From the NCBI GenBank assembly GCA_029060405.1, contig JAIDUB010000062.1, forward strand, positions 1 through 51,917: a stretch of DNA of 51,917 nucleotides. Reading direction: 5' to 3'. The notes below the pieces were generated by a model. The model saw only the letters and a program-made list of their open reading frames with translations. It did no database searches and was not told where the DNA came from. Within the stretch, counting starts at the first letter, position 1. Every line of letters starts with the position of its first letter. This document shows, one piece after another, positions 1-51,917 of the stretch. The DNA is from Duncaniella sp. (lineage in GTDB: Bacteria; Bacteroidota; Bacteroidia; Bacteroidales; Muribaculaceae). The position numbers were made by a program, and so were the translations under genes.

Positions 1-79
1 AAGTTATCTTCTATTCTACAAAAATACTATAACCTTTTCTGCGCTTATTTTTATCGCCCGTTTATTTTCTTTTGCTATG

Positions 80-116
80 AATAAAAAAATTGCATACTCG
101 GGTTAGGAGTATGCAA
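80..116 (-). terminator. Rho-independent terminator
   Basis: A perfect 10 bp stem (90-99 with 107-116) with a 7-base loop is followed, on the minus strand, by a run of seven T. It is the first good terminator downstream of the minus-strand gene at 451-1224. That transcript may therefore carry a ~330-base 3' tail that includes the tandem repeat. Confidence 0.7.
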
Positions 117-248
117 ACATAATAACTACGAGGGCACCACGAGGATGATTATGGAGCGAGGGTAGTTGAATCCCGCTGCAATGGCTATACGGAGCTATTG
201 CGCGGAGACTACCGGAGTCCAGTTTAAAATTACCATTTTGCTTTTCCC

Positions 249-275
249 GGAAACGGTGCACAGCACCGTCCCTAC
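249..275 (+). repeat. Dispersed short hairpin repeat, copy A
   Basis: Stem ACGGTGC (253-259), loop ACA, stem GCACCGT (263-269), then CCCTAC. It belongs to the window-wide family GAAAC-stem-3 nt loop-stem-CCCTAC; other copies are near 35021, 35091, 36221, 36287, 51295 and 51389. Confidence 0.75.
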
Positions 276-296
276 TTTGAGGGGCGGATTTTTTTA
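266..296 (+). terminator. Rho-independent terminator overlapping a repeat hairpin
   Basis: Stem CCGTCCCT (266-273) pairs with AGGGGCGG (280-287) with one G-T pair, and is followed by A and seven T. It uses bases 266-269, which also form one arm of the hairpin at 253-269, so the two folds exclude each other. Confidence 0.6.
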
Positions 297-394
297 TTGC
301 TACGGCACTATATTGCTACGGCACTAAATTGCTACGGTACTTTATTGCTACAGCACTTTATATTGCTGCGGCACTATGTTGCTGCGGCGCTGGG
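296..394. repeat. Tandem repeat, 16-18 bp unit, six copies
   Basis: Units begin at 296, 312, 328, 344, 362 and 379. The first is ATTGCTACGGCACTAT; later ones differ by one to three bases, and the last is degraded (TTGCTGCGGCGCTGGG). The array lies just beyond the stop codon of the minus-strand gene at 451. Confidence 0.85.
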
Positions 395-450
395 GGGTAT
401 CGTGGTGAAGCTGTGTGCATTATGGGCTTATGCTTGCCCGAGGGCGATGT

Positions 451-1224
451 TTATTCGGAGGGCAGATTAAATTCATCGCGACGGGTGGTGATGAATTTAC
501 TGACTTTCTCATTTTCCGTAAATAGGGTGGTGATATATTTACGCAATGTCGGGAATGTTATTAATTCGTCGGGTTTTATCTGCATGGACCTTAAAGAGCC
601 GTCCTGCTGCGGCACTATTACGATAAGATTGCCGAAGTTGAGATTGAACAGACGCATATTTACTATCGCATAGGCATCATTGTTGGCTGCCCGGAAGGAG
701 ATAAAATCCACTCGATCAGTTTGCGATATCCTTACGTAGCCTTCCGAAATCACGTCGGGGTGATTTCTTGAGATGCCGTCAATATATGTGTCGTCATATG
801 TCACCGTATCACGGGGCATGTCGGTTACCACGGCAAGTATAAAATAGAAATCTACATCATTGTCGCCAAGAAAAGATTCGTTTAACGACGTTTTATGATT
901 GCCGCTGACCATACATGCGACCCTTTGACCCGAAGGAAGATCTATGTCGAAGCTGGCAGCTACGATGCCGTCAAAGGTGCCGGCATACAGATCGTAGTTC
1001 GGGACCGGAAATACGCCTCTTTTCATGGGAGTGTGATTGACCTCGGCATGTAAATCATCACGATAGTGAATGGAATCCCATTTTGCAGGATTTTCTCTGT
1101 CAGAGATATATTGGTTTTGCCATTCCGGAGTCCATTGCGAAATGGAATCTTCCGACGACGTATTCTGCAGGGCCGAGAGTTGAAGAGCTGTCACCCAGCA
1201 AATAATAAGGAAAAGATGTCTCAT
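451..1224 (-). CDS. Secreted protein of unknown function
   Basis: 257 residues. The first ~18 residues (MRHLFLIICWVTALQLSA) look like a signal peptide cleaved by signal peptidase I, so the protein is probably periplasmic or surface exposed. I recognise no catalytic motif. The mature part is mixed polar and beta-rich, with hydrophobic stretches around residues 85-105 and 190-210. The ATG at 1224 is supported by a -7 box (TAACTTTG, 1244-1251, minus strand) that leaves a leader of roughly 15-20 bases. It is divergent from the GHL10 gene at 1297 and shares a very short intergenic region with it. A terminator lies at 80-116. The function cannot be named from the sequence. Confidence 0.7.
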   Translation of the reverse strand: MRHLFLIICWVTALQLSALQNTSSEDSISQWTPEWQNQYISDRENPAKWDSIHYRDDLHAEVNHTPMKRGVFPVPNYDLYAGTFDGIVAASFDIDLPSGQRVACMVSGNHKTSLNESFLGDNDVDFYFILAVVTDMPRDTVTYDDTYIDGISRNHPDVISEGYVRISQTDRVDFISFRAANNDAYAIVNMRLFNLNFGNLIVIVPQQDGSLRSMQIKPDELITFPTLRKYITTLFTENEKVSKFITTRRDEFNLPSE

Positions 1225-1243
1225 TATATTGGAATTTATTTCA

Positions 1244-1251
1244 CAAAGTTA
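1244..1251 (-). promoter_or_regulatory. Bacteroidetes -7 box, gene at 451-1224
   Basis: TAACTTTG on the minus strand, matching TAnnTTTG and ending 19 bases before the ATG. Its start lies only 33 bp from the start of the divergent box at 1285. Confidence 0.6.
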
Positions 1252-1284
1252 GCAATAATCATCAGAAGTGATTGGATTTTTGAT

Positions 1285-1292
1285 TATATTTG
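1285..1292 (+). promoter_or_regulatory. Bacteroidetes -7 box directly before ATG, GHL10 gene
   Basis: TATATTTG matches TAnnTTTG and is followed by TGTT and the ATG at 1297. Transcription from it would start at or next to the start codon, so the mRNA would be leaderless or nearly so. Confidence 0.55.
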
Positions 1293-1296
1293 TGTT

Positions 1297-2793
1297 ATGA
1301 ATAAGTATTTGGTTACTATAGTCCTGCTGCTGCTTTCATACGCCACGGGAGCGTGCCGCAAGCATGAAATGCGAGGCGTGTGGGTGGCGACAGTATGGGG
1401 CATCGACTGGCCTTCAGTGCAGGGAACGGATGTGAATACGGCTAAAAAACAGCAGGCCGAGCTTTCGGCATTGCTTGACCGCTGTAAGGAAATGAATCTG
1501 ACTACGGTAGTGTTTCAGGTGAGATCGATGGCCGACGCGATGTATCAGTCGAAACAGGAGCCGTGGAGTCGATTCCTGACCGGGAAACGTGGAGCCAAGC
1601 CAGCATGGGATCCTCTGGAGTGGATGGTAGAGGAGTGCCACAATCGCGGACTTGAGTGCTATGCGTGGGTAAATCCATTCAGAGCGCCGGCCGCAAAGGA
1701 TGCGTCAACGGAGTTTGACAAGCTATGCAGCGATAAAGGGTGGCTGCTTACTTACGGCAAAAATACTACACTCAATCCCGGCATGGAGGATGTGAGAAAA
1801 CATATTGTAGATGTGTGCCGTGATATTGTAAGATTGTATGATGTCGACGGCTTGATTTTCGATGACTATTTTTATCCAAACGGTATCCCTGAAAATGCGT
1901 CGGCTCCCGATTATGACCTGTACTTGAAATCGGGTACGGAAATGCCGATCGGACAATGGCGCCGTGCTAATGTGCATAAACTCGTAGCAGATGTCAGCGC
2001 GATGATCTTTGACGAATGCCCTGATGTGAGATTCGGCATATCACCCGCCGGGGTAGCCGGTACGAGCACAACCTCAGCCAAGCAATGGGGACTTACGCCC
2101 GTGGACGTAAAAGCAGCCGACTGGCAGTGGAAAGATATATTTTCCGATCCCGTAGGGTGGCTTTACGAAGGAACTATAGATTTTGTATCGCCACAGCTAT
2201 ACTGGCCTACAACGCACGAGACAGCTCCGTTTCAGCCGCTTGCCCGATGGTGGGACTACGCCGCGGGACGCCACGGTCGCCATTCTTTTCCGTCGATCAC
2301 ACTGGCCGATATGGAAAAAAATTCCGATTCCGATCTGCTCGATGACCACCTGCTGCAAGTGGAGATGACCGGCGAGATGTCGACTCCGGGGGTGATACTT
2401 TACAGCGCGAAATTCCTCGACCGAATCGACAACGCGCTTCGATACAGCTTGTATATGCGCAAGGCGATCTCACCTCGCGCCGAATGGAAATATCCTCATA
2501 AGTATGAGGCCGTAAAGGGGTTGCACCGCAAGGACGACAAACTCCTGTGGGATGAAACCGAGCCAGATGTGAAAGGCGCTACCGTGAGATACGCAGTGTA
2601 TGCGTTTCCTGATAAACTCTCGATCGAAGAAGTGGCCGACACTAACGATGAACCCGGAATTGACAGCGAGTATCTGCTCGGCATCACCTACACTCCGGAA
2701 TTTCACCTCCCGCCCGGAGAGCGCAAAGGCAGAAAGTATGCCGTAAGCGTGCTCGACGGCAATTCAATCGAGCACCCCTACAGCATATTGTAA
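1297..2793 (+). CDS. GHL10 family (DUF187, YddW-like) glycosyl-hydrolase-like protein
   Basis: 498 residues from the ATG at 1297. The frame stays open upstream to 1066, but that part runs into the divergent gene and its promoter, and 1297 is followed at once by a signal peptide (MNKYLVTIVLLLLSYATGA). A Cys at residue 20 makes a weak lipobox. The family signature MRGVWVATVWGIDWPS begins near residue 25; further conserved pieces are FDDYFYP, GISPAGVAG and DFVSPQLYWP, typical of the GHL10 TIM barrel. Family members are thought to act on glycans or peptidoglycan-linked sugars at the cell surface, but the substrate is not shown by the sequence. ispE follows 20 bp downstream on the same strand and may be co-transcribed. 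Confidence 0.88.
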   Translation: MNKYLVTIVLLLLSYATGACRKHEMRGVWVATVWGIDWPSVQGTDVNTAKKQQAELSALLDRCKEMNLTTVVFQVRSMADAMYQSKQEPWSRFLTGKRGAKPAWDPLEWMVEECHNRGLECYAWVNPFRAPAAKDASTEFDKLCSDKGWLLTYGKNTTLNPGMEDVRKHIVDVCRDIVRLYDVDGLIFDDYFYPNGIPENASAPDYDLYLKSGTEMPIGQWRRANVHKLVADVSAMIFDECPDVRFGISPAGVAGTSTTSAKQWGLTPVDVKAADWQWKDIFSDPVGWLYEGTIDFVSPQLYWPTTHETAPFQPLARWWDYAAGRHGRHSFPSITLADMEKNSDSDLLDDHLLQVEMTGEMSTPGVILYSAKFLDRIDNALRYSLYMRKAISPRAEWKYPHKYEAVKGLHRKDDKLLWDETEPDVKGATVRYAVYAFPDKLSIEEVADTNDEPGIDSEYLLGITYTPEFHLPPGERKGRKYAVSVLDGNSIEHPYSIL

Positions 2794-2813
2794 GAAAGTA
2801 ACAAGATAATCCC

Positions 2814-3635
2814 ATGATATTATTTCCCAACGCCAAAATAAACCTCGGCCTCGACATAGAGCGCCGACGCCCCGACGGCTATCACGACATTGTCACCGTG
2901 ATGTATCCGGTAGGATGGAGCGATGTGCTCGAACTTGTGCCCGGAAAAGGTGAAGATACTACCTTGACCGTGACAGGCAACGCCGTAGACTGTCCCCCTG
3001 AAAAGAATCTCGTAATGAAAGCCTACAGAGCGCTTGATGCGGAATTGCAACTCCCGCCTGTCGACATATTCCTTCATAAGATAATCCCCGACGGAGCAGG
3101 TCTCGGAGGCGGTTCGGCCGATGCCGCCTTTACGCTCACGGGACTTAACGAACTTTTCGATCTCGGTCTTGAAAAAGAGCATCTTGCCGAAATAGCCGGA
3201 AAGATAGGAGCCGACTGCTCATTTTTCGTATATGACCGCCCGATGCTCTGCACCGGCACCGGCACAACGATGGCGCCTATCGATATAGACCTGAGCGACT
3301 ATGCAGTAGCGATAGTAAAACCGCCATTCTCCGTCCCCACCCGCGAAGCGTATTCCTCAGTGACTCCGGCGGTAGCCGAGCGCAGCATAACCGAAATACT
3401 CACCAAACCGGTGGAGGAATGGCGGGGAGAGCTGAAAAATGATTTCGAGCGCACAGTGGGAGCACTGCATCCCGAAATCCATGCCATACGCGACCGCCTG
3501 TATAAATGCGGAGCTGTATATGCCGCTATGTCAGGCTCAGGTTCGGCAGTGTTCGGCCTCTTTAAAAATGACATTTTGGCAGATGATCTTAAGCGACTAT
3601 TTCCCGCATGCGCAACCTTTGCGGGACATCTGTGA
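2814..3635 (+). CDS. ispE: 4-diphosphocytidyl-2-C-methyl-D-erythritol kinase
   Basis: 273 residues, the usual size. This GHMP kinase phosphorylates CDP-methylerythritol with ATP in the cytoplasmic MEP route to isoprenoid precursors. The N-terminus FPNAKINLGLDI and the glycine-rich ATP loop PDGAGLGGGSADAA (about residues 94-107) are diagnostic. A late SGSGSAVFGLF segment is the third GHMP motif. It starts 20 bp after the GHL10 gene and is followed by a terminator-like hairpin at 3671-3706, before the heat-shock genes. The assignment is secure. Confidence 0.96.
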   Translation: MILFPNAKINLGLDIERRRPDGYHDIVTVMYPVGWSDVLELVPGKGEDTTLTVTGNAVDCPPEKNLVMKAYRALDAELQLPPVDIFLHKIIPDGAGLGGGSADAAFTLTGLNELFDLGLEKEHLAEIAGKIGADCSFFVYDRPMLCTGTGTTMAPIDIDLSDYAVAIVKPPFSVPTREAYSSVTPAVAERSITEILTKPVEEWRGELKNDFERTVGALHPEIHAIRDRLYKCGAVYAAMSGSGSAVFGLFKNDILADDLKRLFPACATFAGHL

Positions 3636-3670
3636 ACGATAAAGGATATTTTTTTGTTGTAATATTGAAT

Positions 3671-3706
3671 AAAAAGCATCGAGGCCATGAGTTTGGCCTG
3701 CTTTTT
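3671..3706 (+). terminator. Rho-independent terminator after ispE
   Basis: AAAAAGCA...GGCC, loop ATGAGTTT, GGCC..TGCTTTTT, ending in a T run. It separates ispE from grpE. Confidence 0.65.
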
Positions 3707-3747
3707 GTTGCTTAAAAAGTCAATAATAACAATAAAATACTGTAATC

Positions 3748-4362
3748 ATGGCTAACAATACACCCAACAGGCCCGACGAGCACCTCCATCGCGAAGCCGC
3801 CGATGCCGAAATATTCGATGACGTACAGGAGGCTCAGGCAGAAGCCACCTCCACCGAAGACGAAGAAAATGAGATAATCAACGGTCAGGCCGGCCAGATA
3901 GACACGCTCAACGAGACCGTTCAGAAACTCACCGAAGAGGTTGAGAAAGCCAAGAAAGACTATCTCTACCTCATGGCTGAGTTTGACAATTTCCGTAAAC
4001 GCACGTTAAAAGAGAAATCAGACATACTCCGCAATGCGTCGGAGAAAGATATGGCCGATCTGCTCCCGATAGTCGACGATTTCGAGCGCGGTATCGAAGC
4101 CAACCGCACCACCAGCGACGTTGAAACCCTGCGCCAAGGAATGGAACTTATCTATCAGAAATTTGTCAAATACCTCGAGCGTCATGGCGTGAAACCCATC
4201 GAGTCGACCGGCCTTGCCTTCGATCCCGAGATGCATGAGGCAATCGCAATGGTGCCCGTGAACGACGAGGAGCAGAAAGGTAAGGTAATCGATACCCCGA
4301 CAAAAGGATATACAATCAACGATAAAGTGCTTCGCCACGCAAAGGTAGCGGTAGGACAGTAA
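3748..4362 (+). CDS. grpE: Nucleotide exchange factor GrpE
   Basis: 204 residues. GrpE releases ADP from DnaK during protein refolding. The acidic, low-complexity N-terminus (about residues 1-45) leads into a long coiled coil (about 50-90) with the conserved [15 protein letters not shown] segment. The beta-wing domain follows and holds [18 protein letters not shown] (about 149-166), the typical signature. dnaJ starts 16 bp after its stop, so the two are co-transcribed; dnaK is not in the window. I see no clear TAnnTTTG box or heat-shock operator in the 112 bp upstream. Confidence 0.96.
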
Positions 4363-4378
4363 AAAGAAAGGTAATGTC

Positions 4379-5560
4379 ATGGCAGAAAAACGCGATTATT
4401 ACGAAGTGCTCGGCGTGGACCGTAACGCCGATGAGAAAGCACTGAAAAGCGCCTACCGCAAGCTCGCGCTGAAATATCACCCCGACCGCAATCCCGGCGA
4501 TAAGGAAGCCGAGGAGAAATTCAAGGAAGCAGCCGAGGCTTACGACGTGCTCTCCAATCCCGAGAAGCGCCAGAAATATGACCAGTTCGGCCACAACATG
4601 GGTCCGCAGGGCTTCCCCGGCGGAGGTGGCGGCGGATTCTATTCCGGCGGCGGAATGTCGATGGAAGACATATTCTCCAATTTCGGTGACATATTCGGCG
4701 ATCTGTTTGGCGGCGGAGGCCACGGAATGGGCGGCTTCGAGACCGCCGGCGCTCACTCACGTCCCCGCCAGCGCAAGGGTAAAGACCTGCGTGTGAGGGT
4801 AAAACTCACGCTTGAGGATATAGCCAAGGGCGTCACAAAGACACTCAAGATTCCTACCCTCGTGAAGTGTAGCCACTGTAACGGTACGGGAGCCAAGGAC
4901 GGAACGGCATTCACCACCTGCCCCACATGTCAGGGCTCGGGACACGTGCGCCGTCAGGTTAATTCAATCTTCGGCCCCCAGTCGTCAACCGTCACATGTC
5001 CGCAGTGTCATGGTGAAGGGAAGATTATCTCCGAGCAGTGCAGCTACTGTCACGGCGAAGGAGTGGAGCGCAAGGAAGAGACCGTAACGTTCAATATACC
5101 TGCAGGCGTAGCCGACGGCATGACCCTTACCGTGCGTGGCAAAGGCAATGCGGCAGTGCGCGGCGGAGTCAACGGCGACCTTCTTGTAGTGATCGAGGAA
5201 GTCAAGCATCCCGAGCTCATCCGCGACGGCAACGACGTGATCTATAACCTTATGCTCGATATTCCTACCGCTGCCCTGGGTGGCTCGGTAGAAGTGCCCA
5301 CCATCACCGGACGCGCCCGCGTGAAGATTCCTGCCGGCACGCAGCCCGGCAAGGTGCTCCGACTGCGCGGCAAGGGACTTCCCTCAACCGAAGGTCACGG
5401 CACCGGCGACGAGCTTGTCAACGTGATGGTATATATCCCCGAGACACTCAACGATACCGAGCGCGCAGCGATGGAGCAGCTTCAGGGTCAGCCCGACATG
5501 CAGCCCTCGCAGAGCGTGAAAGACAGAATTTTCTCTAAACTCCGCCATATATTCGATTAA
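4379..5560 (+). CDS. dnaJ: Chaperone protein DnaJ
   Basis: 393 residues. This DnaK co-chaperone stimulates ATP hydrolysis and hands over substrates. The J domain (about residues 4-68) has YHPDRNPGD with the essential HPD. A Gly/Phe-rich linker follows (about 75-125). Then comes a zinc-binding region with four CxxCxGxG-type repeats ([32 protein letters not shown]), and then the C-terminal peptide-binding beta domains. It is a complete class I (type A) DnaJ. It sits directly after grpE and 12 bp before htpG, so three heat-shock chaperone genes are stacked. Confidence 0.97.
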
Positions 5561-5572
5561 TTACGACTAATT

Positions 5573-7615
5573 ATGAAAAAAGGAAATATTGGGGTTACAA
5601 CTGAGAATATATTCCCCGTAATCAAAAAATTTCTCTATTCCGATCAGGAAATATTTCTGCGTGAGCTTGTGTCAAACGCCATCGACGCCACGCAGAAACT
5701 CAAGACCCTCGCGTCATTCGGCGACTTCAAGGGACAGCTCGGCGACATGGATGTGCGTGTCACCATCGACAAGGAAGCCGGAACGCTCACCGTCAGCGAC
5801 CACGGTATAGGCATGACTGCCGACGATATAGAAAAATACATCAACCAGATAGCATTCTCGGGAGCCGAGGAATTCCTCAGCAAGTATAAGGATACCGCCA
5901 ATGCCATCATAGGTCACTTCGGTCTCGGATTCTACTCGGCATTCATGGTTGCCAAGAAGGTTGAGATACGTTCACTTTCCTATAAGGAGGGAGCCGAGGC
6001 TGTGAAATGGACTTGCGACGGGTCGCCCGAGTTTACCATGGAGCCTGCCGACAAGACCGAGCGCGGTACCGACATCGTGCTTTATATCGATGATGATTCC
6101 AAGCAGTATCTCGAGCAGGCACGTATCGACTCGCTTCTGAAGAAATATTGCCGTTTCCTCCCCGTACCTGTGATTTCAGGAAAAGAGCAGGAATGGAAAG
6201 ACGGAAAATATGTGGATACCGACCGCGACAAAATCATCAATATCACCGAACCGGCATGGACCAAGAAACCGTCGGAACTTACCGATGAAGATTATCGCAA
6301 TTTCTATCATGAGCTATATCCCGGTCAGGAAGACCCTCTGTTCTGGATTCACCTGAATGTCGACTATCCTTTCACGCTCACGGGTGTGCTCTTCTTCCCC
6401 AAGATCAAGAATAATCTCGAGATTCGCAAAGACCGCATCCAGCTCTACAGCAATCAGGTGTATGTGACTGACTCTGTGGAAGGCGTAGTGCCCGAGTTCA
6501 TGATGCTCCTTCAGGGAGTGATCGATTCACCCGATATCCCTCTCAACGTATCGCGCAGCTATCTTCAGAGCGATACAGCGGTGAAGAAAATCTCGGGATA
6601 CATCACTAAAAAAGTATCGTCACGCCTCGAGGAACTGTTTAAGGCTGACCGTGCCGAATTTGAGAAGAAATGGGACGACATAAAGATTTTCATCGAATAC
6701 GGTATGCTTACCGACGAGAAATTCTGTGACGCTGCCATGAAATTTGTACTTCTCAAGGATACCGACGACAAATACTATACCCTTGATGAATACCGCACGC
6801 TCGTAGAAGCATCGCAGACCGATAAAGACGGTGATGTGGTATACATCTATGCCACTGACGCGACCGCCCAGTATGCCTATATTCAGGCTGCTACCGAAAA
6901 GGGTTACAATGTACTGCTTATGAACGGCGAACTTGACGGTCACTTCATATCGATGCTTGAGAACAAGCTCACCAAGACCCGCTTTGTGCGTGTGGATTCC
7001 GATGTGGTTGACAATCTGGTACCTGCGGCCGACAAGAAAGCAACCTCGCTTTCGGGCGAGCAGATTTCGCTTCTTACATCGCTTTTCCGCAGTCGCGTGC
7101 CCAAGATTGAGAAAGCCGAGTTCCTCGTATCATTTGAAGAGCTCAATCCCGAGGCCAATCCCGTGCTGATTACCCAGAACGAGTATATGCGCCGCATGAA
7201 AGATATGGCCGCCACTCAGCCCGGTATGGCATTCTACACCGAGCTCCCCGACGCCTACAATCTCATAGTAAATACAGCGGCTCCCGTGGTGAAACGCATT
7301 CTCGATGACGCTGAAAAGACTGTAGGTGAAAAGGTCGCTCCTCTCAATAAGGCAGTTGCCGACGACAATGCCCGCATCAAGGAACTTCGTGACACCGCAC
7401 CCGACGGTAAACTTTCCGAGGAAAATGAAAATCAGGTGAAACATCTCTCGGAAACCGCCGAACACAACCGCAACGAGGCAGAAAAGATTGTGGCGGAATA
7501 TGCCGCATCGCAGCCCGTGATAGGTCAGGCGATAGATCTGGCTCTCCTTGCCAACGGACTTCTCCGCGGCCGCGAGCTCAACGAGTTCATCCGCCGTTCG
7601 GTCAAGCTTCTTTGA
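5573..7615 (+). CDS. htpG: Molecular chaperone HtpG (bacterial Hsp90)
   Basis: 680 residues, longer than the Escherichia coli protein (624) but normal for Bacteroidales. The N-terminal GHKL ATPase domain shows LRELVSNAIDA (near residue 30), DHGIGM and GHFGLGFYSAFMV (near 113). The middle domain carries the catalytic-loop region NVSRSYLQSD (about 325-334). The C-terminal dimerisation region is rich in charged helices. It assists folding in the cytoplasm together with the DnaK system encoded upstream. The 12 bp spacing from dnaJ suggests one operon. A perfect 10 bp inverted repeat follows at 7641-7679. Confidence 0.97.
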   Translation: MKKGNIGVTTENIFPVIKKFLYSDQEIFLRELVSNAIDATQKLKTLASFGDFKGQLGDMDVRVTIDKEAGTLTVSDHGIGMTADDIEKYINQIAFSGAEEFLSKYKDTANAIIGHFGLGFYSAFMVAKKVEIRSLSYKEGAEAVKWTCDGSPEFTMEPADKTERGTDIVLYIDDDSKQYLEQARIDSLLKKYCRFLPVPVISGKEQEWKDGKYVDTDRDKIINITEPAWTKKPSELTDEDYRNFYHELYPGQEDPLFWIHLNVDYPFTLTGVLFFPKIKNNLEIRKDRIQLYSNQVYVTDSVEGVVPEFMMLLQGVIDSPDIPLNVSRSYLQSDTAVKKISGYITKKVSSRLEELFKADRAEFEKKWDDIKIFIEYGMLTDEKFCDAAMKFVLLKDTDDKYYTLDEYRTLVEASQTDKDGDVVYIYATDATAQYAYIQAATEKGYNVLLMNGELDGHFISMLENKLTKTRFVRVDSDVVDNLVPAADKKATSLSGEQISLLTSLFRSRVPKIEKAEFLVSFEELNPEANPVLITQNEYMRRMKDMAATQPGMAFYTELPDAYNLIVNTAAPVVKRILDDAEKTVGEKVAPLNKAVADDNARIKELRDTAPDGKLSEENENQVKHLSETAEHNRNEAEKIVAEYAASQPVIGQAIDLALLANGLLRGRELNEFIRRSVKLL

Positions 7616-7640
7616 TAAACTGATAACTGTACATATTTCA

Positions 7641-7679
7641 TTACGGGCCGCAGCAGAGCATTATTGCTACGGCCCGTAA
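7641..7679 (+). terminator. Stem-loop after htpG, possible terminator
   Basis: TTACGGGCCG (7641-7650) pairs perfectly with CGGCCCGTAA (7670-7679) across a 19-base loop. No strong T run follows, so termination is possible but not certain. The hairpin could also be an mRNA 3'-end stabiliser. Confidence 0.45.
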
Positions 7680-7710
7680 ACATTTGCACGGGTAGGGCGG
7701 TTATTAAAGT

Positions 7711-8814
7711 ATGTCAACCTCACGTCGTCCATTCACCTTTGACCGCGTAGTGCGGATTGTCGGCTCCATATTGATACTTGCCGGAGCCGTGTGGCTCATC
7801 AATGTGCTTAAAAATGTATTGCTCCCCTTCTGTCTCGCCTGCCTCATAGCGTATATGCTTCAGCCGGTAGTGGCACTCAACGGCAGGATATTCCACATCA
7901 GGCATCATGCGGTCAATGTGTTTCTGACACTTTTTGAGGTAGCGGCGCTGGTGTGCGCGGTCATGTATTTCGTAGTGCCAATGGTCATAAGTGAAATCGG
8001 CGAACTGACCGCACTTATCGACCGATACAGGTCCAACGGCATGATCGAGGCGATGATTCCCGGCGAATTCCGTGCTTGGCTCGACGGAATAGTTTCGCAG
8101 TTCAGCCTGTCACAGCTTGCCGACAGCGGACAGCTTGAGGAGATAATCACCGGCGGAACGTCGGTGGTAAGCTATGTGATTGACATGCTTATGCACACTA
8201 TCGAATGGCTTCTGGCTTTCGTATATGTCATCTTTATCATGATAGATTACGACGAACTTGTGGAAGGCGCCAACGGACTCATCCCGCCCGACTACCGGCC
8301 TATAACCGTGCGCATAGGCAATGATATAAAGCGGAGCATGAACAGCTACTTCCGCGGTCAGGCGCTGATAGCGCTCTGCGCTGCGGTGTTCTATTCCATA
8401 GGATTTTCTATCGTTGGCATACCTATGGCCATAGTGCTCGGTGTGACTGTGGGAATACTATACATGATACCGTATTTCCAGTATGTGACATTGATTCCCG
8501 TGGCAATCGTATGTTTCATATCTACGCTCGACGGCGGGAACTTCTGGATACTGATGGGTCAGTGCATACTCGTATATGTGATATCCCAGTCGATATGCGA
8601 CTATATCCTAACGCCCCACATCATGGGAAGCGCTCTGGGACTTCACCCGGCCATAATACTGCTTGCACTCTCGGTATGGGGCACTCTGCTCGGTATCATA
8701 GGCATGATAATCGCACTTCCCCTCACGGCGCTACTGATAGCTTACTACAAGGAATTTGTTATAGAAAAGGGTGCCGGCGCAGGTGTGCAGACGTCGCCCG
8801 ACGGCCCGGCCTGA
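7711..8814 (+). CDS. AI-2E family (UPF0118, PerM-like) membrane transporter
   Basis: 367 residues with about eight hydrophobic segments and the family's long extramembrane portion near residues 100-155. Conserved pieces include LLPFCLACLIAYMLQP near the N-terminus, SYFRGQALIAL mid-protein, and a C-terminal part with LHPAIILLALSVWGTLLG ahead of GMIIALPLTALL. Members have been linked to export of small molecules (autoinducer-2 in TqsA, sodium-proton exchange in others); the substrate here cannot be told. It starts ~95 bp after htpG and ends 51 bp before der, which has its own promoter box. Family assignment is firm, function is not. Confidence 0.9.
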   Translation: MSTSRRPFTFDRVVRIVGSILILAGAVWLINVLKNVLLPFCLACLIAYMLQPVVALNGRIFHIRHHAVNVFLTLFEVAALVCAVMYFVVPMVISEIGELTALIDRYRSNGMIEAMIPGEFRAWLDGIVSQFSLSQLADSGQLEEIITGGTSVVSYVIDMLMHTIEWLLAFVYVIFIMIDYDELVEGANGLIPPDYRPITVRIGNDIKRSMNSYFRGQALIALCAAVFYSIGFSIVGIPMAIVLGVTVGILYMIPYFQYVTLIPVAIVCFISTLDGGNFWILMGQCILVYVISQSICDYILTPHIMGSALGLHPAIILLALSVWGTLLGIIGMIIALPLTALLIAYYKEFVIEKGAGAGVQTSPDGPA

Positions 8815-8840
8815 TATTTTAATTTTTAATGAAATTTAGT

Positions 8841-8848
8841 TAACTTTG
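8841..8848 (+). promoter_or_regulatory. Bacteroidetes -7 box before der
   Basis: TAACTTTG, ending 17 bases before the ATG at 8866. It lies in the short gap after the AI-2E gene. Confidence 0.6.
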
Positions 8849-8865
8849 CAAAAATATTGAATGTT

Positions 8866-10185
8866 ATGGGACAAATGATAGCAATAGTGGGACGCCCTAA
8901 CGTGGGCAAGTCCACACTCTTCAATCGCCTGACTCAGACACGTACCGCGATAGTCAACGATACAGCCGGTACCACACGCGACCGCCAGTATGGCAAAGTG
9001 GAGTGGAACGGTAAGGAATTTTCCATCGTAGATACCGGCGGCTGGGTGGTGAACTCCGACGATATTTTCGAATCGGAAATCAACAAGCAGGTTGCTCTCG
9101 CCATAGAGCAGGCCGATGAAATACTCTTTGTGGTCGACGCTATGAACGGTGTGACCGATCTCGATGACCATGTGGCCGAGATTCTGCGCCGCTCCACCAA
9201 GCCCGTGATTCTTGTGGCAAACAAGGTGGACGCCGGCGACAGTATATATAATATCGCCGAGTTCTATGCCCTCGGATTGGGTGAGCCTTATCCCGTGTCG
9301 GCTTCGAGCGGTTACGGTACAGGCGACCTTCTTGACGAGGTGGTCAAGAAACTTCCAGTGAAAGATGATGACGAGAGCGAGCATCTCGACAATATACCGA
9401 AATTTGCCATCGTGGGTCGACCTAATGCCGGCAAGTCGTCGATTATCAACGCTTTTATCGACGAGGACCGACATATAGTGACGGATATCGCCGGTACCAC
9501 CCGCGACAGTATCTATACACGTTACAACAAATTCGGCTTCGACTTCTATCTTGTCGACACTGCCGGAATACGTAAGAAAAACAAGGTCAACGAGGATATA
9601 GAATACTATTCCGTAATCCGCTCGATACGAGCTATCGAGGCGTCGGATGTATGTATTCTTATGATCGATGCAACCCGCGGTATAGAGTCGCAGGATGTAA
9701 GTATATTCGGTCTTATCCAGCGCAACAAGAAAGGTCTGGTTGTGGTGGTCAACAAGTGGGATCTTGTCGAGGACAAGTCGCAGAAGGCGATAGCTCATTT
9801 CGAGAAAGCGATCAGAGACCGCTTCGCTCCGTTTGTCGACTTCCCCATCATATTTGCCTCGGCGCTCACCAAGCAGCGCATCTACAAGGTGCTCGAGACC
9901 GCCGTGGAGGTCTACGAGAACCGCAGGCGCGTGGTGCCCACGTCGCAGCTCAATACCGTGATGCTTGAGGCTATCGCCGCATATCCGCCTCCTGCCAACA
10001 AGGGCAAATTCGTGAAAATCAAGTATGTCACCATGCTCAAGGATGCCGCCGTGCCCACGTTTATCTTCTTCTGCAATCTGCCTCAGTGGGTCAAGGAACC
10101 ATATCGCCGTTATCTCGAAAACAAGATACGCGAGAACTGGAACTATACCGGCACGCCCATCAATGTGTTCATGCGCGAAAAATAG
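8866..10185 (+). CDS. der: Ribosome biogenesis GTPase Der (EngA)
   Basis: 439 residues. Der is a double-GTPase needed for 50S subunit maturation. Two complete G domains are visible: GRPNVGKST near residue 10 with later DTGG and NKVD, and GRPNAGKSS near residue 185 with DTAG and NKWD. The C-terminal KH-like domain ends in ...[12 protein letters not shown] chose the ATG at 8866 because it places the first P loop at the usual distance and follows the -7 box. A TTG at 8857 and an ATG at 8875 are alternatives. The last 17 bp overlap the 3' end of the convergent PAP2 gene. Confidence 0.97.
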
Positions 10186-10876
10186 CGATTATCAGTAATA
10201 CCACGGCCGTGGCTATCCCGGTAATTACGGTCGCGTCGAAAATCATAAGTTTGTGCAGCGCTCCTTCAGCCCCCGGCAGAAGGGGCGCTCCCATTGCTTC
10301 CCAGTTATCGCGGCGTGTGGTGCGGGTCGCTTTGCGCGCGAGCCACGCACAAGCGGCGGCTATTGTAGAGCCTATTATGGCCCCTACTATGATATCGCCG
10401 GGATAATGCACGCCAAGATAGTTGCGGGTATAGCAGTTGAGCAGTGCCCATATGAAAATGTATATCACGAAACGCGGACGACGCACGATAAGCGACATAT
10501 ACACGGCGAGTGCAAACGAGTTGGCGCCGTGGCACGACGGAAAGCCATAGCGGCCTCCGCGGTAACCTTCGACGATCTGCACAAATTCCGAAAGCGGATT
10601 TTCAAGATTGGCCGGACGCAGGCGCTGGAATATGGGTCGGAGCACACTCGCCACAATCTGGTCGCTCAGCAATATCGCCAGCGCTATTCCGAGAGTGAAT
10701 ATTATGACGCGGCGCGGATTGTAGGCACGAATGAGCACATACAAAAGCGAGGCATACATCGGTATCCATGCCCATCGTCCTGTAAAGAGCATTACGAACC
10801 GGTCGAGTACCGGAATGTGAAACGAATTCAGAAAAATGAGCAAGTCGGCGTCGAGCGCCATAAGTTGGTCAAGCAT
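10169..10876 (-). CDS. PAP2 family membrane phosphatase
   Basis: 235 residues, five to six membrane helices. The three phosphatase motifs are present: RPIFQRLRP (a KxxxxxxRP variant with Arg first), PSCHGAN (PSGH type with Cys at the third position) and [12 protein letters not shown] (SRxxxxxHxxxD with Thr first). Such enzymes remove phosphate from lipids, for example undecaprenyl diphosphate, phosphatidylglycerophosphate or lipid A. It starts 2 bp after the stop of the sulfatase-family membrane enzyme upstream. The pair may jointly remodel phospholipid or lipid A head groups, but this is inference. The 3' end overlaps der by 17 bp. Confidence 0.9.
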
Positions 10877-10878
10877 GA

Positions 10879-12711
10879 TTAAAGTTGTTGCATGTAATTA
10901 TATAATTCCTGTAAGATTGCATGGGCGCCCTGAGCTACCTGCGTGGCGCAGGCGGGAGAACAGGTGTCCATAATCACGGCATCGGCGTCGCAGTTGAACA
11001 CATAGCTGCCATCGGGAGTGACAATGCCGGCCACACCCGGCTCGCTGAAGAAGGCGTAACGGGCGGCATCGGCAGCCAGCAGGTTGCGGGAGAACGGGAA
11101 CGCTTTGTGGTCAAGTCCGAGTGCGCATAACAGGGTGGCGGCTATATCAGCCTGAGAGCCGGTGCGGGAAATACGTCGCGGTGCGTCGGCAAGCGCGCCG
11201 CCGGTGAATATGAGGGGAACCGTGTGGCGCATAACCGGATTATCGATATCCTGAGGATACACGCCGTAGTGATCGGGCACGATTATGACCAGCGTGCGGT
11301 GCCACCGCGGTGACCGGCTGAGCGCATTGATGAATGCGGCCGCGCAGCTGTCGGTGTAGGCAAAGGCATTGAGGCGGTCGTTGGCGGTGAAGCGGGGATC
11401 AGAGTACGGTACATCAAACGGCTCGTGACTGCTCGATGTCTGGATAATGTCGAGATATGGGCCGGGGTCTTTATGGCTCAGGATATCGGCCAGAGCGCGG
11501 GTGAAAACCTTGTCGTCGTGAGCGCCCCACTTGCTCTTGCGGTCGGCGGCGGCGAATGACTTGTCGCTCGTGATATTTTCAAATCCCTGACTTACGAGAT
11601 AAGCGTGCATGTTGGTGAAATTAGTGTCGCCGCCGTAGAAATATGATGAGATCCATCCGTTATGCTTCATCTCGCGTGGCCACGACGGGGTGTGCTCTAT
11701 TTTCTCGACATTTTTCATCAGCGAGGCCGAGGGTACTCCCGGGAAGCCGCTCATTATGGCCGTCAGTGCGCGGTCGGTGCGGAACGAGTTGGCATAGAAG
11801 TTGTCCCACAGCCATCCTGTAGCTGCGATTGAGTCAAGTTTCATGGCCACAGGTTCGCCTCCGAGCGATGGAAGCAGATGTGAAGAAAAGCTCTCGAGAA
11901 TAATCATTACCACATCGGGGCGCTCGGTGTTGAGCAGTGATATTGAAATGGAATCGTTGGCCGATGTAATTGAGTCGAGACATGCAATCGCTCTGTCGGC
12001 TTCGGCGGGTGACATGTAGCTGTATTGTTTGCTCCATTTACCTTGGTGGGATGCCGAGTAGAGCAGGCTGAATGCCGGATTGATGGCGGCATGATTGAAA
12101 TGCTGGTTCTGACTGTAGTAGGCGCGGGAAAGATTCATGGTCGACACTGTGAAGCCGCCGCGGATGGGGATAAACAGAAGCGCTGTCATCACCACCGCCA
12201 CCACTGTGCGCAACCATGTTCCGCCGGGATTTACCGTGATGCGCCCCGCCGTGAAGCGGAGCAACTGATATATGCCTGTCGCTACCGCAGCCACGGCCAC
12301 AGGACCGAGAATCATTTCCCAAACGGTAGCGCTCGCCATAGCCGAGGCGGGTGATGTGGTGAAATAGAATACCGGGGTCATGTCGAGGCGGAATCCCCAG
12401 TAGCCGTAGAGCACGAGATCGACTACCATGATCATTCCCAGAATTACGGAGACGATACCGCGATAGATGCTCATGCAGCGCGATGTAGTGCGGGAACTGA
12501 GCCACTGCGAGGCTATCAGAATGAGTCCGGGAATTATCATGAGATATGCAGCCGTGGCAAGGTCCATCGAAAATCCGTGGACGATGATGTCGGCGAGGTC
12601 ACCGGCACCGGCCTGCCCGGGATAAAACATCAGGAACAGCGGTTTCTGAATCACCATTATGGCTATCATTATGGCGTAGGTGATTAAAAACCTGAAAATT
12701 ACTTTTTTCAT
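10879..12711 (-). CDS. LTA-synthase-like sulfatase family membrane protein
   Basis: 610 residues from the ATG at 12711. The frame extends to 12780 but that part reads through a terminator hairpin and the promoter box. About five N-terminal membrane helices (to residue ~215) precede a periplasmic alkaline-phosphatase-fold domain. RPDVVMIILESFSSHLLPSLGG carries the first metal ligand region, SFRTDRALTAIMSG the probable Thr nucleophile, and VPDHYG the late metal-binding Asp-His. In Gram-negatives these enzymes transfer phosphoethanolamine or phosphoglycerol to lipid A, glycans or osmoregulated glucans. A PAP2 phosphatase is co-transcribed directly after it. The exact acceptor is unknown. Confidence 0.88.
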   Translation of the reverse strand: MKKVIFRFLITYAIMIAIMVIQKPLFLMFYPGQAGAGDLADIIVHGFSMDLATAAYLMIIPGLILIASQWLSSRTTSRCMSIYRGIVSVILGMIMVVDLVLYGYWGFRLDMTPVFYFTTSPASAMASATVWEMILGPVAVAAVATGIYQLLRFTAGRITVNPGGTWLRTVVAVVMTALLFIPIRGGFTVSTMNLSRAYYSQNQHFNHAAINPAFSLLYSASHQGKWSKQYSYMSPAEADRAIACLDSITSANDSISISLLNTERPDVVMIILESFSSHLLPSLGGEPVAMKLDSIAATGWLWDNFYANSFRTDRALTAIMSGFPGVPSASLMKNVEKIEHTPSWPREMKHNGWISSYFYGGDTNFTNMHAYLVSQGFENITSDKSFAAADRKSKWGAHDDKVFTRALADILSHKDPGPYLDIIQTSSSHEPFDVPYSDPRFTANDRLNAFAYTDSCAAAFINALSRSPRWHRTLVIIVPDHYGVYPQDIDNPVMRHTVPLIFTGGALADAPRRISRTGSQADIAATLLCALGLDHKAFPFSRNLLAADAARYAFFSEPGVAGIVTPDGSYVFNCDADAVIMDTCSPACATQVAQGAHAILQELYNYMQQL

Positions 12712-12728
12712 TATCAAGAAAATTTTTA

Positions 12729-12736
12729 CAAAGGTA
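12729..12736 (-). promoter_or_regulatory. Bacteroidetes -7 box, LTA-synthase-like gene
   Basis: TACCTTTG on the minus strand, 17 bases before the ATG at 12711. It lies directly after the T run of the porin terminator. Confidence 0.6.
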
Positions 12737-12738
12737 GC

Positions 12739-12778
12739 AAAAAAATCGGAGCGCCGATCCTTGAAAGACCGGCGCTCC
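12739..12778 (-). terminator. Rho-independent terminator of the OmpA-type porin gene
   Basis: GGAGCGCCG (12748-12756) pairs with CGGCGCTCC (12770-12778); on the minus strand a run of seven T follows (12739-12745). Confidence 0.85.
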
Positions 12779-12822
12779 ATTCAAATTATGAATCTAAGAG
12801 AGCAATTAAGCTTTTTTCTTTT

Positions 12823-14040
12823 TTATTCAGGCTGGGCGAAGAGGACGATGCGGTTCCAGTTGTTGGTATCGTAGGGCTGAACCGAGCTGCCGGCAGCTTC
12901 TACAGTGAGGCGGGAAGCATCTACACCGTAATCGTTTACGAGGATGTCGGCTACGGCCTGAGCGCGACGCTCGGAGAGTTTCTGGTTATAGGTTGCAGTA
13001 CCGGTGTCCTTATCGGCGTAACCGCGAACTACGATTGAAGTGCCGGGGTTGGCCTTGAGGTATTCAGCCACGTTGTATACGTTGACCATTTCTTCCGATG
13101 ATACGTAAGCCGAGTTGATCTTGAAGCGTACGGAGGGGAGCAGGGGAGCGTTGACCACTGTAGCGGTTGCTTCTGTAACCATCACTTCGGGGCAGGGAAG
13201 CTGAGCTTCGGCTGCTGCGCGTGCTGCTTCCGATGAGGCAAGAGCGTTGCGGAGGTCGTTGACCTGATTGTTGAGAGATGAAACGTATCCGGCGTAATCG
13301 CAGGGATTGTACTTGCTCATACCTGCACCGTCGAAGCGGATGTTGAGACCACCGAGAGCCTGAAGGTTGATGTCGACGGGTCGGCCGCCTGATACATTGT
13401 TGAAGTTATCTCCGTAGAACGAGCCGCGGCCTTCAACGAAGAAGTCGACGTAGCGGCACAGACGGAAGCGGAACTGGATACCTGCCGATACGGGAAGAAG
13501 CCACTGATTTTCCTTGATTTTACCGTCGTTGTCACGTATGTTGGCTGAGAGATTGTTATTGTAGTCCCATACAAACGTACCTCCGAGTCCCACGAAAGGA
13601 ACGATCGAGAATACTCGGTCGGGATTGTAACCGTTGATGCTGTTGAACATATCCCACATGAAGTCGAGGTTTACACTTGCCTGCTTGGCGTGAGCCATGC
13701 GCTCGCTGTTCCAGTGCATCGAGCCGTAAGTGCCGCTGAAGCGGAATCCCATGTAGGGTGAGAACCAACGGCCTACGCCGAGATTATATACTGCTGTGAT
13801 GTGGCGGCCCGAACCGTCGACCATGCTGTGGTCGTTTTCTACAAACGGCATCTGGATACCGGCACCTGCCTGAAGGAACCATCCGTTGCGCCACGATGCG
13901 GGGGCGAAATTGTCCTTACACTCTACGTTGGTCACGTCGATAACGGTTTCATTGACAACGACAGCGTCTTGGGCGTAAGCATTGGCAGCTCCGAATACGG
14001 CAGCGCCTGCAGCAGCGATGTAAACTAAATTCTTTTTCAT
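12823..14040 (-). CDS. OmpA family outer membrane protein
   Basis: 405 residues starting MKKNLVYIAAAG at 14040, with a signal peptide ending ...NAYAQ. The N-terminal ~200 residues form an outer-membrane beta barrel (alternating aromatic strands such as WFLQAGAGIQMPF). A short helical linker near residue 260 leads into the C-terminal OmpA peptidoglycan-binding domain with VRGYADKDTGTATYNQKLSERRA, where Asp and Arg normally hold diaminopimelate. It anchors the outer membrane to the wall and is usually very abundant. It has its own strong terminator. The ~180 bp upstream region is shared with a divergent gene, and I could not find a clear -7 box for this gene. Confidence 0.93.
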   Translation of the reverse strand: MKKNLVYIAAAGAAVFGAANAYAQDAVVVNETVIDVTNVECKDNFAPASWRNGWFLQAGAGIQMPFVENDHSMVDGSGRHITAVYNLGVGRWFSPYMGFRFSGTYGSMHWNSERMAHAKQASVNLDFMWDMFNSINGYNPDRVFSIVPFVGLGGTFVWDYNNNLSANIRDNDGKIKENQWLLPVSAGIQFRFRLCRYVDFFVEGRGSFYGDNFNNVSGGRPVDINLQALGGLNIRFDGAGMSKYNPCDYAGYVSSLNNQVNDLRNALASSEAARAAAEAQLPCPEVMVTEATATVVNAPLLPSVRFKINSAYVSSEEMVNVYNVAEYLKANPGTSIVVRGYADKDTGTATYNQKLSERRAQAVADILVNDYGVDASRLTVEAAGSSVQPYDTNNWNRIVLFAQPE

Positions 14041-14186
14041 CTCTCTCAAAAATTAAAGGTGAAACATCTATAAAAAGTGAATTAGTAAAAATTATAAATA
14101 GTAAATGAGTTTTTGAGTTTCGGAATTATTTTCCGGGAATGTATAATCTTAACATACGTATCGCGGCTTTTGTTTAAATTATTCAT

Positions 14187-14194
14187 TAATTTTG
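14187..14194 (+). promoter_or_regulatory. Bacteroidetes -7 box before DUF1460 gene
   Basis: TAATTTTG, 25 bases before the ATG at 14220. A TTTG lies 14 bases further upstream, which is closer than the usual ~19-20. Confidence 0.55.
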
Positions 14195-14219
14195 CAAAAG
14201 AAAATTATTTACCACCGCT

Positions 14220-15104
14220 ATGAAACGTTGTGAAATCGCTTATATATCCTCAGTTATCCTATTGTTATTCACGGTAATGCCGCTGCGGGCAATCGTACCC
14301 GTACGTGTGCACTGGCACGATGAAAAATCCGATACCCTCAGGCTCGACTCGCTGCTGCATGTGGCATGCGCCATGGAAAGCGACGGTGCGCAGGGGAGGG
14401 TAGCGCGTATCGCACGCCTGTTTGAGGGAGTGCCTTACAAGGCCGGAACGCTCGAAATCGCTCCTGAGGGGATAGTGGTGAATCTCGACTCGATGGACTG
14501 CACCACATTTGTCGAGACGGTCGCGGCACTCGCCGTGACAGCCGACGAGCGCCGTGATTCATGGCAGGATTTCGTCCATAATCTCGGTGTGCTGCGCTAT
14601 CGTGGCGGAAAGGTCGACGGGTATGCCTCAAGACTTCATTATTTTTCCGACTGGATTCTTGATAATTCCCACCGCGGCAATGTGACCGATGTTACCGGCC
14701 GCATGCCCGATCAGGCTGCATATCAGGTAAAGACAATCGATTTCATGTCACGACACCGCGACCTTTATCCCGCGCTTAAGGATGATGCCGAATATGAGCG
14801 GCTGAAAAATGCCGAGATCGGCTACCGCAATCATCGCTTTCCTTATATCAAGAGCGGCTCGTTTTTCCGCAAGGGTGTTGCTTCGGCGCTTCGCGAAGGT
14901 GATATCGTCGCGCTGGTTTCGCGCAAGAGCGGTCTCGACGTGAGCCATGTGGGAATAATAGTATTTGTCGACGGCGAGCCTCACCTGCTTCATGCGTCGT
15001 CGCGTCACGGCAAGGTGCTCGTCGACCCTCTGCCGCTCGCCGAGTATCTCAAGAAATCGCGTGATACGCTCGGCCTCCGTATTATACGGCTGAAGGACCG
15101 ATAA
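14220..15104 (+). CDS. DUF1460 family N-acetylmuramoyl-L-alanine amidase-like protein
   Basis: 294 residues with a signal peptide (about residues 1-25). The DUF1460 hallmark MDCTTFVETVAAL (near residue 97) supplies the predicted Cys nucleophile, and DVSHVGIIVF (near 240) the catalytic His, as in NlpC/P60-like enzymes. Characterised relatives hydrolyse the bond between muramic acid and L-Ala in cell-wall fragments; the cellular role here would be wall recycling or remodelling in the periplasm. It has its own promoter, is divergent from the OmpA-type porin, and ends before a 12 bp hairpin shared with the convergent lipoprotein gene. Confidence 0.88.
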   Translation: MKRCEIAYISSVILLLFTVMPLRAIVPVRVHWHDEKSDTLRLDSLLHVACAMESDGAQGRVARIARLFEGVPYKAGTLEIAPEGIVVNLDSMDCTTFVETVAALAVTADERRDSWQDFVHNLGVLRYRGGKVDGYASRLHYFSDWILDNSHRGNVTDVTGRMPDQAAYQVKTIDFMSRHRDLYPALKDDAEYERLKNAEIGYRNHRFPYIKSGSFFRKGVASALREGDIVALVSRKSGLDVSHVGIIVFVDGEPHLLHASSRHGKVLVDPLPLAEYLKKSRDTLGLRIIRLKDR

Positions 15105-15139
15105 AAATTACCGGCCGGAAGATAGCTTCTTCCGGCCGG
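15102..15139 (-). terminator. Hairpin between convergent genes, terminator for the minus strand
   Basis: A perfect 12 bp stem (15111-15122 with 15128-15139) with a 5-base loop. A T-rich tract follows on the minus strand, so it suits the lipoprotein gene at 15163-16041. No T run follows on the plus strand. Confidence 0.7.
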
Positions 15140-15162
15140 CTCGATTCATGGAGGGGCTACTG

Positions 15163-16041
15163 TCAGTCAACCTTTATCACAAGGAATTTGCTCTTTTCCC
15201 AGAAACGGGCGGGATTGGTGATGATCACCACTTTCTGGTCACCCTTGTCCTCGATCGTATAGGAATCTTTGGGCTGATCGGTCATCAGTTTGGCCTTGTC
15301 GCTGTGGGTGGGGATTACGGTGAGAGTGCGTTTGTCGGCGGCAGTGAAATATGTGCGGTCAAAGTCGCCTTCGAGCACATGGGTGCGACCGAGGAATTTC
15401 TTCTCGAGAATGCCGCGGTCTTTCAGCTCCTTGTTGGTGCCGAGGGCATAGTATACGGTGTTGGCCGATGCTTCGGCACGGGCAATTTCTGAACGGGCAT
15501 CCTCTTTCACGGTCTCGATGTTTGAGTGAAGTGAGTCTACCGTAGTGTTGAGGTCGGCCACGGTCTGGTCAAGTTCGCTTATGCGTATATGAGCGGCTTC
15601 GAGTTGATTGGTGAGTGAGGCAATCTCGGTCTGCTGCTCGGCGATCTGCGATTTCAGGTTCTGAATCGTGCGGGTGAGCGTGGCATTGTTGCCCTTTGAA
15701 GCGGCGAGGGTAGCCTCAAGTTCCTCAAGACGCTGGCGGCGTTCCTGCAGAGCCTGCTGGATGGCTATCATGTCATTCTTGACCTGATCGCGGCGTGAAG
15801 CCGATTCGCCGGTAAAAGCTCCGGGGGTTGATATGATTTTCTCCATATCCTTTATCTGGTTCATGCCTTCGGAGATGTCATTTACGAGCACGAGCAGACT
15901 ATCTTGCGTGGCAAGAGTGGCGCGGAGATCATCGCGGAGCTGTTCGTTGTTTTCTTCGGCCATGCGGAGCTTGTCGCCGCCGCATGATGATAGCAGACCT
16001 ATGGCGGCCGCTAATGCTGCGAATGAAAGTACTTTCTTCAT
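15163..16041 (-). CDS. Coiled-coil lipoprotein of unknown function
   Basis: 292 residues. The N-terminus MKKVLSFAALAAAIGLLSSCGG has a clear lipobox (LSSC, Cys near residue 20), so it is a lipoprotein. Residues ~30-195 are a long heptad-rich coiled coil with Leu/Ala and many Gln/Glu. The C-terminal ~95 residues (from YYALGTNKELKDRGILEKKF) are globular and beta-rich, ending FLVIKVD. It resembles conserved Bacteroidales envelope proteins without an experimental role that I can name. It starts 43 bp after rsmI on the same strand and is probably the last gene of that operon. Confidence 0.8.
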   Translation of the reverse strand: MKKVLSFAALAAAIGLLSSCGGDKLRMAEENNEQLRDDLRATLATQDSLLVLVNDISEGMNQIKDMEKIISTPGAFTGESASRRDQVKNDMIAIQQALQERRQRLEELEATLAASKGNNATLTRTIQNLKSQIAEQQTEIASLTNQLEAAHIRISELDQTVADLNTTVDSLHSNIETVKEDARSEIARAEASANTVYYALGTNKELKDRGILEKKFLGRTHVLEGDFDRTYFTAADKRTLTVIPTHSDKAKLMTDQPKDSYTIEDKGDQKVVIITNPARFWEKSKFLVIKVD

Positions 16042-16084
16042 AAATATAAAGTGTTGAGTGAGTTAACTATTGTCGTGTTACTGG

Positions 16085-16801
16085 TTACTGCGGGTCACGA
16101 TACTTATTGACGTGCACACGCGAGGCCTGCTGGGGAGCAGGTGCTACAATTATAACAATCTCTCCACGCGGATTGTTTTGCGTGAAATATTCCTGAAGGC
16201 CGGCGAGAGTGTCGCGCCGTGTCTCTTCATAGACTTTGGATATTTCTCTCGAAACCGAAGCCTCCCGGTCAGGGCCGCACACTTCCGAGAGCTGGCCGAG
16301 TGTCTTTACGAGGCGGAGCGGTGACTCATAGATTATGGATGTGCAGTCGCTTGCAGCAATCTGTTCGAGCCTTGTGCGCCGTCCCTTTTTGGGAGGGAGA
16401 AATCCTTCAAAAGTGAAGCGGTCACATGGAAGCCCAGAACTAACGAGCGCGGGCACGAAAGCGGTGGCACCGGGCAGAGTGATTACTTCGATACCTGCAC
16501 GGCGGCATTCGCGGCTCAGCAGAAATCCCGGGTCACTTATGCCGGGGGTACCGGCATCGGATATGAGTGCGATTGTCTCTCCGGCAGCGATGCGGTCGAT
16601 CAGTGGGGCGACGGTAGCGTGCTCATTGTATTTGTGATGGCTCACGCAGGGAGTGTCGATGCCGAAATGGCGCAGCAATGGGGCGCTCGTGCGGGTGTCC
16701 TCGGCAAGAATGAGCGATGCCTGCTGAAGCACTTCCACAGCGCGCGGTGTCATATCGGCAAGATTGCCCACCGGAGTAGGTACGATATACAGTGTGCTCA
16801 T
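16085..16801 (-). CDS. rsmI: 16S rRNA (cytidine-1402 2'-O)-methyltransferase
   Basis: 238 residues. RsmI uses S-adenosylmethionine to methylate the ribose of C1402 in the decoding centre of 16S rRNA. The tetrapyrrole-methylase fold is seen in PTPVGNLADMTPRAVE (residues ~8-23), LAEDTRTS, LISDAGTPGISDPG (near 80), and later ITLPGATAFVPALVSSGL. Its ATG overlaps the upstream stop codon by one base (TAATG), so translation is coupled to the acidic protein gene at 16801-17451. Assignment secure. Confidence 0.95.
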   Translation of the reverse strand: MSTLYIVPTPVGNLADMTPRAVEVLQQASLILAEDTRTSAPLLRHFGIDTPCVSHHKYNEHATVAPLIDRIAAGETIALISDAGTPGISDPGFLLSRECRRAGIEVITLPGATAFVPALVSSGLPCDRFTFEGFLPPKKGRRTRLEQIAASDCTSIIYESPLRLVKTLGQLSEVCGPDREASVSREISKVYEETRRDTLAGLQEYFTQNNPRGEIVIIVAPAPQQASRVHVNKYRDPQ

Positions 16802-17451
16802 TATCGTGAATAGCAGGGGGCGAGAAGTGCTATGAACGCCTGCACCTCAGCATTTTCGGGATCCCATGCGAGGTCATTGTACAGATAATCCTCGGCTTCT
16901 TCGAGCGATTCCATAGCCTGAAGCACATCAAGTGTTTCGGTAAGCTCGGCATCGGAGTTTCGGAACAGTTCGCGGCGGAAACGAAACTTGTCGTTGAGCG
17001 TAAATGCCTTGGCAACATCATTTACCGATATCGGCGGCTGCGGCAGCGACGGCTGAGACACGCCGGTGGTATCTTCAGAGGAGGCTGAAGGGGTAGAAGG
17101 CGCAGCAGGGACAGAAAGGTCTGACTCGTCTGACTCGTCTGACTTGTCCGACACGTCAGACATGTCCCACCTGACCGGCTCGTCTGACCTAACTGAAGTT
17201 TCCGGGGAGTCTGTTTCTTCCGGTTCTTCCACTGCATCTATTGCGTGGGATGCGAAGGGTTCGGCGTCGTCGGTCTCTTCAAGGGCAACTGAAGCTGCTA
17301 TCGCCTCGTCGGCTGCAAAGGATGAAAGCGACGATATTTTTTTTGAAATAAGCTCATCGATACCGGCCGGAGCATCCCCGCCGCGATTGAGCTTAATCAT
17401 CAGCAATCCCTCAAGCTCAAGGGTGATATCAAGTAATTCTTTGTAATCCAT
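16801..17451 (-). CDS. Acidic protein of unknown function upstream of rsmI
   Basis: 216 residues from the ATG at 17451 (a TTG at 17457 is also in frame). There are three parts: an N-terminal helical segment (DYKELLDITLELEGLLMIKL); a disordered middle rich in Asp, Ser, Glu and Pro, with a repeated SDxSDxSDE pattern around residues 95-115 encoded by a near-perfect 9 bp DNA repeat; and a C-terminal helical domain from ISVNDVAKAFTLNDKFRFRRELF, which looks like a small protein-interaction fold. No enzyme motif is visible. A -7 box (17475-17482) precedes it and its stop overlaps the rsmI start. The function is unknown. Confidence 0.75.
   Translation of the reverse strand: MDYKELLDITLELEGLLMIKLNRGGDAPAGIDELISKKISSLSSFAADEAIAASVALEETDDAEPFASHAIDAVEEPEETDSPETSVRSDEPVRWDMSDVSDKSDESDESDLSVPAAPSTPSASSEDTTGVSQPSLPQPPISVNDVAKAFTLNDKFRFRRELFRNSDAELTETLDVLQAMESLEEAEDYLYNDLAWDPENAEVQAFIALLAPCYSR
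17119..17166. repeat. 9 bp tandem repeat inside a coding region
   Basis: GTCTGACTC-type units, about five copies with increasing divergence, encode the SDxSDxSDE stretch of the acidic protein. The unit length keeps the reading frame, so copy-number changes would only lengthen or shorten the linker. Confidence 0.6.
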
Positions 17452-17474
17452 ATCCAAAATTTTGATGCAAAGTA

Positions 17475-17482
17475 CAAACTTA
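17475..17482 (-). promoter_or_regulatory. Bacteroidetes -7 box for the acidic protein-rsmI operon
   Basis: TAAGTTTG on the minus strand, 23 bases before the ATG at 17451 and just past the dacB stop codon. Confidence 0.5.
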
Positions 17483-17484
17483 CA

Positions 17485-18825
17485 TTAAAAAATTTCCAAA
17501 AGCAAACTTTCAAGTCCTTTTTTCAGGTCGGCCGGTTTGCATCGGAGGCCGTTGGCTATAACCACTATCACATGAGTGGGTGTGCCCGACTCGTCAAACC
17601 GATACCCGGCAAAGCTTCTCACCCCTTTCATCGAACCGGTCTTGAGCGCTACCGAGCCTTCGAGCGGAGTATCGACAAAGGTGCGTTTCATCGTTCCGTC
17701 GCGGCCGGCCACAGGGAACAGCGATATATAGTCGCGGCCATATTCGGGGCCGAGCATAGAGCGCAGCATTTCAGTCATGAATGCAGCCGTCATGCGGTCG
17801 TTACGCGACAATCCGCTGCCGTCTTCTATCGACAGACCCTTGGTGGAGATACCTTTGTCAGTCCATATTTTCAATTCCTCGGCAATAGCGTCATCTCTCG
17901 ACGCACCCGGACGCAGGGCACGCAGCATTCCCTCGGCCATCATGTTGTCAGACCGGTGCATGAGACTGCGCAGAATCGAATCAAAAGTAGGGGAGAAGTG
18001 TGTATATATTAATGTGGAGCCGGTGCCGCGAGAGAGATTTCCGCCTCCAATCTCGATGCCCGATTTTCGCAGAGTCTCAGTTACCTCATGTTGCATTACC
18101 TTTCCCGGATCGGGCGTAGAAAGACGGTCGCTCCACCCTTTGGGCGGGATACGTCCCGAAAAAGTCACGGTCGACGAGCCGTCCTGACGCTTCACGCTCC
18201 GGGCTCGCGCTCCCTGATTGATGTGGCGTATGTCGAGACCCGGCACATGGGGCTCGGTGGTGCGCGACGGCAAGCGCAGTATAAACTTGTTGTCGCGGAA
18301 ATTCGCACCATGCAGGTCGGTGCCGTAGGGCCAAGTCAGATCTTCTTTCATCCATCCCTGCGGGGTACCGGTGTGTATAAAACCGCTTTCATCCACTATC
18401 ACACTGCCGTCGATACGCGATATGCCGGCGGCGAGGAGCGACGCTGCTATGCTGTCGGCAAAATGGCATGCTTCCGGGAAATGTTCGCTCTCTATTGTGG
18501 GATCGCCCGAAGCTTTAATGACGATATTGCCGTGCAGTACATTTCCCTCGATTACTCCGTCGGCAATTACCGGAGTCATGAATCGCTCGTAAGAGTCGGC
18601 AAGGTTCAAAACTGAAGCCGCCGTGACCGATTTCATGATGCTGGCGGGAATAAGCGGCTTGTCTACATTGGCCTGCACCACGGGGCGGTTGAATGTGAGA
18701 TCGTAAACCATCACGGCGGTGCGCGCGGTGTCAAGTCCCTTTACATCAAGCGGAAATGCTCCGGCAACGAAGCCGGAACACATTATATATATTATAATGG
18801 AAACTAACGCTGAAATTCTGTTCAT
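17485..18825 (-). CDS. dacB: D-alanyl-D-alanine carboxypeptidase/endopeptidase (PBP4, family S13)
   Basis: 446 residues with a signal peptide (about 1-23). It trims D-Ala from peptidoglycan stem peptides or cuts cross-links in the periplasm. The penicillin-binding motifs are in order: SIMK (Ser62-Lys65, SxxK), SDN in MHRSDNMMAEG (near residue 288), and KTG in LKTGSMKG (near 396). The long insertion between SxxK and SDN is typical of class C enzymes. A degenerate -7 box (TAATTTCG) ends four bases before the ATG. The downstream acidic protein gene begins 33 bp later with its own promoter box. Confidence 0.93.
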   Translation of the reverse strand: MNRISALVSIIIYIMCSGFVAGAFPLDVKGLDTARTAVMVYDLTFNRPVVQANVDKPLIPASIMKSVTAASVLNLADSYERFMTPVIADGVIEGNVLHGNIVIKASGDPTIESEHFPEACHFADSIAASLLAAGISRIDGSVIVDESGFIHTGTPQGWMKEDLTWPYGTDLHGANFRDNKFILRLPSRTTEPHVPGLDIRHINQGARARSVKRQDGSSTVTFSGRIPPKGWSDRLSTPDPGKVMQHEVTETLRKSGIEIGGGNLSRGTGSTLIYTHFSPTFDSILRSLMHRSDNMMAEGMLRALRPGASRDDAIAEELKIWTDKGISTKGLSIEDGSGLSRNDRMTAAFMTEMLRSMLGPEYGRDYISLFPVAGRDGTMKRTFVDTPLEGSVALKTGSMKGVRSFAGYRFDESGTPTHVIVVIANGLRCKPADLKKGLESLLLEIF

Positions 18826-18829
18826 ACTA

Positions 18830-18837
18830 CGAAATTA
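18830..18837 (-). promoter_or_regulatory. Possible -7 box directly before dacB
   Basis: TAATTTCG on the minus strand, one mismatch from TAnnTTTG, followed by TAGT and then ATG. This is the same four-base spacing as at 1285 and 28071. Confidence 0.35.
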
Positions 18838-18944
18838 GCCATAAAAATCGGGATAGCCAGCCGATATTAATATTTTTTTTGAAAAATAATATTGAAATGG
18901 CGTATCTCAGGAGCCGTTTTTAGATAATTCGTATATTTTTTCGA

Positions 18945-18952
18945 TACTTTTG
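18945..18952 (+). promoter_or_regulatory. Upstream -7 box of the secreted cassette
   Basis: TACTTTTG matches TAnnTTTG and lies 86 bases before the ATG at 19038. With the box at 18987 it suggests tandem promoters. Confidence 0.45.
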
Positions 18953-18986
18953 CATATAATAGTTGCAATTTTATTGAAAATATTTG

Positions 18987-18994
18987 TAACTTTG
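18987..18994 (+). promoter_or_regulatory. Main -7 box of the secreted cassette
   Basis: TAACTTTG, with a TTG (18963-18965) 21 bases upstream as a plausible -33 element. The leader is about 40 bases. Confidence 0.6.
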
Positions 18995-19037
18995 CAATTA
19001 TTTTTGCGAAATACTAACAAATCATTATCACTTAAAA

Positions 19038-21203
19038 ATGAAGAAAATCTACACATTTCTATTGTGGATGGTCGCCGCATTAATCTGCGTACCGGTAATG
19101 TCGGCCAAGACTTTCACAATTACCGTGGATAATCCCGATGCGGTGAAGTGCAGTAACCCGTCAGACTATCAGGTAGTTCCCTGGGATGAAAACAATTCTA
19201 TAGAATTCACACTGGAATCGGAGCCATGGATCCCCCTTAACGCCGCCCCGGGTTATCTTATTACCAAGATCGAGACTCAGTCGGGCACCGAGCTCTTTAG
19301 TGGTAAGACAACGAGCCAGTCAATCAATTCCGGTTTACTTGTTGATGGCGATGTAGTGCTTGTGTCATCAGCCGAAAAGGAACCTAAACTGGTAAAAATT
19401 ATCGGTAATCCCGATCAGGTATATGTAAGAGATGAGGAATATCATGAGCTCCATGCTGAAGATATGACCGATGGTGCATGGAATATTGAGCTGAAAAGTG
19501 ACTATGGCTCGTTCTATGTGTATGCCAATGACGGTTATAAGATCACATCGGTGAAGAATCAGGATGGCGAAAGCTTCCTCTATGGAGTATCTTCTTCCGC
19601 CTATATTGCGTCATCGAATATTCCCTATGGTCTCACCACTCTTACTGTTGAGTCAAAGTCTGAGGCAGAGATTTACGATGGCCATGTGAAAGTTAACGTG
19701 GCCGGCGATCCTGAAATGGTTGCCATGAAGTTTGACAACTCATGGTCAAAAGTACCCCTTAAGGCCGGTGAGAACGATGTTTACTTCGATACCGCTACCT
19801 CGTTCCCCATCACTATCGAGCATAGTTACAATAGCTCGTATAATCCTGAGAGTCTCTACAAAGTATCGCTCAACGGTATTCTGCTTGAAGCTGTAAATCG
19901 TGTGTATACATTCGAATCCCTCAACTACGATGATGTGATCGATGTTGAGGTGGATGCTCCTGCTAAGGATATCAAGGTAAGCATTGCATTTGCCGATGAT
20001 GAGTCGCGCGAAGCTGTGAAATCAATTTCATTGGGCGGCGAGAATATCGATCTTGACAACTGCAAGTCTATCGATACCACCACCGGCAAGAAGATCACTT
20101 TTGAACTGGATTATTCAAACTACAACGTTACCCTCACCGAGAACGGTGAGCCTGTAGATCTCTACTACGGTTCTTACTCTAAGAAATTCACTGAGGAACT
20201 TGATTATGAATACCTTATTACAGCCAAGGCTCTCGAGCCTCTCAAGGTAACTGTGATCTGTGAGAATTTTGAACATCTCAAGGTTGCAGCGGACTACTCC
20301 GGTAATGATCAGTATACCCTTTCAGGTGTAGAATCAGTGCTGTCCGTGAAGCCCGCCGATAATTATACTTATTTCACGGCTGACGAAGGCTGGTTCATCA
20401 AGACTATAAAGGACGCTGATACAGATGAAGACCTTTCAACCTCATTCTATGTCACCGACGGAATGAATATCTTTGTTGAGGTAGAAGAGTTTGTCCGCGA
20501 CAAGCATTTCGTCCTCTACACTGAGCCCGATGTATGGAATTATCTTACCATGGTGCTCAATCCCTACAGTTGGGATTTCCGCAAGCAGTTTGAACCCGAA
20601 CCCGGTTACTCTACCATAGCTTACAACGATTCTGACCGTCCCTTCGGTATCAGCGGCTACGATGAGCGCGGTTATCAAGACGGTGCACCCGCTGTGTTCC
20701 TCAATGGTGAACTCTGTGAGAATCAGTATGGTTCATATCCCGCTCTTGAAAATGTAGAGGATGGCGACGTGATTAAGATCATGCGCAACGATGCTCCTCT
20801 CCACGATGTAACCTACAGCGTGGCTGAAGGTGTTGAGGTAACCGTGCGCCACGACCTCGTTACAACCGTAGACCACACTGCCGCCCACTCTGTACACGCA
20901 GGTACTGAAATCCACGTGATTCCCGCCCATGCAGGTACTGTAAAGGTTAATGCCGGCGAAACCGAGCTTGTGGCCGATGAGGATGGTAAATTCGTCCACA
21001 CCGTTACCGAGCCCGTGGAAATCGTTATCGCCCACTCAGGTTCATCGTCGATCCTTGACATAGAGGCAGCAGCCAATGAAGCAGTTGCAGTGTATAATCT
21101 TCAGGGTGTATGCGTGCGCAAGGCCGCAACTCCCGCTGAAATCAGCACCCTCCCTGCCGGTGTATACGTAACCGCCGCAGGCAAGAAAATTGTAGTGAAA
21201 TAA
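19038..21203 (+). CDS. Large secreted repeat protein with C-terminal sorting-type tail
   Basis: 721 residues. The signal peptide ends near residue 23 (...VPVMSAK). The body to about residue 500 reads as five diverged beta-rich units of ~90-100 residues, starting near FTITVDNPDAV, KLVKIIGNPDQV, HVKVNVAGDPEMV, KDIKVSIAFADD and PLKVTVICENFE. The last ~50 residues (VAVYNLQGVCVRK ... LPAGVYVTAAGKKIVVK) resemble the type A tail recognised by the type IX system (Por_Secre_tail). No enzyme motif is seen, so an adhesive or structural surface role is likely. One base separates its stop from the ATG of the protease gene, so they are translationally linked. Confidence 0.85.
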   Translation: MKKIYTFLLWMVAALICVPVMSAKTFTITVDNPDAVKCSNPSDYQVVPWDENNSIEFTLESEPWIPLNAAPGYLITKIETQSGTELFSGKTTSQSINSGLLVDGDVVLVSSAEKEPKLVKIIGNPDQVYVRDEEYHELHAEDMTDGAWNIELKSDYGSFYVYANDGYKITSVKNQDGESFLYGVSSSAYIASSNIPYGLTTLTVESKSEAEIYDGHVKVNVAGDPEMVAMKFDNSWSKVPLKAGENDVYFDTATSFPITIEHSYNSSYNPESLYKVSLNGILLEAVNRVYTFESLNYDDVIDVEVDAPAKDIKVSIAFADDESREAVKSISLGGENIDLDNCKSIDTTTGKKITFELDYSNYNVTLTENGEPVDLYYGSYSKKFTEELDYEYLITAKALEPLKVTVICENFEHLKVAADYSGNDQYTLSGVESVLSVKPADNYTYFTADEGWFIKTIKDADTDEDLSTSFYVTDGMNIFVEVEEFVRDKHFVLYTEPDVWNYLTMVLNPYSWDFRKQFEPEPGYSTIAYNDSDRPFGISGYDERGYQDGAPAVFLNGELCENQYGSYPALENVEDGDVIKIMRNDAPLHDVTYSVAEGVEVTVRHDLVTTVDHTAAHSVHAGTEIHVIPAHAGTVKVNAGETELVADEDGKFVHTVTEPVEIVIAHSGSSSILDIEAAANEAVAVYNLQGVCVRKAATPAEISTLPAGVYVTAAGKKIVVK

Positions 21204-21204
21204 C

Positions 21205-23493
21205 ATGAGAATCCTATTTTTAGCAGCAGCTCTGGCGGTAACCGCCGGGGCTGCCGCCGTTACTAAGACTGACCTCGGCAGCCGCGCGCGCATGCACTCG
21301 GCTCGTCACGGTCTCGAAGTGACCGCGGCTCAGCCGGGTCAGAAGATGAAAGTTTCGCAGAATAATGCGACCCGTAAAACAGCCGGAGAAAATGAGGTCA
21401 AGGCTTTTGTCACCCTCATTCCGGGCGCTGATGCGTCGGCTCTCGAAGCGCTTGGCGTAACACTTGAAGGCGGTCGCGGCCGCATGGTGCTCGCCGCATT
21501 TCCCGAATCGTTGCTTGACGCTATAGAGGCTCTGCCCGAGGTTGAGAGCATACGTACTGACAGCCCGGTTAAAGCCAAGATGAACATCGTGAGGGACGTG
21601 ACCGGAATAGACCGTATTCACGCCGGTATTGACCTGCCGCAGGCCTACACCGGAAAAGGAGTGGTGGCAGGAATAGTCGACGGCGGTATCGATCCCAACC
21701 ATGTCAACTTCAAGAAACCCGACGGGACTTCGCGCATAGGAAGTTTTACGTTTTTCCGTCCCACGCAGAGCGGAGACTATGTGCAGCAGACCTTCCCGGC
21801 CGATTACATCCCTGAGATAGATACCGAAACATCTGAAACTTTCCACGGCACTCACACTCTCGGCATCATGGCCGGGTCTTATACCGGAAACGTCAATGTA
21901 GCGGTAGCCAATGCCGATGGAATGACTGCTTCGACCGAGGAGGTCGCCAATCCATATTACGGTGTAGCAACCGGTGCCGATCTTGCCGTGGCGTGCGGTG
22001 CTATGAGCGACTATTACGTGGCTCTTGGTATCGAGGCGATACTCGATTACGCATACTATGAGAAATCAGCCCCGGCAGTAATAAATCTTTCGCTCGGAAG
22101 CAACCTCGGTGCTCACGACGGCTCATCGGCATTATGCCAATACCTTGATCAGGTGTCGGATCTTGACCGTGTGATATTCTGCGTGGCCGCCGGTAATGAA
22201 GGCGAGCTTCCCATAGCCCTGCACAAGACATTTACCGCCGATGATCTTTCGGTGGCAACATGTCTCCGTCCCGGCGTGGAGGTGGAAGGTTATCAGAATT
22301 TACGCTACGGTCAGGTCTATGTCTACAGCAACAACGAAGAGCAATTTGAACTTCAGGCTGTGGTAGTCAACCGCTCCCGCGGAGCAGTGGCGATGCGCAT
22401 GCCTATGGGGGCCACTTCGGGTGCCATGAAATACTGGGTGTCGTCGGCGGCATATCAGGAGGGCGACGATGACGTAGTGTCGCCGCAGCTTGCCAAGTGG
22501 TTCACCGGTTATATAGGCGTAGGCGCCGAATTCGACAGCAGTACCGGACGTTACTACGGCATTATCGACTATATGCTCTGGGACAATACGTCGGGCAACC
22601 CCGAGGGTAATTACGTAATAGGTATTCAGGCTTCGGGCAAGGAAGGTCAGCGCGTAGACTTCTACGGCGACGGTTCTTTCTGCGACTTCACTGCTTATGG
22701 AATGACCGGATATACCGACGGTATGACCGATGGTACGATTTCCGACGTTGCATGCGGCCTTAATACAATATCGGTAGGCGCATACAATACCCGCGACTCT
22801 TGGGCCGCCATGGACGGTTTCGTGTACACTTATCCTCAGCCGTTCCCGGCCGGTGAAATTTCGGGTTATTCGTCATACGGGTCGCTCCCCGACGGCCGGT
22901 CGCTCCCCGAGATATGCGCTCCCGGTTCGACCGTGATATCATCAACCAACGAGTATTATATACTCGAAAACTTCCTCGGCGATGAACTGCGCTCGGCTTA
23001 CTTGGAGGCCGACGGCCGCGGCTATTCATGGCAGCAGTGTATCGGAACATCAATGGCCACTCCCGTAGTGAGCGGTACCATCGCTTTGTGGCTCGAGGCT
23101 GACCCCACACTTACCTATAAGGAAGTAAAGGAGATAATTGCCGAGACTGCCGTGAAAGATTCTTATGTGCTCGCCGACAATCCCGCGCGCTGGGGCGCCG
23201 GCAAGCTCGATGCCTATGCCGGATTGCGTAAGGTACTTGCCCAGACAGGTATTGCCGGTGTCGAGGCCGATAAAGAGACGCTTGTAATCACCCCGGCCGG
23301 CATGCGCAGCTTTGCCGTTACACTTCCCGGAGCGCTGTCGCTTGACCTCAATCTGTACTCCGTATCGGGTGCTTCCGTAAAGGCCATGCACGCCGCGGGA
23401 GCGGAAACCGTGATAGATCTTTCCGATGTACCTGCAGGTATCTATCTGCTTAATGTCAACGGCAGCATGACCCGCAAAATAGTCGTAAAGTAA
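21205..23493 (+). CDS. Secreted subtilisin-like serine protease (family S8) with sorting-type tail
   Basis: 762 residues. After a signal peptide (about 1-17) comes an inhibitor-I9-like propeptide region (to about 125), then the peptidase domain. The catalytic triad is Asp159 (IVDGGID), His214 (HGTHTLG) and Ser616 (GTSMATP), with the oxyanion Asn331 in VAAGNEG. All are intact, so it should be active. A long insertion of beta-rich sequence lies between Asn331 and Ser616, as in multi-domain S8 enzymes. The C-terminus (LYSVSGASVK ... VPAGIYLLNVNG...KIVVK) resembles the type IX sorting tail. It is the middle gene of a secreted three-gene cassette; its substrate may be a partner protein or a host protein. 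Confidence 0.94.
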   Translation: MRILFLAAALAVTAGAAAVTKTDLGSRARMHSARHGLEVTAAQPGQKMKVSQNNATRKTAGENEVKAFVTLIPGADASALEALGVTLEGGRGRMVLAAFPESLLDAIEALPEVESIRTDSPVKAKMNIVRDVTGIDRIHAGIDLPQAYTGKGVVAGIVDGGIDPNHVNFKKPDGTSRIGSFTFFRPTQSGDYVQQTFPADYIPEIDTETSETFHGTHTLGIMAGSYTGNVNVAVANADGMTASTEEVANPYYGVATGADLAVACGAMSDYYVALGIEAILDYAYYEKSAPAVINLSLGSNLGAHDGSSALCQYLDQVSDLDRVIFCVAAGNEGELPIALHKTFTADDLSVATCLRPGVEVEGYQNLRYGQVYVYSNNEEQFELQAVVVNRSRGAVAMRMPMGATSGAMKYWVSSAAYQEGDDDVVSPQLAKWFTGYIGVGAEFDSSTGRYYGIIDYMLWDNTSGNPEGNYVIGIQASGKEGQRVDFYGDGSFCDFTAYGMTGYTDGMTDGTISDVACGLNTISVGAYNTRDSWAAMDGFVYTYPQPFPAGEISGYSSYGSLPDGRSLPEICAPGSTVISSTNEYYILENFLGDELRSAYLEADGRGYSWQQCIGTSMATPVVSGTIALWLEADPTLTYKEVKEIIAETAVKDSYVLADNPARWGAGKLDAYAGLRKVLAQTGIAGVEADKETLVITPAGMRSFAVTLPGALSLDLNLYSVSGASVKAMHAAGAETVIDLSDVPAGIYLLNVNGSMTRKIVVK

Positions 23494-23533
23494 TCACAAC
23501 TCCATCACGCTGTAACTCTTTCTAATCATCACA

Positions 23534-26500
23534 ATGAATATTTCAACAATTATCTCACGCATGGCCCTTGCCGGGGCCATGACGATGGGAGCTTTGACCG
23601 CTTCGGCCGAAGATCCTATCATCACTTTTCATACAAACGTGTATGATAATGTAGGCGAGACCAATGCCTTTCACTTTTACCTCGGAGCCAAGGAACCCAT
23701 TTATGTAGATGTGGATTGCGGATTCGGAAGCATCGAGACCGAAGTGGGCGTAGCTGTTTTTGACCCCGAAGCCGGAGGTATTGCAGGTACCGCTATATCG
23801 TGCACCGTGTCGCAGGAGGGTATCGTAAAAATTTACGGTGACGCTTCAAAAATCGATTATATCGATATGGAAGGTTGCTATATCTCCGAAATTTCCTTCC
23901 CTCAGCTCACGGAAGTGGAGATTCTGAATCTTTCCTACAACGAGCTCAAAGGACTTGATCTCAGTCACATGTCGAAACTTCAGGCTCTATATCTGGGGAG
24001 CAATCCTTTTTCGGAGACTCCGCTGCTCATAGGCCCTGACAAGCCTGATCTCACAATCCTTTCCTTGGATATTATTGACAATCTCGACCCTTCATTTGAT
24101 ATGGCCGATTATCCGGCGCTGCGTTCATTTGAAGCGTGGCATGTACCCACTCTTACCCGGATAGATCCCACCAACTGCCCCAATCTGCTGCAGCTGTCGA
24201 TAGATCTGACCAATGTGGAGTCAATAGATATTTCCAAGAATCCCAATCTGCTCATACTCAATGTAGCTGATACGAAGATTACGGAACTCGACCTTTCCAA
24301 CAATCCGTATCTCACCGAACTCTACTGCGGACACATGGCCGCCGGTTACGGGCAATATGCGATGACATCCCTCAACCTCGGATCGAAGCCCAATCTACAG
24401 CGCCTGTTCTGTCAGGGCAACGCGCTTACCACGCTCGACGTATCGGGCTGCCCGAAACTTACTGACCTGTCGTGCTCCTACAACTATCTCACTGAACTCT
24501 CGCTGGATGCGAATAAGGAGCTGGTCAACCTGAACATCGCTATGAATCTCTTCACATTTGCCACGCTGCCCGATCAGAGAGATACGTTTAACGAATATTA
24601 CTATTATCAGCGTCCCATGAGTATCGACCGCTCTTATGCCGTGGGTACGACGCTCGATTTCAGTCAGCAGGTGCTCCGCGAGGGTTCGACCACCAAGGGA
24701 TATCTGTACAAAGTGTCGGAAGAGTCGCCTAATTTCCCGGAACTGCTTGAAGATGAATATTACACGTATGCCGACGGCAAGATAACTCTCAATAAAGCTC
24801 TTACCGACAGCGTGCAGGTGTCTTTCACCAACGACCTGTTTGCTGAATATCCGCTTTCTACCTCCAAGTTTATGGTCAAGACCGCATCGGAGATAGGCAA
24901 GCCTTCGCCCGTTGTCGAACTGACTTTCTATCCTACGGTTAAGGATATCGCGCTGAGCGTGGGTATGCAGGGAGCGTCGGCCGAATCACCGCTGCATTTC
25001 AAGGTGGATTTCGGTAACGGTCAGCTTGTAGATTTCACCGCTGTTTCGTCGGGGTTACCCGAAACTCCCAATGTGACCGGTACCCGCACAGGCCACGTCA
25101 CCATATATATGCCCGAGAATACCGATATCTCGGCTTTCGGTATCGACGGCCAGCGACTTATGTCGGCCGACGTGTCGCGAGCCAAAACCCTCGAGCGGCT
25201 TGCGATTACCGATTGCCAGCTGTCGGCCATCGATCTTAAATGGAACCGTTGCCTGTCGTCACTCGACCTTTCTGGCAATAATCTCTCGACTATTGACCTT
25301 AGCGAGCCTAACGGAAGCTATGGCAAAAACGTGCTCAGTGACTTTAAGGCTGCACGCAACCGTCTGACCGAAGTGGTATTCAGCACTCGCACCTGCTTGC
25401 AATCTCTTGACCTGTCAGACAATGATTTGGCAGCTCTTGACCTCCTTAAATTTTCAGCTCTCACATATCTTGATCTTTCAGGCAATCAGTTGACCGAAGT
25501 GGATCTCCGTGACCTCGAATCGATAGTTACCATGAATCTTTCCGGCAATAACCTCTCGGAAATCTCCCTGCTGGATTATCTGCCGCTCGAGTCACTGAAT
25601 ATCTCGGGAAACTACTTTACGTTTGCCACACTTCCTGCGCCCGGAGCGGTAACCGAATATATCTATGCGCCGCAGGCGCCCGTTTCTCTCCCCGCGAAGG
25701 CTCCATCCATCAATCTGTCGGATAACTATGTTGAAATCGACGGTGCTGTAACCCAATATGACTGGGTGATGAATGCTACCGGCGCACCCGTGCCCGCCGG
25801 TGCGGTAACGTCGACCGGTAACGGCCTTTTCCGGTTCGCCGATCCTGATCTGGGAGAGGTGCGTTGTGAAATGACTCACGCCGCATTCCCCGATTTCAAA
25901 GGTGCGGCTGTATACACCACCACTCCGGTGCAGACCGCTTCAATGCCTACGTATGTATTTGCGGCATTCACGACTTTGGAAGACGGTGTGGCCGAGCTTA
26001 CCATGCGCTCCACAAAACCTGATGTAGGCGTATATATCGACTGGGAGGGCAATGGTTATCTCGAGCAGTATGTGCTTACTGACAAGCCATTAAGTTTCGA
26101 GGTGAAAACCAAGGCCGGGGCCGATGTGAAGTGCTACAGCTATGATGAGGATAATTGTGTGGATGTGTTCTCATTCGGAGGTGCGAAATTGGCATCGATC
26201 GACGCATCTCGCATGATGAACCTCGTTAACTTCACCTGTGCCAATTCAGGCCTTAAGCTACAGAATATTTCATTGCCATTGTGCAAGGAAACCCTTGAGG
26301 AACTCAGCCTTGCCGGAAATGAAATAGAGTCGATTGACTTGAGCGACTATACCGCCCTGCGCATGCTCAATCTCTCGGAAAACAAGCTCACTGAGTTTGA
26401 CTCATCTCCTTTCAAGAAGTTGGAGGTGCTTTACCTTGCGTATAATAACCTTACTTCGGTTAAGCTCGACAATGCCTTGCTGTGGGAAACTGTGCTTATA

Positions 26501-27145
26501 GGAAATAAACTTGAGGATATTGATCTGAGTCATATTCCGACGATGCAGCAACTGTTTCTCTCGGATAATCTGTTGACTCATCTGGATGTTTCGGCAATGC
26601 CCCGACTGAAGGATCTCTTTATCGATCAGAATTACTTTACATTTGCCACACTGCCGGTTATCAGTATCAACCGATATGTGTATGCCAATCAGGCCATGCT
26701 CACTGTGACACCTGAGGACGGTTATATCGTTGACCTTTCATCGCAGGTTACGTGTCAGGGCACTCCCACTGTCTATACATGGTATATCGATTCACCCTAT
26801 TACGATGAAGATGGCAGCCTCGTAGGCGAGAATCTCTATGAAGGTGATGAGTATGAGATCAGCGGTGGTGTGACCACATTCCTCAAGCCCTTTACCCACA
26901 TAATGTGCGTGATGACCAATACGCGTCTGCCCAATATCGTGCTTTATACCGATTTCATCGATGTAAATCCCAAGCAGGACGGTATCGAAGAAATTGCATC
27001 GGTATCTGATTCGCTTCCCGCGCGCTGGTATGATCTCAGCGGCGCATGCGTGGCCGAGACTGTAGCCGGTGAGCGGCCGTCGCTTAAGTCAGGTATCTAT
27101 GTGCGTCTTACTTCGCAGGGAGCTTCAAAAGTGCTCGTGCGCTGA
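23534..27145 (+). CDS. Secreted leucine-rich-repeat protein built of three large modules
   Basis: 1203 residues with a signal peptide ending near TASAE (residue 26). Each of three modules of about 340-355 residues has a beta-rich front domain, a row of 21-23 residue LRRs (LDLSGNNLSTIDLS type), a cap N-x-F-TFATLP (near residues 340, 695 and 1035), and a following Ig-like or beta segment. The C-terminus (WYDLSGACVAE ... LKSGIYVRLTSQGASKVLVR) is a sorting-type tail. Such LRR surface proteins usually bind proteins or glycans. It follows the protease gene by 40 bp with no promoter box between, and is closed by a strong terminator, so it completes the cassette. Confidence 0.9.
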   Translation: MNISTIISRMALAGAMTMGALTASAEDPIITFHTNVYDNVGETNAFHFYLGAKEPIYVDVDCGFGSIETEVGVAVFDPEAGGIAGTAISCTVSQEGIVKIYGDASKIDYIDMEGCYISEISFPQLTEVEILNLSYNELKGLDLSHMSKLQALYLGSNPFSETPLLIGPDKPDLTILSLDIIDNLDPSFDMADYPALRSFEAWHVPTLTRIDPTNCPNLLQLSIDLTNVESIDISKNPNLLILNVADTKITELDLSNNPYLTELYCGHMAAGYGQYAMTSLNLGSKPNLQRLFCQGNALTTLDVSGCPKLTDLSCSYNYLTELSLDANKELVNLNIAMNLFTFATLPDQRDTFNEYYYYQRPMSIDRSYAVGTTLDFSQQVLREGSTTKGYLYKVSEESPNFPELLEDEYYTYADGKITLNKALTDSVQVSFTNDLFAEYPLSTSKFMVKTASEIGKPSPVVELTFYPTVKDIALSVGMQGASAESPLHFKVDFGNGQLVDFTAVSSGLPETPNVTGTRTGHVTIYMPENTDISAFGIDGQRLMSADVSRAKTLERLAITDCQLSAIDLKWNRCLSSLDLSGNNLSTIDLSEPNGSYGKNVLSDFKAARNRLTEVVFSTRTCLQSLDLSDNDLAALDLLKFSALTYLDLSGNQLTEVDLRDLESIVTMNLSGNNLSEISLLDYLPLESLNISGNYFTFATLPAPGAVTEYIYAPQAPVSLPAKAPSINLSDNYVEIDGAVTQYDWVMNATGAPVPAGAVTSTGNGLFRFADPDLGEVRCEMTHAAFPDFKGAAVYTTTPVQTASMPTYVFAAFTTLEDGVAELTMRSTKPDVGVYIDWEGNGYLEQYVLTDKPLSFEVKTKAGADVKCYSYDEDNCVDVFSFGGAKLASIDASRMMNLVNFTCANSGLKLQNISLPLCKETLEELSLAGNEIESIDLSDYTALRMLNLSENKLTEFDSSPFKKLEVLYLAYNNLTSVKLDNALLWETVLIGNKLEDIDLSHIPTMQQLFLSDNLLTHLDVSAMPRLKDLFIDQNYFTFATLPVISINRYVYANQAMLTVTPEDGYIVDLSSQVTCQGTPTVYTWYIDSPYYDEDGSLVGENLYEGDEYEISGGVTTFLKPFTHIMCVMTNTRLPNIVLYTDFIDVNPKQDGIEEIASVSDSLPARWYDLSGACVAETVAGERPSLKSGIYVRLTSQGASKVLVR

Positions 27146-27174
27146 CGTGCGACACACTTTTTGAAATGTATAAT

Positions 27175-27207
27175 CCCCCGGTTCGGTTCCGAGCCGGGGG
27201 ATTTTTT
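27175..27207 (+). terminator. Rho-independent terminator of the secreted cassette
   Basis: A 12 bp stem, CCCCCGGTTCGG with CCGAGCCGGGGG (one G-T pair), loop TTCC, followed by A and six T. Confidence 0.92.
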
Positions 27208-27231
27208 AGATTGAAGAAGAATTTAGTTCGG

Positions 27232-27468
27232 TTATTGTTGAGCGTACGATAATACCGTGGGGCTTTCGACATCCACGCCATATTCGCGGGCTTTTGCAAG
27301 GATGGCGCGTGCGAGGCGCGGTTTCAGATCCTCGGGACAATAGCGGAAATATGCTTCGGCCGCACGCACATGTGCTGCATCAGGCATGGGAAATTCCCTG
27401 CGCTCGGGCAATCCGTAGTCGCTTGCCGGAAGTTCGCGGCGTTGCTGTGAAGATAATATATCGCTCAT
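27232..27468 (-). CDS. Small DUF6582-like protein
   Basis: 78 residues. The segment LPASDYGLPERREFPMPDAAHVRAAEAYF, followed by a basic helix ending ARAILAKAREYGVDV, fits the short DUF6582-type domain pattern (FPxPDxxHVxxAxxxF...RIxxxAxxYGV). I know that domain mainly from phage head-region and mobile-element proteins. Here it stands alone. It starts 5 bp after the stop of the small outer-membrane barrel gene, so the two are co-transcribed. No other phage gene is near. The role is unknown; the family link is from memory of the motif and not from a search. Confidence 0.65.
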   Translation of the reverse strand: MSDILSSQQRRELPASDYGLPERREFPMPDAAHVRAAEAYFRYCPEDLKPRLARAILAKAREYGVDVESPTVLSYAQQ

Positions 27469-27473
27469 GAGTG

Positions 27474-27986
27474 TCAGAATTTATATGTTACGCCCACCTG
27501 CAGGAGACCTTGGGCACCGAATCCGAGTTCACCGAAGATACCGAATCCTTTGCTGAGATCCACTTTCGCACCCACGGGTGTGATCTGGTAAGCGAAATAT
27601 GATTTGTTGCCTATGCCGTCGGCTGCGAAGTGGGTGATGTCGACACCTACACCTAACTTGGCATAGAGTTTTACGATGCTGTTTTTATAATACTGGTAGC
27701 GTCCGTTGACCATTACTACATGATAGTAGAGGTCGGAATCAGTTCCCTTGAATGATGAACTTGAAAATGTATAGCTCACGCCGGCATCGATCTTGGGAGC
27801 GACGGGAAGATATACACCTGCGGTAAGCGACCCCCATGCGTTGTTGACATTTCCGTAACCGCCGTGCATATCGGTTGCGTCCATCTGGGTGTATCCGCCG
27901 TAGCTTAGTTGAATTTCAGGAGTGAGAGCCGATGCAGTAGCGGTCATGCCTGCGACTGCCAAGAGCGAGAGTAAAAACTTTTTCAT
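27474..27986 (-). CDS. Small outer-membrane beta-barrel protein
   Basis: 170 residues with a signal peptide (MKKFLLSLLAVAGMTATASA). The mature ~150 residues alternate polar and aromatic/hydrophobic positions (for example SLTAGVYLPVAPKIDAGVSYTF) and end in GVTYKF with a terminal Phe, the usual recognition signal for the BAM machinery. The size suits an eight-stranded barrel of the OmpX/OprF-N type. Likely role: outer-membrane structure or a small pore; nothing points to a substrate. It is divergent from the FKBP gene and followed by the DUF6582-like gene. Confidence 0.8.
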   Translation of the reverse strand: MKKFLLSLLAVAGMTATASALTPEIQLSYGGYTQMDATDMHGGYGNVNNAWGSLTAGVYLPVAPKIDAGVSYTFSSSSFKGTDSDLYYHVVMVNGRYQYYKNSIVKLYAKLGVGVDITHFAADGIGNKSYFAYQITPVGAKVDLSKGFGIFGELGFGAQGLLQVGVTYKF

Positions 27987-28070
27987 AATAGTAATGGTTT
28001 GGGGGTTGCAAATAATTAAATAAAGTGAGGATTTGTATGGAAGTCTAACAACTGTTTGGATTAAAAGGTT

Positions 28071-28078
28071 TAACTTTG
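28071..28078 (+). promoter_or_regulatory. Bacteroidetes -7 box directly before FKBP ATG
   Basis: TAACTTTG, then CAGT, then the ATG at 28083. The expected transcription start falls on or beside the start codon. Confidence 0.6.
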
Positions 28079-28082
28079 CAGT

Positions 28083-28481
28083 ATGGCAAATAAAGAATAC
28101 GCTGATAAAAACAAAGCTTGGCTTGCGCAGAAAGCTCAGGAACCCGGCGTGAAGGCTCTTGACAAGGGTATATATTATAAAGTGTTAAATTCAGGAAAAC
28201 CCGATGCCCCGCGCCCCGGCCGGGGCAGTGTTGTGGTGGCGCATTACACGGGGCGCACCATCAATGGCAAGAAGTTTGATTCGAGCCGCGGAGGCGCTCC
28301 GCTGGCCGCACGGCTGCGGGAGCTGATACCCGGGTGGGGCATAGCTCTGTGCAACATGCATGTGGGTGATAAATGGGAGGTGTATATTCCCGCCGAGATG
28401 GGCTACGGTCGATTCTCGCAACCCGGTATACCCGGCGGCTCGACGCTGATATTTGAGATAGAGTTAATGGGTGTAGGCTGA
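28083..28481 (+). CDS. FKBP-type peptidyl-prolyl cis-trans isomerase
   Basis: 132 residues, no signal peptide, so cytoplasmic unless exported by other means. It is a single FKBP domain. V-V-V-A-H-Y-T-G-R near residue 50, GKKFDSSRGG, L-I-P-G-W-G (near 94), Y-I-P-A-E-M-G-Y-G and STLIFEIELMGV are the conserved strands that form the isomerase pocket. It speeds proline isomerisation during folding. The promoter box is four bases from the ATG, implying a leaderless message. The last 18 bp overlap the convergent PHP gene. Confidence 0.93.
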   Translation: MANKEYADKNKAWLAQKAQEPGVKALDKGIYYKVLNSGKPDAPRPGRGSVVVAHYTGRTINGKKFDSSRGGAPLAARLRELIPGWGIALCNMHVGDKWEVYIPAEMGYGRFSQPGIPGGSTLIFEIELMGVG

Positions 28482-29276
28482 CAGCCGGCGCATGGCTTCG
28501 GCGCGCGATGCGTCAATGAGGTCGGTGTAGTGTGCATCGGAATTCACCACGAGTTTCAGCCCGCGGTCAGTAAGCTGTCGCCAGTATCGTTCGTGGGGGA
28601 AGAATCGGTTACGCGCGGCAAAAGCCTTTGTGTTGATTTCCACGAATATATCCTTGCCGGCAAGAAGGTCGATGATCTCGTCCACACGCTCGCGGTACCA
28701 CGGCTCGTCCTCTATGCCCTGACTTGCCACTGAGGCGTTGAGGCCTATTTTGTCGAAATGACCTATTATGTCGAAACCTCCGGCAAGTATCATATCGCGA
28801 GTGCGGTCATAGAACGCATCGACCACATATCGCAGGTCATTGTCGAAATACTCTCCGAGTCGCCTGATGAATCGCTCGGGCGAACCGTCGATATCCACTT
28901 CCTCTCCGGTAGTGAGGGCGGGAATGAAGTGAACCGAACTTATGCGGTAGTCGAGCGGCAGATTACGGAAGTAAGCGTGTGACGCGCCCCACTTCCCGCC
29001 GAGATAATCGATCTCCATAGCTGCGTAAAACCTGATGTTTCCGCCATACTCATCGTTGAGACGGGCTACGGCTGCGAGAAAGTCGGGCACGTCGGCTGCT
29101 TTCATATTGCATGGCGACTCGATGGGTACGGGGCTATGAGGCGAGAAGCCGTAGTGAAGCATTCCGGCCGCCGCAGCCGCCGCGGCAAATTCATCCATTG
29201 TGAATCGTCCGTCGCAGTATTGGGTATGGGAATGGAGATTGTAGCGGGTGGTGGAGGATATGATTTCTTCGATCAT
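28464..29276 (-). CDS. PHP-family phosphatase, histidinol-phosphatase type
   Basis: 270 residues. The PHP motifs are visible: NLHSHTQYCDGR (residues ~13-24, first metal site), FSPHSP (near 44), AAMEIDYLGG (near 85), DIIGHFDKIG (near 170) and VVNSDAHYT (near 252). These bind the metal cluster that hydrolyses the phosphate ester. The closest functional class is HisK-type L-histidinol phosphatase of histidine synthesis, but no other his gene is near, so a related phosphoesterase activity is possible. Its 3' end overlaps the FKBP gene. Upstream lies the hairpin-mosaic element (29291-29589), so its promoter may lie in or beyond that element. Confidence 0.88.
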   Translation of the reverse strand: MIEEIISSTTRYNLHSHTQYCDGRFTMDEFAAAAAAAGMLHYGFSPHSPVPIESPCNMKAADVPDFLAAVARLNDEYGGNIRFYAAMEIDYLGGKWGASHAYFRNLPLDYRISSVHFIPALTTGEEVDIDGSPERFIRRLGEYFDNDLRYVVDAFYDRTRDMILAGGFDIIGHFDKIGLNASVASQGIEDEPWYRERVDEIIDLLAGKDIFVEINTKAFAARNRFFPHERYWRQLTDRGLKLVVNSDAHYTDLIDASRAEAMRRLSAYTH

Positions 29277-29290
29277 AAGTCAAAAAAAGT

Positions 29291-29589
29291 AGAGGCTGTG
29301 TCAAAAATCAAATAGCGCCCGTGGGCGCTGATTTTTTCGTAACCGGCGCCGCCGTAGCTCAGCGAAGGCGTCGCCGGTTATCTGATACTTAAGTATAGGC
29401 GTCCGCAAGGCCGCCGATTGAATAACTTATTGATTTGCATTACATTCGGCGGCCTATCGGGCGCCTATTGGATCATTTTCATTTACCCGGGGCGCCTCCG
29501 CATAGCTGCGGCGACCCGGGTTACGAAGAACTCGGCGGCCTGCGGACGCCGATACACATTTTGAAATAGCAAATTTTGACACAGCCTCT
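29291..29589. mobile_element. MITE-like hairpin-mosaic element
   Basis: This 299 bp non-coding element fills the gap between the PHP gene and floA. It is bounded by a perfect 16 bp inverted repeat, AGAGGCTGTGTCAAAA (29291-29306) and its complement (29574-29589), of the kind seen at insertion-sequence ends. Inside are at least five hairpins: 29314-29329 (followed by T6), 29341-29379, 29409-29454, 29485-29521 and 29532-29552. GTCCGCAAGGCCGCCGA (29401-29417) also recurs inverted at 29532-29547. There is no transposase reading frame and no obvious target duplication. Most likely it is a non-autonomous insertion-sequence derivative. Confidence 0.7.
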
Positions 29590-29607
29590 TAAGAGTGAAC
29601 TTCGGTG

Positions 29608-30582
29608 TTACTTGTTGTTGCCCAGCGGGGGATTGGCGATATTGTGGCGCATATTGGTATCGCTCTCGATATTTTTCATGCGGTAGTAATCCATGATACC
29701 GAGGTTGCCGGTGGTAAAGGCCTGAGCCATAGCGCGGGGAAGTTCGGCCTCGGCCTCGATCACCTTGGCGCGGGCTTCCTGAGCCTTGGCTTTCATTTCC
29801 TGCTCGAGTGCGATAGCCATGGCGCGGCGTTCCTCGGCCTTGGCCTGCGCGATATTCTTGTCGGCCTGAGCCTGATCCATCTGCAGGGCTGCGCCTATGT
29901 TCTTGCCTATGTCGATATCGGCAATATCGATGGAAAGAATCTCGAATGCCGTGCCTGAGTCAAGACCCTTGCTGAGCACGAGCTTGGAGATATTGTCGGG
30001 ATTCTCAAGCACCTGCTTGTGGGATTCGGAAGAACCTATCGATGATACTATACCTTCGCCTACGCGGGCAAGTACCGTATCCTCGCCGGCACCACCCACG
30101 AGCTGGCGGATATTGGCGCGTACGGTCACGCGGGCGATAGCGATGAGCTGTATACCGTCTTTTGCCACAGCGGTGACGTGGGGTGTCTCGATTACTTTGG
30201 GGTTAACCGACATCTGCACTGCCTGAAACACGTCGCGGCCGGCAAGATCAATGGCAGTCGCCATCTTGAATCCGAGATCGATATTGGCTTTCGATGCCGA
30301 TACGAGAGCGTGCACCACTTTCTCGACGTTGCCGCCGGCAAGATAGTGAGCTTCAAGATCGTCGCGGGTCACGTCGTTGAGTCCTGCTTTGTGGGCCTCG
30401 ATGAGCGCGCGCACGATTATTGAGGCGGGCACCTGACGTATGCGCATCAGAAACAGCTGAAGCAGCGATATTTTCACGCCGCTCACGCGAGCCGAAATCC
30501 ACAGGAAGAACGGCACGTAGTAGAAGAACACACACAGGAGGATAATCGCTCCCACGAGTAAAAGGATGAGTGTAAGTTCCAT
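29608..30582 (-). CDS. floA: Flotillin-like protein FloA
   Basis: 324 residues. FloA scaffolds membrane microdomains. The N-terminus has a hydrophobic hairpin (residues ~1-30, [14 protein letters not shown]...VPFFLWISA). Then comes the FloA-specific region ([29 protein letters not shown]), an SPFH/PHB domain (about 80-230) and an Ala/Glu/Lys-rich coiled coil with EA repeats (about 235-300). The length equals the family norm. It begins 31 bp after the PD40/TPR gene on the same strand; the hairpin-mosaic element begins right after its stop. Confidence 0.95.
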
Positions 30583-30613
30583 ACCTGATTGGTTGATTAT
30601 TAAGAGTTAGAGA

Positions 30614-32059
30614 TTATTTCACTTTGTCGCCGAGCTCGGCGCGCACCACATTATTGCGCAGCGTTATCAGCTCGCGGCTCTGGCGGTTGATTTCCTCCTC
30701 GAGCGAGAGGATGCGGAACGACAGCGAGTGGTCGCCGCTGCCATACTGAGCGCGCAGTTGCTCGAGCTGGCGGCGGTTGGCGGCCATGATGTTGCATGCC
30801 TTGACATATTCAGTCATGGCTTTGCGGGCGCGTGCATTGGAAAAGCCTTCGATTGATGTGATCACGCGACCGTCGGGCAGACTAAGTTCCACCGCCGTCT
30901 CGTTTTCGGCTGCAGCGTCGGTCGCATCGGTTATTTTCTGAAGCATCGCCGAAGTGTTCATGCCGTCGTGAGTGAGAGAAATGGAAGTCAGTCGGGCTAT
31001 ATCGGCCAGTCCGGGGGTATCGGCGGGATAATTCACCCTCATGTCTGCGCTCGGTATGAAGGTGTATACCGTAACCGAGTCGGCCAGTCCGTTTCGGTCA
31101 CTGACCCACCAGCCCGTGCCGTTGACCTCGTCGATAGCCAGCATGTAGTCGTTGGCCGGCGAATTGTAGGGCATTCCGGCATTTGACGGTTGGAGATAGC
31201 TCTCGTCGCCGCGGCGCGATACGAATATGTCGAGCCCTCCGAGTGAGTCCTCGCCGTCGGCCGCGAAATAGAGCGTCACGCCGTCGGGCATGAGAAACGG
31301 AAAGTCGACCGTCATGCCGGTTTCCTTACCGAATATGGATGCGTAGTCAAATATTTTCTCAGGGTTGATCCACCGGCCGTCGGCCAGCTGATATGTTTCA
31401 TACATTGATGAGAGACCGCTCTCCTCGTCGGTGGCGGCAAACATCACGTAGTCACCCGCTTCGCTCTCGAATGCGGCAGGTGAGATGGTTGACAGGCCTT
31501 GCGAGGCGAGCCATCCCCGCGGAAGCAATCTCTCCACTCTCGTGTCGGGACGCAGCCGGCCTGCAGTGCGAGCCAGACGGTAGAAGTTGAGAAAATCCTC
31601 GGCAGGTACGTTCACACTGTCGATTACAGCGATTTTCTCCACGCGGTCGAGCATTGAAATACCCAGATTGATGCGGTGGCGGAGCACTTCGGTATAGTCG
31701 GTCTCATCCTCGCCCCACTGCGGGATATACTGGCTGTCAAGAGCCTTCTGCTCCTTGGTGCGCTTGGACAGATACTTGTCGAGCAGTTCGCCGGCACGCT
31801 CGAAATCATATAGCTCGAAACACAGCTCGGCGGCGTCGAGATTACCACGGTTGTCGCTCTTAAGGAAATATGTGATAGCCTCGGCCTTTTCTCCCGCATG
31901 AAGCAGCGCTTCGGCGGCGCGGCGGTTGAGCTTCTGGTTCTTGGGCGATTTTTTAGCGGCGGCAACAGCTTCGCTTACCTCATCGGCTTGAATGTGACAG
32001 GGGTGTGCAAGCGCGATGATGACAATCGATAGCAGAGCTTGGATGTATTTTTTCAACAT
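30614..32059 (-). CDS. Periplasmic TPR/PD40 beta-propeller protein
   Basis: 481 residues from the ATG at 32059 (the frame opens at 32086, but a promoter box lies there). The signal peptide ends near HIQA (residue ~24). Residues ~25-110 contain two to three TPR-like helical pairs (RRAAEALLHAGEKAEAITYFLKS). The middle part has PD40/WD40-like blades (LMPDGVTLYFAADGEDSLGGLDIFVSRR). The C-terminal ~60 residues are a coiled coil. In Bacteroidales such proteins often sit with OmpA-type or envelope machinery as scaffolds. It has its own -7 box and is followed by floA, so both may act at the envelope. The exact role is unknown. Confidence 0.82.
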   Translation of the reverse strand: MLKKYIQALLSIVIIALAHPCHIQADEVSEAVAAAKKSPKNQKLNRRAAEALLHAGEKAEAITYFLKSDNRGNLDAAELCFELYDFERAGELLDKYLSKRTKEQKALDSQYIPQWGEDETDYTEVLRHRINLGISMLDRVEKIAVIDSVNVPAEDFLNFYRLARTAGRLRPDTRVERLLPRGWLASQGLSTISPAAFESEAGDYVMFAATDEESGLSSMYETYQLADGRWINPEKIFDYASIFGKETGMTVDFPFLMPDGVTLYFAADGEDSLGGLDIFVSRRGDESYLQPSNAGMPYNSPANDYMLAIDEVNGTGWWVSDRNGLADSVTVYTFIPSADMRVNYPADTPGLADIARLTSISLTHDGMNTSAMLQKITDATDAAAENETAVELSLPDGRVITSIEGFSNARARKAMTEYVKACNIMAANRRQLEQLRAQYGSGDHSLSFRILSLEEEINRQSRELITLRNNVVRAELGDKVK

Positions 32060-32083
32060 TTTACTATATTTTTGTCGCAGCCT

Positions 32084-32091
32084 CAAATATA
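32084..32091 (-). promoter_or_regulatory. Bacteroidetes -7 box, PD40/TPR-floA operon
   Basis: TATATTTG on the minus strand, 24 bases before the ATG at 32059. It supports that start over the longer frame. Confidence 0.55.
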
Positions 32092-32127
32092 GTGATTTTT
32101 TTTGATACGGCCGCTATTGCTGCGGGA

Positions 32128-33372
32128 TTATTCTATGCCGTACTCCTTTATTTTGCGATAAAGGGTGCGCTCGGAGATATTGAGCTCCCGGGCGGTAGCC
32201 TTGCGCAGACCGCCGTTGCGCTCGAGTGAGCGGCGTATCATCTCGCGCTCGTTTTCCTCAAGTGTCGTTCCTGCCGGGACGGTGTCCACCGTATCGACGG
32301 GCTTGGGAAGCGGTGATACAAACGGCGTGTATCTCACAATTTCGGTCGACACGGCATCTTCGGGCCGATGTGCCGAAATGGTCTCGCACTCGGTGATTAC
32401 CGGAGTCTCCACCGCGCCGTGGGCTGTGAGTTCGGCAATTTCGGTTTTCAGTGCGTCGATTTCGTGCTGCATGCGGAATATCATGCTGACGAGTGCGTCG
32501 CGTTCCATATCATATTTGCTGCCCGAGCCTGAAAACTCGTTTTTCAAGGCCGGTGTATATCTTACGGCTGCCTCGGGTATGAACGGCTCGAGCATATCGG
32601 CTGTGATCGTGTTGCCGCTGTCAAAGAGTGCAAGCTGGTCAATCACGTTTTTGAGCTGACGCACGTTACCCGGCCAGCGGTAGTTGAGCAGACGCCGGCG
32701 CGCCGAGTCGTCAAAGGCTATCGCGTTTACCCTGTATCGTTCGGAAAAGTCGGCGGCAAACTTTCGCGCGAGCAGTATTATATCGTTACCACGGTCGCGG
32801 AGCGGGGGAATGGAAATAGATACGGTCGACAGTCGGTAGTATAGGTCCTCGCGGAAACGTCCCTCAGCCACGGCACGGGTCATGTCGACATTAGTTGCCG
32901 CCACGATTCTGACGTTGCATTTCTGAACGGTCGACGAGCCCACCTTGATAAATTCCCCTGACTCGAGCACACGTAGCAGCCGGGCCTGAGTCGACAACGG
33001 CAGTTCGCCCACCTCATCGAGAAATATCATGCCGCCGTCGGCCTCCTCGAAGTAACCTTTGCGGGCACCCACGGCACCCGTAAACGCACCTTTCTCGTGG
33101 CCGAACAGCTCGGAGTCGATAGTGCCTTCGGGTATCGCGCCGCAGTTCACGGCGATGTAGCGTGCGTGCTTGCGCGGTGAGTAAGAGTGAATTATCTTGG
33201 GAAAGAACTCCTTGCCGGTACCACTCTCACCAGTGATGAGCACCGACAGGTCAAATGGCGCAACCTTCACCGCACGCTCAAGTGCGGCGATGAGCAGCGG
33301 AGAGTTGCCCACTATGCCGTAGCGCAGTTTGGCCTGCTGCACTTCAGCCGACATTTCAGGTATGGTGTTCAT
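32128..33372 (-). CDS. Sigma-54-dependent transcriptional activator without receiver domain
   Basis: 414 residues. The AAA+ domain occupies about residues 18-245: Walker A GESGTGKE (near 48), the sigma-54 contact loop GAFTGA (near 95), Walker B MIFLDEVGEL, and the R-finger region REDLYYRL. It is followed by a variable linker (about 270-360) and a C-terminal Fis-type helix-turn-helix (GGLRKATARELNISERTLYRKIKEYGI). There is no N-terminal response-regulator domain, so control must come from another signal or partner. Its ATG overlaps the acyltransferase stop (ATGA), so the two are translationally coupled. Targets would be -24/-12 promoters; I saw none clearly in this window. Confidence 0.93.
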   Translation of the reverse strand: MNTIPEMSAEVQQAKLRYGIVGNSPLLIAALERAVKVAPFDLSVLITGESGTGKEFFPKIIHSYSPRKHARYIAVNCGAIPEGTIDSELFGHEKGAFTGAVGARKGYFEEADGGMIFLDEVGELPLSTQARLLRVLESGEFIKVGSSTVQKCNVRIVAATNVDMTRAVAEGRFREDLYYRLSTVSISIPPLRDRGNDIILLARKFAADFSERYRVNAIAFDDSARRRLLNYRWPGNVRQLKNVIDQLALFDSGNTITADMLEPFIPEAAVRYTPALKNEFSGSGSKYDMERDALVSMIFRMQHEIDALKTEIAELTAHGAVETPVITECETISAHRPEDAVSTEIVRYTPFVSPLPKPVDTVDTVPAGTTLEENEREMIRRSLERNGGLRKATARELNISERTLYRKIKEYGIE

Positions 33373-34211
33373 TTGCGGCGGAGTTCAAATGTTTTTTCGC
33401 GAAGGAATCTGCCGAGTTCCTCGAGCGACCCGCTGTGAAGGCTCTGCTCCTCAGTGCTTATGGGTTCGCCTATGGAGATATGGATGGTCTTGTGGGCTTT
33501 CTTGAATATTTCGGCAGGGAGGCGCAGTGTGCGCAACTGCCAGCTTACGATGCCTAAGAAATTGAACCACCAGCTGTTGCTTCCATGGAAATATATGGGA
33601 ATCACGGGCACGTTCATTTTCTTGATTAGGCGTATGATGGTAGGCTGCCACTCGCGGTCCTCGAGGCGTAAATGCCCGTTGAGTTTCGCAACCGCACCTG
33701 CGGGGAAAAAGCCCACCGGATATCCGTCGCGTATGCGCGACATGGCTTCTTTCAGACCTCTCACCGATACGGCTTTTTTCACGGGATCGTCACTCGCAAG
33801 AGAGTCAACCGCTATAAAGCTTGGACGCAGAGCCGATATATAGTTGAGCGTCATGTTTACCATCACCTTAAACTCGGGGCGGCGGCTGCCTATGAGGTCG
33901 ATGAGGGTGACACCGTCCATAGCCCCGAAAGGATGATTGCTCACCGTGACAAACGGACCTTCGGGCAGATGGTCGAGCAGTTCGGCATTGTCAATCTTAA
34001 GCTTTATATCCAGTTCCTCGATCATGCGACGGCAGAAATCGGGCCCCGGTGTATCGCACAGGCGGGAGTGAAGATCGTTGCACTTGCCGATTGAGAGAAA
34101 ACGGATCAGACCCTCCACAATGCGGCGCTTGCCTTTTAGTTGCGGAGCCAGAGCCACTATCTCGTCATATCCCAGCACTACGGGGTGTATATCGTAAGAA
34201 GAATAGTCCAT
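33369..34211 (-). CDS. Lysophospholipid-type acyltransferase
   Basis: 280 residues from the ATG at 34211. The acyltransferase motif NHPFGAMDG (HxxxxD type, near residue 95) and later FFPAGAV and PVIPIYFHGSN (near 195) fit the PlsC/LPLAT superfamily, in particular the hemolysin-like branch that also includes ornithine-lipid OlsA-like enzymes. It transfers an acyl chain to a lipid head group at the inner membrane. It leads a two-gene operon with the sigma-54 activator. A -7 box ends 19 bases upstream. The substrate is not determined. Confidence 0.88.
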   Translation of the reverse strand: MDYSSYDIHPVVLGYDEIVALAPQLKGKRRIVEGLIRFLSIGKCNDLHSRLCDTPGPDFCRRMIEELDIKLKIDNAELLDHLPEGPFVTVSNHPFGAMDGVTLIDLIGSRRPEFKVMVNMTLNYISALRPSFIAVDSLASDDPVKKAVSVRGLKEAMSRIRDGYPVGFFPAGAVAKLNGHLRLEDREWQPTIIRLIKKMNVPVIPIYFHGSNSWWFNFLGIVSWQLRTLRLPAEIFKKAHKTIHISIGEPISTEEQSLHSGSLEELGRFLREKTFELRRK

Positions 34212-34230
34212 TACTTGCAATTTTGCGGTG

Positions 34231-34238
34231 CAAAATTA
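34231..34238 (-). promoter_or_regulatory. Bacteroidetes -7 box, acyltransferase gene
   Basis: TAATTTTG on the minus strand, 19 bases before the ATG at 34211; it supports this ATG over the in-frame TTG at 34220. Confidence 0.55.
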
Positions 34239-34400
34239 GCAAATATTCCGAGAAAAAACAAGTGCCGGCACGCATCAATGCCCATTCATTCGAGGCAAAG
34301 GCATCGTGATCAGGGTGAGCCGTATGGCGATGAGGCGGAGATAAGGATTAAGTTCAGGCTGATTGAGATTTCCTACTTAATATATTCGCGAAATACCTTC

Positions 34401-34703
34401 TTAAAAAAGATGGTTTTCAAAAGCTAAAGTGGAAATAATAATTACCGCCCACAGAAGGGCTATGCTGATATTTATCGCTTCAATGGTTGACCGCGAGATA
34501 ATTTTTGAACCGATATACTTGTTAAACAGGATGTAGAGTAAATATGCCGCTGCGAATACTACCGTCACTATCAATGATTCACCTATACCATGAGCCATTT
34601 TGATATAATGTGCATAAAATCCCACCAATAGGGCGTATGCCACAAGTAACGCTATAGAAAAGAGCACTTTTATGCAATTTTTCTTCACATTTGAATTCAT
34701 CAT
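34401..34703 (-). CDS. Small three-helix membrane protein, paralog 1
   Basis: 100 residues, three predicted membrane helices (about 12-32, 44-62 and 75-94). It resembles the neighbour at 34700-34984, most clearly in LLYILFNKYIGSKIISRS against LIYVLVNHIFVSKVVSHK. Its start overlaps that neighbour's stop (ATGA), so the pair is co-translated. The base composition is AT-richer than the flanking core genes, which suggests an acquired patch. No known family is recognised; a toxin, an immunity protein or a subunit of a small complex are all possible. Confidence 0.65.
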   Translation of the reverse strand: MMNSNVKKNCIKVLFSIALLVAYALLVGFYAHYIKMAHGIGESLIVTVVFAAAYLLYILFNKYIGSKIISRSTIEAINISIALLWAVIIISTLAFENHLF

Positions 34704-34984
34704 ATACCTGCTCCTAACATCAGTGCATAAAGCGTTAATACCAGTATTACCTCATGCCACAGAAGGCGCTTGTGGCTGACGACTTTACTTACAAATATAT
34801 GATTTACAAGTACGTATATCAAAATCAATCCGATAGCCGACAGTATTGCAAAACCACCGTCAATAGCACTTTTTATCTCCCGGGCACGATAAGAGTAATA
34901 GAGCGACATACAGACTAATACAACGTATTGAAAGATGATTCCCAATCGTCGGTCAGATTCTAAATATTTGTTATCCTTGTCCAT
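34700..34984 (-). CDS. Small three-helix membrane protein, paralog 2
   Basis: 94 residues with a polar N-terminus (MDKDNKYLESDRRLG) and three predicted membrane helices (about 13-31, 43-63 and 73-92). It precedes and overlaps the related gene at 34401-34703 and probably arose with it by duplication. No family is recognised. Upstream (34985-35180) lie two copies of the dispersed hairpin repeat rather than another gene. Confidence 0.65.
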   Translation of the reverse strand: MDKDNKYLESDRRLGIIFQYVVLVCMSLYYSYRAREIKSAIDGGFAILSAIGLILIYVLVNHIFVSKVVSHKRLLWHEVILVLTLYALMLGAGI

Positions 34985-35020
34985 TAAATATCGATTTTAT
35001 AGTTGTATGGCCTTGCGCAT

Positions 35021-35048
35021 GTGAAACGGTGCGAAGCACCGTCCCTGC
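35021..35048 (+). repeat. Dispersed short hairpin repeat, copy B
   Basis: GTGAAAC, then stem ACGGTGC (35026-35032), loop GAA, stem GCACCGT (35036-35042), then CCCTGC. Confidence 0.75.
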
Positions 35049-35082
35049 TTGGTGGTGGCTATTTCGCTGAGGGATAAGCCAT

Positions 35083-35183
35083 GTGCAAGGGAAAACATCG
35101 CGAAGCGATGTCATCACAACGGAGGCTGTCATTACACCACCGCATTTGATCTTCTACACCGTCGCGCCCGAGGCAGGCCACTA
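35083..35183 (+). repeat. Long dispersed repeat, copy C (hairpin plus tail)
   Basis: Stem ACATCGC (35095-35101), loop GAA, stem GCGATGT (35105-35111), followed by a ~70 bp tail (ACACCACCGCATTTGATCTT...). That tail recurs at 36328-36378 in the same orientation. It touches the stop codon of the gene at 35181. Confidence 0.65.
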
Positions 35184-35882
35184 ATATGGAATTATTTTTA
35201 TTCTCTTTTGATATAGCCATATTTCTTCAATATTGCTGAATTCTATAGGCATTTCTCTTATTGGACGCTCTTCATCAATCAATGTAATTGAATAATTGAA
35301 ATTTGTATAATGCTTTTCAAGAAGATCTAATACATATTTCATTTCATCCAATAGAGATGACGGATTATCAAGTGTGTTTTTATTAATAAGAAAATTCCAT
35401 TTGACACAGTAATTATAGTATGGCATCATTGATTCAGGTTGATAGGAAATAATCATTGAGTCTGTTTCATGTACGGCGCCTGAATTTTTATCATACAAAC
35501 TATTTTTAATCACGCAAGTCGAAAAATCGTTAGATTTCCTAATTTCATATCGCCAATGGAGATCACGAATTGCATCATACGCATCTATCGGGGCTAAATT
35601 TACCGTGATACAAGTATCTAAATTTTCTATTTTTGTTAAAGAGTTAAAGGGATTGAATGATTTATTCATAAATATTATGGATCGGGATGGTGGCATACTA
35701 AAATACTCAACCAATACAGTATCGACCCTCTCATATCCCATTTCACTATAACTTACGGTTCCCATGTACAACTCTTGAAATAGGGACGCCATAGTGGAAT
35801 AGTCCTTAGTACCGACTGATGCAAAAACTGAAGTTGCAAATTGTATAAGTGAAAGAAAAATAGTAACTACACATTTTTTCAT
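35181..35882 (-). CDS. Secreted protein of unknown function in AT-rich patch
   Basis: 233 residues with a signal peptide (MKKCVVTIFLSLIQFATSVFA). The mature part has many Ser, Asn, Tyr and acidic residues and no motif I recognise. It is AT-rich compared with the core genes, which suggests recent acquisition. It starts 9 bp after the small ORF at 35892-36098 and the two could share the promoter at 36115-36122. Both are bracketed by two ~100 bp direct repeats (35083-35183 and 36282-36378). Confidence 0.65.
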   Translation of the reverse strand: MKKCVVTIFLSLIQFATSVFASVGTKDYSTMASLFQELYMGTVSYSEMGYERVDTVLVEYFSMPPSRSIIFMNKSFNPFNSLTKIENLDTCITVNLAPIDAYDAIRDLHWRYEIRKSNDFSTCVIKNSLYDKNSGAVHETDSMIISYQPESMMPYYNYCVKWNFLINKNTLDNPSSLLDEMKYVLDLLEKHYTNFNYSITLIDEERPIREMPIEFSNIEEIWLYQKRIKIIPY

Positions 35883-35891
35883 AACTGCAAA

Positions 35892-36098
35892 TCAATTTTT
35901 ATAAATCAACGATTTCAACAATATTTCTGCTTGCTTATTATACTTTCTTCTTGAAACGTCGGCATTAACTTCTTTTCTTAATTTTGAATTGATGGTTCTA
36001 ACCGGATTATGTATTAAGTATAATTTGAAAGCGTTGGCCGTGGGATCGGTCGAGGTGTTCATCGGCAGGCCGTCGGCGTATCGGAGAGATTGATTCAT
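35892..36098 (-). CDS. Possible small protein upstream of the secreted unknown
   Basis: 68 residues, beginning MNQSLRYADGLPMNTSTDP and ending in a Lys-rich helix. It is supported only by context: a good -7 box (TATATTTG) 16 bases upstream and a 9 bp gap to the next gene. It could instead be the remains of a longer gene or a leader ORF. No family is recognised. Confidence 0.35.
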   Translation of the reverse strand: MNQSLRYADGLPMNTSTDPTANAFKLYLIHNPVRTINSKLRKEVNADVSRRKYNKQAEILLKSLIYKN

Positions 36099-36114
36099 GA
36101 GCGGAGCGTTTTTG

Positions 36115-36122
36115 CAAATATA
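36115..36122 (-). promoter_or_regulatory. Bacteroidetes -7 box, small ORF and secreted unknown
   Basis: TATATTTG on the minus strand, 16 bases before the ATG at 36098. Confidence 0.5.
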
Positions 36123-36217
36123 GGCATTTGAGCCGTAATAGCCAAGCGTGACGAATCCACGATGCGGTGACGTTGTTGCAGATGTCTAAATACAAGCATA
36201 TTGCGGGCGAAAATATC

Positions 36218-36240
36218 GGGACGTTGCTTTGCAACGTTGG
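36218..36240 (-). repeat. Dispersed short hairpin repeat, copy E (inverted)
   Basis: Read on the minus strand: stem ACGTTGC, loop AAA, stem GCAACGT, then CCC. It is a third stem sequence of the family, facing away from copy D 50 bp to the right. Confidence 0.6.
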
Positions 36241-36281
36241 TCATGGCCGGGCGTCGGTTTTTCGGTGAAATTTCGCCCCGC

Positions 36282-36378
36282 GCACGTGAAACATCGCAAA
36301 GCGATATCCCTACATCAGCGGGGATAATTGCACCGCCGAATTTAATCTTATACACCGCCCCGGCCAGAGGCAAAAGCT
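36282..36378 (+). repeat. Long dispersed repeat, copy D (hairpin plus tail)
   Basis: GTGAAAC, stem ACATCGC (36291-36297), loop AAA, GCGATAT (one unpaired position), CCCTAC, then a tail (GCACCGCCGAATTTAATCTT...) that matches copy C at about three bases in four. Confidence 0.65.
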
Positions 36379-36406
36379 ACGGAATCGGGCGAATAAGTCA
36401 TCATTT

Positions 36407-37528
36407 TCACACCTCCATGAAGTCGGAGATGATGTCGTTGCTTATGAGCCAGCGTGATTCGGGGATAATGAGGCGCCCCGGGGTGAGGATGACATTGCCC
36501 GCGGAGAGATGACGACGGCGGGCGGTGCGCAATATTTCATCGCTGCGTTCAGCTCCGAATGCGGCACTGACTTTCGCGAGATCGAGTCCGGCGGATGTGC
36601 GCAATGCTGTAAATACCATGTCGTTGAACCGCTCCGATTCATTTTCCTCCTCTATTCTCAAAGAACCTAAGCCGTCGCCAGCAATATATTCTTTTATCGA
36701 TGGAATGTTATAGAAACGTGTCGCGCCGTCCCAGCCGTGGGCGCCCGGGCCAATGCCGAGATAAGGTGTCATGTCCCAGTATCGGGAATTATGCACGGCT
36801 TCATGCCCCGGGAGGGAGAAATTGGATATTTCGTAATGATTGTATCCGGCCTCGCGGGCAGCCTTGGTAAGGATCTCATACATGCGCTCTACCTCCTCGG
36901 CGGGAGTTTCGGCTATCTTGCCGGCAAGACGCATGGCGTTAAGCCTCGTGCCTTGCTCGTAAGATAACGAATATGCCGAAAGATGCTCCGGCTGCAGATC
37001 GAGAATGCGCCGGAGAGTTTCGCGCCATCCTTCGACCGACAGTCCCGGCAAACCGTAGATGAGGTCGAGGGATATATTGGTGAAACCGCTCTCGCGCAGC
37101 ATGCTGAAAGCCTCGATGGCTTCCCCTGCACTATGGCGGCGACCGATGGCGCGGAGTATGTTATCGTCGAGTGACTGCACTCCCATGCTCACCCGGTCAA
37201 TACCCATTTCACGCCATGCACGTCCACGCGCGGGAGTGACGTCTTCGGGGTTCACCTCTATAGTGAATTCCTCAAATTCATGCCGGGGCAGCCTGCCGAT
37301 AATTCGGCTGAGCATTTCATCGGTGAGAACCGACGGTGTACCGCCGCCTATGTATACGGTGGAGATTTCGCAGTGCCATGAGGCAAGGCGAGTGTCGAGT
37401 TCATTGCACAGAGCGTCGACGAATCCGGCTGCCATGCCGTGTTGCGGCACGGAATAGAAATCGCAGTAAGCACACTTGGAGTGGCAGAACGGAATGTGGA
37501 TGTACAGACCCGATGCAGGTTTCATCAT
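36407..37528 (-). CDS. hemW: Heme chaperone HemW (radical SAM)
   Basis: 373 residues. The radical SAM motif CHSKCAYCDF (CxxxCxxC, near residue 14) is followed by YIGGGTPSVL and GVQSLDD. The motif HNSRYW (near 270) is the HNxxYW heme-binding signature that separates HemW from true coproporphyrinogen oxidase HemN. It delivers heme to target proteins. Its start overlaps the stop of the AddB-like gene (ATGA), making it the last gene of the long ftsY operon. I chose the first of two adjacent ATG codons because of this overlap. Confidence 0.94.
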   Translation of the reverse strand: MMKPASGLYIHIPFCHSKCAYCDFYSVPQHGMAAGFVDALCNELDTRLASWHCEISTVYIGGGTPSVLTDEMLSRIIGRLPRHEFEEFTIEVNPEDVTPARGRAWREMGIDRVSMGVQSLDDNILRAIGRRHSAGEAIEAFSMLRESGFTNISLDLIYGLPGLSVEGWRETLRRILDLQPEHLSAYSLSYEQGTRLNAMRLAGKIAETPAEEVERMYEILTKAAREAGYNHYEISNFSLPGHEAVHNSRYWDMTPYLGIGPGAHGWDGATRFYNIPSIKEYIAGDGLGSLRIEEENESERFNDMVFTALRTSAGLDLAKVSAAFGAERSDEILRTARRRHLSAGNVILTPGRLIIPESRWLISNDIISDFMEV

Positions 37529-40470
37529 TCATCGCCGGTGTTTCTGCCGCATACGCTCTTGAAGTTGCAGAATGTGCAGGCATGGCTGTCGGCCGCCTGA
37601 GTGAACGGTATTTCGGGATCGAATATTTCGGCAACCTTGGAATTGAACAATGCAAGAAATTCATCGTTGACCGAGCGATAGTCTTCCAGCGGCCGCTTGT
37701 TATAAGATATGGGCACGATACCTTGTGTGGCGATGGTCTTGAAGAGATAGATGAGCGGCTGTATAGGACCGTCGCAGTTAAGCTTCCGCGCAAGCATGTT
37801 GCAGTAGAAAAGCAGCTGCAGTATGGCCTTCCGGCGGTCGGTCTTTTCGGCGTCAAAGAGATCGGCTACGTTGGAAAACGTAGTTTTGTCCTGTCCGGTC
37901 TTATAGTCGACCACGCGGAGCACGCCTCCGTCGGGCGCATCGGGATATATGCGGTCAACCCTGTCGATGATCTGCTTGAAGTTTACTTCGAGTCCCGGCG
38001 CGACTTCCATGCGTCCTTCAACCTTCATTTCGGCGTCGATAAACTCAAAAGGCGTGAACTGCTTCTCGGCCCGCAGAAGCATCTCAACATATGTGGTCAT
38101 CACCCGTCCGATGAGCAGCGATTCGCCGGTGAGCTGTTCATCGCAGTCGCGCCCTTTACGGCGGTAGTGGTAGTTGATGGCGCGGGTTACATATGGCTCT
38201 ATATGGACGTGGCGGCTGATGCTGTCGATCACCTCGGCGGTGATGATTACCGAATGGGCGTTGCCCCGCAACCGCTTGTAGATCATCTCCATTACTTCAT
38301 GAAGTATGGTACCGAGTGTGCCCGAGTCCATATAGTCGGTGACCTCGTCGTCAAGATCGAGCCCCTCCACATTTTTCAGGTAAAAGCTGAGCGGACAGTT
38401 GATATATGAGTTGATCGACGAAGCCGAGAGAAACTTGCGGTCCTCGCCACACGGCTTCGTAAATGCCTGCAGGCGTGAAATTATATCGGGAGTCTTTTCG
38501 ATGATAATGGTTTCGTCGCCTATGCGCGGTGCGGGAAATACCTTGCGCTTATGGGTGATCGCGGCATCGGGGAAAAGATAGAGCAGCTGCGACAGGTAGC
38601 GCGACATTTCGCCGGAGTTTGTCCCTTCGGTGCGCCCGTCGTAGAGCAGTTCCACCCGGCGGGCACGTGATATGAGGCGGTAGAAGTAGTAGGCGTAGAT
38701 CGATTCCTGATGTTCGACGGTCGACATGCGGTAGGCACGCCGCAGCGCGTCGGGAATAAAAGAGCGGGAGAAATGCTTGCGTGGAAATACCCGCTCGTTC
38801 ATCGACAGTATCACTATATTCTCGAAGTCGAGCGCGCGGGTCTCGAGCACACCCATCATCTGAAGCCCTTTGAGAGGCTCGCCCGTGAAGTTGACAGCCG
38901 CCGACGACAGCGAGCGGCGGAGAATGTGGAAAAACGTAGCTTCGCGCATTGTCACATTCCATTCCTTAATCGACCTGTTGAGTTCCTCGAGCGCATCGGA
39001 AAAACTTTCGAGAAAGAATCGCTCGATCTTACCGGCTTTTCCTTCGGAGAACGTGCGTCCGAGAAGATAGTCAACCACTCCGCGGGTATAGGCATAGACT
39101 TCGGCGGAATTTTTCATATCGTTGACCGCACGGAATATCACCGCCATATCCTCGGGCAGATTGGAGGTGAGGAATGAAGCGGCGACGGTATACATTCTTT
39201 CAGCCTTGAGGGTGGAGAGCAGAGTGTTGCACGCTTCCATATCGCCCGCCTGAAGGAGGGGATGCGACAATATGGCCTTGACATCCTCGTGGAAAAACAC
39301 ATTTTCGCCATGGGAATCGGCTGCCCGCATCTGCATCGATGTAATGGCGTTGAGCAGCGATGCCATGGGAGTGAGTTTCAGAGGGAAGCCCATCGTTACG
39401 TTCAGATCGGTGATTTCAGCCGGTACCGAATGTATCATGGGGATGAAAAGATCCTCCTCGGGGAGCACTATTGCGGTATCGTGAGAGGGGAGGGAGGGAT
39501 TTATTACTCCGGCCTTCACCCAGCGGCGCAGTATGTCACCCGTCTCCTTCACCATGCCCACTTTAGACGGCACGCAGGTGATGGTGATTTCAGGCAATGA
39601 GGAGTTTTTCTCGCCGTCGACGGTGTAAATCGAAGGAAAGCTCTCGATGTTGCGCCTCATGAAGCGCGCGCCTTTGCTCGAAGGCATGTCGAATGCGGGC
39701 GAGTTGAAATCCCAGTAGAAATCAGCGAGTCCGCGGGCTTTGAGTCTTTCGAAAATCTTAACTTCCGCAGCCGAAAGCACATTGAATCCCACGAATATAT
39801 ATCGCTTGAAGGGCAGCTGTCCCGGCCCGGGATTCTTCACCGCCTCAACGGCCTCCCGGAGCATCATGCCTTCCGATGCCAGCGAACGGCGACGCAATTC
39901 GTCGCGGTAATTGTCGTAAAGCGGAAGAAGTATCTCCCAGAGTTTCAGAAATTTGTCCTGAAGGTCAGAAGATTTGTCGCTTAGGTGATTCCAGAATCTT
40001 TCGGGATCGTGCATTTCCACGTCCTGTCCCCAGTAGGCACGGATTATCTCAAGCTGCTCGTCGGTGAGATAGTTGGCGTTAATCTCCTTGAGCTTTTTTA
40101 CATTGGTAAACAGAGCCGCCGGGTCCACAAGGTAACGGTCAACATCGTTGAAGTCGCTTATGAGCATCTCGCCCCAGAAAAGGAAGCGGTCAAAGTCGGG
40201 TATGTCCTGCGACAGATGCCTGTAGCAGTCGTATAGCACGAAAAGCTGCTCGAACCGTGTGGCGGGTACGAGGCGGGAGAACGATGACGTGAATCCGGCG
40301 ATAGTGGTGATTTCGGGCATTATCACCGGGCGCCCGCCAATCTCCTCGCGCAGATAATGGGTGAAAAACGTGGCGCTTCGCTTGTTGGGAAACACGAAGC
40401 AGAAGTCAAGCAGCGCATCGGCTTCGCGCTCCACGTATACACGGGCAACCTGACGGAGAAACGGTATCAT
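37525..40470 (-). CDS. AddB-like PD-(D/E)XK nuclease
   Basis: 981 residues. The N-terminal part (FPNKRSATFFTHYL near residue 28, degenerate helicase-like core) matches AddB-type proteins that lack a working ATPase. The C-terminal RecB-like nuclease has FLSASSINSYINCPLSFYLK (near 690), the acidic residues of FIDAEMKVEG, and VVDYKTG (near 875). A terminal cysteine set (CTFCNFKSVC), together with the Cys in NCPLSFY, should hold an iron-sulphur cluster. It would work with an AddA helicase in double-strand-break processing; no addA is in the window. It starts on the last base of the MBOAT gene. Confidence 0.9.
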   Translation of the reverse strand: MIPFLRQVARVYVEREADALLDFCFVFPNKRSATFFTHYLREEIGGRPVIMPEITTIAGFTSSFSRLVPATRFEQLFVLYDCYRHLSQDIPDFDRFLFWGEMLISDFNDVDRYLVDPAALFTNVKKLKEINANYLTDEQLEIIRAYWGQDVEMHDPERFWNHLSDKSSDLQDKFLKLWEILLPLYDNYRDELRRRSLASEGMMLREAVEAVKNPGPGQLPFKRYIFVGFNVLSAAEVKIFERLKARGLADFYWDFNSPAFDMPSSKGARFMRRNIESFPSIYTVDGEKNSSLPEITITCVPSKVGMVKETGDILRRWVKAGVINPSLPSHDTAIVLPEEDLFIPMIHSVPAEITDLNVTMGFPLKLTPMASLLNAITSMQMRAADSHGENVFFHEDVKAILSHPLLQAGDMEACNTLLSTLKAERMYTVAASFLTSNLPEDMAVIFRAVNDMKNSAEVYAYTRGVVDYLLGRTFSEGKAGKIERFFLESFSDALEELNRSIKEWNVTMREATFFHILRRSLSSAAVNFTGEPLKGLQMMGVLETRALDFENIVILSMNERVFPRKHFSRSFIPDALRRAYRMSTVEHQESIYAYYFYRLISRARRVELLYDGRTEGTNSGEMSRYLSQLLYLFPDAAITHKRKVFPAPRIGDETIIIEKTPDIISRLQAFTKPCGEDRKFLSASSINSYINCPLSFYLKNVEGLDLDDEVTDYMDSGTLGTILHEVMEMIYKRLRGNAHSVIITAEVIDSISRHVHIEPYVTRAINYHYRRKGRDCDEQLTGESLLIGRVMTTYVEMLLRAEKQFTPFEFIDAEMKVEGRMEVAPGLEVNFKQIIDRVDRIYPDAPDGGVLRVVDYKTGQDKTTFSNVADLFDAEKTDRRKAILQLLFYCNMLARKLNCDGPIQPLIYLFKTIATQGIVPISYNKRPLEDYRSVNDEFLALFNSKVAEIFDPEIPFTQAADSHACTFCNFKSVCGRNTGDE

Positions 40471-41957
40471 CAGTATTGCAGATATATGAAGGGTACGATG
40501 TCGCTCTGGCGCACCTGAATGATAAGTAGAAGTACCAGCGCGAGCACCACGGCCTGAATTATCGGGTGCATGCGGCCAAACTGATGTTTAAGCCATTGTG
40601 TCCAGCTTTTGGGCGAGAAGTGCATGGCATATCCGGCCACCATGGCGAGCACGATGAGGAAATATCCGGTTATGAACTGCGGCGCCACGGAAATGTGGAA
40701 GTCGTTGACGATCTGTCCTGTCATCTGTCCCACATGTTCCATCGACTGCGAGCGGAAAAACATGAATATGAACACCACGAGATTGAATGTCACGAATATA
40801 TTCAGAAACCGGCGCCAAGCGGGAGTCTCCGCACCGGGCGTCGACGGAAACCATCGGCGCAGTGTCTTGTGAATCACGAGCATCGCGCCGTGGAGCGCGC
40901 CCCATATCACATACATCCATGAAGCCCCGTGCCACAATCCGCCTATCACCATCGTGGCCATCTGATTGAAGTTGCTTCGGGCTTTGGAGCAGCGGTTGCC
41001 GCCCAGCGGTATGTAGACGTAGTCGCGCAGCCATGTCGAGAGGGATATGTGCCAGCGGTGCCAGAACTCCGTGGGGCTCTGTGCCTTGAACGGTGAATCG
41101 AAGTTGTCCATAAAGCGGTAGCCCAGCAGCAGGGCAAGACCGATCGCCATATCGCTGTAGCCCGAGAAATCGCAGTAGAGCTGTATGGCGAAGCCGAATA
41201 TCGCCACCGTGTTTTCAAAGCCGCTGTAGAGAGCCGGATTGTCAAACACGCGGTCGACGAAGTTACCGCTGATATAGTCGGCCACTATCACTTTCTTGAT
41301 CAGACCCGCCATGATGAGGAAAAGGCCGTCGGATACCATCTCGCGTGTGGCCACGGGATTGCGTTCGACCTGCGGAAGCATGTCCTTGGCGCGCACCACG
41401 GGGCCGGCAAGCAGCGGGGGAAAGAACGTGAGATAGAAAGTATAGTCGAGGAAATTATGACAGGCCTTCATATGCCCGCGGTATATGTCGACAATATAGC
41501 TTATGGAGCGGAAGGTGAAAAACGAAATACCGGCCGGCAGTATTATGTCGAGAGCGTCGAATTTCAGCGTACTGAACGAGCTGATGGTTTCGAGCAGCAG
41601 ATTGAAATACTTGAAATAGGCGAGCATGCCTATGTTGACAAGCACGTTGATCCACACTATCAGTTTCTTTTTCCACACCGTCGCTCCGGCTTTCTCCATA
41701 AGTAATCCGAGCACGAAGTCACTCACGCACACTCCCAAGAGTATGAAGCAGTATTCGGCCGACGATTTATAGTAGAAATAAAGCGAGAAGAGGATGACAA
41801 ACACCATCTTGACATTGCGGAACCGCCTCATGAGCGAGTATATCACTATGAACGCGGCAAAAAGGATAAGAAACAGGCCCGTATTGAACAGGAGCGGCGA
41901 CATGGCGTCGTAGCTCAGGACTTTATGCAGGCGGTCTATATCAAATAGCTGAAACAT
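40470..41957 (-). CDS. MBOAT family membrane O-acyltransferase (AlgI/DltB-like)
   Basis: 495 residues with about ten to twelve membrane helices. The family features are WHISLSTWLRDYVYIPLGGNR (near residue 305) and the active-site His in GGLWHGASWMYVIWGALHGAM (near 345-365). These proteins move acetyl or other acyl groups across the membrane to extracytoplasmic acceptors. Two secreted SGNH-fold proteins lie directly upstream, as in alginate and peptidoglycan O-acetylation systems where the SGNH partner performs the final transfer. The acceptor polymer here is unknown. Confidence 0.93.
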   Translation of the reverse strand: MFQLFDIDRLHKVLSYDAMSPLLFNTGLFLILFAAFIVIYSLMRRFRNVKMVFVILFSLYFYYKSSAEYCFILLGVCVSDFVLGLLMEKAGATVWKKKLIVWINVLVNIGMLAYFKYFNLLLETISSFSTLKFDALDIILPAGISFFTFRSISYIVDIYRGHMKACHNFLDYTFYLTFFPPLLAGPVVRAKDMLPQVERNPVATREMVSDGLFLIMAGLIKKVIVADYISGNFVDRVFDNPALYSGFENTVAIFGFAIQLYCDFSGYSDMAIGLALLLGYRFMDNFDSPFKAQSPTEFWHRWHISLSTWLRDYVYIPLGGNRCSKARSNFNQMATMVIGGLWHGASWMYVIWGALHGAMLVIHKTLRRWFPSTPGAETPAWRRFLNIFVTFNLVVFIFMFFRSQSMEHVGQMTGQIVNDFHISVAPQFITGYFLIVLAMVAGYAMHFSPKSWTQWLKHQFGRMHPIIQAVVLALVLLLIIQVRQSDIVPFIYLQY

Positions 41958-41972
41958 TATTAATCAGATGAT

Positions 41973-43316
41973 TTAATCGCGAAGTGTTGATAGAATTGCA
42001 TCGTAGAGCATGCGTCCTTCCAGACGGTATCCTGCGGCGGTGTGATGCACGCGGTCTTTGGCAAACATGTTGGCCGAAATCCAGCTTGAGCTTGCTCCGG
42101 CACCTCCGGCCACATCATACCAGTCGTAGACGGCGATGTGATTCTTACGTCCGTAGTCGAGTATCGCATTGCGGGCAAGGGCGATGTTGGTGTTGACCTT
42201 GTAGGATTTCACGCTTGTGGTGCGGTAGCGCGGCTTGCCTTTCTTAGTCTTACCCTTTACGCGCACTTTCTTGCTTGTGGTAATGCTACGCTGGCATTCC
42301 ATGGGTGTGGTGAGCACGATGAAAGCGTCGGGATTGGTGGTGCGGATATTCTTGACAAGCCTGTCGATCGAGCGGTTGAACTCGCCTGAGTCAAATTTCC
42401 CGAAGGCCTCGTTGGTGCCGAGGGCTATTATTACGAGCGAGGGCTCGAGCGGCGCTATGCCCTGACCTACGTTGCCTATGCGGTTGTAGGTATCGTATGT
42501 GGCTCCGTTGTTGCCTATCGCATGGAATTTTACTCCGGGACGACCCGATTCGAGCGATGCGCCGTAGACCGTAAGGTCTCCTGCCGATGTGAAATCAATG
42601 TCGACGTTTGTGACCGGTTCGGCAAGTATTATGTGGGTGTAGTCGCGCGAGGGCACAGCTCGGAAATGCACCGGCTTGCCCTCCGATGTGGTGACCGACT
42701 TTACGGTCATCTGTCCGCGGTGAAATATCGTGACTGAGGTAAACGGGTTATAGTCTTCTTTCTCGGATGTGGCGATAAATAGCTGGCTGTGAGATGTGAG
42801 CGGGTGTATGGATGTGCCTGTGAAGCCCACTGACTGCTCCCACGAAGCGTTCATGAGCCTGACGGCGTTCCACTGATTGCGGCTCTGGAAATAATAATCG
42901 GCCGGCTCGTTGGTTCCGCTCAGGCGCAGCGGCGCTATGAGGCCGCGGCCGGCGTTGCCGAAGTCATACTGAAGCAGTTCGCGTGTGACTCCCGCGTTTA
43001 TGCCGGCCTGCACGTGGCTGTCGCCGATAAGGAGCATCGACACGGGCTTTAGATTCGACAGCTTTATGGCCTGCCGCAGTTTCGAGGGATCGGAGCCGTT
43101 GAGTGTGATTGTATTGGCGCGCTGGCGTATGAACGATGGTATGGGGATGTCTATATCGTCGGCGTCGCCGTCGGGAATCACCACGGCGTTCTCGCGTATG
43201 TCGCGTGAATCATCCTCTGTGACGGTAGTTTCCCCATCGTCGGGTTCGGCGGCGACTCCTGTGAAAGAAGTCGTGAAGAAGGCTGTGGCCAATATGGTGC
43301 GAAGGAATATTTTCAT
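41973..43316 (-). CDS. Secreted SGNH/GDSL-fold protein A
   Basis: 447 residues with a signal peptide (ends near GVAA, residue 23). SGNH blocks: LLIGDSHVQAG (Ser nucleophile, near 95), IGNNGAT (block II/III region, near 270), ALGTNEAFG (near 300) and the catalytic Asp/His in KDRVHHTAAGY (near 425). A beta-rich insertion sits between blocks I and II. It could be a polysaccharide O-acetyltransferase or an esterase. Its ATG overlaps the stop of the second SGNH gene, and the MBOAT gene follows by 15 bp, so all three are expressed together. Confidence 0.88.
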   Translation of the reverse strand: MKIFLRTILATAFFTTSFTGVAAEPDDGETTVTEDDSRDIRENAVVIPDGDADDIDIPIPSFIRQRANTITLNGSDPSKLRQAIKLSNLKPVSMLLIGDSHVQAGINAGVTRELLQYDFGNAGRGLIAPLRLSGTNEPADYYFQSRNQWNAVRLMNASWEQSVGFTGTSIHPLTSHSQLFIATSEKEDYNPFTSVTIFHRGQMTVKSVTTSEGKPVHFRAVPSRDYTHIILAEPVTNVDIDFTSAGDLTVYGASLESGRPGVKFHAIGNNGATYDTYNRIGNVGQGIAPLEPSLVIIALGTNEAFGKFDSGEFNRSIDRLVKNIRTTNPDAFIVLTTPMECQRSITTSKKVRVKGKTKKGKPRYRTTSVKSYKVNTNIALARNAILDYGRKNHIAVYDWYDVAGGAGASSSWISANMFAKDRVHHTAAGYRLEGRMLYDAILSTLRD

Positions 43317-44773
43317 TTGATATCGTGTCTTATGGCATTGAACAGGAGATCGGCAAGTCGCGCGCCTCCCTTGTGGGTCAGGTGTATGTAGTCTTTATTG
43401 ATGTATCCGCCGCGGCTCCATTCCACCACGGCATCCGTTCCGCCCATGGCTTCGCGGGTGTCCCAGAACAGGCAGTGAGCCTTGCGGGCGGCCTCGCGCT
43501 GGGCATCGATCATGGCTGTGGCGGTCGACATGGATCTGATTACCGACCCTCGTTTCTCGCCGCGGTCACCTATACCCATAAGCAATATGTCGGCTCGGGG
43601 ATAGCAGCTTCTCACATGGTTGATTACCTCGACCATGCGCTGGCAATAAACGCTGTAGTTGCGCTGCTTGGCGCTCATGGCGTTGATGCCGAACTCGAGT
43701 ATTATCAGGTTGTAGTCGACTCCGCAGCGGCTCATCTCGTAGCACAGCTGACGGTTGACTTTGCTGAGCGTGATGCCCGAGAAGCCGCGCGACGACATGC
43801 AGTCGACTCCTATGCCCGAAGTGCCGTCGAGCCACACACCCAGTCCTATGAGCGACGATGAATTGGTCTTTACATCAAACCGTGTCGTGGTTCCGTCGAC
43901 CTGAATCATCTGTACCGACGAGTCGGCCGGAACTTCCTGTGTGATCCATTCGCCTGAAGTGCGGTAGGTCACGGTGGCGCCGTTGCGGGCTATGAAAAGA
44001 AACTTCGAGGAGCTCCAGTCCTGAGTCTGAGCGAATGCCTTGGTACCCTGATAGGTCGATACCGCCTGCGGAGTGGAGAGGAAATACTGCTCCGAAAGAC
44101 CCATGTAGCTGAAATCGCATTTCTTCATGGCCGAAAATGCTTTCCATCCGCTGCCGCCCTGCTTTACCGAGCGGCGGAAGCCGGGAAACTCGGAGTGCAT
44201 GTTGACGTAGCCCACGCCTTGACCGCCGTAGACGCTCTGGAGCTTTTCGCGCAGGTCCTGAGCGAAGATGTCACCCTCAATATAGCTGTCGCCCACGAGT
44301 GCTATGCGGGCGAAGGCCCCCGACTGCAGGGTGCGCCGCAGGTTGGCGAGCCCCATCGCTCCGGCGGTATAGTCTTCTATCACTACGAGGTCTCCCACTT
44401 TCGAGGCTTTGGGCGCGGGTACCACGGTGTCATTTTCCACTATGATGTTGGCAAGCGACGGAGAGACAGCGCTTGTGGGGGCATGACCTGAGGTGTCGTT
44501 ATGATCAGTCACCGCTCTCACGGTGATATTGCCGATTTCGGCCTCGGCCTGAGCTTTGAGCAGCTCTGGGTCTATATCTTCAAAAACTTCATCAGGATCA
44601 GTCGCCGTTGAATCGGCCTCGACGCTTAGATCGTGCATCACGTCGGAGAGCAGATTGAATTCCTTGACGACGCCACCGCTCCACTTGTGGACGGGGAGCA
44701 GCGAGACGCCTGCAAGGATGATTACGGCTATTAATATGATGAGGGCGGGACTGCCCGGCTTGTTACTTGACAT
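43313..44773 (-). CDS. Secreted or membrane-anchored SGNH/GDSL-fold protein B
   Basis: 486 residues. The N-terminus has one hydrophobic segment (PALIILIAVIILAGVSLLPV, residues ~8-27) that looks like an uncleaved anchor. SGNH features are ALVGDSYIEGD (near 160), LEFGINAMS (near 350) and DYIHLTHKGGA (near 467). Its layout matches protein A (block I, long beta insertion, then the late blocks), so the two are diverged paralogs. Its first 11 bp overlap the isochorismate-synthase-like gene. Confidence 0.86.
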   Translation of the reverse strand: MSSNKPGSPALIILIAVIILAGVSLLPVHKWSGGVVKEFNLLSDVMHDLSVEADSTATDPDEVFEDIDPELLKAQAEAEIGNITVRAVTDHNDTSGHAPTSAVSPSLANIIVENDTVVPAPKASKVGDLVVIEDYTAGAMGLANLRRTLQSGAFARIALVGDSYIEGDIFAQDLREKLQSVYGGQGVGYVNMHSEFPGFRRSVKQGGSGWKAFSAMKKCDFSYMGLSEQYFLSTPQAVSTYQGTKAFAQTQDWSSSKFLFIARNGATVTYRTSGEWITQEVPADSSVQMIQVDGTTTRFDVKTNSSSLIGLGVWLDGTSGIGVDCMSSRGFSGITLSKVNRQLCYEMSRCGVDYNLIILEFGINAMSAKQRNYSVYCQRMVEVINHVRSCYPRADILLMGIGDRGEKRGSVIRSMSTATAMIDAQREAARKAHCLFWDTREAMGGTDAVVEWSRGGYINKDYIHLTHKGGARLADLLFNAIRHDIK

Positions 44774-45965
44774 ATCGGTTCATCATTAGGAAATCCCTGC
44801 GCGACACATAGTCGGGAAAGGTAATGTTTTCTTTTATTTCGTCGGGGCGCGGTGTCGACGGATCGCCTGTGACCAGAGAGTAGAGGGGCGACATCTTGGC
44901 CATCACCTCGGCCCACTCTTCATCGGCGCGGCTGTCGGGCATGATGCCGCCTCCGGAATATATGTTATATACGTAAGCTTCCTCGCCGTCGATAAGGCAC
45001 GGCACTACCAAAGCTGACCGCAGATTGACGTATGCTTCTATATCGTCGCCCGATTTTATGCCTGTGAATCCGGTGTAGCAATATCGTTGGTGCTTCTCGA
45101 TACGCGATATGAGCTGCGCGGCCTTGTCGCGGTCAGGATACCCGGCCACGGCAGGTGTGGGACTGAGTGCGTAGAGAAGGGCGGCCGGATCGAAGTCGCC
45201 TTCGGCTCCGATGTGAGTGCAGAGGTGCTTGACGGGGCCGAAGAAAAGTTCCTCGGGATCTGACACCTCAACGGCCAGACCGGCGGACTCAAAAGTATTG
45301 ACTATATGATTGACCACACACAGGTGCTCGCGGATATTCTTGTCGCTCCACTCGCGGTTGTCTTCGGCAGGCATCGTGCCGGCCAGAGCCATGGATAGCA
45401 CGGCTTTTTCTCTCGGAAAGCAGCGCACGAGGAGCTCGGGCGTGGCGCCGAGCCACAGCCCGGTTTCGGGAGTGAACACGAGAAATCTGAAGGTCGACGG
45501 GAAATTGTGGAAGTAATCCCACATTATTTCATGAAGCGGCTTGCGGGTAGCTACGGCGGTCATCTGCGATACGACAGCTTTACCGTGATAGCGGCTCACG
45601 GCATCGACAGCCATGCGCACGGCGGCAGCATGTTGCATGCGGGTGGTGGATTTGAGCGACGGTACCACATCGGCGGGCATATACAGTCCGTCGACATTTT
45701 CCAGATAGTCAAGCTCGGCTATAGTTTCGTCGATATCGTAGTCATATGCCACTCCGGCTATGTAGGGCTCGTCGTTGTTGAAGAAATTGATGAAGAAACC
45801 GTTCCATGTCGGGTCAGACAGACCGGCACGGCATTCATTGTTCTCGTCGGGACGCTGGGCGAAGAAAATTATGTCGTCGCTGTCGGGTGGCATATATAGC
45901 GTGAACGGCAGATTATGCCTCACGCACCTGCGTATCGTGTCGTTATATTGCTCGATGGTGGCCAT
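44763..45965 (-). CDS. menF: Isochorismate synthase-like chorismate-binding enzyme
   Basis: 400 residues. The chorismate-binding fold is seen in WLGATPELLVR (near 185), MALAGTMPA (near 205), LSPTPAVAGYPDRDKA (near 280), RYCYTGFTGI (near 305) and NIYSGGGIMPDSRADEEW (near 355). It should turn chorismate into isochorismate, the first step of menaquinone synthesis, the main quinone of Bacteroidales. No menD or other men gene is next to it, so aminodeoxychorismate or salicylate synthase-type chemistry cannot be excluded. It sits 4 bp after rimO. Confidence 0.8.
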   Translation of the reverse strand: MATIEQYNDTIRRCVRHNLPFTLYMPPDSDDIIFFAQRPDENNECRAGLSDPTWNGFFINFFNNDEPYIAGVAYDYDIDETIAELDYLENVDGLYMPADVVPSLKSTTRMQHAAAVRMAVDAVSRYHGKAVVSQMTAVATRKPLHEIMWDYFHNFPSTFRFLVFTPETGLWLGATPELLVRCFPREKAVLSMALAGTMPAEDNREWSDKNIREHLCVVNHIVNTFESAGLAVEVSDPEELFFGPVKHLCTHIGAEGDFDPAALLYALSPTPAVAGYPDRDKAAQLISRIEKHQRYCYTGFTGIKSGDDIEAYVNLRSALVVPCLIDGEEAYVYNIYSGGGIMPDSRADEEWAEVMAKMSPLYSLVTGDPSTPRPDEIKENITFPDYVSRRDFLMMNRYVK

Positions 45966-45969
45966 AGCG

Positions 45970-47271
45970 TCAGTCTTTAGTTATCGGTCGCGCTATAAGT
46001 TCAAACGGCAATGTATCCGTTACCTCCACCTCCACCATATCGCCCGGATGAAGCTTCTCGCTCTTTTCCACGAGCACTTCGGGGTCAACTTCGGGCGAGT
46101 CAAATTCAGTGCGGCCCACATAATAGTCCGCCTCCTCGCGGTCAATCATCACGCGCAAGCGTTTTCCCTTCTGCTCAGCCATGAGTTCGGCGGAAATTTC
46201 TTCCTGCAGAGCCATAAGTCGCTCCAGACGGCTCTGTTTCACATCGTCGGGGATAGAGTCGGTGAAGTCGGCGGCCGCGCGTGTATCTTCCTCCTCGCAG
46301 TAAGAGAAAGCACCCATGCGGTCAAAACGCTGCTCTCTCACGAAGTCCATCAGTTGCTCGAAATCTTCCTCCTCCTCGCCCGGGAAGCCCACCATGAGAG
46401 TGGTGCGGATTTTTATTCCCGGCACCCGGCGGCGTATTTCGGCGAGCAGGCGGCGCGTTTCGTCGGCCGTGATGTGGCGGCGCATGTTGGTGAGCACGCG
46501 GTCAGAGATGTGCTGCAACGCTATGTCGAGATATCGGCACACTTTGGGATTGCGTTCCATAGCGTCGAGCATCTCCAAGGGGAAATCGGCCGGATAAGCG
46601 TAGTGCAGACGTATCCATTCCACCCCGTCCACGGCTGCGATAGCATCGATGAGATCGGCAATGCGGCGTTCGCCATATAAGTCTATTCCGTAATAGGTCA
46701 GCTCCTGAGCTATCACATTGAATTCCTTCACGCCGCGGGCTACGAGCATCTTCACTTCATCCACTATCTCCTCAATGGGTCGGGAGCGGTGGCGGCCTGT
46801 GATCAGAGGTATGGCGCAGAAGGCGCAGAATCGGTTGCACCCTTCCGAGATTTTCAGATAGGCATGATGGCGCGGAGTGGTGATGACGCGGTCGTAGGGA
46901 GCCGATGCGGGGTGGCGGCGCGAAAGGTCGGTGACCAGCTGCGGCCACGAATGTTTACCATACCAGCCGTCGACCTCGGGAATCTCCTTGGGAAGCACTT
47001 CGCTGTATCGCTCGGAGAGGCATCCCATCACATACACGGCATCGATTTTACCCTCGGCCCGCAGAGCCGTGCGGGCGAGTATCTCGTTGATTGATTCCTC
47101 TTTGGCGTCGCCTATGAAGCCGCAGGTGTTTATCACCACTATATCGCCTTTGCGAGAATCCTCAGCCTCGTGGACCACACGGTAGCCCACGTTCTCGAGC
47201 ATTCTCATCAGCCGCTCCGAATCCACGAGATTTTTCGAGCAGCCCAGCGAAATTACGTTTACGCGCTTCAC
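45970..47271 (-). CDS. rimO: Ribosomal protein S12 methylthiotransferase RimO
   Basis: 433 residues. RimO adds a methylthio group to an Asp of ribosomal protein S12. The N-terminal UPF0004 domain has three cluster cysteines (ISLGCSKN, INTCGFI, VMGCLSERY). The radical SAM motif CNRFCAFC (near residue 140) binds the second cluster, and a TRAM domain closes the protein. The SLGCSKNLVDSE start is diagnostic for RimO against MiaB. It overlaps ftsY at its start and is followed by the chorismate enzyme. Confidence 0.96.
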   Translation of the reverse strand: MKRVNVISLGCSKNLVDSERLMRMLENVGYRVVHEAEDSRKGDIVVINTCGFIGDAKEESINEILARTALRAEGKIDAVYVMGCLSERYSEVLPKEIPEVDGWYGKHSWPQLVTDLSRRHPASAPYDRVITTPRHHAYLKISEGCNRFCAFCAIPLITGRHRSRPIEEIVDEVKMLVARGVKEFNVIAQELTYYGIDLYGERRIADLIDAIAAVDGVEWIRLHYAYPADFPLEMLDAMERNPKVCRYLDIALQHISDRVLTNMRRHITADETRRLLAEIRRRVPGIKIRTTLMVGFPGEEEEDFEQLMDFVREQRFDRMGAFSYCEEEDTRAAADFTDSIPDDVKQSRLERLMALQEEISAELMAEQKGKRLRVMIDREEADYYVGRTEFDSPEVDPEVLVEKSEKLHPGDMVEVEVTDTLPFELIARPITKD

Positions 47272-48236
47272 TTTTCGCCGAAGAGTGATTTTACAAATTC
47301 CTTCTTGTTGAATACCTGCAGGTCAGCGATACCTTCACCCAGACCGATATATTTCACCGGTATGCGGAACTGGTCGCTAATGCCTATCACCACGCCGCCT
47401 TTGGCGGTACCGTCGAGCTTGGTGATGGCGAGGCCGTTGACCTGAGTGGCCGCCGTAAACTGGCGTGCCTGCTCGAAAGCGTTCTGACCCGTCGACCCGT
47501 CGAGCACCAGCAATACCTCGTGAGGAGCGCCTGGCACTATCTTCTGCATCACGTTGCGTATCTTGGTGAGCTCGTCCATGAGATGCTTCTTATTGTGCAG
47601 GCGGCCGGCCGTGTCGATAATCACCACATCGGCATTATTGGCCACTGCGCTCTGTAGCGTATCGTAAGCCACCGACGCAGGATCGGCGCCTATCTTCTGC
47701 TTCACCACCGGAACCCCGGCACGCTCACCCCACACGTCGAGTTGCTCTATCGCTGCCGCGCGGAACGTATCGGCCGCGCCAAGATATACCTTGTTGCCCG
47801 CAGCCTTAAACTGGGCGGCGAGCTTGCCTATAGTCGTGGTCTTGCCGGCGCCGTTCACACCCACCACCATTATAACGTGGGGCTTGTGAACCTCGGGCAC
47901 CTTAAATTCTTCATCGGCAGCCGTGGCTGGGTCATTCTCCACCAGCATATCGGCTATCTCCTCACACAGCAGAGAGTTAAGCTCCGACGAACTGACATAT
48001 TTATCACGGGCAACGCGCTTTTCCAGACGGTCGATGATTTTCAATGTCGTATCCACGCCCACGTCGCTGGTCACAAACACCTCCTCGAGATTGTCGAGCA
48101 CTTCGGCGTCGACCTTCGACTTACCCGCTACGGCGCGCGTAAGACGGTCGAAAAAACCGCGTTGGGTTTTTTCCAGACCCTTGTCGAGCGTCTCTTTTTT
48201 CTGTTCTTTTGACTTGAAAAAATCAAAAAATCCCAT
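47268..48236 (-). CDS. ftsY: Signal recognition particle receptor FtsY
   Basis: 322 residues with a short basic N-terminus (MGFFDFFKSKEQKK) instead of a long acidic domain, as usual in Bacteroidetes. The NG domain shows GVNGAGKTTTIGKLA (near 125), DTFRAAAIEQL, IIDTAGRLHN (near 208) and TKLDGTAKGG (near 280). It docks ribosome-SRP complexes at the membrane. It is the first gene of the long minus-strand series, with a well-formed promoter at 48275-48306. Confidence 0.97.
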   Translation of the reverse strand: MGFFDFFKSKEQKKETLDKGLEKTQRGFFDRLTRAVAGKSKVDAEVLDNLEEVFVTSDVGVDTTLKIIDRLEKRVARDKYVSSSELNSLLCEEIADMLVENDPATAADEEFKVPEVHKPHVIMVVGVNGAGKTTTIGKLAAQFKAAGNKVYLGAADTFRAAAIEQLDVWGERAGVPVVKQKIGADPASVAYDTLQSAVANNADVVIIDTAGRLHNKKHLMDELTKIRNVMQKIVPGAPHEVLLVLDGSTGQNAFEQARQFTAATQVNGLAITKLDGTAKGGVVIGISDQFRIPVKYIGLGEGIADLQVFNKKEFVKSLFGEK

Positions 48237-48274
48237 AACCTGTTCAGTTAACGTTACACATCAGTTTAGACCTG

Positions 48275-48306
48275 CAAAGTTACAACAATTTTCCATTATC
48301 CACAAA
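48275..48306 (-). promoter_or_regulatory. Promoter of the ftsY operon
   Basis: On the minus strand a -33 TTTG (48303-48306) and a -7 TAACTTTG (48275-48282) are spaced 20 bp apart, the consensus arrangement. The leader is about 35 bases. Confidence 0.75.
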
Positions 48307-48314
48307 TCGAAGAT

Positions 48315-48597
48315 GGTTTTAGGGATTAGGTTTTAGGTTTTAGGGATTAGGGATTAGGTTTTAGGGATTAGGAATTGTTTTTTGAGGATTAAATTTTTTG
48401 TCTTTGGGTGAGAAGGTCATTGAAAAGCAACGGCTTTCCAATCCTCCGGATCATAGCCACGGCCATTCAAGCCCCACCCAGAGACAAAATCAATCCCTCC
48501 CACCTAAAGCCTAATCCCTAAAGCCTAATCCCTAAAGCCTAATCCCTAAAACCTAATCCCTAAAACCTAATCCCTAATCCCTAATCCCTAACCCCTA
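48315..48597. repeat. Long inverted repeat of telomere-like TTTAGGGATTAGG units
   Basis: The left arm (48315-48372) consists of (T)TTTAGGGATTAGG units; the right arm (48505-48597) is the same sequence inverted with more copies (CCTAATCCCTAAAGC and CCTAATCCCTAAAAC). Inside, TTTTGTCTTTGGGTG (48396-48410) pairs with CACCCAGAGACAAAA (48475-48489), so the whole can form one very long stem with a ~64-base loop. It lies between two divergent promoters. No gene is in 48237-48784. Confidence 0.85.
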
Positions 48598-48652
48598 CTT
48601 ATAAAAATAGTTAAATAACGCTAAAAAACTGATGATGAAGCTGAAATCGTTG

Positions 48653-48660
48653 TATCTTTG
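48653..48660 (+). promoter_or_regulatory. Bacteroidetes -7 box, 831-residue secreted protein
   Basis: TATCTTTG, with a leader of about 120 bases before the ATG at 48785. The leader is longer than for other genes here and could carry regulation. Confidence 0.55.
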
Positions 48661-48784
48661 TAGTCTGTAAGGGATATGCCGCATCCTTACCAGTCCTTAC
48701 CTTACACTACGGCAACTCCCTGACAGACACATACCTTAAAACTATAAATATCTTTCTATACCTTAATTTAACCAAATTTTTCAC

Positions 48785-51280
48785 ATGAAAAAAATCTTTA
48801 CGCTATTTGCTGCGACCTTGCTGTCTATTGGGGCTTGGGCGCAGGAGAGTGTATCCGTCACATGGACATTAGGAGCAAAAGTCTATGAAAATATTGACGG
48901 TGTACCATCTGACCAAAATGCATTAACCGGTATCCTCACAAAGGGTAGCAAAATGAATGGCAAAGGTTCACGTACAGCTAAACCATCGAGCGGGGATATC
49001 AAAATGACAACATGGTCTCAAGCCCAAAAGGGAGGTTACGATCCCGATACTTATGTGGAATTCACAGTAACTCCTAAGGATGGTTATTCATTCAAACCTA
49101 CCAGTATTTCATTCGATCATGGTTCCGTGAAAAACGGCATGGGACGCTATGATGTTGAATATATAAATGGTGAGAATGTAGTTTCTGTTGCTAAAACTAA
49201 AACCAGCACCCGCATAAACGAGTCTACTGATGATGCGAGCCTTAATTATCATTGCTCATACGCCCTGAAAGATACTGAAGCTACTGAGGATGCCCACGTT
49301 GTAAGAATTTATTTTTATAGTAGCTCAGCTACCGATGGCAGCTCGCGTGAATTCGGTCTCGCTAATGTAATAATTTCCGGTGTAGCTGAAGCTCTTGGTG
49401 AGACTCGCGAGGCTGCTGATATTAATTGGTCCGTTGAGGAACTGGCATATAAGATACGTGATAATGTTCCCGCTCTTCCCGAACTGCAAAATCCTCATAA
49501 TCTTGCAATCACCTACACTTCCACTAACGCTGAAGTTGCCGAAGTCAATGAAGCCGGAGAGGTCGTACTGAAAAATACTAAAGAAGGTATTGCTTTCATT
49601 ACAGCGGATTTTGACGGCGATGACAATTATCGACCCGGCTCTTCGACACTTAAAGTTACTGTCACTACCAACAGAGTAGTGAATAAACTTGTTTATTTCG
49701 ATGGTGAAAAACTCAGTCCCGAAGTAGACAAAATTTATAAGGCAGAGCTTGACAGCTATCCTACCGGAGAGATCTATAAGGATCGTTGCCTTACAATTGA
49801 AACTCGTAGCGAGACTATCAATGGTAGTGTAGCAGGTGAATATGCCGGTCAAAAATTCACTAAGTCTATTCAAGTAAAAGTAAATAGTGAGCCCAGTGAA
49901 GAGGATCCTTACGGTAATGAGTACGGCGACAGTGAATCTGAAGCCCGCAAGACGACTTCTCTTATCGTTAAGCCTAATGTTGACCTTACTCTCTATGTAT
50001 ACGGCCGTCGCCAGACAGTGGAGAACGCCGATAAGTATGAAGAAATCGACGACGAGGAAAACAATGTAATCACCTGCAACCACTATTATACTTTTGTAGC
50101 AAACGATGGCAAGTCACTGAAATTTGACGACACCGATGAACCTACCGTAGTTCTTGAAAAGAACGTTTACCTTGGCGAATGGGTGGGTACTGACTACGTG
50201 TTCGGTATCTCGGAAGTCGAACTTCAGGCCGGTCAGGAATACAATATGTATGCTATTGGTACCACCTATCAGGTCAACGGTATCGGATATGTCGAAAAAG
50301 AAAAGAATCCCAACGTCATGCCCAGCGACGATAACATCATCGCATTCGTATCTGGTACCAACGGTGGATCAATGACCGACGATAACGGCTTCACAGTAGC
50401 TCGTACCGGTGCAGGCAAACTTTCAAGCGGTAACAATATCATGGTTTACGGTAAGAATTACACCTCGACCAAGATGAAGGGTATCATTACCGACGACGAG
50501 CAGATCACTTACACCATCACTGCTCCCGAAGGCAAAGTTATCTCTGCCGTAACTGTATATGCTTATGCAAGTAACCAAAAGACAGATGATGCTATCTATT
50601 TCACCAAAGTAGGTAACCACACATTTGCTGAAGGTGAAACCGAAGCAATCGCTTCAACCGATGCAAAAACTCCTGTAGTTAACAGCTTTAACCACATCAT
50701 GCTCAACTCGGTTGACATGGAACTTCACACCGGCCTTAACGATGATATCTGCGCTGTTTTTGAAGTTACAATTTTCAATAAAGAGAATGCACCCGCTGCT
50801 CCTATATTGACCGTTGACGGCGAGGAACACACCGGTGAAGAATTTGAATTTGAAAGTGAATCTTCTGTTGTGATCAATCCTGTTGCTGACCACCACAACA
50901 TCTACTTCCACTTCGCCGCTGATGAGGCTCAGGCTGCTCCCGCTAAGGTGAAACTCTATGCCGAAGGCGCTACTGCTGCACCCGTTGCTTCTATGGTACA
51001 CGAAGGTAAGACATTTACACTCATGCCCGAAGAAGGTGTGACAATCGACAAGGCCGGTACACTTTCCTTCTTCGCTCATGACCCCGTAAACGACCTCACC
51101 AGTGAAGTCAAGACTCTCAAGGTTAAGGGCAACGGCGTTGTTACCGGTATCGAAAACGTATCTGTTGACGCTGCTGCTGAGGTTGAGTACTTCAATCTGC
51201 AGGGTATCCGCGTTGCTAATCCCGAAAACGGTGTATTCATCCGTCGTCAGGGTAAGGAAGTTAAGAAGGTGGTTCTCTAA
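48785..51280 (+). CDS. Large secreted protein with Ig-like domain and sorting-type tail
   Basis: 831 residues with a signal peptide (MKKIFTLFAATLLSIGAWAQ). Residues ~25-200 form a beta-rich domain. Residues ~215-300 resemble a bacterial Ig-like (BIG2) domain (ITYTSTNAEVAEVNEAGEVVLKN...FDGDDNYRPGS...VTVT). Further beta domains follow. The last ~45 residues (EVEYFNLQGIRVANPENGVFIRRQGKEVKKVVL) resemble the type IX sorting tail, as in the cassette at 19038-27145. No catalytic motif is visible; a surface or adhesive role is likely. A hairpin repeat and a terminator follow the stop. Confidence 0.85.
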   Translation: MKKIFTLFAATLLSIGAWAQESVSVTWTLGAKVYENIDGVPSDQNALTGILTKGSKMNGKGSRTAKPSSGDIKMTTWSQAQKGGYDPDTYVEFTVTPKDGYSFKPTSISFDHGSVKNGMGRYDVEYINGENVVSVAKTKTSTRINESTDDASLNYHCSYALKDTEATEDAHVVRIYFYSSSATDGSSREFGLANVIISGVAEALGETREAADINWSVEELAYKIRDNVPALPELQNPHNLAITYTSTNAEVAEVNEAGEVVLKNTKEGIAFITADFDGDDNYRPGSSTLKVTVTTNRVVNKLVYFDGEKLSPEVDKIYKAELDSYPTGEIYKDRCLTIETRSETINGSVAGEYAGQKFTKSIQVKVNSEPSEEDPYGNEYGDSESEARKTTSLIVKPNVDLTLYVYGRRQTVENADKYEEIDDEENNVITCNHYYTFVANDGKSLKFDDTDEPTVVLEKNVYLGEWVGTDYVFGISEVELQAGQEYNMYAIGTTYQVNGIGYVEKEKNPNVMPSDDNIIAFVSGTNGGSMTDDNGFTVARTGAGKLSSGNNIMVYGKNYTSTKMKGIITDDEQITYTITAPEGKVISAVTVYAYASNQKTDDAIYFTKVGNHTFAEGETEAIASTDAKTPVVNSFNHIMLNSVDMELHTGLNDDICAVFEVTIFNKENAPAAPILTVDGEEHTGEEFEFESESSVVINPVADHHNIYFHFAADEAQAAPAKVKLYAEGATAAPVASMVHEGKTFTLMPEEGVTIDKAGTLSFFAHDPVNDLTSEVKTLKVKGNGVVTGIENVSVDAAAEVEYFNLQGIRVANPENGVFIRRQGKEVKKVVL

Positions 51281-51294
51281 TCCGCTGAGACTCT

Positions 51295-51320
51295 GAAACA
51301 TCGCGAAGCGATGTCCCTAC
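51295..51320 (+). repeat. Dispersed short hairpin repeat, copy F
   Basis: GAAAC, with stem ACATCGC (51298-51304), loop GAA, stem GCGATGT (51308-51314), then CCCTAC. It lies between the stop codon and the terminator of the secreted protein gene. Confidence 0.75.
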
Positions 51321-51328
51321 AATATCGT

Positions 51329-51361
51329 CGCCCGTTGCCATTGAGCAGCGGGCGATTTTTG
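51329..51361 (+). terminator. Rho-independent terminator of the 831-residue protein gene
   Basis: CGCCCGTTGC (51329-51338) pairs with GCAGCGGGCG (51345-51354), with one G-T pair, and is followed by A and five T. Confidence 0.85.
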
Positions 51362-51388
51362 TAATTATTTGCTTTTGAAGCCAACTCC

Positions 51389-51415
51389 TGTAGGGACGCT
51401 CACTCGGGAGCGTCC
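51389..51415 (-). repeat. Dispersed short hairpin repeat, copy G (inverted)
   Basis: TGTAGGGACGCTC, loop ACTCGG, GAGCGTCC; on the minus strand it ends in CCCTACA like the other copies. It faces copy F. Confidence 0.6.
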
Positions 51416-51459
51416 GGCGCTGACTACGGCGATGAAATAATACCATTTTGCTCGGCCGG
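51416..51459 (+). repeat. 44 bp direct repeat, first copy
   Basis: It starts GGCGCTGACTACGGCGATGA and ends GCTCGGCCGG. The second copy is at 51783-51826 with one A/T difference. Confidence 0.8.
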
Positions 51460-51782
51460 GCGCTCCTGTGAAGCGCCCCTATAGGCGTGGCAATCAATGG
51501 GATATGAATGTCATTGGGGTTGGGGTAGTGACCCCTGCTACATATTATTGCGAAGCAATTTCATCCCGGAGGGATCGACATCTTTATAGCCGCGGGTGCT
51601 TGCCACCCGTGGTAGTTGGTCCAAAAAGTGAATCAGCCCGGGATGGGCTGCACAACTCATGAGCATAGTTCAACCTCACCGAGGTTGGGTAGGATGTGGT
51701 TATTTTGCCCCGGGTGGCAAGCACCCGGGGTTATCCAGCTGCCTACCCCTCCGGGGTGATAGCTGCCGCGGGTTGTCGCTGG

Positions 51783-51826
51783 GGCGCTGACTACGGCGAT
51801 GAAATAATACCTTTTTGCTCGGCCGG
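51783..51826 (+). repeat. 44 bp direct repeat, second copy
   Basis: It matches 51416-51459 at 43 of 44 positions. Both copies are followed by a further GC-rich hairpin-prone stretch. Confidence 0.8.
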
Positions 51827-51917
51827 ACACACCCGAGTGTGAGGGCACTGAAAAAGTCCCATCAAGTATGTGGGAGCAAGTTCGGAGGAAGTTTTTCGTC
51901 TGATTATTTGCGTACAT

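Follow-up and report, generated by a model that had tools for sequence, protein, structure and literature searches.

Related Systems

Gram-positive pilus gene clusters encode a pilin, an adhesin and a sortase. Dentilisin of Treponema denticola is encoded by a three-gene operon for a subtilisin-family surface protease (PrtP) and two surface partners, PrcA and PrcB, described as lipoproteins in PMC8167434, where cleavage of PrcA is reported to depend on PrtP. Csp proteins function in spore germination, according to PMC3567191. SpBcA of Bergeyella cardium, putative cargo of the type IX system (T9SS), is presented in PMC11982257 as a KP-43 subfamily subtilase whose propeptide does not resemble the I9 domain.

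The locus described here lies in a window (the whole stretch of DNA analysed) of 51,917 nt and consists of three forward-strand genes: A (19038..21203, 721 aa), B (21205..23493, 762 aa) and C (23534..27145, 1203 aa). It resembles dentilisin in gene number and in joining a subtilisin-family protease to two surface partners; the similarity of B to PrtP is distant (NF033595, 57.8 bits, far under the cut-off of 300), instead of lipoproteins, B is accompanied by a beta rod and a triple-LRR protein, each of which bears a sorting-like tail, and the names PrcA and PrcB were absent from the Pfam and NCBIfam matches of A and C. With the Csp proteins B shares, in its predicted model, a prodomain and a beta-barrel insertion inside the subtilase domain (CspB-type fold); however, the NCBIfam cut-offs were missed for both CspBA (47.7 of 1250 bits) and CspC (25.8 of 675 bits), and B bears a T9SS tail. 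The LRRs of C matched the model of internalin J (InlJ, Listeria) in 24/24 orthologues; C itself scored 101.6 bits against NF033187, far under its cut-off of 1700, and differs in that other domains separate its three LRR blocks and it carries a sorting-like tail. B shares with SpBcA the subtilase type, a propeptide and the standing of putative T9SS cargo; it differs in a predicted prodomain that can be aligned with pro-subtilisins, a predicted Csp-type insert and its place in a conserved trio. By analogy only, the pilus clusters may be likened to the trio as a stacked beta-sandwich rod, a binding protein and a processing enzyme. No published account or name for the trio was found among the titles and abstract openings listed in literature searches; the earlier note likewise knew of no named system with this gene order. 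A, B and C are tentatively read, with chances somewhat short of even, as one co-transcribed, co-inherited, T9SS-exported surface module in which C binds, B matures itself and cuts, and A serves as scaffold.

Gene Order and Transcription Signals

The three open reading frames are intact, and the gaps are 1 nt (A-B) and 40 nt (B-C), as the earlier note had given them. Upstream of A, a pattern scan of the window found a promoter-like element (18963..18994, forward strand: TTG, then TAACTTTG), which we take to be of the Bacteroidota -33/-7 promoter type (TTG + TAnnTTTG); the -7-type motif TAnnTTTG occurs there in three copies (18945, 18987 and 18999), one of them with the spaced TTG (18963-18994), and the same scan returned 0 copies at the A-B and B-C junctions of the window. 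In relatives the motif stands upstream of A in 18/23 gaps (shuffled mean 3.7) and upstream of B in 7/8 gaps lacking a directly preceding A (shuffled mean 1.5); inside the trio it is at chance level (3/27 A-B gaps, 1/37 B-C gaps). Behind C an intrinsic terminator (27172..27203, forward strand; 14 pairs and a T run; z -4.9) was equalled in stability by 0/200 shuffles, and the single strong terminator of the earlier note is borne out. Co-transcription of A, B and C is supported.

The 1 nt gap of the window is not the rule: in the family draw 24/27 A-B gaps read were of at least 60 nt. A hairpin of -15 kcal/mol or lower was present in 31/32 A-B gaps of at least 60 nt, and was absent from the A-B junction of the window (gap 1 nt) and of loci L161, L168 and L171; z-scores of gap hairpins refer to mononucleotide shuffles. 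Hairpins as such are common in these genomes, since 4/8 B-C gaps of at least 60 nt and 15/29 unrelated co-directional gaps carry one of that strength. In most relatives A would probably be made in excess over B and C.

The Protease

B was recognised as an S8 subtilase, apparently a zymogen (Peptidase_S8 in Pfam: 113.5 bits, cut-off 21.8). Its predicted model contains a prodomain (residues 62-120, 21388..21564; beta-alpha-beta-beta-alpha-beta by model secondary structure), CspA (9pr9) and pro-subtilisins align with the model from residues 61-65 onward, and a low-confidence linker (124-135) follows directly. B may be able to process itself. The triad Asp159 (codon 21679..21681), His214 (21844..21846) and Ser616 (23050..23052, in a G-T-S-M motif) named by the earlier note is in place; these residues and the oxyanion Asn331 were invariant in 21/21 and 25/25 rows of two overlapping alignments. 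The model was matched by CspB over 435 aligned residues spanning 129-688, and a CspB jellyroll-like beta insertion is predicted inside the catalytic domain at about residues 335-500 (22207..22704), boundaries that are a reading of the model with strands at 338-496. The C-terminus is a T9SS type A sorting domain (TIGR04183; residues 705-762, 23317..23490).

The likeness to Csp proteins, which in clostridial spores link a signal to proteolysis, suggests, by analogy, a ligand-triggered protease in which C (or A) would sense a ligand and release a prodomain that B had retained. This is very improbable: retention of a prodomain is not visible in a model, the trio encodes no pseudoprotease partner, and a common fold is no proof of common function.

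The Rod Protein

A, apparently exported, is rod-like: it is built from about seven beta-sandwich domains that are related to one another, and ends in a short tail of sorting-like type. Its predicted structure is all-beta. Profile comparison of the domains with one another gave at least 90% for 9/21 pairs, by which all seven are linked, and the term repeat beta protein therefore holds. Disorder in the model is confined to the signal region and to a linker (669-679) just before the tail (residues 681-721, 21078..21200; type A sorting-like by hhalign), the rest being well ordered.

These properties bear on dedicated maturation, the reading by analogy with PrtP and PrcA that B would process A and/or C into working form, or assemble them. 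It is unlikely, though the strongest of the rivals. One operon for a protease together with two surface proteins is also the layout of the dentilisin genes prcB-prcA-prtP (PMC8167434), distant PrtP similarity recurs in 22/25 B orthologues, and CspB is needed to activate a cortex hydrolase by cleavage, according to PMC3567191. On the other side, no internal cut site stands out in A, because the model is ordered along its length, bar the two regions named, and a Ser447Ala mutant of dentilisin still cleaved PrcA, as stated in PMC8167434. The surface system proposed by the earlier note, with a protease maturing or cutting its two partners or a bound target, stands in part: the genes are co-transcribed, the products apparently exported and the protease intact, but the cutting of partners finds no obvious internal site in the predicted A.

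The LRR Protein

C is an apparently exported protein with three LRR blocks (PF12799, 112.2 bits; PF13855, 80.2 bits; cut-off 27 each), located by LRR motif positions at about residues 107-338 (23852..24547), 553-695 (25190..25618) and 909-1035 (26258..26638). The blocks match one another with E 1e-10 to 2e-16, in keeping with the triple-LRR protein of the earlier description. The closest solved relative by sequence is internalin J (E 5.7e-51, family profile). Variability at concave LRR positions was not clearly above that at others (1.90 vs 1.78 bits). The tail, at about residues 1153-1203 (26990..27142), is sorting-like by hhalign.

Probable Export

TIGR04183 (T9SS type A) matched the tail of B with 29.1 bits (cut-off 23) and those of 21/25 orthologues at E ≤ 1e-3. 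The tail of A scored 14.2 bits, below the cut-off of 23, with 0/23 A orthologues matched at 1e-3; that of C gave no match at E ≤ 0.1, and 0/24 C orthologues were matched. In hhalign comparison with the B tails, the A tail reached 97.7% and the C tail 98.1%: judged by sequence profiles, the tails of A and C are homologous to that of B, and because of this homology export of A and C by T9SS stays likely. Of the similar sorting-type tails of the earlier note, the homology was upheld, and the curated T9SS model was passed by B only. Signal peptides, which it had assigned to all three products, were recognised by eye; the rule applied was unselective, accepting A in 26/28, B in 34/35 and C in 36/37 cases, yet also 53/112 other open reading frames. 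T9SS machinery, for which a check had been proposed, is present in the host genome above cut-off: SprA (2716 bits), PorU (852.6 bits) and PorV (501.2 bits). A SprA match was obtained in 40/41 cassette carriers; none was found in G063, despite a listed completeness of 99%.

Occurrence and Evolution

Genes were called with an ORF script; A was labelled by BLAST (E ≤ 1e-5) or by an HMM trained on the proteins so labelled, the assignment in G045 resting on 93 bits. The family is mostly Muribaculaceae, going by record titles. The trio recurs in numerous gut bacteria related to this one, as well as in a few Prevotella relatives, and the gene order, which the earlier note had proposed to seek in other Bacteroidales, is not unique to the strain. 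Cultured carriers are Hoylesella loescheii and Prevotella pallens, among others. C was found at E ≤ 1e-20 in genomes of at least 17/30 genera; the whole-genome searches scored a few first candidates per genome (up to 4 for C in one search, 2 in another), and counts are lower bounds. Rarity of the trio outside the family is weakly tested. Among 41 C-bearing family genomes, B stands directly before C in 37, and in 32 A adjoins one of the two. An alternative order B>C>A was met in G096 and 4 further records; the trio is kept together through altered order and differing flanks. In G025 only C is present, and it carries a stop.

That three unrelated secreted genes are neighbours by chance has next to no probability: the A and B families are also found alone, but recurrence in the genera counted above and in Prevotella relatives, in two gene orders, refutes it. 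The trio is not due to chance because it recurs, while none of 20 B-paralogue loci chosen by hand has A or C next to it.

Those paralogues stand alone or paired in 20/20 loci sampled. Together with stand-alone members of the A family (L038, L040, L047, L050, L052, L055 and L061) and six genomes having B>C with no A alongside, they speak for separate, co-regulated public goods, three T9SS cargo proteins of one niche (protein degradation, adhesion, surface rod) that would never form a complex. This is rather improbable; a single branch with SH-aLRT 100 separates the 49 sampled cassette B proteins from 26 paralogues (quick LG+G4 tree, SH-aLRT support only), and the trio stays intact despite new order and flanks, with a history differing from that of rpoB.

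Distances (FastTree path lengths) were compared as follows: of 41 carriers 32 were entered, 30 matched and 2 with partial rpoB dropped, leaving 28, with a full A row in 22; in the other six (G052, G140, G043, G063, G065 and G056) A is missing next to B and C. Correlations were r 0.88 for B-C (0.87 given rpoB), 0.73 for A-B (0.72) and 0.67 for A-C (0.65), against 0.20-0.31 for A, B and C with rpoB; 0/2000 permutations reached the values of the trio. rpoB in binned genomes is possibly misassigned, G006 falling outside its genus. By this computation the three genes share a history different from that of rpoB. Correlations exceeding those of rpoB also favour maturation of the partners by B, against which G069 retains A>C without an adjacent B, its best B-family match being a 34% paralogue elsewhere. 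Between the two closest species dN was 0.41 (A), 0.27 (C) and 0.13 (B), and 0.03-0.11 for three flanking genes.

Proposed Function

Computation established the conservation of the trio and its common history, an active site that is intact and invariant, fold predictions for A and B, and a T9SS in the genome. In the preferred reading, that of one exported surface module, C would provide the binding function, as a receptor or adhesin with internalin-J-like LRRs. B would be synthesised inactive, with its prodomain and CspB-type inserted barrel, and would then mature itself; mature B might cut a protein held by C, or a partner next to C, and we infer a B-C complex. A would be a rod-like scaffold or display protein. 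For this reading speak the gene order, the correlated distances, the position of the -7 motif, the A-B hairpins, the dN values, the CspB-type fold with prodomain, the invariant triad, the likeness of C to InlJ and the T9SS parts. Against it weigh G069 with A>C, the six genomes in which B>C has no adjacent A, G025, the carrier G063 that gave no SprA match, the missing hairpin of the window and three loci, the hairpins in 4/8 long B-C gaps and in unrelated gaps, the variability of concave LRR positions, which is not clearly raised, and the A and C tails, which fall short of the curated T9SS model. Candidate targets of B are a host mucus protein, a diet protein or a surface protein of a neighbour. 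A more far-reaching version, which we consider improbable, is a horizontally spread, LRR-guided, self-inhibited surface protease system in Bacteroidales of the gut and mouth, in which recognition of a protein by C would free the Csp-type B from its prodomain, abundant A would display the pair off the cell, and transcript hairpins behind A would fix how much rod is made relative to protease.

Among the gut bacteria of rodents and ruminants, Muribaculaceae are prominent. The type IX system is widespread in the family (SprA was found in 144/149 genomes), yet few of the papers listed in the searches mention both. The trio keeps its content across genera while order and place change, with a history unlike that of rpoB, and is therefore a good candidate for a selected gut surface function; it offers a defined protease and an LRR protein for direct substrate tests.

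Cassette layout and export

Genes A (apparently exported rod of about seven related beta-sandwich domains, 721 aa; 19038–21203), B (S8 subtilase, apparently a zymogen, 762 aa; 21205–23493) and C (apparently exported triple-LRR protein, 1203 aa; 23534–27145) are intact ORFs on the forward strand; the coordinates, spacings and catalytic residues listed for them in the earlier note were correct. Promoter-like motifs lie upstream of A (18945–19006, +), among them a TTG/TAACTTTG pair (18963–18994, +), and a terminator of 14 pairs (27172–27203, +; z −4.9) ends the trio. It is bounded on one side by a D-Ala-D-Ala carboxypeptidase gene on the opposite strand and on the other by a small gene without Pfam match, followed by an FKBP gene. 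A 170-aa gene (27474–27986, −; present in 12 of 13 genomes of the genus) and an 831-aa ORF (48785–51280, +) gave no Pfam match at 1e-5.

The three C-terminal tails, described earlier as similar and of sorting type, are homologous by profile comparison, but only that of B passes the curated type IX (T9SS type A) sorting model TIGR04183, the tails of A and C scoring below it; the window's genome has nine matches to this model. Of the type IX machinery, which the earlier note had proposed to check for, SprA, PorU and PorV are present there, each scoring over cut-off. SprA was detected in 144/149 family genomes and in 40/41 carriers (genomes with a close C); the type IX system is thus near-universal in the family, and its presence is not special to carriers. 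In the 99% complete carrier G063 the search for SprA gave not even a candidate match, reflecting either an assembly gap or real loss. A second PorU-like gene (G000:C104:3522–6719, locus L002) scored 458.6 bits (cut-off 420) vs 852.6 bits for the main PorU.

Recurrence of the trio

Family genomes: C was found at E ≤ 1e-20 in 43 of 149 genomes (17/30 genera) and at E ≤ 1e-100 in 41 of these, the window's own included. Gene order in the 41 neighbourhoods: A>B>C – 27 (in G099 a stop splits C); A, one extra secreted-looking gene, B, C – 1 (G062); B>C>A – 1 (G096); C>A, the contig end cutting off the B side – 1 (G045); A, A, B and C spread over two contig ends – 1 (G085); B>C lying at the edge of a contig – 2 (G141, G056); B>C without adjoining A – 6 (G052, G043, G124, G063, G140, G065); A>C lacking B – 1 (G069); a lone C interrupted by a stop – 1 (G025). 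Flanking genes seldom fall into shared clusters, close relatives excepted. The extra G062 gene (L063:5581–8790, −; 1069 aa) appears exported and has a sorting-like tail. Rod proteins of the A family also occur without nearby B or C (loci L038, L040, L047, L050, L052, L055, L061), and A length is very variable (532 aa in Prevotella pallens, L168; 1530 aa in G062, L063; 1802 aa in G042, L054), perhaps reflecting domain number.

Further genomes: From 198 contig stretches encoding a relative, 80 loci were taken, of which 32 (L149–L180) hold a close C; 15 were already in the genome draw and 17 were new. The new loci, Hoylesella loescheii An865 and P. pallens ATCC 700821 among them, comprised 12 A>B>C (including L169, where A is split in two and C is truncated at the contig end), 4 B>C>A and 1 in which B>C is truncated on both sides. 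Among 393 genomes of the order, at E ≤ 1e-60 and with at most two candidates scored per genome, at least 3 contained C: the source genome of the window, a second from the family and a third from a different family, where C sits at a contig end.

Shared history and evolutionary rates

The B family matched at E ≤ 1e-30 in 110/149 genomes, with many paralogues; in 20 loci of non-cassette paralogues, hand-picked from this match list, neither A nor C was found within four genes. Six of the 20 (L235, L237–L240, L244) hold tandem B-family subtilase pairs without A or C, another arrangement. In a B tree of 75 rows one branch (SH-aLRT 100) separates 49 cassette sequences from 26 paralogues. All five B>C>A members in this tree (G096, L163, L164, L166, L180) fall into a single subclade, which fits one change of order.

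Distance correlations (28 genomes with usable rpoB; 22 for comparisons with A) were 0.88 for B–C (0.87 given rpoB), 0.73 for A–B (0.72) and 0.67 for A–C (0.65), each with 0/2000 permutations reaching so high a value; with rpoB distances they were 0.20 (B), 0.31 (C) and 0.23 (A). Within each of the genera g1, g3, g4 and g20, members lie far apart in the B and C trees, and G081 of g22 groups with a g13 genome; such scattering would be expected if the trio were transferred as one unit, and old duplication with loss may instead lie behind it.

Compared with its nearest relative (L161), the window shows nonsynonymous distances of 0.41 (A), 0.27 (C) and 0.13 (B); three flanking genes gave 0.11, 0.05 and 0.03. 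Synonymous sites were near saturation, and correction was impossible for A. A and C evolve fast, the enzyme B slowly.

Promoter motifs and hairpins

TAnnTTTG was found upstream of A in 18/23 gaps (shuffled mean 3.7), upstream of B not directly preceded by A in 7/8 loci (1.5), in 3/27 A–B gaps (2.1) and in 1/37 B–C gaps (0.2); by this distribution the promoter belongs to whichever gene stands first in the cassette.

A hairpin of ≤ −15 kcal/mol was present in A–B gaps of ≥60 nt in 24/24 cases of the family draw and 7/8 new records, beginning 6–83 nt past the A stop, with a T run after 10 of the 24 and a spacing of 19–48 nt to the B start in eight loci. Hairpins of this strength occurred after C in 29/31 cases, in 15/29 unrelated co-directional gaps of like length and in 4/8 B–C gaps of ≥60 nt, most B–C gaps being too short. 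The A–B hairpin is absent in the window (gap 1 nt) and L161 (gap 6 nt), and likewise in L168 and L171. The A–B hairpins (31/32 gaps of ≥60 nt; L034–L046, L125–L140 and others) differ in sequence. They may act by partial termination or 3′ protection, which would make A exceed B and C; differential decay within operons is a known general phenomenon (PMC5927463).

Proposed working

Within the trio the tight link is that of B with C, with short gaps, almost no promoter motif between them and the strongest shared history; A is looser, standing before or after the pair or absent nearby, and set apart by the hairpin in most relatives. This tightness and looseness led to the proposal that C would bind a protein, B, once matured, would cut the C-bound protein, and A would serve as a rod-like scaffold or display protein. 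The main rival, by analogy, is that B may process A or C instead; the parallel is dentilisin, where PrtP is reported to process PrcA (PMC8167434). The individual parts are of known kinds, and the conserved trio was not found in the titles and abstract beginnings of the open-licence papers searched. The trio is rated a surface protease–adhesin operon.
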